From Muribaculaceae bacterium (GTDB lineage: Bacteria; Bacteroidota; Bacteroidia; Bacteroidales; Muribaculaceae), in assembly GCA_029063895.1 (NCBI GenBank), contig JAIDNJ010000050.1, forward strand, positions 1-38,460: 38,460 nt of DNA. The letters run 5' to 3'. Under the pieces are notes generated by a model. The model did no database searches. It was not told where the DNA came from and worked only from the letters and a program-made list of their open reading frames with translations. Below are positions 1 through 38,460 of this stretch, piece by piece. The position numbers and the translations under genes were made by a program. How positions within the stretch are numbered: the first letter of the stretch is position 1; each line of letters opens with the position of its first letter.

Positions 1-2
1 AT

Positions 3-2414
3 GATGGTGAGATCTACACAATGGGCGCCGATAACAAGCCCTCGAAAGTAAACGTTGACATCGTCATCGACGAGACTCCCGACATCGAGCGCATCGCTGT
101 GCGTCCCTCGGGTAGCGCAGCTATTTCGCCCGACGGCAAACAGATTGCCTTCACCTCGCGCGGAAACGTGTTTGTAGCTTCATCCGATTACTCTTCGCTG
201 AAACAGATTACCGACACCCCCGAGGGTGAAAGCCACGTGAGCTGGTCACCCGACGGCAAGACTCTCATCTATGAATCGGAACGTGACGGCCACTGGAATC
301 TTTACACTGCAACCGTTCCCAACGAGTCAGATCCCAACTTCTCAAACGCTACCGTTATTGAAGAAAAAGCTCTTTTCAACCCCAAAGACGGCATCGAGCG
401 CAACTACGCCCAGTACTCGCCCGACGGCAAGAGCCTCGCTTTCATGCAGGACCGCACCAAAATCATGATCATGGACCTCGCCACCAAGAAAGTGCGCCAG
501 CTCACCGACGGTTCGACCGTAACACGCCGTACAAGCGGTATTTCGTTTGACTGGTCTCCCGACAGCAAATGGATTCTTACCACCGTGGTTGACAACCACC
601 ATGACCCGTACTCTGACATCGCTATCATCAATGTCGCCGACGGCAATATGATCAATCTCACCGAGTCGGGTTACACATGTGGCGACCCTCGCTGGGCATT
701 TGACGGCAACGCCATCACCTACACAACCGAACGTTACGGTATGCGCTCTCATGCTTCATGGGGCTCTCAGGACGACGTCATGATCGTGTTCCTCAATCGC
801 GAGACTTTTGATAAATTCAACCTCAATGAGGAAGATTATCAGCTTATGAAAGAAGCCGAGAAGAATGCTAAAAAAGATACCGCCGCTTCAACCGATTCAA
901 AAGACAAGAAAGCCGCTCCTGCCAAAAAAGAAGCTGCAAAAGATATCGTTGTTGAGCCCGAAGGTCTTGCACGCCGCACCGTCCGCCTCACTCCGTTCTC
1001 ATCGTCAATCGGTGATTACATAGTGACCAAAGACGGCGAGAAACTCTACTACACCGTTCAGTCAAACGGTGACGGTAAACGCGACCTCTGGAGCATCGAC
1101 CTCCGCAAAGGCACTCCCACCCAGGTTAAACGCGACATGGGCTTCGGTGGCATGGAAATGGATAAAGACGGTAAGATATATATCCTCGGTTCACGCTCTC
1201 AGCGCCTCGACCCCAAAACCGGGAAGACCACTCCTATCACCATGAACGGCACTCAGCTCATCAACCACGACGCCGAGCGCAACTATATGTTTGATTATGT
1301 GAAAGTGCAGGAAGGCAAACGTTTCTACAACACCAACATGCACGGTATCAACTGGGAAAAGATGACCGAAGACTATCGCAAGTTCATGCCCCACATCAAC
1401 AACAACTATGATTTTGCCGAAATGCTCAGCGAACTTCTCGGCGAACTCAACGTGTCACACACCGGCGGCCGCTACACTCCCCCGCGCAATCCCAACGTTG
1501 AGCCTACCGCATCGCTCGGCCTGCTCTTTGACATGGCTTACAACGGCAAAGGCCTCAAGGTTGACGAAGTCGTTGCCGGTGGTCCGTTTGACAAAGCCGC
1601 CTCTAAAGTGACTCCCGGATGCATCATCGAGAAAATCAACGAAACCGTACTCACCCCGACCACCGACGACAGCGAGGTCCTCAACGGTCTCGCCGGTCAA
1701 AAAACTCTCATCACGGTGTACAATCCTGCCAACGGTCAGCGTTGGGAAGAGACTGTCAAACCTATCTCGGCAGCCCAGATGAACAACCTTATGTATGACC
1801 GTTGGGTTGCAAGCCGTGCAGCCGAAGTAGACCGTCTCAGCAACGGCCGTCTCGGTTACGTTCACATCAAGTCGATGAACGATGACTCATTCCGTCCCAT
1901 GTATTCTGATGTGCTTGGTAAGTATAACGACCGCGAAGGTATCGTCATTGACATCCGTCACAATGGTGGTGGCCGTCTCCACGAAGACCTTGAGGTATTC
2001 TTCAGCGGTAAAAAATATCTCACTCAGGTTGTGCGCGGTCAGGAAACCTGCGACATGCCTTCACGCCGTTGGAACAAACCGAGCATCATGCTCCAGAGCG
2101 AAGCCTGCTACTCAAATGCACATGGAAGCCCCTGGGTTTACAAAACAATGGGTATCGGCAAGCTCGTAGGTGCTCCCGTTCCCGGAACCATGACTTCGGT
2201 AAACTGGGTGACAATGCAAGACCCGACAATGGTATTCGGTATCCCTGTTGTAGGTTACCTCACCGCCGAGGGCAACTATCTTGAAAACACTCAGCTCGAA
2301 CCCGATGTTCTTGTTCTTCCCAACCCCGGCGATGTAAATTCAGGTGACGACAAACAGCTCAAAGCTGCTGTCGAGACTCTCCTCAAAGACATCGACGCTC
2401 AAAAGAAGAAATAA
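3..2414 (+). CDS. Tricorn-like S41 family peptidase (WD40/TolB-like beta-propeller, PDZ, S41 domains); 5' end truncated by window
   Basis: Frame is open to the window edge (DGEIYTMGAD...), repeated SPDGK propeller motifs, PDZ-like segment, S41-type segment with EACYSNAHGSPW. Confidence 0.88.
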   Translation, partial: DGEIYTMGADNKPSKVNVDIVIDETPDIERIAVRPSGSAAISPDGKQIAFTSRGNVFVASSDYSSLKQITDTPEGESHVSWSPDGKTLIYESERDGHWNLYTATVPNESDPNFSNATVIEEKALFNPKDGIERNYAQYSPDGKSLAFMQDRTKIMIMDLATKKVRQLTDGSTVTRRTSGISFDWSPDSKWILTTVVDNHHDPYSDIAIINVADGNMINLTESGYTCGDPRWAFDGNAITYTTERYGMRSHASWGSQDDVMIVFLNRETFDKFNLNEEDYQLMKEAEKNAKKDTAASTDSKDKKAAPAKKEAAKDIVVEPEGLARRTVRLTPFSSSIGDYIVTKDGEKLYYTVQSNGDGKRDLWSIDLRKGTPTQVKRDMGFGGMEMDKDGKIYILGSRSQRLDPKTGKTTPITMNGTQLINHDAERNYMFDYVKVQEGKRFYNTNMHGINWEKMTEDYRKFMPHINNNYDFAEMLSELLGELNVSHTGGRYTPPRNPNVEPTASLGLLFDMAYNGKGLKVDEVVAGGPFDKAASKVTPGCIIEKINETVLTPTTDDSEVLNGLAGQKTLITVYNPANGQRWEETVKPISAAQMNNLMYDRWVASRAAEVDRLSNGRLGYVHIKSMNDDSFRPMYSDVLGKYNDREGIVIDIRHNGGGRLHEDLEVFFSGKKYLTQVVRGQETCDMPSRRWNKPSIMLQSEACYSNAHGSPWVYKTMGIGKLVGAPVPGTMTSVNWVTMQDPTMVFGIPVVGYLTAEGNYLENTQLEPDVLVLPNPGDVNSGDDKQLKAAVETLLKDIDAQKKK

Positions 2415-2434
2415 CACATAATCCCCAATAACAG

Positions 2435-2474
2435 AATGGCGCCCGGTCGGTTAAGACTCGGCGCCATTTTTTTA
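2435..2474 (+). terminator. Rho-independent terminator after the tricorn-like gene
   Basis: Perfect arms AATGGCGCC / GGCGCCATT followed by a T run. Confidence 0.85.
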
Positions 2475-2516
2475 CTACGTTTGCCAACGGGTGTAACGTT
2501 TAATCCCTGATGATGA

Positions 2517-2834
2517 CTAACCCCTTCTTACAACCGGCAGCACGATTGAAAACCCCAGAAAAACAAACCCGAACACCGTGAGACACAACAAGAGATAGTC
2601 GCTCACCTGTACAACGGGGCTATAATACATCACACTCAACCGCCATGCGAGCAAACCGGCCAACACCAGGAATGACACGACAAAACTTGCAATCTCCCAC
2701 CCCGAGAAAAGGCGTTGTCTTCTCTCGGGCAACCGATTCATGGTCTTGCGAACAAACCACGAGTCGCGACGTTCAAGCGGCAGGTTATCTTTTAAAAAAC
2801 GTGCAATCTGTTTATCTTTTTCTTTCTCGTTCAT
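2517..2834 (-). CDS. Small membrane protein (cytoplasmic N-terminus plus two TM segments), candidate anti-sigma partner
   Basis: 105 aa ORF starting 11 bp after the sigma factor stop; hydrophobic segments WEIASFVVSFLVLAGLLAW and YLLLCLTVFGFVFLGFSIVLPVV. Confidence 0.7.
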   Translation of the reverse strand: MNEKEKDKQIARFLKDNLPLERRDSWFVRKTMNRLPERRQRLFSGWEIASFVVSFLVLAGLLAWRLSVMYYSPVVQVSDYLLLCLTVFGFVFLGFSIVLPVVRRG

Positions 2835-2845
2835 AGCTTCAATTT

Positions 2846-3373
2846 TTAACGGTCAATCACATCGGCCATCTTCGCTCGAGCTCGCGAAAGATAGCTTTTC
2901 ACTGTACCCTCGGGGCAGCCGGTAATCTCGGCGACCTTCTTGACGGGCATATCTTCAACATAAAACAGCAGTACCATCGACTTTTCGATATCACTCAACG
3001 ATGCCATGCATTGCTCCAGATCAATCATCGCGTCGCTCGGGGCAACAGTATCGACCACACGCTCGGGAATCTCTGCCCGGGTAACCGACACAACGAGATT
3101 GCGCCGTTTCCAGTCGACAAATTCATTATAGGCAATGCGGTAAAGCCACGTTTTGAATTTTGAGATACCTTTGAAGGACCTTATCGAGAGATAGGCCTTC
3201 AGGAAAGTATCCTGCGACAGGTCATCGGTCAAAGCCGCATCGTTACCGGTGAGATTGAGCAGGAAACGGCGGAGTCCCCCCTCATACTCGGTGACGAGCC
3301 GCCCGAATGCATCGCGGTCGTCGGCCGCGATACATCTGGCAATCAGCTTTAACTCTTCAAAACGTGATAACAT
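2846..3373 (-). CDS. RNA polymerase sigma-70 family (ECF) factor
   Basis: Region 2 (LSQDTFLKAYLSIRSFKGISKFKTWLYRIAYNEFVDWKR) and region 4 (VAEITGCPEGTVKSYLSRARAKM). Confidence 0.93.
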   Translation of the reverse strand: MLSRFEELKLIARCIAADDRDAFGRLVTEYEGGLRRFLLNLTGNDAALTDDLSQDTFLKAYLSIRSFKGISKFKTWLYRIAYNEFVDWKRRNLVVSVTRAEIPERVVDTVAPSDAMIDLEQCMASLSDIEKSMVLLFYVEDMPVKKVAEITGCPEGTVKSYLSRARAKMADVIDR

Positions 3374-3396
3374 CGTAACGTGGGTTTATCGACGGT

Positions 3397-4206
3397 TTAT
3401 CGTTTGATAATGTTATAGTAGGAAAGGAGCTGTCCGGCACCGATGAACAACGGTACGATACCGAGAACCGCTGCAGCGGGAGCATCCCATACATTGAATA
3501 TGATGATTATACCCACACCGATAGCCGTGTTACGCCAACCTTTGTCAAAATTGCGGCTGTTACGGTAAACCGGAGGCATTGCAGGCTGCTGTTCGCCATC
3601 GGTTGAATCGGGATTGATCACCGTGTCGGGAGCATCGTCATCGCCGGGATTAATTTTAAAATTTGAAGGGAATGAGGTTTCGTTTGAGCCTGAATAGAAC
3701 ACGTCGGGCAACTTGTAATTATTCTCGATAGCCTTGGCTATAATCTCGTTGCGGCTTTTGTAACGGCGGTAAAAGAAGATGAGCACTGCAATCGTCGCCA
3801 GGAGAACAAGTGAAACTATCACGATAGTCTGGATTGTCACCATTGTGATTTTCATGTGTTCGCGCTGCAGTCTGTAATAATTATCATTACTGCCGGAGTT
3901 GACATCGATTGAAAGTTCCTGAATTGTTACCGTTAAAGGTACCGAAACACCTTTCTTATCACCGGCGGCGACTTTTACAGTATCTCCGGTCTCATTGACC
4001 GAGAAAATCGTGTCGTTTATCGACGAGGTGAGCTCTTCAACCTTAAGCTGGACATTTTCAGTAATACGGTCGGCGACAGTCGAGCGTATCTCTTCAACAA
4101 TTTGGGTAGTGTCGAGCTGAGACGGGTGTGACGGGGTGGGAATACAAGAACCCAAAAGAATTAAGACGGCCGATACAATCGGGATGAGAAATTTTGCTTG
4201 TTTCAT
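3397..4206 (-). CDS. Membrane lipoprotein with TM segments (DUF6249-like), hypothetical
   Basis: Most plausible start is the internal Met (MKQAKFLIPIVSAVLILLGSC, lipobox LGSC) rather than the ORF-track start at 4284; central and C-terminal TM segments. Confidence 0.7.
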   Translation of the reverse strand: MKQAKFLIPIVSAVLILLGSCIPTPSHPSQLDTTQIVEEIRSTVADRITENVQLKVEELTSSINDTIFSVNETGDTVKVAAGDKKGVSVPLTVTIQELSIDVNSGSNDNYYRLQREHMKITMVTIQTIVIVSLVLLATIAVLIFFYRRYKSRNEIIAKAIENNYKLPDVFYSGSNETSFPSNFKINPGDDDAPDTVINPDSTDGEQQPAMPPVYRNSRNFDKGWRNTAIGVGIIIIFNVWDAPAAAVLGIVPLFIGAGQLLSYYNIIKR

Positions 4207-4380
4207 GTTGTTTATATTGTTTCTATGTTGATTATTCTGATTGTTTGACGAGCAAATCATGCTCCCGGTTACAAAGATAATCAAAATAGCGCCATTTTAA
4301 CAATATTTTAACATACGAAAAGGGTTCTGTGTCTTATAATGTCCAACCACTATGGACGGGACTACGTTCCAACTTCAAAC

Positions 4381-4412
4381 AAAAAAACGGTACGTCAATT
4401 TTGACATACCGC
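4381..4412 (-). terminator. Terminator of the GTCAA/TTGAC palindrome family (member 1)
   Basis: + strand CGGTACGTCAA TT TTGACATACCG, preceded by an A run that is a T run on the minus strand; 32 nt past the stop at 4443. Confidence 0.8.
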
Positions 4413-4442
4413 ATTTTCCACATTTTATATAATACCAATTAC

Positions 4443-4973
4443 TTACTTGCTGCTGGGCTGTACCGACTGGGCATTACCGCCACGGTTACCGCGGGGTGCT
4501 TTCATGTCGTGACGACGGTCGCCTTTACGAGCCATCATTTTATTGTCACCATGATGACGGCGTCCCTCTTTGTGAACAGCAACATTTTCAAGGAAAGAAA
4601 CATACTGTTCGGGGGTAAGGATTGCCTTTACTTTGGCAAGATACTCACGAGAGCGATCCTGACGGGCCTGCATTTTGGCCTGACGCTGTTCCTGAGTCAT
4701 CTGCTCTTTTTTACCGGGGTGCTGACCTTCGCGTCGTTCAGGTTTCTGAGCATTAAGCTCGGCGAGCTTCTGCTCCTGAGCCTGAGTCAGGTTAAGACCT
4801 TCAAACGGATTGTATTTTGCTTTACCGGCCATCTTACATTCCTTGCCTTTGCTACAAAGTTCTTTGTTGGCCTTGTCACATTTTTCATTAGGTTTCTGAT
4901 TCTGAGCCATAGCCGAGAATCCAAGAACTGAGAGAATTGAGAGTGATAATGCTAATACTGTTTTTTTCATCAT
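4443..4973 (-). CDS. Periplasmic LTxxQ (Spy/CpxP-like; DUF4890-type) protein
   Basis: Signal peptide MMKKTVLALSLSILSVLGFSAMAQ; LTQAQEQKLAELNAQ and LTPEQYVSFLEN motifs; basic, K/R/Q-rich. Confidence 0.75.
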   Translation of the reverse strand: MMKKTVLALSLSILSVLGFSAMAQNQKPNEKCDKANKELCSKGKECKMAGKAKYNPFEGLNLTQAQEQKLAELNAQKPERREGQHPGKKEQMTQEQRQAKMQARQDRSREYLAKVKAILTPEQYVSFLENVAVHKEGRRHHGDNKMMARKGDRRHDMKAPRGNRGGNAQSVQPSSK

Positions 4974-5231
4974 AATATACTTTTACTTTGATTATTTGGT
5001 TGGTGTTACTTCTTTTATTTTGTCAAGCCATGTTTTTCAAGGCTCACATCTTTAAGACCAAAAAGCGCGCTAAAAGTTTATTTTATGGCCCAAATTTTAA
5101 CACTTTTTAGTTAATCAATTAACATTTAGCCACTTTCCCCAATATATTTAATATTCTATATATAAACAGGTTATAGCATTACCATATCAATCATCTTATT
5201 CCATAGTATCATCCCGGCATTAAAGAAAAGC

Positions 5232-5264
5232 AAGGCGATGTGCCAATATTGAACACACCGCCTT
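5232..5264 (-). terminator. Terminator of the GTCAA/TTGAC palindrome family (member 2)
   Basis: AAGGCGATGTGCCAATATTGAACACACCGCCTT, 34 nt past the serpin stop. Confidence 0.7.
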
Positions 5265-5297
5265 TATCTCAATTTATTATCCTCTATACGCTAATTA

Positions 5298-6560
5298 TCA
5301 CATATTGACGATTGCCCCGGCAAATAAAATTGTACCGGTGCTACATTCCTCTATCAGGAACATAAACGGTCGATTGATATCGATAGGGATTTGAGGATCT
5401 GAAGGCATTGCAGATGTCGGATTGCCGGTAATAACCGTTACCGCAGCTGCCTTACTTCCACTCTCATCAACTTCGACCGTGTTGTTTTGAATAACCTGTA
5501 GACCGGGAATCGACTTATCTGTCATTTCTCTCAAATCAGGATCGCTCAAAACTTCATTAGTCCCAAGACTCTCATATTTTCCTTCGCAAGTGAGACGAAT
5601 ATTATAATCAATCTTAAGCTTTGGGAATCGGATAATACCGCCAAAATATTCATTTATATTCTCTTTTAACTCTCTCCATTTACCGTCATTCAATTCCGAC
5701 ATAACCGATTGGAGCGATACACCCTCGTCAGGTAGTATAAAATATATCGAATAGGCACAATTCCCATAATCTTTCTTTAAAACAGTAAGATTGTCTTTAA
5801 ATATGCCCCCATCAGCCTTAGTTTGCATTGTCGGTACCATTGGTTCTAATCCATTCTGATTGTAAAAGACGCGATCAGTAGTATTGCTCTCTTTTATCTC
5901 CGAAGCCCATTTACCCTCAAAATACAAAGCGTTACACAATGCAAACACATTTTTACTTGTAAGATTCCCATACTCAAACACCTTGGGTATCAATCCTTTT
6001 GTTGCCGATTTGGCCCAACCGTTGATTTTATCAACCGTGCTGTTGCTGTCAAAATCAACCGAGGATGCCGTTGCTTCATAGTATTTCAGCAACGTTTCCA
6101 CAAACGGTTTCTTTAGATCGACTGTGGTATGAGTCCAGAGTGAGTTGGCTATCGAGAATTTAACCTTCGGGTCGGCCGCAAGAAGCTCATTGACAATTCT
6201 ACGATTAAAATCATTAAGCTCGTCGATACTTGTCCCTCGGTCAAGTTTCAACAGCTCCATTATTTTCTCCTGATAATCACCCGAACCTCCGTTGGCGAGC
6301 ATCGAAAAATCAATAAACATACTCAATGGCGACACAAAGATGTTTTTCATCCCATCTCCGTCACTCTTTTTGTCTATCTCATAAAGCTTTGATACAAGGT
6401 CAAAGGCATAATCGCTCTCGGCATTGGCTATCGCTTCTTCAGAGCGCGACAATACAATATCAGCCCGCTCCTTTTCAAGATTTTCATTACCCTCATTGCT
6501 GTCACATGCCGTCACAGCAAACATGGTCAACAGACCCAAAAATAGCACATGTTTTTTCAT
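5298..6560 (-). CDS. Serpin family lipoprotein
   Basis: Lipobox VTAC; serpin hallmarks: IFVSPLSM, NALYFEGKWASEI, VDESGSKAAAVT hinge and C-terminal RPFMFLIEECSTGTILFAGAIVNM. Confidence 0.95.
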   Translation of the reverse strand: MKKHVLFLGLLTMFAVTACDSNEGNENLEKERADIVLSRSEEAIANAESDYAFDLVSKLYEIDKKSDGDGMKNIFVSPLSMFIDFSMLANGGSGDYQEKIMELLKLDRGTSIDELNDFNRRIVNELLAADPKVKFSIANSLWTHTTVDLKKPFVETLLKYYEATASSVDFDSNSTVDKINGWAKSATKGLIPKVFEYGNLTSKNVFALCNALYFEGKWASEIKESNTTDRVFYNQNGLEPMVPTMQTKADGGIFKDNLTVLKKDYGNCAYSIYFILPDEGVSLQSVMSELNDGKWRELKENINEYFGGIIRFPKLKIDYNIRLTCEGKYESLGTNEVLSDPDLREMTDKSIPGLQVIQNNTVEVDESGSKAAAVTVITGNPTSAMPSDPQIPIDINRPFMFLIEECSTGTILFAGAIVNM

Positions 6561-6572
6561 AATAACAATATT

Positions 6573-8018
6573 TTAAAATTTATACATTTTAAAAGTTGAA
6601 TTGTACTTATAGTTTCCAACCTTCCAAGTAGTCGGTATATTTGAACTTAGTTGAACATCATCATATGCTCCGCCCCAGCCCCAATTACATTTAAAGTAGG
6701 ATTGTCCGTAATCCTCTATTTCGACTCTTACATTACCGTTACCAAAAATACTCTCAAGGTATTCAATCGTAGTATCTTCAGGAATCTCCGGCCACTCTTC
6801 CTCATCTACATCACCATTATTACCAATTTTTCTATAAACATAGAAAGCTTTATATTCTTCGGTCTCTGATTTATAGTAATCAACCAAAAAAGCATGACAT
6901 GCATCACGTGTATTATAAATTGATGTAGAAATTCCGCTTGCCATCATAATCACAGGATAACCTTTTGATAAAACCACCAGGCAATCTCTTTCATTGGCAT
7001 CTATAACCGTTGAAGACAACCCGGTTTGACTCTTTATAAATGGAATTGCATTGGAAAAGTCTGTACCAGAACCCTCACTTATATTCTTTCCGGACTCATC
7101 TTCCAGATATTTTTTTCCATATCTCGTTCCTATCTGCGTTCCAATATATCCTAAGAACAATGCTGTCGGTTTCATATACTCACTATAATATGAATCTGAT
7201 AATGGAATTTTATCCCAAACGTCACTACTCCAGCCTGAAAAATAATATTTATTATCTGATTCATTATATACAGCATCAGTCACTGTTCCAACCGGCACAC
7301 CAAACTCTTGATGAGTATGATAGAGGAATTGCCCTACTGCGACAGGAAGACATCCTACATACGAATGTACACTCTTTTTATTTTCAAAATAAGGCGTATA
7401 TTGATTAAAGTTGGCAGTTTGATTCCATATAGTCTTTAGACGTCCATTCTTTGGAGTACTAATTATCGTCCGTTTTTCACCGGGACATGAGGTAACCCAG
7501 ACCCATTCATAACGATCATCATCTCCATCACCTCCAGGCTCTCTCCAATTATCATCAAGAGGCATTACGCCATAAGCCAACCATTGGTTGTTAATGGTGT
7601 CAGAAGGCAACATCTCAACTTTCCCAAGCGCCCTCAATCTCTCGGCTGCCAGCTGAAAGAATTGTTCAAATGGAGAGTCCGCATTAAAAGTCGTTGGATA
7701 AAAGCTGCCCGTCTCTGATTTCATAAGAATCATTGGCATACGGACGTCATTTGAAAATATCTCCCAACCTTCGCCATAGTTGGCAATGAACATCACAGTA
7801 TCGCCATCGACAATGTAAGGAACAAGGACATCTTCAGTTGTTCGGCTGGCGACTCGTTTCCCTCTCGACAGATAATTGTTTATCGCCTTTAAGTTGGCCG
7901 AGCGGGTTTTTGTTACTGATACACTATCTACAAAATTATCAGGCTGTAGAAGTTCGTCCTGACTACAACCGGTAAGTGTCAGGGACATTAATAAATACTT
8001 AACAAGTTTAGTTTTCAT
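6573..8018 (-). CDS. C10 (streptopain/SpeB-like) family cysteine peptidase lipoprotein
   Basis: Lipobox LTGC; propeptide-like N-terminus; catalytic Cys in SYVGCLPVAVGQ (C223), His in DACHAFLVD (H375), and the NWGWGG motif. Confidence 0.95.
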   Translation of the reverse strand: MKTKLVKYLLMSLTLTGCSQDELLQPDNFVDSVSVTKTRSANLKAINNYLSRGKRVASRTTEDVLVPYIVDGDTVMFIANYGEGWEIFSNDVRMPMILMKSETGSFYPTTFNADSPFEQFFQLAAERLRALGKVEMLPSDTINNQWLAYGVMPLDDNWREPGGDGDDDRYEWVWVTSCPGEKRTIISTPKNGRLKTIWNQTANFNQYTPYFENKKSVHSYVGCLPVAVGQFLYHTHQEFGVPVGTVTDAVYNESDNKYYFSGWSSDVWDKIPLSDSYYSEYMKPTALFLGYIGTQIGTRYGKKYLEDESGKNISEGSGTDFSNAIPFIKSQTGLSSTVIDANERDCLVVLSKGYPVIMMASGISTSIYNTRDACHAFLVDYYKSETEEYKAFYVYRKIGNNGDVDEEEWPEIPEDTTIEYLESIFGNGNVRVEIEDYGQSYFKCNWGWGGAYDDVQLSSNIPTTWKVGNYKYNSTFKMYKF

Positions 8019-8295
8019 CTATTGATTTATTGGTGATAATAAAATTAATAGTTGGATTGGCCTACTGATAGCCATAACATTTAGTGAGAACCTTTAAACT
8101 CTTCAAAGATTATGATCATATATCCCATATCTCAAAGAATTTTGACTTTGCTTTACATACTAAACCGCGAAATATCGGAAATCTTGCATGAGAATATGTT
8201 AAATTTTTCATTTTTCCCAATTATTTTCGCGTTCTCCTCAAAGTTACATAAAAAGAGGGTATGTAAAAATGAGCATTTAACGATATTGTGTTGGG

Positions 8296-8312
8296 ACATG
8301 CCTTTGGCATGT
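8296..8312. repeat. Intergenic palindrome ACATGCC-TTT-GGCATGT
   Basis: Perfect 7-bp stem, 3-nt loop; base-substituted relative of 23899-23915. Confidence 0.75.
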
Positions 8313-8377
8313 AAGGAACGTAAATCACTGTTAATCAATCATTACATGCTAAATTTCCTACATCTACAAATAAAACA

Positions 8378-8405
8378 GGCGGCGCGTCAAATTTGACACG
8401 CCGCC
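8378..8405 (-). terminator. Terminator of the GTCAA/TTGAC palindrome family (member 3)
   Basis: GGCGGCGCGTCAAATTTGACACGCCGCC, 27 nt past the stop at 8432. Confidence 0.8.
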
Positions 8406-8431
8406 ATCTCAATTATTAATAAGTTAATCTA

Positions 8432-10309
8432 TTATTCAAACTCAATCATTACCTGATCAGTGTTGACAACATCGTCAGGAGCGACAAAGATACGTTTTAC
8501 AACGCCTTCGATATTTGAGTTAACATCGTTTTCCATCTTCATTGCTTCGTAAACGAGAAGAAGCTGACCTTTCTTGACAGCGTCGCCGGGTTTAACGTTA
8601 ACCGAGATGATGCGGCCACCCATCATTGCTTTCTGAGTAGGACCGGTGATAGGAGCGTCAGCGGCAGCTTTTTCCTCAACTTTGACTTCGGCCGCAGGTG
8701 CTTCGGTTGCTTTCTTGGCATCAAATTCTTCTTTACGACGGTTGCGGAGGAACTTAACAGCAACAGTGGGAAGGAGTTCGAGAAGGAGTTCTTCCTCTCG
8801 GTTAGATGCGAGTTTTACGCCGCCAAATTCGGGAACTTCAGGATTTTCGGGACGTTTATATTTTGAAGTATCATAGGGACGTTCAGTAGCGTCACCTGTA
8901 ATTTGACGACGGAATTCGGGGTCAACCGGAGCCGGAGTCTTACCATATTCACCCTTGACGAGCGAAATAAACTGGTTTGAAGTATTTGAATAGTCGGGAT
9001 TACCTTTCTTGCGGTCGATAGCAAGGTTAACGGCCTGAGCGCCGACAATCTGGCTGGTAGGAGTAACAAGAGGTACCAGACCGGCATCACGACGAACCTT
9101 GGGAATCAGGCGCATAGCGTCATCGAGGAGTTCGCTTGCGTTGAGAGCTTTGAGCTGAGCGACCATGTTCGAATACATACCGCCGGGAACCTCGGCCTCT
9201 TTAACAAGAAGGTTGGGTTTGGGGAAACCGAAGTAGTCTTCGATAGCGTGGCATGCGTCGAGAAGAGCTTCCTCATCGAGATTTTTGGCAGCAGCAATTG
9301 CGGTGTCAAAGAGCGCATCAACTTCGGCGGGAAGTTTGTCGGTGAGGGGATCGAAATGTTTGGGGAATTTATCTTTGTTAAGGTCAAAGTCAGCGAGGTC
9401 ACGACGAGTGTTCTCAAGCTCGGCGCGTATTTTACCGACAGCCTCCATGTTACATTCGACTTCGATACCGAGTTTCTGGCAGAAGATATAAATGAGTTCG
9501 ATTGCAGGAGCAGCCGAACCGCCGCCAAACCACCAGATGTTGGTATCGAGAATGTCAACACCGTTAAGGATAGCCATGAGAGCCGAAGCAAGACCATAGC
9601 CGGGAGTACAGTGGGTGTGGAAGTCAACGGGAACTTTAACCGTTGATTTGAGCTTACCTATGATTGAAGCGGCACGGAGGGGGTTAACAAGGCCCGCCAT
9701 GTCTTTGAGAGTGATGATTTTGGCACCGAGACGTTCCATTTCAACAGCCTTGTTGACAAAATATTCATCAGTGAAAATCTTTTTGGGTTCTTCGGGCTTT
9801 TTACCGAAAAGGCGTGCAAAAAATCCGGGTTTTACAGCAGGAGCATCGTCTTTAGGGTCAACGGTATAGCAGACAGCACCGTCGGCGATACCGCCGAGAC
9901 GGTTAATCATCTTGATTGACTCCTTGACATTGTCAATATCGTTAAGAGCGTCAAAAATACGCATTACATTCAGTCCGTTGTCAATAGCCTCCTTGTAAAA
10001 TCCTTCGAGCACATAGTCGGGATAAGGCACATAGCCAAAGAGGTTACGTCCGCGTGAAAGAGCCGAAAGAAGCGATTTGCCTTTCATAGCCTTTGAAATG
10101 GTACGGAGACGATTCCATGGTGATTCATCAAGGTAGCGCATAACAGAGTCGGGCACTGCACCGCCCCATACTTCCATGATGTAAAATCCTGCATTCTCAT
10201 ACAACGGGAGCAGACGATCGATATTAGCCTGCTTCATACGAGTTGCAAAAAGCGACTGCTGTCCGTCGCGAAGTGTCAGGTCTCTAATTTGCAATTTTCT
10301 GGTTGCCAT
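8432..10309 (-). CDS. oadA: Biotin-dependent pyruvate/oxaloacetate carboxyltransferase (OadA / pyruvate carboxylase subunit B-like) with C-terminal biotinyl domain
   Basis: LTLRDGQQSLFATRM, VDFHTHCTPGYGLA, C-terminal VYEAMKMEND biotinylation motif. Confidence 0.9.
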   Translation of the reverse strand: MATRKLQIRDLTLRDGQQSLFATRMKQANIDRLLPLYENAGFYIMEVWGGAVPDSVMRYLDESPWNRLRTISKAMKGKSLLSALSRGRNLFGYVPYPDYVLEGFYKEAIDNGLNVMRIFDALNDIDNVKESIKMINRLGGIADGAVCYTVDPKDDAPAVKPGFFARLFGKKPEEPKKIFTDEYFVNKAVEMERLGAKIITLKDMAGLVNPLRAASIIGKLKSTVKVPVDFHTHCTPGYGLASALMAILNGVDILDTNIWWFGGGSAAPAIELIYIFCQKLGIEVECNMEAVGKIRAELENTRRDLADFDLNKDKFPKHFDPLTDKLPAEVDALFDTAIAAAKNLDEEALLDACHAIEDYFGFPKPNLLVKEAEVPGGMYSNMVAQLKALNASELLDDAMRLIPKVRRDAGLVPLVTPTSQIVGAQAVNLAIDRKKGNPDYSNTSNQFISLVKGEYGKTPAPVDPEFRRQITGDATERPYDTSKYKRPENPEVPEFGGVKLASNREEELLLELLPTVAVKFLRNRRKEEFDAKKATEAPAAEVKVEEKAAADAPITGPTQKAMMGGRIISVNVKPGDAVKKGQLLLVYEAMKMENDVNSNIEGVVKRIFVAPDDVVNTDQVMIEFE

Positions 10310-10380
10310 TTTTTGTCGGTTTATTTGCTCCGCTTCACGTTTCGAGTCACGGAGTCGGGTTTATAGGTAGGTTAACACCG

Positions 10381-10388
10381 CAAAAATA
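10381..10388 (-). promoter_or_regulatory. Candidate -7 box (TATTTTTG on minus strand) for the carboxyltransferase gene
   Basis: Matches Bacteroidetes TAnnTTTG; the -33 element is weak. Confidence 0.35.
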
Positions 10389-10697
10389 ATACATATTTTT
10401 CACATTAAAGAAATTTTTCATTATTTTTTTTGCTTAATAATGATTTTTCTATTCATTTTGGGTTACCAACCGGTAATAGCGCTCCAACAAACAAATTTAC
10501 AAGCAGTTGTAACGACTTATAATTTGTAGTCCCGGGCCTATTTAGATTGTCCATATAAAGGCTGGCTCTTTATCCTCGTTATCGGGGTCAATATCAATTT
10601 TGACACATATATAATATATGGTACATGACGGCAACTGTTAAAAAGGCATCGTTCAGAGTGTTTTTTATCACCTAATTGCAAAAAAAGAAGAAAAAAT

Positions 10698-10729
10698 GTT
10701 GGTCAGTATTTTTTTTTGTATTACCTTTG
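10698..10729 (+). promoter_or_regulatory. Candidate Bacteroidetes promoter for the small lipoprotein gene
   Basis: TTG-containing -33-like site followed about 20 nt later by TACCTTTG (10722-10729). Confidence 0.5.
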
Positions 10730-10781
10730 CGCTGTTTTTGAAGCTCAAATTATTGTTTTATTATTTAATTATTACACGAAA

Positions 10782-10988
10782 ATGAAAAAGTTAGTTTTAT
10801 CTATCGCTGTAATCGCAGGTATGTCTCTTTTCGCTTGCGGTTCTTCTGAGAAACAGGCTGAAGCCACTGTAGAAGAAGCAGCTCCCGTTGAAGAAGTTGT
10901 AGAAGAAGCAGCTGTTGCTGTTGATTCTGTAGCTGCTGACACTGTAGCAGTTGTAGCTGAAGAAGCTGCTGCTGCCGTTGCTGAATAA
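10782..10988 (+). CDS. Small Ala/Glu/Val-rich lipoprotein
   Basis: Start MKKLVLSIAVIAGMSLFACGSSEKQ with lipobox FAC; remainder low-complexity (A/E/V). Start refined from 10716 to 10782. Confidence 0.75.
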   Translation: MKKLVLSIAVIAGMSLFACGSSEKQAEATVEEAAPVEEVVEEAAVAVDSVAADTVAVVAEEAAAAVAE

Positions 10989-11026
10989 TTCAGGCATCAA
11001 CCAACTAAACAGCACGCATAAAAAGG

Positions 11027-11054
11027 CCGTCCGTCAATAACGGATGGTTTTTTT
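11027..11054 (+). terminator. Terminator after the small lipoprotein gene
   Basis: CCGTCCGT-CAATA-ACGGATGG followed by a T run. Confidence 0.75.
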
Positions 11055-11088
11055 ATTCTCTTTTATTTATCAATCATCACATTTCCCA

Positions 11089-12090
11089 ATGAAATTACGC
11101 ACAATTTTATCAGGCCTGCTTCTTTTATCACTGTCAGTTGTCAACGCAACCGAGCCCGTTAACCTCATCCCTTCAGTACACGGGGTTGTCCGTGCACGAT
11201 ATGAAATCGAAACCGACGGGGGACTCAACCGTTTTCAAGTGAGAAATGCACGTGTCAATGTAGCTGGTAAAATCGCACCCGTCATCAGCTATTTTGTTCA
11301 GATCGACGCCTGTGACCGTGGTAAAATCACATTTCTTGACGCATGGGGGCGTTTTGACGTTTCCAAGGCTCTATACATTCAGGGCGGACAGTTCCGTCAG
11401 CCATTTGGAGTCGACAATTTCCGTCTTCCCGGCGGTTACTACTTTGCCAACCGTTCTTTTCTCGGAAAGATTATAAACAACTACCGGGGTGTCGGTGCCA
11501 AAGCCGGATGGGCTCCCGTAAACATCCCGCTTGACATTCAGGCAGGTTTCTTTAACCAATCGGCCATCGGCGACCACAACGTCTGGAACAAAAGCGTTGC
11601 TTTTGCAAGCAAAGTGACATGGAAACCGGGCAACATGATGTTGTCGACCGGTTATCAATCAATGAAGCGCACCTCCCATATGAGCTATTACGATGCAACA
11701 GTAGGCTGGGGCACCGACGGATGGTATGCTGAGGCCGAATACATGGGCGTAGCCTACAGCCACGATGCCGCTCCGACCTGTCACACATGGGTTACATTTG
11801 TGACCAAGTCTTTCCCGGTCAAAGCCGGCATCTTTAACAAGGCATCGGTGATGGCCCGCTATGACGGCATGACCAACTACAGCAACGGAGCTGTCGGTGA
11901 TGACGGGCTCCTGTCCGTGACCGAGCCCCGTCGCCAACGCGCCACTATCGGCGGACAGCTTTCATATGTATACAAAAGTGTGCACGCCGACCTTCGTCTC
12001 AATTATGAGAAATTTTGGTATCCATCAGCTGTTCAACCAATGATTGGCGACCGCGATAAAATTGTCGCCGAGATGGTCATCAAATTCTGA
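11089..12090 (+). CDS. Porin (phosphate-selective porin O/P-like outer membrane beta-barrel)
   Basis: Signal peptide MKLRTILSGLLLLSLSVVNA; alternating beta-strand pattern; GQFRQPFGVDNF-type OprP/OprO motif; terminal aromatic residue. Confidence 0.75.
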   Translation: MKLRTILSGLLLLSLSVVNATEPVNLIPSVHGVVRARYEIETDGGLNRFQVRNARVNVAGKIAPVISYFVQIDACDRGKITFLDAWGRFDVSKALYIQGGQFRQPFGVDNFRLPGGYYFANRSFLGKIINNYRGVGAKAGWAPVNIPLDIQAGFFNQSAIGDHNVWNKSVAFASKVTWKPGNMMLSTGYQSMKRTSHMSYYDATVGWGTDGWYAEAEYMGVAYSHDAAPTCHTWVTFVTKSFPVKAGIFNKASVMARYDGMTNYSNGAVGDDGLLSVTEPRRQRATIGGQLSYVYKSVHADLRLNYEKFWYPSAVQPMIGDRDKIVAEMVIKF

Positions 12091-12239
12091 CATACGCTAA
12101 ACGTAAATAGTTAAATTTAAAGTTATAGAAAAGACGTGCCTTGTGCATGAATGAAATGTAAACACTTGTTATTCAACCACTACGTGCCAAAATCCCTACA
12201 AAATTAATTGATTAGGGGGATTTAAGGGATTTGAAAAGT

Positions 12240-12463
12240 ATCGTCGGAGACGATAAACAGGTTTAAACCCCATCATGTAGCCCGATAGGGCGTATTGATG
12301 GGGCCGTCTGAGCCTAACCAGGCCTACATCCTCAAGGAGGATGAACCGTGCAAGGGTATTGTTCATCGTCTTCGACGATGGGGTTGAAGGTGAGTCGAAG
12401 AACCCCACCAAGTCGCTGACGCTCCATGGTGGGGTTTAAGGTTGTTATTGGTCTCCGACCAAT
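12240..12463. repeat. Structured intergenic element, copy A (224 bp)
   Basis: Bounded by ATCGTC-GGA-GACGAT and ATTGGTC-TCC-GACCAAT; internal hairpins CATCCTC-AAG-GAGGATG, CATCGTC-TTC-GACGATG, CCCCATCA/TGATGGGG, CCCCACCA/TGGTGGGG; aligns end to end with 23957-24180. Confidence 0.85.
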
Positions 12464-12524
12464 TTTCGCATAATCATGTCCCGACAAATTGGGGGTGACT
12501 TTCTCTATCACTTTTGACTGTCAA

Positions 12525-12695
12525 TCAGTCGTCAACTTTTGAAAAATCTTCTTTTCCAACACCACAAAGAGGACAAACCCAATCGGCAGGGAGATCTTCA
12601 AACGCGGTTCCGGGAGCAATACCGTTATCGGGATCACCTACTTCGGGGTCATAAACCCACTGACAAACGTCACATACATATTTATCCATATTCAT
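12525..12695 (-). CDS. Rubredoxin
   Basis: Read directly from the minus strand: [56 protein letters not shown]; two CxxC metal-binding motifs. Absent from the ORF track because it is shorter than 60 aa. Confidence 0.96.
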
Positions 12696-12836
12696 TATCT
12701 TTTAAATTATTAATACATTTAATCATTTAATCTATCGGGAATTATAACCTCCCTTTTCCTGTCAAACATTTATTTTAGTCACATTGTTCAACACGTCATC
12801 AACTTTTTATTTTCACTTTTTTTCAACACACATCCA

Positions 12837-12861
12837 AGCTGTATCGCCAAATGATACAGCT
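12837..12861. promoter_or_regulatory. Perfect dyad, candidate operator
   Basis: AGCTGTATC-GCCAAAT-GATACAGCT (9-bp arms, 7-nt spacer), 6 nt upstream of a TATCTTTG -7-like box. Confidence 0.65.
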
Positions 12862-12867
12862 CGCAGC

Positions 12868-12875
12868 TATCTTTG
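12868..12875 (+). promoter_or_regulatory. -7 box TATCTTTG of the AAA+ ATPase gene
   Basis: Matches TAnnTTTG; start codon at 12903. Confidence 0.6.
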
Positions 12876-12902
12876 CATCGTAAACACTAAATCAGAAGTA
12901 AC

Positions 12903-14600
12903 ATGAGGGAATTAAACATCAGAAAGTCAGACGAAAAGACAAACACCATGCAAAAAGAGATTGCAATAACGGCCAAGCCCCGAAACATCCTCGAATCTTT
13001 TGAACACATAGTTGAGCTCGCCGAGGATTCCAACCTCAACAACGACTTCTTTGAAAAAGCCGACCGGCAAATCAAGTATGCCGCGCGCAAACTTAAACTC
13101 TCACCCATGCAGACGGTCCTGCTCTCGCTCTTTGTCGACCGAAGCGAAGACCAACGCATCATGATCTCGGAACTTGCCCGATATACCGGCTGCCGAACAA
13201 CCCGCATCCTACGACTCTCCGACGATATCGATGTCCTTGAAAAGCTCCGCTACGTCAGGGCATCACGCGGAGGAAATTCCCTTCACTATCGTGTCCCGGC
13301 ACCGGTGCTCAAAGCTCTCCGCCAAAATCAACCATACGTCCACACCGAAGAACCTGTCGTCGACACGCAGTCATTCTTTGACCGTTTCAAACGGTTGATA
13401 CAGGAGAAAAAGAACGACGAACTCTCCCACGACGCACTCTCGACCCGTGTCAAAGAGCTGCTCTGCGACATCAAGGATACTGTTTTTGCCACGGCCCTGC
13501 GACGCTGCGATTTTAACGACGAAGACAACCTCCTGTTTGTCTTCATGGCCCACCTCTTTGTCGAGAACAACGACGATAACATCCAGTTTTGTGACATCGA
13601 GGACATCTTTGACGACGAGGAGATACCCGGTTATATAAAAAGAATGTTGAGATCTCACGAATCACAACTTTTCTATAAAAAACTCATCGAGAACGTCAAC
13701 GAGGACGGCATGGCCCGCTCGGACGCCTTCAAGCTTACCGAGGAGACCAAAGAGACAATGCTCTCGGAGCTGAATATCTCTCAGATTGGAAAATCGGAAA
13801 AGGGTCTGATAAAACATGACACCCTCACTGAAAAGAAACTGATTTACAATCGTGCCGAGGCCGAGCAGATTGACGAACTCTCATCAATCCTCTCGGAGGA
13901 ACGCTTCAACCGCGTTCAATCGCGTCTCCGTGAAGCCGGAATGAGACCGGGATTCTGCTGCATATTCTATGGCGCACCCGGCACCGGCAAAACCGAAACC
14001 GTCTACCAGATTGCCCGTCAGACCGGACGTGACATCATGCGTGTCGATGTTGACCGCATCAAAAGCTGTTGGGTTGGCGAAAGCGAAAAGAATATCAAAG
14101 CTCTTTTCACCCGCTATCGCAACATGTGTCGCAACTCGGCCAAAGCACCGATTTTACTTTTCAATGAAGCCGACGCCGTGCTCGGTGTCCGGCTCGAAGG
14201 CGCCTCAAGCGCTGTCGACAAGATGGAAAACTCGATTCAGAACATAATCCTGCAGGAAATGGAAACTCTCGAGGGCATAATGATTGCGACTACCAACCTT
14301 ACCGGTAATCTCGACAAAGCCTTTGAACGACGTTTCCTTTACAAAATCAAGTTTGACAAGCCTACCGTAAAAGCACGTGCCGCCATCTGGCAGACTCTGC
14401 TCAAAGGGCTTACACTCGACCAGGCCGACTCGCTTGCCAATCAATTTGACCTGTCGGGAGGTGAAATCGAAAATATAGCCCGAAAACACACCGTCAATGC
14501 CATTTTGTCGGGCGACAGTTCTATCGACATTCAGGCGATTGCCAAAACCTGCCGAAACGAACGTTTGAACGGAACCGACCGCACTCGCATAGGATTCTGA
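12903..14600 (+). CDS. AAA+ ATPase with N-terminal helical/winged-helix-like region
   Basis: Walker A GAPGTGKTE (13971-13994), Walker B-like ILLFNEADA, sensor IATTN, arginine region FERRF; N-terminal ISELARYTGCRTTRILRLSDDIDVLEKLRYV resembles a wHTH. Confidence 0.9.
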   Translation: MRELNIRKSDEKTNTMQKEIAITAKPRNILESFEHIVELAEDSNLNNDFFEKADRQIKYAARKLKLSPMQTVLLSLFVDRSEDQRIMISELARYTGCRTTRILRLSDDIDVLEKLRYVRASRGGNSLHYRVPAPVLKALRQNQPYVHTEEPVVDTQSFFDRFKRLIQEKKNDELSHDALSTRVKELLCDIKDTVFATALRRCDFNDEDNLLFVFMAHLFVENNDDNIQFCDIEDIFDDEEIPGYIKRMLRSHESQLFYKKLIENVNEDGMARSDAFKLTEETKETMLSELNISQIGKSEKGLIKHDTLTEKKLIYNRAEAEQIDELSSILSEERFNRVQSRLREAGMRPGFCCIFYGAPGTGKTETVYQIARQTGRDIMRVDVDRIKSCWVGESEKNIKALFTRYRNMCRNSAKAPILLFNEADAVLGVRLEGASSAVDKMENSIQNIILQEMETLEGIMIATTNLTGNLDKAFERRFLYKIKFDKPTVKARAAIWQTLLKGLTLDQADSLANQFDLSGGEIENIARKHTVNAILSGDSSIDIQAIAKTCRNERLNGTDRTRIGF

Positions 14601-14630
14601 TACCTACCCAATCGTCAGGTCAACAGAGGA

Positions 14631-14734
14631 TTGGTCGGAGACCAATAACAAGCTTTAACCCCGCCATGGAGCGTCAGCGACTTGGAGGGGACCTACGATG
14701 ACACTTATAAAATACATCGTCGGAGACTATAAAC
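14631..14734. repeat. Structured intergenic element, copy B (inverted, shortened)
   Basis: ATTGGTCGGAGACCAATAACAAGCTTTAACCCCGCCATGGAGCGTCAGCGACTTGGAGGGG is the reverse complement of the right end of copies A and C; ends with ATCGTCGGAGACTATAAAC. Confidence 0.75.
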
Positions 14735-14782
14735 CCACCCTGTCAAAGAAGTCAATGGATCTGATTGCGGGCGTTGCCCGAA

Positions 14783-14808
14783 TAGGACGTGATGTATCAC
14801 GCCCCTAC
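14783..14808. repeat. Imperfect palindrome TAGGACGTGATGTATCACGCCCCTA
   Basis: Inverted arms around CGTGA-TGTA-TCACG. Confidence 0.55.
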
Positions 14809-14834
14809 CAAATATTGAAATTCAATTAATTAAG

Positions 14835-14860
14835 GTAGGACGCGATATTTCGCGTCCTAC
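14835..14860. repeat. Perfect palindrome GTAGGACGCGA-TATT-TCGCGTCCTAC
   Basis: 11-bp perfect arms; no T run adjacent. Confidence 0.8.
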
Positions 14861-14958
14861 ACATCTTCAGAGATAATGAATCCAAATTATTAGTGGAGTC
14901 ATTGAACAAATATAGACGCGATAGTGTACGGCTTATTTTAGTACACCATCTTATACGC

Positions 14959-16569
14959 TTATACGGTTACTTTTTCTTGTTGTCTGTCACGCAAGACCAT
15001 ACGTCTGAACAACCGGCGTATCGTTTCCCATTTGGGAAATATCGCTGCCGGTCTTACCGGACCGTAACTGATTATTATTATCGCAAGAAAGACAACAGCT
15101 ACCAAAAGCAACCACCCATAAATCTCTTTCATCGACACCACAAGCGCCTGTAACCCGACCATCCCGGCAAGCTCGCCCATCGGTATATGGTCTATCGCAG
15201 GATTGGACGCTGTCATAACCGAACCAAGCAGCGAAAAATTCTTTGCTACCGTATGGCTCAGTAACTCCCCTATCAACGCAGGCCCGAGTGTGGCTCCCAT
15301 CACCGCTCCGGTAAAACCGTTTACAGTCAATGCCTGAGGGAATACCTGAAACGGCAACCCACTCTGTACTATCGATGTCAGGAACACAATAGAGATGATT
15401 ACCGATGCTGCCCCACGGAAAAACAGCGGAACAAACAGCATCTCTTTTTCTATGCCATAATCAATAAAGAAATAAAACCAGCCAAGATAGACGGCTGCCA
15501 GTGCAAAAGCGATGACAGTCATTGTCTTGTAGCGCCATTTGCGCAGGGCAAATGTCACATATGTAAGTCCACACCCGGCTACGATTCCGGCAAATACATA
15601 CCAGTTCAGGTCAATCATATTTGTTTCGTCAAAACCGAGAATCGACGCCGCATATGTATGCTCGAACACATGCTCGGTAGCCATCAACGTGAAAAACACA
15701 AGATAGATGCCGGTTGCCCTGATAACGTTGCGGTTAAGCAGTGCATTAAATGAGATATAGGGATGATGCAGAAAGGTAGCACGCCAAAGGTTGACTGCCA
15801 CAAAAGCGATACCGGCCACAGTGGCATATCTTATCTCGGCACTCTCCCACCAGTCATAAAAGTTGCCATACACACATACAAATGTGAAACAGAGCATGCA
15901 GCCGGCCCACAAAATGGATCCGATCCAATCAATGCCAAGCAACGGGATGAACATTGGCCCCCTCACCGGTTTCACCAATATGAGGACCATCAGCATCATC
16001 AGTCCGAGTAATGCTGTCATTATCCAGTGCATATACTCCCAGTGTCCCGCAAAGGCGGCATAGACCGTTGCCATACCGCTAAGCTGGATAACTCCGTCGA
16101 CAATCAGATAAACATAGCAGAAAAATACCGACATGTCGCGCACCGGCGTGAGCCACAACTGGATTGTAGAGTTACACGCCAGCGTAGCCTGCATCCTGAA
16201 CCAACCGGCCACAAGACAGGTTAACACCAACACCGGCACCGATGTCGTGACAGCACATATCCAGTTGGCAGCTATCAACACCGCCCCCGCCGCGAGAAGC
16301 TGCGTGCGGTTTGAAAAGCGGAATTTTATCCTGAACATCACCGCGAAATTTATCGACAGGCCTATCAGAGATGCATATCCGGCCATGAGAATATCCTCCT
16401 GCATCAATGCCGTGGTACCGACCATATCTGACGCGGCAGCCAGATAAAGTCCGCCCGAAAACTGAATAATCAGGACAAAAAAGATAAACAGCCACGGTTT
16501 GAGCCGTCGCGGTATATAATTAGGTATATCAGGGATGTCAAATGGTCCCTGAGGAGCATTCCACGCCAT
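14959..16569 (-). CDS. MFS multidrug transporter (EmrB/QacA-like)
   Basis: About 14 hydrophobic segments; downstream partner of HlyD and TolC genes. Confidence 0.88.
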   Translation of the reverse strand: MAWNAPQGPFDIPDIPNYIPRRLKPWLFIFFVLIIQFSGGLYLAAASDMVGTTALMQEDILMAGYASLIGLSINFAVMFRIKFRFSNRTQLLAAGAVLIAANWICAVTTSVPVLVLTCLVAGWFRMQATLACNSTIQLWLTPVRDMSVFFCYVYLIVDGVIQLSGMATVYAAFAGHWEYMHWIMTALLGLMMLMVLILVKPVRGPMFIPLLGIDWIGSILWAGCMLCFTFVCVYGNFYDWWESAEIRYATVAGIAFVAVNLWRATFLHHPYISFNALLNRNVIRATGIYLVFFTLMATEHVFEHTYAASILGFDETNMIDLNWYVFAGIVAGCGLTYVTFALRKWRYKTMTVIAFALAAVYLGWFYFFIDYGIEKEMLFVPLFFRGAASVIISIVFLTSIVQSGLPFQVFPQALTVNGFTGAVMGATLGPALIGELLSHTVAKNFSLLGSVMTASNPAIDHIPMGELAGMVGLQALVVSMKEIYGWLLLVAVVFLAIIIISYGPVRPAAIFPKWETIRRLFRRMVLRDRQQEKVTV

Positions 16570-16570
16570 A

Positions 16571-17605
16571 TCAGTATTTCACCTCACACTCGACATTCAT
16601 ACCGGCCCTGAGCAACTCCATTTCATCGCGCTTGTTGTCGGCCGTAAACACGATTCTGACCGGTACACGCTGGCGCACTTTCACAAAATTACCGGCCGAA
16701 TTATCCTGTGGCATTATTGAAAGAGATGATCCTGTAGCGCGTGAGATTGATTCAACTTCACCTGAAAATTCAACGCCGGGGATTGCATCCACCTTGATTG
16801 AGACCTTGCTTCCGGGAGCTATATGTTTCAACTGTGTTTCCTTATAGTTGGCGGTCACCCACACGTCCGACGAGTCTACAATATCAAGAAGAGTCTGACC
16901 CGGCTGCACGAGTTGGCCCTCCTGAATCTCCTTACGCGAGGTATAGCCGTCACATGGCGCTACAATCACACAATAAGACAAATTGAGTTCGGCCGTTTCA
17001 AGACGAGCCTTTGCAAGCTCGATACCGGCATCGGTCTGGGCTATGCGCTGGCGTGTCTCTGCCACTACCGACGATGAAGCCGATCGCTGACGCGCCAACA
17101 TTTCATAGCGTGCTTTCTTGGCCTCCATATCGGTTTGGGCAGCATCATACTGCTGACGGGTCACAGCGCCCTTCTCAAGCAAGCTCTTATATCGTTCAAA
17201 ATCGGTATTGGCAAGCTCCATCACAACTTTTGCCTCGGCAATCGATGCGTCGGTCACCGCTACATGGGCCGATGCCACACCGACACTGCGGTCGGCGACA
17301 TCGCGTCCGGCCATCGCATTCTGATAATCGGCACGCGCCTGGGCCACCTGAAGTTTCATTTCCGAGTCATCGATAATAACAAGAGTATCGCCTTTTTTTA
17401 CAGGCTCATACTCTTTGAAACAAACCTTGCTGATGTAGCCGCGTACACGGCAGTTTACCGGCACAATCTGTTGCTGAACTGTCGCATTATCGGTAAACTC
17501 AACATTGCCGAGGTGAACAAATTTAAGGCATACCGGAACAACGGCCGCCACGATGACAACAAGTGCCAGAATATATGATATGATTTTTTTAGTACGGTGG
17601 TTCAT
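16571..17605 (-). CDS. HlyD/EmrA-family membrane fusion protein
   Basis: Single N-terminal TM, biotinyl-lipoyl-like CFKEYEPVKKGDTLVIID, long coiled-coil, IVAPCDGYTSRKEIQEGQLVQPGQ. Confidence 0.93.
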   Translation of the reverse strand: MNHRTKKIISYILALVVIVAAVVPVCLKFVHLGNVEFTDNATVQQQIVPVNCRVRGYISKVCFKEYEPVKKGDTLVIIDDSEMKLQVAQARADYQNAMAGRDVADRSVGVASAHVAVTDASIAEAKVVMELANTDFERYKSLLEKGAVTRQQYDAAQTDMEAKKARYEMLARQRSASSSVVAETRQRIAQTDAGIELAKARLETAELNLSYCVIVAPCDGYTSRKEIQEGQLVQPGQTLLDIVDSSDVWVTANYKETQLKHIAPGSKVSIKVDAIPGVEFSGEVESISRATGSSLSIMPQDNSAGNFVKVRQRVPVRIVFTADNKRDEMELLRAGMNVECEVKY

Positions 17606-18921
17606 ATTTTTCCTGATGTGAATAACAGTTTATAATAATAGTAAATGATATTTATGCGGGCATTGACAAGCTGCTGCTCGGCATCAAGCTTTGAGTTGGC
17701 AGCGTCAATCATGTCGGTGAGCAACGCCATATCGGCCTGAAAACGTGTCGAGGTCGTCATATAGTTGCGGTCGGCAAGCTCAACACTTTTTTCTTGAGTT
17801 TTAAGTTCGTCATAAGCCTCGATATAGTGGATATAGTCGGCATTTATACCCAGGCTTACATTTTGAGTAGCCGCCTCAAGATTGTCAATGGCCTTGCGGG
17901 TGGCTATTCGGCTTTTTGAAAGTGACCGGTTGTTTTTATAGAGCGATGACAGGTTATAGCTCACACCGACTCCTACATACCAGTAACTCAGATTACGGTT
18001 TATCGGGGGAACTTCTACCAGAATGGGACCGTCGAGAGTCCATCCGGCCTGAAGTCCGATTTTGGGTAGACGTTCACTCTTTACAAGAGACTCGGCCTTG
18101 CGGCTGATATCGACACCCGAACGTGCCAGCTTGAGCGCTGACGAGTTTGCAACCGCATCGCTTTGCCATGTCGATTCAGGTTCACACGGCAGCGATCGTG
18201 CCAGGATAGTTGAGTCGGGGACAATGACAGTGCCTTCGGGTAGTCCGGCTGTCAGTACAAGATTTCGGTTGAGAATGTCGAGATTGTTGTTGATTTTGAC
18301 AAGTTGCAGCTCGAGATTGGACACAAGCAGTTCATATCGGGTAATATCATTCTGCAACGCTACACCCTGTTCAAAACGAGCGTTCATCTGCGCAAGCACA
18401 CTACGGGCATTCTTTATATTGCTTTCAACGACTCCGCGCAGGTTATCAAACTTGTATATATCGAGGTATAGTCCGGCCAGACGCAGACGTATGTTGTCAC
18501 GCTGTAGATCGGTGGAATATCGGGCGGCGGTCGATTTGAGCTCGGCAAGCTCGATACCGGCCGTCACCGCACCACCCGTATAAACCGGCTGTGTGACATT
18601 TACCGACAGTCCGCTGCCAAAGTGTGGAATAGGAGCACGCTGATAGTCTGAAAAATCACGCTTTGTTGTAAAACCGTCGCCAATGTAACTTAACGAAAGA
18701 GATGTGTTGATGTCGGGTAAACGATTTGTGTGAGCGACCTCGACTTCCTGAATTGCCTCCTGTTCGGCTGTAAAATAAGGTCGGAGCTGAATGCTGTTTG
18801 TCTCGGCGATTTCAAACAGGGTTTCAATAGTCATCACCCGTCGATTTTGGCCGACAGCACACACTCCACCGCTCACGATAGCCGTCAATAACAGCCCCGT
18901 GAGCAATCGATGATTGTTCAT
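17602..18921 (-). CDS. TolC family outer membrane efflux protein
   Basis: TolC-like repeats (VTQPVYTGGAV..., VSYNLSSLYKNNRSL); stop overlaps the HlyD start by 4 bp. Confidence 0.92.
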   Translation of the reverse strand: MNNHRLLTGLLLTAIVSGGVCAVGQNRRVMTIETLFEIAETNSIQLRPYFTAEQEAIQEVEVAHTNRLPDINTSLSLSYIGDGFTTKRDFSDYQRAPIPHFGSGLSVNVTQPVYTGGAVTAGIELAELKSTAARYSTDLQRDNIRLRLAGLYLDIYKFDNLRGVVESNIKNARSVLAQMNARFEQGVALQNDITRYELLVSNLELQLVKINNNLDILNRNLVLTAGLPEGTVIVPDSTILARSLPCEPESTWQSDAVANSSALKLARSGVDISRKAESLVKSERLPKIGLQAGWTLDGPILVEVPPINRNLSYWYVGVGVSYNLSSLYKNNRSLSKSRIATRKAIDNLEAATQNVSLGINADYIHYIEAYDELKTQEKSVELADRNYMTTSTRFQADMALLTDMIDAANSKLDAEQQLVNARINIIYYYYKLLFTSGKI

Positions 18922-18969
18922 AGAGGAAAAATAATAATTTTTAGTGAGACAAGATAGATGTAAACCGAA

Positions 18970-18983
18970 CGTGACCCATCACG
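18970..18983. repeat. Short palindrome CGTGA-CCCA-TCACG related to the CGYGA intergenic family
   Basis: Flanked by GCTCCTAC as in 14783-14808. Confidence 0.4.
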
Positions 18984-19177
18984 CTCCTACATCATTTGAT
19001 ACAGCAAATTTTTCAATCGGCCTTGGTGATTGACGCTGTACTTTTCCAATTTTCAAGCACGCCCCAGTTCCTCACAACCGGAGCACAACCAAATTCATGT
19101 GATGTATTATTTCTCATTTAGACAGCGACTCTTTATGAATCGCAGTGCAAAGTTACAAAAAATTTGAACATCGACGG

Positions 19178-19747
19178 TCAGCCCATTTCACAAACTTTGT
19201 AACAAAAATAGGTTCCGGGGGCGATATTGTCATCATCATAATAAAACAGTCCGAGTTTGTCAAATCTGAACGTATGCCGGGTAAAACTCTGTTTCAATCC
19301 GTTATAGGCCTTCTTATATAACTCAAAGTCGGCGCCCCCTATGGCAACCGTCATGTGAAAAATATAGTCATTGTCATGCTCGGCCGGACATGGTCCGAAT
19401 TGTCGGTACAAATTTTCGTTCAAACATTTTTGGGCATCGACAAGCTGCCGGGTATCTTTTACCCGCAGACTGATACACCCCGATTCAACGCCGTTCAATA
19501 CGTTTGACGGGAATAAATCGATACCGACAAATTCAACATCGACAAGAGTAAGCGTTTTTGCAAATTCGTCAAAAAACTGCTCCATCTTTTCCAATGAAGG
19601 AATGACAAACGGTTGTTTCAATGAAACATGTTGGGGCAACCGGGCCATTTCAAAACCTGTGTTTCCCAAACGGTGAGCCTCCAACATCAGTTTGCGACCG
19701 TAGTTTTCAGCTTCAGTCTCGGCAATCAGGACTATTGTAGCTTTCAT
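19178..19747 (-). CDS. 2H phosphoesterase / 2'-5' RNA ligase (LigT)-like protein
   Basis: Two HxT/S motifs: PQHVSL and FHMTVAIGG. Confidence 0.75.
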   Translation of the reverse strand: MKATIVLIAETEAENYGRKLMLEAHRLGNTGFEMARLPQHVSLKQPFVIPSLEKMEQFFDEFAKTLTLVDVEFVGIDLFPSNVLNGVESGCISLRVKDTRQLVDAQKCLNENLYRQFGPCPAEHDNDYIFHMTVAIGGADFELYKKAYNGLKQSFTRHTFRFDKLGLFYYDDDNIAPGTYFCYKVCEMG

Positions 19748-19757
19748 TTTGGCTATT

Positions 19758-20129
19758 TTACTTCATAAACACGAGGTAGACCGCTCCGATAAGCAGAACC
19801 ATCGCAAGCATATGATTCCACTTCAATGTAAACCCCTCAAAGGCGATGTAGCTGAAAATGACAAAGACCACAAGCGTGATCACCTCCTGCATCACCTTGA
19901 GCTGCATGAGCGAGAACGGGCCTCCGTTACCCTCAAAACCCACACGGTTGGCGGGCACCTGAAAACAGTATTCGAGCAACGCGATGCCCCATGAAAAGAG
20001 GATGACAACATACAGCGGCCAGTTGGTTGACACACCTGACTGGCCGAGTTTAAGATGACCATACCACGCGAAGGTCATGAAAATATTGGAGACAATAAGT
20101 AACAGCAGGGTAGTTATAGCCGGACTCAT
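19758..20129 (-). CDS. DMT family protein (DUF486)
   Basis: Four TM segments; FAWYGHLK and EYCFQVPANRVG. Confidence 0.88.
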   Translation of the reverse strand: MSPAITTLLLLIVSNIFMTFAWYGHLKLGQSGVSTNWPLYVVILFSWGIALLEYCFQVPANRVGFEGNGGPFSLMQLKVMQEVITLVVFVIFSYIAFEGFTLKWNHMLAMVLLIGAVYLVFMK

Positions 20130-20141
20130 TGATAGATATGT

Positions 20142-21218
20142 TTAGTTTTCTCGGTTAAGCTGTGAACGACGGTTTTTATAACTCTCTGCACTCTGTCGAC
20201 GCTGCTCGGGATCGTAGGCTCTTACCTGGTCGAGGTCAAGATAATGGCTACCGCTGCCGCGCTTGATTGAGAACACCGAATTTTTACGGTCGATTGTTTC
20301 CTGACAATAGGGCGACAGGAAACCGGGAAGCGTCGGTTCGAGTTCAGCCGGGACATTGTTGATAGTAACGGCCTTGACATGAGAAACCGGCGGATAACCA
20401 ACAACACTCCACATTGTCATATCTTCGGGTGTTTCACCGGGCAACATTCCCTCGATAACGATTGAAGCCGACGAGCTTTTTCGGGGAACAAAATCCTGGT
20501 CAACAGCCCAGCGGTCACCGCTCTTCATGAAGTCACGGCCAATGAGCGAGTGATAATAAGAACGCGAGATACCCTCGGTAAAGAGTTCGGGAACAATATC
20601 GCGGGTGGCTGCATGGGGTTCGATCCAATAGCGGGCATTATTCTCGCGGATGTAGCCATAACCGCCATCTTCCTCTCCTGAAACCGAGTAATTGGTGCGG
20701 ACTATAATACCGTCGGCCTCGTCATCAAGCAGGAAACGTTTGAAATTATGATCATCGGTTTCATAGTAGGCTCCATGCCCCTCGGCATCGAGCACACCGA
20801 AATTGGCCTGCACTCCAAGCGGCTTTGGAAGCGCGGCAAGAAGCTCTTCAAAATCTTTAAGCGTGCGGCATTTTTCAAGAGCATGACGCATCACGACACC
20901 CTCCTGGTCCTGAAGCTTAGCAGTGTCGGGCATGAGGTTATATGAAGCTGTGTTCATGATTGCAAAGCCTGCATCATTCATGCCCATCCATGCGCTTTCG
21001 AGCAATGAGTCACCGCCGTTATAAAGAGCCACAAATCCGTGATTGCCGTCTTTTGGCTCGACGCGAGCTATAAAGTTTTGCTCGGCACCGGTATCACGGT
21101 GTTTCCATATTAACGGACGACCGTTTTTAGTAACTTTACCGCTGATGATAGCCGACGTACAAGCCATGCCGGCCTGCACTGAAACGATGAGCATAATGAG
21201 CACTAACAATTTTTTCAT
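20142..21218 (-). CDS. Secreted linear amide C-N hydrolase / C45-like Ntn-hydrolase
   Basis: Signal peptide followed directly by candidate nucleophile: AGMAC20TSAIISGKVTKNGRPLIWKHRDTG; Ntn-hydrolase-like body (LIGRDFMKSGDRWAVDQDFVPR). Confidence 0.8.
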   Translation of the reverse strand: MKKLLVLIMLIVSVQAGMACTSAIISGKVTKNGRPLIWKHRDTGAEQNFIARVEPKDGNHGFVALYNGGDSLLESAWMGMNDAGFAIMNTASYNLMPDTAKLQDQEGVVMRHALEKCRTLKDFEELLAALPKPLGVQANFGVLDAEGHGAYYETDDHNFKRFLLDDEADGIIVRTNYSVSGEEDGGYGYIRENNARYWIEPHAATRDIVPELFTEGISRSYYHSLIGRDFMKSGDRWAVDQDFVPRKSSSASIVIEGMLPGETPEDMTMWSVVGYPPVSHVKAVTINNVPAELEPTLPGFLSPYCQETIDRKNSVFSIKRGSGSHYLDLDQVRAYDPEQRRQSAESYKNRRSQLNREN

Positions 21219-21255
21219 GAAGATATCGAGTTTTAGTGTTGATCGGTTTATTTCG

Positions 21256-21263
21256 CAAATTTA
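21256..21263 (-). promoter_or_regulatory. Candidate -7 box TAAATTTG for the Ntn-hydrolase gene
   Basis: Matches TAnnTTTG on the minus strand; no clear -33. Confidence 0.35.
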
Positions 21264-21303
21264 GTGAATTTATTTGATTACCGACGGTTTTTGAGTCTAT
21301 GAT

Positions 21304-21334
21304 TTTGTAAAAACGCATATTATTCTTATCTTTG
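21304..21334 (+). promoter_or_regulatory. Bacteroidetes-type promoter for the thioesterase gene
   Basis: TTTG-N19-TATCTTTG; start codon at 21355. Confidence 0.7.
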
Positions 21335-21354
21335 GATGTTGAATATAAAATTTT

Positions 21355-21765
21355 ATGACCGACAACAAGCCATTTATATTTGAATGTGAAATCGAGGTTC
21401 GCGACTATGAACTCGATGCCGAGGGCATTGTCAATAATGCCAACTATCTTCATTATCTTGAGCATACACGCCACCTGTTTTGTAAATCAGAAGGCTTCTC
21501 GTTTGCCGATATGAGAAAACAGGGTATCGACCCGGTGCTTGCAAAAGTAACCATCAGCTATCACACCCCGCTTGTTTCGGGTGATGTTATGACAAGCCGT
21601 CTGAACATGCGCCGTGTGGGTCCTCGATTCATTTTTAACCAATGGATCATTAACAGTAAAGGTCAGTCGGTTGTAAAGGCCGAGGTGACGGTTGTAGCCC
21701 TTGTCAACGGCAAACTGTCGCGTGGTGACGAACTGGCAGCCCCGTTTACCAAATATCTCGATTAA
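21355..21765 (+). CDS. Acyl-CoA thioesterase (4HBT / YbgC-FadM-like)
   Basis: VRDYELDAEGIVNNANYLHYLEHTRH hotdog active-site motif. Confidence 0.93.
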   Translation: MTDNKPFIFECEIEVRDYELDAEGIVNNANYLHYLEHTRHLFCKSEGFSFADMRKQGIDPVLAKVTISYHTPLVSGDVMTSRLNMRRVGPRFIFNQWIINSKGQSVVKAEVTVVALVNGKLSRGDELAAPFTKYLD

Positions 21766-21793
21766 ATTCAAATTCTCTTATTACTTCACGGCC

Positions 21794-22930
21794 ATGAATC
21801 CCGCTCCTCCAAATTTCACCCGTAAAAACTCCGAGCTGGTGCTACGCATAGCCCTTAGCCGGCTTAAAGGGATGACTATCGGGTTTGCGGGAATGATTGA
21901 GTCGAGGTTTGCTTCATTGTCCGAATTTTTTGAATCGGACACCCGGACCATAGCCGCCATCCTCGGGTCTCAATCGCTCAAGATGTTTGACCGTGACGTG
22001 AGAGATGAAGCCTTGAGAACAGCCCGGGCCGAGGAAGAATGGATTACCGTCAACAAGGTAAGACCGCTCTACTTTACTGATGCTGCCTATCCCCAGCGTC
22101 TGCTCGATTGTCCCGATGCGCCTGTGATACTCTATACCATCGGCAATACCGACTTTAATACCCGTCATGTGATTGGAATCGTCGGTACCCGACATGCGAC
22201 TGTCTACGGGCTGTCGTTTATATCCCGTTTTTTAAAAGAACTGTCGGCTTCCATTCCCGACCTCATTACAGTCAGCGGTCTTGCATACGGTATTGACATT
22301 GCCGCCCATCGCGATTCACTGACCAACAATATCCCTACAGTCGGAGTTGTCGCCCACGGGCTCTCGACAATCTACCCGGCCTCCCATCGCAAAGATGCGG
22401 CCAACATGGTTCGCAACAATGGAGCCATCATCACCGAGTATATTCACGATGCACCGGTTCATCGAGGTAATTTCCTTACTCGAAACCGTATTATAGCCGG
22501 GATGTGTGATGCCATCATCGTTGTCGAATCGGCAACCAAAGGGGGCGCCTTACTCACCGCCCGTATTGCCGGAGACTATAACCGTGATGTCTTTGCAGTA
22601 CCCGGACGCATCAACGACATTTACAGTGCCGGTTGCAACGAACTTATCATAAAAAACCGGGCGGCGATGCTCATGTCGGCCTCGGGACTATGCGATGCGA
22701 TGGGATGGACGCCGGTCAAAAACGAAGGAATACAACATGAAATCGTCATTGAACTATCTGACGAAGAACAAAAAATAGCCGACTATCTCACCCGGCACGG
22801 AGAATCATTTCTTAACAAAATGTCGGTTGACCTTAATATAGTCACTCACCGGCTGATTCAGACTCTCGGCGAAATGGAATTTAACGGAGTGGTAATCAGT
22901 CATCCGGGCGGCAAGTATTCTCTTGCCTGA
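21794..22930 (+). CDS. dprA: DNA-processing protein DprA
   Basis: IGIVGTRHATVYG, SGLAYGIDIAAHR, GRINDIYSAGCNELI; start refined to MNPAPPNF. Confidence 0.95.
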   Translation: MNPAPPNFTRKNSELVLRIALSRLKGMTIGFAGMIESRFASLSEFFESDTRTIAAILGSQSLKMFDRDVRDEALRTARAEEEWITVNKVRPLYFTDAAYPQRLLDCPDAPVILYTIGNTDFNTRHVIGIVGTRHATVYGLSFISRFLKELSASIPDLITVSGLAYGIDIAAHRDSLTNNIPTVGVVAHGLSTIYPASHRKDAANMVRNNGAIITEYIHDAPVHRGNFLTRNRIIAGMCDAIIVVESATKGGALLTARIAGDYNRDVFAVPGRINDIYSAGCNELIIKNRAAMLMSASGLCDAMGWTPVKNEGIQHEIVIELSDEEQKIADYLTRHGESFLNKMSVDLNIVTHRLIQTLGEMEFNGVVISHPGGKYSLA

Positions 22931-22971
22931 CCTCCCCTCTCCCACCTATGTAAAACTTAAAATCTACTGTT

Positions 22972-23850
22972 ATGGAACAAAAAAAGATTATTCCCTCTTC
23001 TGAACTGATTATAAACAGCGACGGTTCGGTTTTTCATCTTCACCTCAAACCCGAACAACTCACCGACCGCATTATCCTCGTCGGTGACCCGGAACGCGTC
23101 AACATGGTTGCCGAGTATTTTGATGAAAAGACTTTTGAAGTGCAGTCGCGCGAATTTCACACGATTGGCGGCACCTATAAAGGAAAACCTATAATGTGTC
23201 TCAGTCATGGTATAGGCCCCGACAATATCGACATCGTCATCAACGAGCTTGATGCTCTCGCCAACATCGACTTCACCACTCGCGAGGTCAAGGAGAATCA
23301 CCGCACGCTGACCCTCGTCCGCATAGGCACATCGGGTGCCCTTCAGCCCGAACTAAAACTCGGCACACCTGTGATTGCCGAGAAATCAATAGGCTTTGAC
23401 GGCGTCCTCAACTACTATGCCGGCCGCAACGAGGTTGCCGACCTTGAATTTGAAAAAGCATTTGTCGAGCACACCGACTGGAATCCACTTTGGGCTCGCC
23501 CCTATGTCGTTGATGCCGACCCCGAGCTTGTAGAGTGCATCGGACGCGACGACATGGTGCGCGGCAATACCATTTCGGCTGTCGGCTTTTATGGTCCGCA
23601 AGGGCGTGAGGTACGTCTGTCACTTGCCAATCCCGGACTAAACCGTTCTATTGAAGAATTCCGCTTTGGTGACCGTAAAATCACAAACTACGAAATGGAA
23701 TCGGCACCCCTACAGGGTCTCGGACGACTGATGGGTCACAAAGCTATGACCGTCTGCTCCATCATTGCCAACCGCATGAATACCGATGCCAACCCCAACT
23801 ACAAGACCGCCGTCCGCGACCTAGTGGCCACGGTTCTCGACCGCATCTGA
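22972..23850 (+). CDS. udp: Nucleoside (uridine) phosphorylase
   Basis: ILVGDPERVNMVAEYFD, RIGTSGALQPELKLGTPVIAEKSIGFDGV, ITNYEMESAPL. Confidence 0.92.
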   Translation: MEQKKIIPSSELIINSDGSVFHLHLKPEQLTDRIILVGDPERVNMVAEYFDEKTFEVQSREFHTIGGTYKGKPIMCLSHGIGPDNIDIVINELDALANIDFTTREVKENHRTLTLVRIGTSGALQPELKLGTPVIAEKSIGFDGVLNYYAGRNEVADLEFEKAFVEHTDWNPLWARPYVVDADPELVECIGRDDMVRGNTISAVGFYGPQGREVRLSLANPGLNRSIEEFRFGDRKITNYEMESAPLQGLGRLMGHKAMTVCSIIANRMNTDANPNYKTAVRDLVATVLDRI

Positions 23851-23898
23851 CAAAAAAACACGTGCCCTACATCAAACACTGAAAGAGGGTATGTAGGG

Positions 23899-23915
23899 AC
23901 GTGCCCTTGGCACGT
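23899..23915. repeat. Intergenic palindrome ACGTGCC-CTT-GGCACGT
   Basis: Perfect 7-bp stem, 3-nt loop; compensatory variant of 8296-8312. Confidence 0.75.
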
Positions 23916-23956
23916 AGTGGGTGGTAATCAGATAATTGCATTTCTTATGACCTGCT

Positions 23957-24180
23957 TTCGTCGGAGACGATAAACAATCTTAAGCCCCACAATGGAGCCC
24001 GACAGAGCGGATTTGTGGGGTAGAGAGTCAATACCGCACCTCACATCATCGGAGATGATGAACATCATCACACTGGGTTCATCGTATCCGACGATGGGTA
24101 TAGGGTGTGAGGCCGCATGCCCCACCAAGTCGCTGACGCGCCATGATGGGGTTTAAGCTTGTTAATGGTCTTCGACCAAT
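23957..24180. repeat. Structured intergenic element, copy C (224 bp)
   Basis: TCGTC-GGA-GACGA left end, TGGTC-TTC-GACCA right end, hairpins CATCATC-GGA-GATGATG, CATCGTA-TCC-GACGATG and CCCCACAA/TTGTGGGG; same architecture and length as copy A. Confidence 0.85.
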
Positions 24181-24271
24181 TCGCCGACTCTCCCGTCCTA
24201 TTGTTCTCCTATCAAAACTTTATTTGAGCGGGCAGGACGCGAAATATCGTCCCCTCATCATAGTATAACAA

Positions 24272-24304
24272 GGCGCCGGGCCAATTTTTATTTGACACAG
24301 CGCC
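24272..24304. repeat. GTCAA/TTGAC-core palindrome (member 6)
   Basis: GGCGCCGGGCCAATTTTTATTTGACACAGCGCC; 33 bp, same length as members 2 and 5. Confidence 0.55.
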
Positions 24305-24413
24305 CATGTATTCTAATAAAAATCATTGTTTTAGACATCCGATGTCGATTGCTCGGTATCCCGCTAACGTTGCAGAAATATAGACTCTTTCATAATATTC
24401 CAACCTTAATAAT

Positions 24414-24446
24414 AAAGCGATACATCATATTTTGACATACCGCTTT
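24414..24446 (-). terminator. Terminator of the GTCAA/TTGAC palindrome family (member 5)
   Basis: AAAGCGATACATCATATTTTGACATACCGCTTT; 24 nt past the rhodanese stop. Confidence 0.7.
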
Positions 24447-24469
24447 TAGAACTGTTACTATACTTAATT

Positions 24470-24859
24470 TTACTTCACCGTTGGCTGCTTTTGATCATTC
24501 CAGGCAAGGATACCTCCCTCGAGATTGGTGACCCGATAGCCTTTGGCTGCAAGTCGTGCTGCAGCATCGGCCGAGCGTTTACCGCTGCGGCAATAGACTG
24601 CAACCGGTCGTGAGATGTCAAGTGTTTTGAGAGCATCAGTCATGAAATTGTCGTCATAAATATCGATGTTCACCGCACCGGATATGTGCCCCTCGGCAAA
24701 CTCGGTCGGCGTGCGAACGTCAAGAATCTGTTCGTCGGGATTGGTTATCAGTTTGGCAAAACCGGCGACATCGGTGTTGGTAAACTTTGCGTTGTCCTGT
24801 GCATTCATACAACTGCTGAGTCCAAACATAGTCAATAGTAGTAAAAGAAGTTGTTTCAC
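24470..24859 (-). CDS. Rhodanese-like domain lipoprotein, probable GTG start
   Basis: VYCRSGKRSADAAARLAAKGY rhodanese active-site loop; VKQLLLLLLTMFGLSSC signal/lipobox starts at a GTG. Confidence 0.9.
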   Translation of the reverse strand: MKQLLLLLLTMFGLSSCMNAQDNAKFTNTDVAGFAKLITNPDEQILDVRTPTEFAEGHISGAVNIDIYDDNFMTDALKTLDISRPVAVYCRSGKRSADAAARLAAKGYRVTNLEGGILAWNDQKQPTVK

Positions 24860-24886
24860 GATTAAAAAATTTAGATATATACAAAA

Positions 24887-24914
24887 GATGGCGTGCCAAA
24901 GTTGACACACCATC
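24887..24914 (-). terminator. Terminator of the GTCAA/TTGAC palindrome family (member 4)
   Basis: GATGGCGTGCCAAAGTTGACACACCATC, 22 nt past the nuoN stop; followed by T run on the minus strand. Confidence 0.75.
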
Positions 24915-24935
24915 CAATTGTATTTAGTTTTGCTC

Positions 24936-26405
24936 TTAGAGTTCGAGAAGAAGCGTACCGCTTGATGTCATCGAGAGGATGGCATTGTAGAAGCAGCTTA
25001 CAATACCGAGCAGGATGATACCTGCAACTGAAATCCAGAGACCGAGACGCTCGCTGCAAGACGAACGGAAGGAGGGGATGACACACTCGTTCTCGGTGTT
25101 GATAAACATTGCCTTAACAACAAGGAGGTAGTAGTAGAGAGAGATGATAGTGTTGATAAGGGCGATGAGCACGAGAACATAGATTGCGGTCGAACCCTGC
25201 TGAATTGCTCCGGTAAAGATAAAGAACTTGGAGAAGAACCCGGCAAACGGAGGAATACCTGCAAGAGAGAACATAGCAAGCATCATGGCAACCGAAAGAC
25301 GCGGATTGGTTTTGTACAATCCGTTGTAGTCGGTCATGTCAAGCTTGCCGGTTGCATTCTCGATAGCACCGATAACACCAAAGGCTGCAAGGTTGGAGAA
25401 GATGTAAACAAGGATGTAATACATCATTGAAGCGAGACCCGTAGTGTTGTAGGCAATCACACCGAGCATGATGTAGCCGGCCTGTGATACAGATGAGAAC
25501 GCGAGGAAGCGTTTCATGTTGCGCTGACGGATGGCAAAGAGGTTACCGACAGTGATTGTAAGGATGATGAGCGCATAGAGCATCCATTCCCATGCATCGC
25601 TGTAGAACTGGCCGAATGCCTGAACAAGAATCACGAGGAACGCAAACGCGGCTGCACCTTTTGAGATAACCGACAGATAAGAGGTCACCGAAGTGGGAGC
25701 GCCCTGATATACGTCGGCGGTCCAGAGGTGGAACGGCACGAGCGAGAGCTTGAATCCGATACCCGAGATGACAAAGGCGATAGCCATTGTGAGCATCACC
25801 GAGTTGGCGGCACCGAGAGCCGAATAGATGTCGCTGAAGTAAAGCGAACCCGACAGACCGTAAACAAAAGACAGACCCATCATGAAGATGGCCGACGAGA
25901 ATACGGCAGTGAGGATATATTTGATAGCGGCTTCGTGGCTTTCATAATGTTTCTTGTCAAAGGCAACCATAGCGGCAAGGGGAAGTGATGCCGACTCAAG
26001 ACCAATGACAAAGAGGAGGAAGTGACGGGCCGAAATCATGAGGTACATACCGAAGAGTGTCAGCAGGAGCAATTCATAAAACTCGCCGCGACGCATGATC
26101 TGGAACTCGGAGTTGGCCCACTGGGTTGCCTGAATGAGAACAATGAGCACACCCACATTGAGGATGTTCTTGATTGTCGACATCACAGGACCGGTAACAT
26201 ACATTCCGGCAAAAGCGCTTGTGTACTCACAAGCCGACAGACAGCAGAACGATGCCACGGTGAAAATCGCAAACACTCCACAGGTGAAACCTGCGGTCGC
26301 GTTCAAAGCCTTTTTAGGCATGAACGTGTCATAGAGGAAGACCAGGAGAAAGACAATAAGGAGTCCGATCTCCTGCTTCATTGCTAAAAACTGAGAATAG
26401 TCCAT
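24936..26405 (-). CDS. nuoN: NADH-quinone oxidoreductase subunit N
   Basis: Antiporter-like subunit (SLVPFHLWTADVYQGAPTSVTSYLSVISKGAAAFA); last gene of the nuo cluster. Confidence 0.95.
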   Translation of the reverse strand: MDYSQFLAMKQEIGLLIVFLLVFLYDTFMPKKALNATAGFTCGVFAIFTVASFCCLSACEYTSAFAGMYVTGPVMSTIKNILNVGVLIVLIQATQWANSEFQIMRRGEFYELLLLTLFGMYLMISARHFLLFVIGLESASLPLAAMVAFDKKHYESHEAAIKYILTAVFSSAIFMMGLSFVYGLSGSLYFSDIYSALGAANSVMLTMAIAFVISGIGFKLSLVPFHLWTADVYQGAPTSVTSYLSVISKGAAAFAFLVILVQAFGQFYSDAWEWMLYALIILTITVGNLFAIRQRNMKRFLAFSSVSQAGYIMLGVIAYNTTGLASMMYYILVYIFSNLAAFGVIGAIENATGKLDMTDYNGLYKTNPRLSVAMMLAMFSLAGIPPFAGFFSKFFIFTGAIQQGSTAIYVLVLIALINTIISLYYYLLVVKAMFINTENECVIPSFRSSCSERLGLWISVAGIILLGIVSCFYNAILSMTSSGTLLLEL

Positions 26406-26420
26406 TATTTGTCGTTTTCG

Positions 26421-27986
26421 TTAGTTCATTCCCAAAAATGCAGCGATACCCGAGTGTTGAGTAAAGTTGAGCACCGAGAATATTTCGGGTGAGAAAGTAA
26501 ATTTAATCAGATTGATGAAGAAGTTGGGGAAGCAACCGATTCCGGCAACACAGATGATGAGAGTGGCGGTCGAGAGACGTTCCCACCAGGTGGCATCGGT
26601 GAGCTCGCGGTGATGGTCGTCATAAACCGGACCAAGAAGGAGCTTGCCGACAACACGGAGGATATAAACCGCTGTAATCACAATCGAGCAGCAAGCGATG
26701 ATAGTGAACACGAGGCGGAGTGAACCTGCTCCGGCGAGATAATCGGCCATACCCTGCTGGAATGAACCGACAAAGATTGTCATCTCGGCTACGAATCCCG
26801 AGAGTCCGGGAAGACCGAGCGACGCCATACCGGCGATTACATAGCAAACGGCGAGATAAGGCATGATTTGCATGAGACCGCCCATCTGACGGATATCACG
26901 TGTGTGGGTACGTCCGTAAATCATACCGATGAGTGCAAAGAAGAGTGCTGTCATGAGACCGTGTGAAAGCATCTGCATGATTGCGCCCGACATTGCGGTG
27001 GTGTTGAGCATGAGGATCGCAAAAAGAACGAGACCGCAGTGGCTCACCGACGAGTAGGCGTTGATATACTTGAGGTCGGTCTGGACACAAGCCGAGAACG
27101 CACCATAGACAACCGAGATACCGGTGAGGATAAGGAAAATCCATGCGAGTTCGTTTGCGGCATAAGGCATCAGATAGATTGCCACGCGGAAACATCCGTA
27201 ACCTCCCAGTTTCATGAGCACGCCTGCGTGAAGCATTGACACGGCTGTAGGAGCTGAAGCATGACCGTCAGGGCTCCATGTATGGAACGGGAACATTGCA
27301 CCGAGCACGCCGAAACCGACAAATGTCATGGGGAAGAGGAAGAGCTGCCAGTTTTCCGAGATTGCACCGTTTTGGGCAATTTCAAGAAGATTCCATGTCA
27401 AGGGCTGACCTTCGGGAGCCGAGTGATAGTAGATACCGATGAGACCGAGCATGAGGAATGCCGAGCCACCCATAAGCATCAGTGTCAGCTTCATTGCCGA
27501 ATAGTTCTTGTTGCCCGAACCCCATACACCGATAAGGAGGTACATGGGAATAAGAGCTACCTCATAGAACATGAACATGGTGAACAGGTCGATTGAGATG
27601 AAGAAGCCAAACACACCTGTCGAGAGAAGGATGAGCCAAAGGAAAAATTCTTTGGGCTGGGCAATTGTCCATGAAGCAAACGAGCCTGTGAGAAGGATAA
27701 TCGATGAAAGAAGAATCATCGCTACCGAGATACCGTCGACACCGACAGCGAGATTGATGTTGAGCGGAGTGAACCATGACCATGAACCCATATAGAGCAT
27801 CGGATCGGTCGCACCCACGTGACGGAGATGCAGATAATCGACAAGCAGGTAAACCGAGAGGGCTGTGAGGGCGAGAGAGCCGACAACGGCCACGGCGCGA
27901 ATCTGCTTGACATTCTGACAAAGGGCCACTCCGGCGAGCATTAACACCGGGATAACCACGAAATATATTAAGATATTGTCGAACAT
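26421..27986 (-). CDS. nuoM: NADH-quinone oxidoreductase subunit M
   Basis: FPFHTWSPDGHASAPTAVSMLHAGVLMKLGGYG. Confidence 0.96.
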   Translation of the reverse strand: MFDNILIYFVVIPVLMLAGVALCQNVKQIRAVAVVGSLALTALSVYLLVDYLHLRHVGATDPMLYMGSWSWFTPLNINLAVGVDGISVAMILLSSIILLTGSFASWTIAQPKEFFLWLILLSTGVFGFFISIDLFTMFMFYEVALIPMYLLIGVWGSGNKNYSAMKLTLMLMGGSAFLMLGLIGIYYHSAPEGQPLTWNLLEIAQNGAISENWQLFLFPMTFVGFGVLGAMFPFHTWSPDGHASAPTAVSMLHAGVLMKLGGYGCFRVAIYLMPYAANELAWIFLILTGISVVYGAFSACVQTDLKYINAYSSVSHCGLVLFAILMLNTTAMSGAIMQMLSHGLMTALFFALIGMIYGRTHTRDIRQMGGLMQIMPYLAVCYVIAGMASLGLPGLSGFVAEMTIFVGSFQQGMADYLAGAGSLRLVFTIIACCSIVITAVYILRVVGKLLLGPVYDDHHRELTDATWWERLSTATLIICVAGIGCFPNFFINLIKFTFSPEIFSVLNFTQHSGIAAFLGMN

Positions 27987-28020
27987 AGCTTACTGTTTTG
28001 ATGATTGGCTTTAATTGACA

Positions 28021-30051
28021 TTATAGCAAGCAGATTGCTGTGATTGAACCGAGGAGGATAACACCGATGAGGTAAATCCAGACATACATCTGAACATTGC
28101 CCGACTGGAGACCGCGAATCGACCACGAAGCCTTGTTGGTGATGGTAGCGAAGCCATCCATTGTACCGTCGATGATGTGACGGTCAAACCATGCGATAGG
28201 TTTGCAGACAAGGCCAAAGATGATGCGGTGAGTGATGAACATGTAAAGTTCGTCCCAGTAGAAACGGTGGTAGCACCAGTCCCAGAGAGCGGGAAGAGCG
28301 TTGCGCATTTTGGCGGGAAGTTCGTTCTCGGTTTTGTACATCTTCATTGCGATGAGGATAGCGACAACAGCTACGGTAAGGCTTATTGCGGCAACCGACC
28401 AGTCAAGATTCGCAAGGTTGGTAAAGAAGTTGACCGACTCAAACATGGGGTGACCGTTCCAGGTTACAAGATTTCCGAAGGGAACGAAACCGGCAAGACA
28501 TGAAACCACGGCAAGAATTACGAGCGGGAGTGTCATTGTCCAGGCCTGATCATGGGGTGCGTGGTGAGGATCATGCACTTTATGTTCTTTCCACCAGAAG
28601 ATGAGGAAGTAGAGACGGAACATGTAGAAGGCGGTGAGGCCGGCTACAAGCGACATCCAGATATACCAGAAAATCGAATGACCGAAGCAAGCGGTGAGGA
28701 TTTCATCTTTTGAGAAGAATCCGGCAAAGGGAATGATACCGGCGATTGCAAGACAGCCAATCAGGAAGGTGATGTGGGTGATGGGCATATACTTGCGGAG
28801 GCCGTGCATCGCTGTATAGTCGTTTGAACCGATAGCGTGGATAAGAGCACCTGCACAAAGGAAGAGGAGCGCCTTGAACATGGCGTGGGTAAAGAGGTGG
28901 AACATCGAAGCCATGTAGCCGAGACCGTGGTGGAACTCGGGACGGGCAACGCCGAGCGAAACCATCATGAAGGCAATCTGAGAGATTGTCGAGAAGGCAA
29001 GCACGCGTTTGATGTCAATCTGAACGCAGGCAACCATCGCCGCATAGAAGGCGGTCAGAGCACCAACCACAACGATGATGTTGAGCGCGGCAGTCTCCAT
29101 GAGATAGAGCGGGAAGAGACGGGCCACGAGATAAACGCCGGCGACAACCATTGTAGCAGCGTGGATGAGTGCCGATACAGGGGTAGGACCTTCCATCGCA
29201 TCGGGAAGCCATATGTGGAGGGGCATCATTGCCGATTTACCCATACCACCCATGAAGATGAGCACAAGCGCCCAGGTCAGTACCGACGCGCCCATGAATG
29301 TTGAGGCGGGATTCTCGGTAAAGAGGGTAAGAATCGAGTTGGCTGTACCCTCGCTCACCTGATAAACATTGTTGAGACCCTCGACAGCCACCGAAGTGAG
29401 CTGGGTGAAGTCAAATGTTCCGGCATAGAACGAGAGGATGAGGATACCGATGAGGAAGCCAAGGTCGGCAAAGCGGGTAACGATAAATGCTTTTTTAGAA
29501 GCCGATACAGCCGACGGACGGGTGTAGTAGAAACCGATGAGAAGATAAGATGAAGCACCCACAAGCTCCCAGAAAATATACATCTGGAAAATATTGGTTG
29601 CTACAACCAACCCGAGCATCGAGAACGAGAAGAGCGAAAGGAAAGCGTAAAAACGCTGGAAACCTTTTTCCCAAACACCATGATGGTCACGCATGTAACC
29701 GTTGCTGTAGAGGTGAACCATGAACGAGATGGTGGTGATGACCACAAGCATCATGGCCGAAATCGGGTCGATGAGGAAACCGAGTCTCAAAACAAGAGAC
29801 GGGGTGAACTGAAGCCAGGTTACATTGAAAACAATCTGCTGGAGACGTTCACCGTCGGCATTGATAAAGTCGGGGTTACCCGAGAAGAAATAGGTAAAGG
29901 CGACTGTATAGGCGCAGATAAGAGTCACGCCCATACCGGCAGTACCGAGGATGCCGGCAAGCCTATGGCTCATATATTTACCGAGCAGTCCCAGAAAAAG
30001 GAACATGAACAGCGGTAAAGCCAGAATTATGATAGGTAATGTAGCGTCCAT
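28021..30051 (-). CDS. nuoL: NADH-quinone oxidoreductase subunit L
   Basis: MPLHIWLPDAMEGPTPVSALIHAATMVVAGVYL, 676 aa. Confidence 0.97.
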   Translation of the reverse strand: MDATLPIIILALPLFMFLFLGLLGKYMSHRLAGILGTAGMGVTLICAYTVAFTYFFSGNPDFINADGERLQQIVFNVTWLQFTPSLVLRLGFLIDPISAMMLVVITTISFMVHLYSNGYMRDHHGVWEKGFQRFYAFLSLFSFSMLGLVVATNIFQMYIFWELVGASSYLLIGFYYTRPSAVSASKKAFIVTRFADLGFLIGILILSFYAGTFDFTQLTSVAVEGLNNVYQVSEGTANSILTLFTENPASTFMGASVLTWALVLIFMGGMGKSAMMPLHIWLPDAMEGPTPVSALIHAATMVVAGVYLVARLFPLYLMETAALNIIVVVGALTAFYAAMVACVQIDIKRVLAFSTISQIAFMMVSLGVARPEFHHGLGYMASMFHLFTHAMFKALLFLCAGALIHAIGSNDYTAMHGLRKYMPITHITFLIGCLAIAGIIPFAGFFSKDEILTACFGHSIFWYIWMSLVAGLTAFYMFRLYFLIFWWKEHKVHDPHHAPHDQAWTMTLPLVILAVVSCLAGFVPFGNLVTWNGHPMFESVNFFTNLANLDWSVAAISLTVAVVAILIAMKMYKTENELPAKMRNALPALWDWCYHRFYWDELYMFITHRIIFGLVCKPIAWFDRHIIDGTMDGFATITNKASWSIRGLQSGNVQMYVWIYLIGVILLGSITAICLL

Positions 30052-30056
30052 AGGTC

Positions 30057-30368
30057 TTAAAATTTCATTTTATTGATTTCACGGACATCAATGTCAGAAG
30101 CGACACGGAAGATATTGATGATAATGGCTATGGCGAGAGCCGTTTCAGCGGCCGCGATAGCGATTGCAAAAAGCGTGAAGAACATGCCTTCCATATTGCC
30201 TGGGAAAAGGAAGCGGTTGAAGACAACAAAATTGATGTCGACCGCGTTGAGCATCAGTTCCAGCGAAATGAGGATGGCAATCATGTTTTTACGGGTGATG
30301 AATCCGTAGACGCCGCAGCAGAACATGAAGAGCGACGGGATGAGGTAATAAATCATTGTCAATTCCAT
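30057..30368 (-). CDS. nuoK: NADH-quinone oxidoreductase subunit K
   Basis: ISLELMLNAVDINFVVF and AAAETALAIAIIINIFR. Confidence 0.95.
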   Translation of the reverse strand: MELTMIYYLIPSLFMFCCGVYGFITRKNMIAILISLELMLNAVDINFVVFNRFLFPGNMEGMFFTLFAIAIAAAETALAIAIIINIFRVASDIDVREINKMKF

Positions 30369-30374
30369 AGCTCA

Positions 30375-30887
30375 TTAACGTTTACGGGCGATTACGACAC
30401 CGCCGATTATACATGCAAGTAACAACACACTGACAGCCTCGAAAGGAAGGAGATACTGATAATGGGCGGTTCCCATGAGAGCCTCTCCAACCTTTTGCAT
30501 ATCGGGATTGGACATCTCGGGACGCGATACCAGCATTTCACAACGGCTCAGAAGTGACCACGCTGCCACGATAAACATAGCGGCGGCGCCAATTAAACCG
30601 ATTGTTTTAGACTTTGAGGCGAGTTTCTCGCTATTGTCGCCGGGATGGCTCGTCAAAAGGATAGAGAAGACGAACAGAACGACAATACCACCTGCGTAAA
30701 CCGCAATCTGCACAGCGCCGAGGAACTCATAATCGAGTTGGAAATAGATGGCGGCAGTAGCAAACAGCGAAAATAGCAGGTAAGTCGCGGCACGAAGAAT
30801 CTTTCGTGTCGTGACAGCGAGAATCGAGAAGATGACAATCGCAAGCGCGATTACCACATACATGATTATACTTCCTACTGATTCCAT
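30375..30887 (-). CDS. nuoJ: NADH-quinone oxidoreductase subunit J
   Basis: AATYLLFSLFATAAIYFQLDYEFLGAVQIAVYAGGIVVLFVF. Confidence 0.95.
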   Translation of the reverse strand: MESVGSIIMYVVIALAIVIFSILAVTTRKILRAATYLLFSLFATAAIYFQLDYEFLGAVQIAVYAGGIVVLFVFSILLTSHPGDNSEKLASKSKTIGLIGAAAMFIVAAWSLLSRCEMLVSRPEMSNPDMQKVGEALMGTAHYQYLLPFEAVSVLLLACIIGGVVIARKR

Positions 30888-30904
30888 ATTGTAGATTGAT
30901 TTTA

Positions 30905-31521
30905 TTATTCAGGTTTGGCTTCGGCGGCTGGTGCGGCTCCTTCTTGACTGGCAGCAGCGGCGGCAGCAGCGGCCTTCTTGGCGGCAGCAGCTTTCATTGC
31001 AGCCTCGATACGTGCTTTTTTAGCGGCCTCGGCAGCAGCTTTTTCCTCGGGTGTGGGTTCTGGATCAGGAACCTCGGGGAGATAGTTGAGCTGTTTCACA
31101 AGTTTTGAACGGGTAAATACAGCCTGTTCAAAGTCGTTAGAAAAATCAAGAGCATTGGTCGGACATGTTGTGACACAAAGCTGACAGAATGTACAGCTGC
31201 CGAGATCATAGATGTAACGGTCGAGCTTTTTCTTTTTCTTGCCGTCGGGAGTCTCTACCATTTTAGTCTCAACGGTATTGTACCGTTGGGACAGTTACGT
31301 TCACAGGTTCCGCAAGCAATACATTTGTGGCGTCCTTCGTTGTCATAGATAAGTTCAAGACATGCGCGGAATCGCTGGGCCACGTGGTGAGTTTCGCGAT
31401 TTTCGGGATATTTTTCGGTAATCTTCGGCGTAACAAATTCTTTACCGGTTACCGAAAGTCCTTTTACAAGGCTCGCAATACCGGTGCCTAATGATGAAAA
31501 ATAATCTTTTACACTACCCAT
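30905..31521 (-). pseudogene. nuoI: NADH-quinone oxidoreductase subunit I split by a frameshift into two ORFs (31255-31521 and 30905-31261)
   Basis: First ORF carries CIACGTCERNCP, second carries CTFCQLCVTTCP; together they give the two 4Fe-4S motifs of one NuoI. Confidence 0.88.
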
Positions 31522-31556
31522 AGAAAATGAATATGCTAATTAATGAATTAAGTTTT

Positions 31557-32441
31557 CTATTTGACCTGTCCGCCGAGAATATCAAGGAGCTCGGTTGTGA
31601 TGCTCTGCTGGCGGAGTTTGTTATATTCAAGCTGGAGCTGTTCAAGAAGCTTTTTGGCATTATCATTTGCGCTCTGCATTGCCATCACTCGCGCAGCCTG
31701 CTCGGCGGCACGGTTCTCAGTGAAAACTTCCTGCATGAGCGACAACAGATAAAGCGGTAATACAGCGCGGAAAATTGTAGGTGCATCCGGTTCAAAAATG
31801 TAGGGACGCGATGACGCGGCTGTCCCTTCAAGTCCGTTAAATTTGTCAGACGAAATGGGCAGCAGCTGTTCGGTCACAGGCATCTGGCGACTCACGCTCT
31901 TGAAATTCATATACAGAATGTCAATTTGGTCAAGCGAGCCACTGGTAAATGAATCGCGCAAAACACCGGTAAAGCGTTTGACGGCATCACCTGACGATTT
32001 GGAATCAATACCGTCGACAGGCGCCACGGTTATGTTTGCATCATCGAGTTTACGGACAGCCTTACACATTTTTGCACCGACAGGAATAACGGTGATTTTC
32101 ACACCCTCGCCAAAACGACGGCGATAGTCGGCTATATTACCAAGTAAAATCTTGAACAGGTTAACATTATAGGCACCACAGAGACCGTCGTCCGAACCCC
32201 AGACTACCAGCCCGAGATTCTGAACCGGACGTTCTTCAAGAAGGGGCGACGAAACCGGAGCATCGGCCGAAAGCAGATTCCCGATAATGGTTTCGACCTG
32301 CTTGCGGAAAGGAAGCTGCTTTTTGAGGGCAGATTCGGCTTTATGCATTTTTGCAGACGAAATCATTTTCATGGCACCGGTGATTTTCTCGGAAGAAGCC
32401 ACCGAACCAATTCGTCCTTTTAATTCTCGGAGGGTTGCCAT
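31557..32441 (-). CDS. atpG: ATP synthase gamma subunit
   Basis: MATLRELKGRIGSVASSEKITGAMKMISSAKM, C-terminal NDNAKKLLEQLQLEYNKLRQQSITTELLDI. Confidence 0.96.
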   Translation of the reverse strand: MATLRELKGRIGSVASSEKITGAMKMISSAKMHKAESALKKQLPFRKQVETIIGNLLSADAPVSSPLLEERPVQNLGLVVWGSDDGLCGAYNVNLFKILLGNIADYRRRFGEGVKITVIPVGAKMCKAVRKLDDANITVAPVDGIDSKSSGDAVKRFTGVLRDSFTSGSLDQIDILYMNFKSVSRQMPVTEQLLPISSDKFNGLEGTAASSRPYIFEPDAPTIFRAVLPLYLLSLMQEVFTENRAAEQAARVMAMQSANDNAKKLLEQLQLEYNKLRQQSITTELLDILGGQVK

Positions 32442-32514
32442 TGCAGAATATAATGTTAATTATTTGGATTTGCTGTGATATGATGATTTTAAACAGATAA
32501 TCAGAGTGTCATTG

Positions 32515-34086
32515 TCAGTTATAGCGGCCTGAGATCTCAGCGGCTACCTCGGTTAGAGTCTTGGTGACATCATCGGTCAACTGACCCGAAGCGATTGTAT
32601 CAAGAACATTCTGATGTTTGGCATGAAGTACCTGGAGGAACGATTTTTCAAACTCGGCTACCTTGTCAAGAGGCACATTTTCAAGAAGACCGTTTACACC
32701 ACAATAGATTACTGCAACCTGGTCGGCTACAGGCACGGGGTGATACTGGGGCTGTATGAGAAGCCGTTCGTTTTTGCGGCCTCGGTCAATGACACGGGCT
32801 GTAACGGCGTCGATATCACCGCCAAATTTTGTAAACGATTCAAGTTCACGGAACTGAGCCTGGTCGATTTTGAGTGTACCTGCCACTTTTTTCATCGACT
32901 TGATCTGAGCGTTACCACCTACACGCGACACCGATATACCAACATTGATAGCCGGACGGATACCTCGGTTAAAGAGTGCCGTCTCAAGATAAATCTGACC
33001 GTCGGTAATCGAGATAACGTTGGTCGGGATATAGGCCGAAACGTCACCTGCCTGGGTCTCGATGATGGGGAGCGCTGTGAGCGAGCCACCACCTTTTACC
33101 ATAGGTTTGAGAGCCTCGGGGAGGTCGTTCATCATCGATGCGACATGCTGGTTGTCGATAATCTTGGCCGCACGTTCGAGAAGACGGGAGTGCAGATAGA
33201 AGATATCGCCGGGATAGGCCTCGCGACCTGAAGGACGTTTGAGAATAAGCGAGATTTCACGATAAGCGACAGCTTGCTTTGAAAGGTCATCATAAACGAT
33301 GAGCGCGTCACCTCCGGTATCACGGATAAACTCACCGATTGCAACACCGGCAAACGGTGAATAGTAACGCATGGCCGCCGAGTCAGATGCAGTGGCGGCA
33401 ACGACTACCGTATATTCGAGCGCGCCGTGTTGACGAAGTGTTTCAACGATAGCGGCAACCGACGATGCCTTTTGGCCGATAGCGACATAGATACAGTAAA
33501 CTGGCTTGCCATCTTCAAAGTTCTTGCGCTGATTGATGATGGTGTCGATAGCGATGGCGGTTTTACCAATCTGACGGTCACCGATGATGAGCTCACGCTG
33601 ACCGCGACCGATGGGCACCATCGAGTCAACAGCCTTGATACCGGTTTGAAGCGGCTGCTTCACCGGCTGACGGAAGATGACTCCGGGAGCCTTGCGTTCG
33701 AGAGGCAAATCGATCAACTCACCCTCAATGGGGCCACGACCGTCGATAGGTTCACCGAGGACATTGATTACACGTCCGAAAAGGCCTTTTCCGACAGGGA
33801 TGGATGCGATTTTGCCGGTACGTTTAACCGACATATTTTCGGTGACTTTGTTGACATCGTTTAGGAGGATGACACCGACGTTGCTTTCCTCAAGGTTGAG
33901 AGCGACGCCTTTGACACCGTTTTCAAATTCAACAAGCTCGTTGGCTCTTACATTGTCGAGACCATAAACGTGGGCCACACCGTCACCGACTTCAAGAACC
34001 GAGCCGGTTTCTTCAAACGAAACGTTGGCATTAACGTTTTCGAGTTGTGATTTTAATACTTCAGATATCTCGCTTGGGTTGATCAT
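32515..34086 (-). CDS. atpA: ATP synthase alpha subunit
   Basis: [19 protein letters not shown]-loop; 523 aa. Confidence 0.98.
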
Positions 34087-34095
34087 TATTCAGAT

Positions 34096-34650
34096 TCAGT
34101 TGCTAAAAAGTTTCAAACGCAATTGTTTCAGTTCATTCTTGATAGAGGCGTCAAGTCGTTTGTTGTCGAGGCTGACAACAAAGCCGCCAATTAGGTCGGG
34201 GTCGACCGTAGTATTGAGTCGGATGTCGGCATCGGCCGGGAGCTGGTCAGCAATTGCCTTGCATATGCGGGCAAGCTCGTCGTCCGACATCGGAGCCGCC
34301 GATGTTACATCGACAATAAAGATGTTGTTGGCCTTACGGTATAGGTCAAGATAAGCCAGCGCTGTCGCACGTATCAAGTCAATACGTTTGTTTTTGACAA
34401 GCAATTTGAGAAAATCGTTAAAAAGGTCGGCGCGCGATTTATCAGAATCGCCGGCGGCCGTGTTAAGCAAATTGATTTTCTCGGCATCTTTTACAAACGG
34501 ATTGGCAATCGTAGGCTCAAGCCGGTCATTTCCGGCAAAAGATGATGCCAGAGTCGACATGAGGTCATAGATGTCGGCAGCGGCCGATTTCTGAACGGCA
34601 ACTTTATAAAGAGCTTTGGCGTAACGACGCGGAATAAGGCCTTCGTTCAT
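34096..34650 (-). CDS. atpH: ATP synthase delta subunit
   Basis: RRYAKALYKVAVQ and IGGFVVSLDNKRLDASIKNELKQLRLKL. Confidence 0.94.
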   Translation of the reverse strand: MNEGLIPRRYAKALYKVAVQKSAAADIYDLMSTLASSFAGNDRLEPTIANPFVKDAEKINLLNTAAGDSDKSRADLFNDFLKLLVKNKRIDLIRATALAYLDLYRKANNIFIVDVTSAAPMSDDELARICKAIADQLPADADIRLNTTVDPDLIGGFVVSLDNKRLDASIKNELKQLRLKLFSN

Positions 34651-34661
34651 TCTTTACTGTT

Positions 34662-35159
34662 TTAGTTTTGATTCTCTACCTGGTCGAGAAGGGAGTTTAC
34701 AAGAGCTTGCTGTGCTTGAGGGTCGTTGAGCTGACGTCTCAAAACCTGCTGAGCAATGTTGAGCGCAATCACGCCGACCTGCTGACGCAGTGAATTTTCG
34801 GCTTCTTTACGCGACTGCTCAATAGAAATTTTAGCGGCTTCAACTTCCTTATGGGCGACTTCTTTGGCGTTGGCACGCGCTTCTTCAACAATCTGCGCTT
34901 TGAGAGAGTCGGCCTCACGGATGATGTCGGCTTCCTTACGCCTTGCAGCGGCAACGATATCGTCGGCCGATTTGCGGGCATTGTCAAGCTGCAGACGCGC
35001 TTGTTGAGCATACTCCACCCCCTTGTCGATAAGGTCGGCACGCTCGTCGACGCTCTTCATGATCACTGGCCATGCAAACTTCCACAAGATGAGGAAGAGC
35101 AAAGCAAATGACACGAACATCCAGAAGACGAGACCGAAACTCGGGGTGAAAAGTTCCAT
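34662..35159 (-). CDS. atpF: ATP synthase b subunit
   Basis: N-terminal TM plus long charged helix; position between atpE and atpH. Confidence 0.95.
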   Translation of the reverse strand: MELFTPSFGLVFWMFVSFALLFLILWKFAWPVIMKSVDERADLIDKGVEYAQQARLQLDNARKSADDIVAAARRKEADIIREADSLKAQIVEEARANAKEVAHKEVEAAKISIEQSRKEAENSLRQQVGVIALNIAQQVLRRQLNDPQAQQALVNSLLDQVENQN

Positions 35160-35182
35160 AGGATACTTTTAAAAGTTGTTGA

Positions 35183-35452
<270 letters not shown>

Positions 35453-35474
35453 TTATTTTGTTTATTTTATTTCT

Positions 35475-36593
35475 TTAATTTGCTGAAATATGCTGGGGAT
35501 GGGGTTCCTTTTTCTCATGTTCGTGATGCCCGTCTTCCTGAGCGAGTGAAATAAATATGGTCGAGAGCATGGTGAACACGTATGCCTGAATGAACGATAC
35601 AAGAACATCTATCAGAAGCATGAACACCGAGAAGAGAATCGAGACGATGGCCGTAGCTCCACCAACTGCCACACTGATAACCGAGGCAAAGATAAAAATG
35701 AGAAGTGTAAGCACTATCACAATCATATGACCTCCCATCATGTTGGCAAAAAGACGCACTGTCAGAGCGGCCGGTTTGGTAAAGATACCGAACAGCTCGA
35801 TAAGAGGCATAATCGGTAAGGGAAACTTGAGCCAGAGGGGAACATCGGGCCAAAAAATCTCTTTCCAATAATGTTTTGTACCGAATATGTTGGTAACAAG
35901 AAATGTCAGAATAGCCATCGTCATGGTCACAGCGATATTGCCGGTAAGGTTGGCACCGCCGGGGAAAATTACAATTAGTCCCAGCAGGTTCATCATAAAG
36001 ATGAACATAAAGACTGTCAGGAGGAACGGGGCAAATTTTTTCGCCTTATCACCGAGAGTCGATTTTACCACACCGTCATAGATGAATACAAACAGTGCCT
36101 CAAATGCTCCACGGGCACCACGCGGTGCACCATAAGGATGTTTTTTATACCAGCCCACGAGAGCAAAAGCAAACCATAATACCAATGCTACGGTAATAAA
36201 GACTGCAAGAACGTTTTTTGTAATCGAGACATCAAACGGAACGCGTTCCTGACCATCGACCAACTCGACAACTTTACCACGGTGGGGTCCTTCGGTAGGA
36301 ACCACAAAAGTCGTGTTACCGTCGACATATTCATGACCATGAGCGATACGCGCCGATGAGAAGCAATGGAGACCGTCGCTGCCAAAGACAATCACGGGCA
36401 ACGGGATGCGTCGGTGGTGGGAAAACGGTAGCTCCCAACCATAGGCATCTCCGAGGTGCTCGAAGATGATCTCCTTCGGATCGATTTTTTTCTCTCCCTG
36501 TCCGTTGGCCGAGTCAGCGGCGGCATCACTGAAGCCAAGCGCCATGAAGCCTGCGATAACAAGGATAATTATGAAAGTAATGAGCTTCTTCAT
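35475..36593 (-). CDS. atpB: ATP synthase a subunit with N-terminal periplasmic extension
   Basis: PLIELFGIFTKPAALTVRLFANMMGGH; start refined to MKKLITFIIIL. Confidence 0.95.
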   Translation of the reverse strand: MKKLITFIIILVIAGFMALGFSDAAADSANGQGEKKIDPKEIIFEHLGDAYGWELPFSHHRRIPLPVIVFGSDGLHCFSSARIAHGHEYVDGNTTFVVPTEGPHRGKVVELVDGQERVPFDVSITKNVLAVFITVALVLWFAFALVGWYKKHPYGAPRGARGAFEALFVFIYDGVVKSTLGDKAKKFAPFLLTVFMFIFMMNLLGLIVIFPGGANLTGNIAVTMTMAILTFLVTNIFGTKHYWKEIFWPDVPLWLKFPLPIMPLIELFGIFTKPAALTVRLFANMMGGHMIVIVLTLLIFIFASVISVAVGGATAIVSILFSVFMLLIDVLVSFIQAYVFTMLSTIFISLAQEDGHHEHEKKEPHPQHISAN

Positions 36594-36601
36594 CGTCACT
36601 G

Positions 36602-36835
36602 TCAATATATGCAAACCGACACCACGTTGTTGTCAACGTCGACTATACCTTCTTCGATATCAATATCACGGGAGCCTTCGGGCGTTGTGAAACTGATGAC
36701 TCCCTTGACAAGAGTCGAAATCAGCGATGCATGATGGTCGAGCACCGTGAACAGACCTTTTTCTCCGGGCAGTGTCACCGATTTGGCCTGACCTTCATAT
36801 ACGATTTCCTGGGAAGATATAACTTTTAGTGTCAT
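36602..36835 (-). CDS. atpC: ATP synthase epsilon subunit, beta-sandwich domain only
   Basis: MTLKVISSQEIVYEGQAKSVTLPGEKGLFTVLDHHASLISTL; 77 aa, no C-terminal helices. Confidence 0.93.
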   Translation of the reverse strand: MTLKVISSQEIVYEGQAKSVTLPGEKGLFTVLDHHASLISTLVKGVISFTTPEGSRDIDIEEGIVDVDNNVVSVCIY

Positions 36836-36876
36836 TGCTGTTTTTCTCTTTTGTTAATTTCAACACCGAGGGCTGT

Positions 36877-38418
<1,542 letters not shown>

Positions 38419-38460
38419 TTATTTACTTAAAATGTCAATCAAAGGTGAATACCATAAACG

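Follow-up and report, generated by a model that had tools for sequence, protein, structure and literature searches.

Inverted three-hairpin units of Muribaculaceae, probably derived from the ends of a subclass 1.2 IS200-like transposon

Introduction

What are the two long, hairpin-rich intergenic sequences at positions 12240-12463 and 23957-24180 of contig JAIDNJ010000050.1? The window analyzed here is the whole 38,460-nucleotide stretch in which they lie, from the genome of a Muribaculaceae bacterium (assembly GCA_029063895.1). A first-pass annotation, made from the sequence alone, had described them as copies A and C of a structured element whose stems change in sequence but stay paired, and had proposed that the structure is under selection, either as RNA or as hairpin DNA recognized by a transposase-like enzyme.

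Results

The element consists of two inverted units. Both copies are present as described and are one and the same ~225-bp element. With the boundaries originally drawn, each is 224 nt long; the conserved flanking blocks are there as quoted, and so are the diverged stems, CATCCTC-AAG-GAGGATG (12327-12343) in copy A against CATCATC-GGA-GATGATG in copy C, and CCCCATCA/TGATGGGG in copy A against CCCCACAA/TTGTGGGG in copy C. A covariance model placed the boundaries at 12238-12464 and 23955-24181. Copies A and C share 74% identity, and both fold far more stably than dinucleotide-preserving shuffles: z = -6.1 (copy A) and -4.1 (copy C) as DNA and z = -7.3 (copy A) as RNA. The 224-nt element is real, but the true unit is half that size: each copy consists of two inverted ~105-nt units separated by a 13- to 14-nt spacer (Table 1). 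The GATGAAC...GTTCATC sequence, which is indeed present and had been read as a competing pairing, is therefore where the two units, U' and U, meet symmetrically. A third copy in the window (B) is half-length. Other short intergenic palindromes lie near the copies, GTAGGGACGTGCCCTTGGCACGTAG (23893-23919), which starts with GTAG like classical REPs, and TAGGACGCGATATTTCGCGTCCTA (14836-14859); both recur elsewhere in the same genome.

Table 1. Positions of the units and hairpins in the window
Feature	Position	Strand	Basis
Copy A, left unit U' (inverted)	12238-12346	-	R1 covariance-model match, 83.9 bits
Copy A, outer hairpin h3', ATCGTC-GGA-GACGAT, C(GGA)G triloop on + strand	12240-12254		Sequence, loop statistics
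Copy A, central hairpin h2', CCCCATCA...TGATGGGG	12268-12303		Sequence, pair counts
Copy A, inner hairpin h1', CATCCTC-AAG-GAGGATG	12327-12343		Sequence, pair counts
Copy A, spacer, 14 nt (length conserved, sequence not)	12347-12360		U'-U neighbor spacers
Copy A, right unit U	12361-12464	+	R1 match, 100.4 bits
Copy A, inner hairpin h1, CATCGTC-TTC-GACGATG	12364-12380		Sequence, loop statistics
Copy A, central hairpin h2, CCCCACCAAGTCGCTGACGCTCCATGGTGGGG, with A.A mismatch	12403-12434		Sequence, mismatch counts
Copy A, outer hairpin h3, ATTGGTC-TCC-GACCAAT, C(GGA)G on - strand	12447-12463		Sequence, TNC loop in 51/53 units
Copy B, single unit U without inverted partner	14629-14734	-	R1 match, 94.7 bits
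Copy C, left unit U'	23955-24063	-	R1 match, 81.7 bits
Copy C, spacer, 13 nt	24064-24076		U'-U neighbor spacers
Copy C, right unit U	24077-24181	+	R1 match, 92.5 bits

Three hairpins make up each unit: h1, h3, and between them h2, which contains an A.A mismatch. Read 5' to 3', U begins with GTT and h1 (CATCNTC-TYC-GANGATG), followed by a variable linker and by h2, which has the form CCCCACCA-A-...-A-TGGTGGGG in the window and different stems elsewhere; TTTAA..TTGTT then leads into h3 (NTTGGTC-TYC-GACCAAN). U', on the left, is the reverse complement of U. Conservation ends abruptly on both sides, outside at the foot of h3 and inside at GTT, and the U'-U spacer measures 11 to 14 nt in 11 of 16 neighboring pairs from the window's own genome (G000) and genomes G007, G015, and G161 (three genera), with a sequence that differs between copies. 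The loops of h1 and h3 read C(GNA)G on one strand: in U, 51 of 53 h3 loops are TNC, or GNA when read from the opposite strand, with a C-G closing pair, and the h1 loop is TNC in 38 of the 48 units with a 3-nt loop. In phage N4 promoters, hairpin extrusion in supercoiled DNA requires just such a C:G closing pair and a 3-nt loop with a 5' G and a 3' A (PMC4496689); we draw this parallel between 3-nt DNA loops as a structural analogy only and claim no relation by descent or function.

Pairing is maintained while sequence drifts. In a MAFFT alignment of 22 units, built without reference to structure, 89.5% of the pair cells were paired, and 48 cells showed two-sided change; shuffles gave 16.5 such cells and slid partners no more than 6. 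An alignment of 53 units, which was fitted to the model and so leans toward structure, had two-sided change at 18 of 28 pairs (179 cells against 60.5). These counts, judged against shuffles or slid partners, bear out, across many copies and species, the original observation made on two copies. Within six U'/U pairs, the local stems were 89% paired despite agreement between the arms at 74% of stem sites, which implies that local hairpins, rather than one long palindrome, are kept.

Template-switch correction is known for imperfect palindromes, and the compensatory changes could in part have arisen by such correction of quasi-palindromes instead of by selection for a recognized structure. The hairpins studied here are all close to perfect palindromes, which agrees with that explanation. 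As a full account we nevertheless consider it improbable: it explains neither the near-invariant C(GNA)G loops nor their fixed orientation relative to tnpA (see below), and the A.A mismatch of h2 is almost never corrected, its two positions being A in 51/53 and 53/53 units.

The units are dispersed between genes. A BLAST search with copy A against its own genome (2.58 Mb in 261 contigs, ~89% complete) returned 25 matches, some of them full elements and others half or partial ones, so that the further copies envisaged by the first-pass annotation do exist. The model gave 19 to 24 matches in each of G000 and three congeners (G002, G005, and G007). An exact-pattern search of the genome contigs with the h2 core gave no match, and the phage records searched gave none either. 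The distribution is patchy, units being undetected in four of seven congeners (G001, G003, G004, and G006). In G007 (C19, 142778-144648; L029/L024), two units in the same orientation, ~1.65 kb apart, flank a P-loop ATPase-like gene, an arrangement that may be a composite or due to chance.

None of the 17 sites examined in the window's own genome lies inside an open reading frame, and the 15 that could be classified comprise 8 convergent, 6 tandem, and 1 divergent intergenic region (the copy A site being counted as convergent by virtue of a 56-aa rubredoxin-like gene at 12525-12695 on the minus strand), with no neighbor gene in common. Since at least one gene ends at 14 of these 15 sites, the units might be thought domesticated bidirectional terminators or stabilizers of mRNA 3' ends, of whatever origin. 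We regard this as unlikely, because the same 3' bias would arise if purifying selection removed insertions from genes and promoters, T-runs do not regularly follow the hairpins, and the association with tnpA would be left unexplained. A structured RNA (a regulatory RNA, small RNA, or riboswitch) with a selected secondary structure would accommodate the strong RNA fold and the covariation, but a scan of the window against Rfam at the gathering threshold found no family, the copies share neither a type of site nor a neighbor, and modular partial copies exist. Moreover, the C(GNA)G loop is known to stabilize DNA hairpins (PMC4496689), and hairpins with this loop sit in a set orientation around a transposase gene. 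A structured RNA is thus highly improbable.

A comparison of the A/B and C sites with congeners, mostly fragmentary assemblies with one per species, gave no clean pair of occupied and empty sites: the flanking genes were partly conserved with synteny broken, and the genes beside copy C occurred without the element in six congeners, again with broken synteny. No target-site consensus was seen outside h3 or at the inner edge. We set aside two other possibilities, integron attC sites and invertible promoters, no cassette array or link to a recombinase having been seen.

In relatives, the units bracket a Y1 transposase gene. The window's own genome, 89% complete, yielded neither a Y1 transposase nor any match to PF01797. 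In the congener G002, a 147-aa Y1 gene (tnpA) lies between U', at 53 nt upstream, and U, at 4 nt downstream; the tnpA stop codon directly abuts the GTTCATC of U. The 22 units behind covariance model R1 came from G000, G005, and G007; none lay beside a detected tnpA or at the G002 tnpA locus. Run across the family (198 genomes), the model also matched the immediate flanks of tnpA in four other genera, on both sides in G079 and further in G115, G167, and G221. Every upstream unit in these four was inverted relative to tnpA, and the downstream unit of G079 was on the strand of the gene; G115 has an extra inverted unit 335 nt downstream. The arrangement was U'-tnpA-U wherever both sides were found, and the spacing of U' and U is mostly either 11 to 14 nt without a gene or 480 to 496 nt with tnpA. 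Of 297 genomes from the family, 149 have relatives of tnpA, and the G002 gene is the only same-genus tnpA that carries this type of unit. Genome G015, which is 99% complete, has many units and no tnpA match; units can thus occur without the gene, which fits the situation in the window's genome.

A second family of units brackets the tnpA of G007 (L045, G007:C18, 1120-1245, ~1290-1440, and 1935-2065). Its hairpins are GTCGGGG..CCCCGAC, CCCACGG..CCGTGGG, and then GTTAACTATACATCGTC, and it has 26 matches in that genome. At four sites in G007 (C7, 77126-77357; C14, 58624-58855; C13, 4451-4681; C3, 534887-535128) units of the second family abut a unit of the first at a nearly constant 9 to 14 nt, as if the two inserted side by side or traveled as a composite.

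Inverted flanks and loop orientation extend to many tnpA loci. The flanks of tnpA scored as inverted repeats above all 150 mismatched pairs at 28 of 32 loci. It was in these 32 loci that the loop rule was noticed (P = 8e-10 in the same test of loop orientation), before 80 further loci from Muribaculaceae and other rumen and gut Bacteroidales assemblies were picked by protein similarity only. Because units are shared between these loci, the mismatched-pair null was unusable as a threshold for the 80, and loop orientation and distance were used instead. Upstream of the gene, C(GNA)G outnumbered C(TNC)G by 97 to 12, and downstream the ratio was 4 to 124 (Fisher's P = 4e-47 overall, a value that overstates the evidence, as at least one of the 80 loci was already in the first set [L129 = L094] and related loci do not represent separate events). 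The hairpins clustered at -200 to -100 and +50 to +150, mostly less than 200 nt from the gene with few in the far flanks, and both loop marks fell within 200 nt at 44 of the 65 loci with enough flanking sequence. Inverted three-hairpin flanks also surround a tnpA copy on a plasmid of Persicobacter (Cytophagales). The tnpA flanks in Bernardetia had no inverted units, and five control loci of IS200 subclass 1.1 (L211 to L215) showed neither inverted repeats nor the loop pattern.

The associated enzyme is a class 1 Y1 transposase. All TnpAs of the 32 loci checked have the class 1 signature Y---Q--HH; the proteins are short (~147 aa), and a profile of them matches Y1 transposases of solved structure, that of IS608 among them. 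The unit itself flanks a gene of the ~148-aa Y---Q--HH type in G002, G079, G115, G167, and G221. Against the NCBIfam IS200 model, the G002 protein scored 52.6 (cutoff, 55), and it was not placed in the REP family. In size, signature, and occurrence in Bacteroidetes, these proteins correspond to subclass 1.2 of TnpA-Y1, which has been reported to be generally without typical terminal secondary structures, the table entry being "no" (Quentin et al. 2018, PMC6006769), whereas the genes here are bracketed by inverted three-hairpin units that are also dispersed without tnpA. Like IS200/IS605 elements such as IS608 and ISDra2, they combine a single small tnpA with hairpins at the ends, but the ends here are long inverted repeats of three hairpins. 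Subclass 1.1, with its Y[IV]ENQ-type motif lacking HH and its end hairpins without long terminal inverted repeats, is excluded by the signature in 32/32 flanked TnpAs, and inverted flanks occur at 28/32 loci.

TIRtrons (TIRYT) likewise have a Y1 gene between long inverted, partly self-complementary repeats and families of such repeats in the genome (PMC3733652), but they mostly belong to another transposase subclass, 2.1 (PMC6006769); the short ~147-aa class 1 proteins seen here are not the subclass 2.1-type Y1 with a helix-turn-helix tail.

A closer comparison is with REPINs, inverted doublets of hairpins with short spacers that are extragenic, dispersed, and likely moved by a Y1 enzyme (PMC3116915, PMC3733652). 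The present doublets resemble them in orientation, fixed spacing (11 to 14 nt in 11/16), and extragenic position (0/17 sites in an open reading frame), and G005 encodes a 159-aa REP-type Y1 protein. A true REP/REPIN system, in which a class 2 RAYT moves GTAG-tagged palindromes, is nonetheless very unlikely. The GTAG/GTGG tetranucleotide is not conserved (in the consensus of 53 units, GTT precedes h1 and a GTAG column is lacking), the unit is a 105-nt array of three hairpins rather than a 20- to 40-bp palindrome, and the unit-flanked enzymes are of class 1. The G005 gene (L048, G005:C119, 1342-1821; 56 bits on the NCBIfam REP model, cutoff 80) has no unit nearby in the stretch searched. The REP-associated transposase that the first-pass annotation had in mind was not found in the window's genome; the associated enzyme is a subclass 1.2 TnpA, seen in relatives only. 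CGTC-REPs, which have an unpaired CGTC tag, an 8- to 9-bp stem, and a 4- to 5-nt loop, also differ, CGTC occurring here only in paired stems and the loops being mostly of 3 nt.

Discussion

The element is best explained as non-autonomous, REPIN- or MITE-like mobile DNA derived from the inverted ends of a subclass 1.2 IS200-like transposon, a reading to which we assign a probability of about 0.8. It draws together the architecture, the covariation, the dispersal, and the tight, oriented association with tnpA. Counting against it are the lack of any Y1 match in the window's own genome, the failure to find a clean pair of occupied and empty sites or a target-site consensus, and the fact that a single same-genus tnpA carries this type of unit. 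Of the two possibilities first raised for the structure, hairpin DNA recognized by a transposase-like enzyme fits well, since relatives have a Y1 transposase gene set between the units, and RNA has no positive evidence in its favor.

The autonomous form would be U'-promoter region-tnpA-U, ~0.7 kb long, with the Y1 (HUH) transposase of ~147 aa as its only gene, and the window copies would be both transposon ends joined by the 13- to 14-nt spacer with no gene between them. In single-stranded DNA, such as the lagging-strand template, or in negatively supercoiled DNA, the hairpins would form, h1 and h3 as mini-hairpins with C(GNA)G loops on one strand and h2 as a mismatched hairpin. The units are probably DNA hairpins recognized by subclass 1.2 transposases: TnpA would bind the three-hairpin unit, cut near its edges, and move the DNA in trans, and the end-only derivative may have spread in this way, as REPINs are thought to be spread by RAYTs. 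Because the 13- to 14-nt spacer is fixed in different genera, the gene-less pair would seem to replicate as such and not to have arisen by independent deletions. In the window's genome, the copies are now extragenic hairpins, mostly downstream of genes, with a possible passive effect on transcript ends.

On balance, we lean toward the broader view that subclass 1.2 Y1 enzymes define a distinct class of transposons, with inverted three-hairpin ends bearing C(GNA)G loops on opposite strands, that spawns REPIN-like, gene-less satellites. If so, each strand would carry one GNA end and one complementary end, and the same-strand scheme of IS608 could not be used unchanged. In the open literature we found no papers beyond those cited that tie Bacteroidetes repeats to IS200-like genes, and an earlier description may exist.

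A published survey found subclass 1.2 to be without recognized DNA structures and judged it not to share the properties of insertion sequences (PMC6006769). The units described here are strong candidates for the missing structures, which makes the question directly testable. With them, the REPIN concept of inverted hairpin doublets mobilized by a Y1 enzyme would take in the IS200 branch of the superfamily as well as Bacteroidales of the gut and rumen, and C(GNA)G would provide a simple sequence rule by which such ends may be spotted elsewhere.
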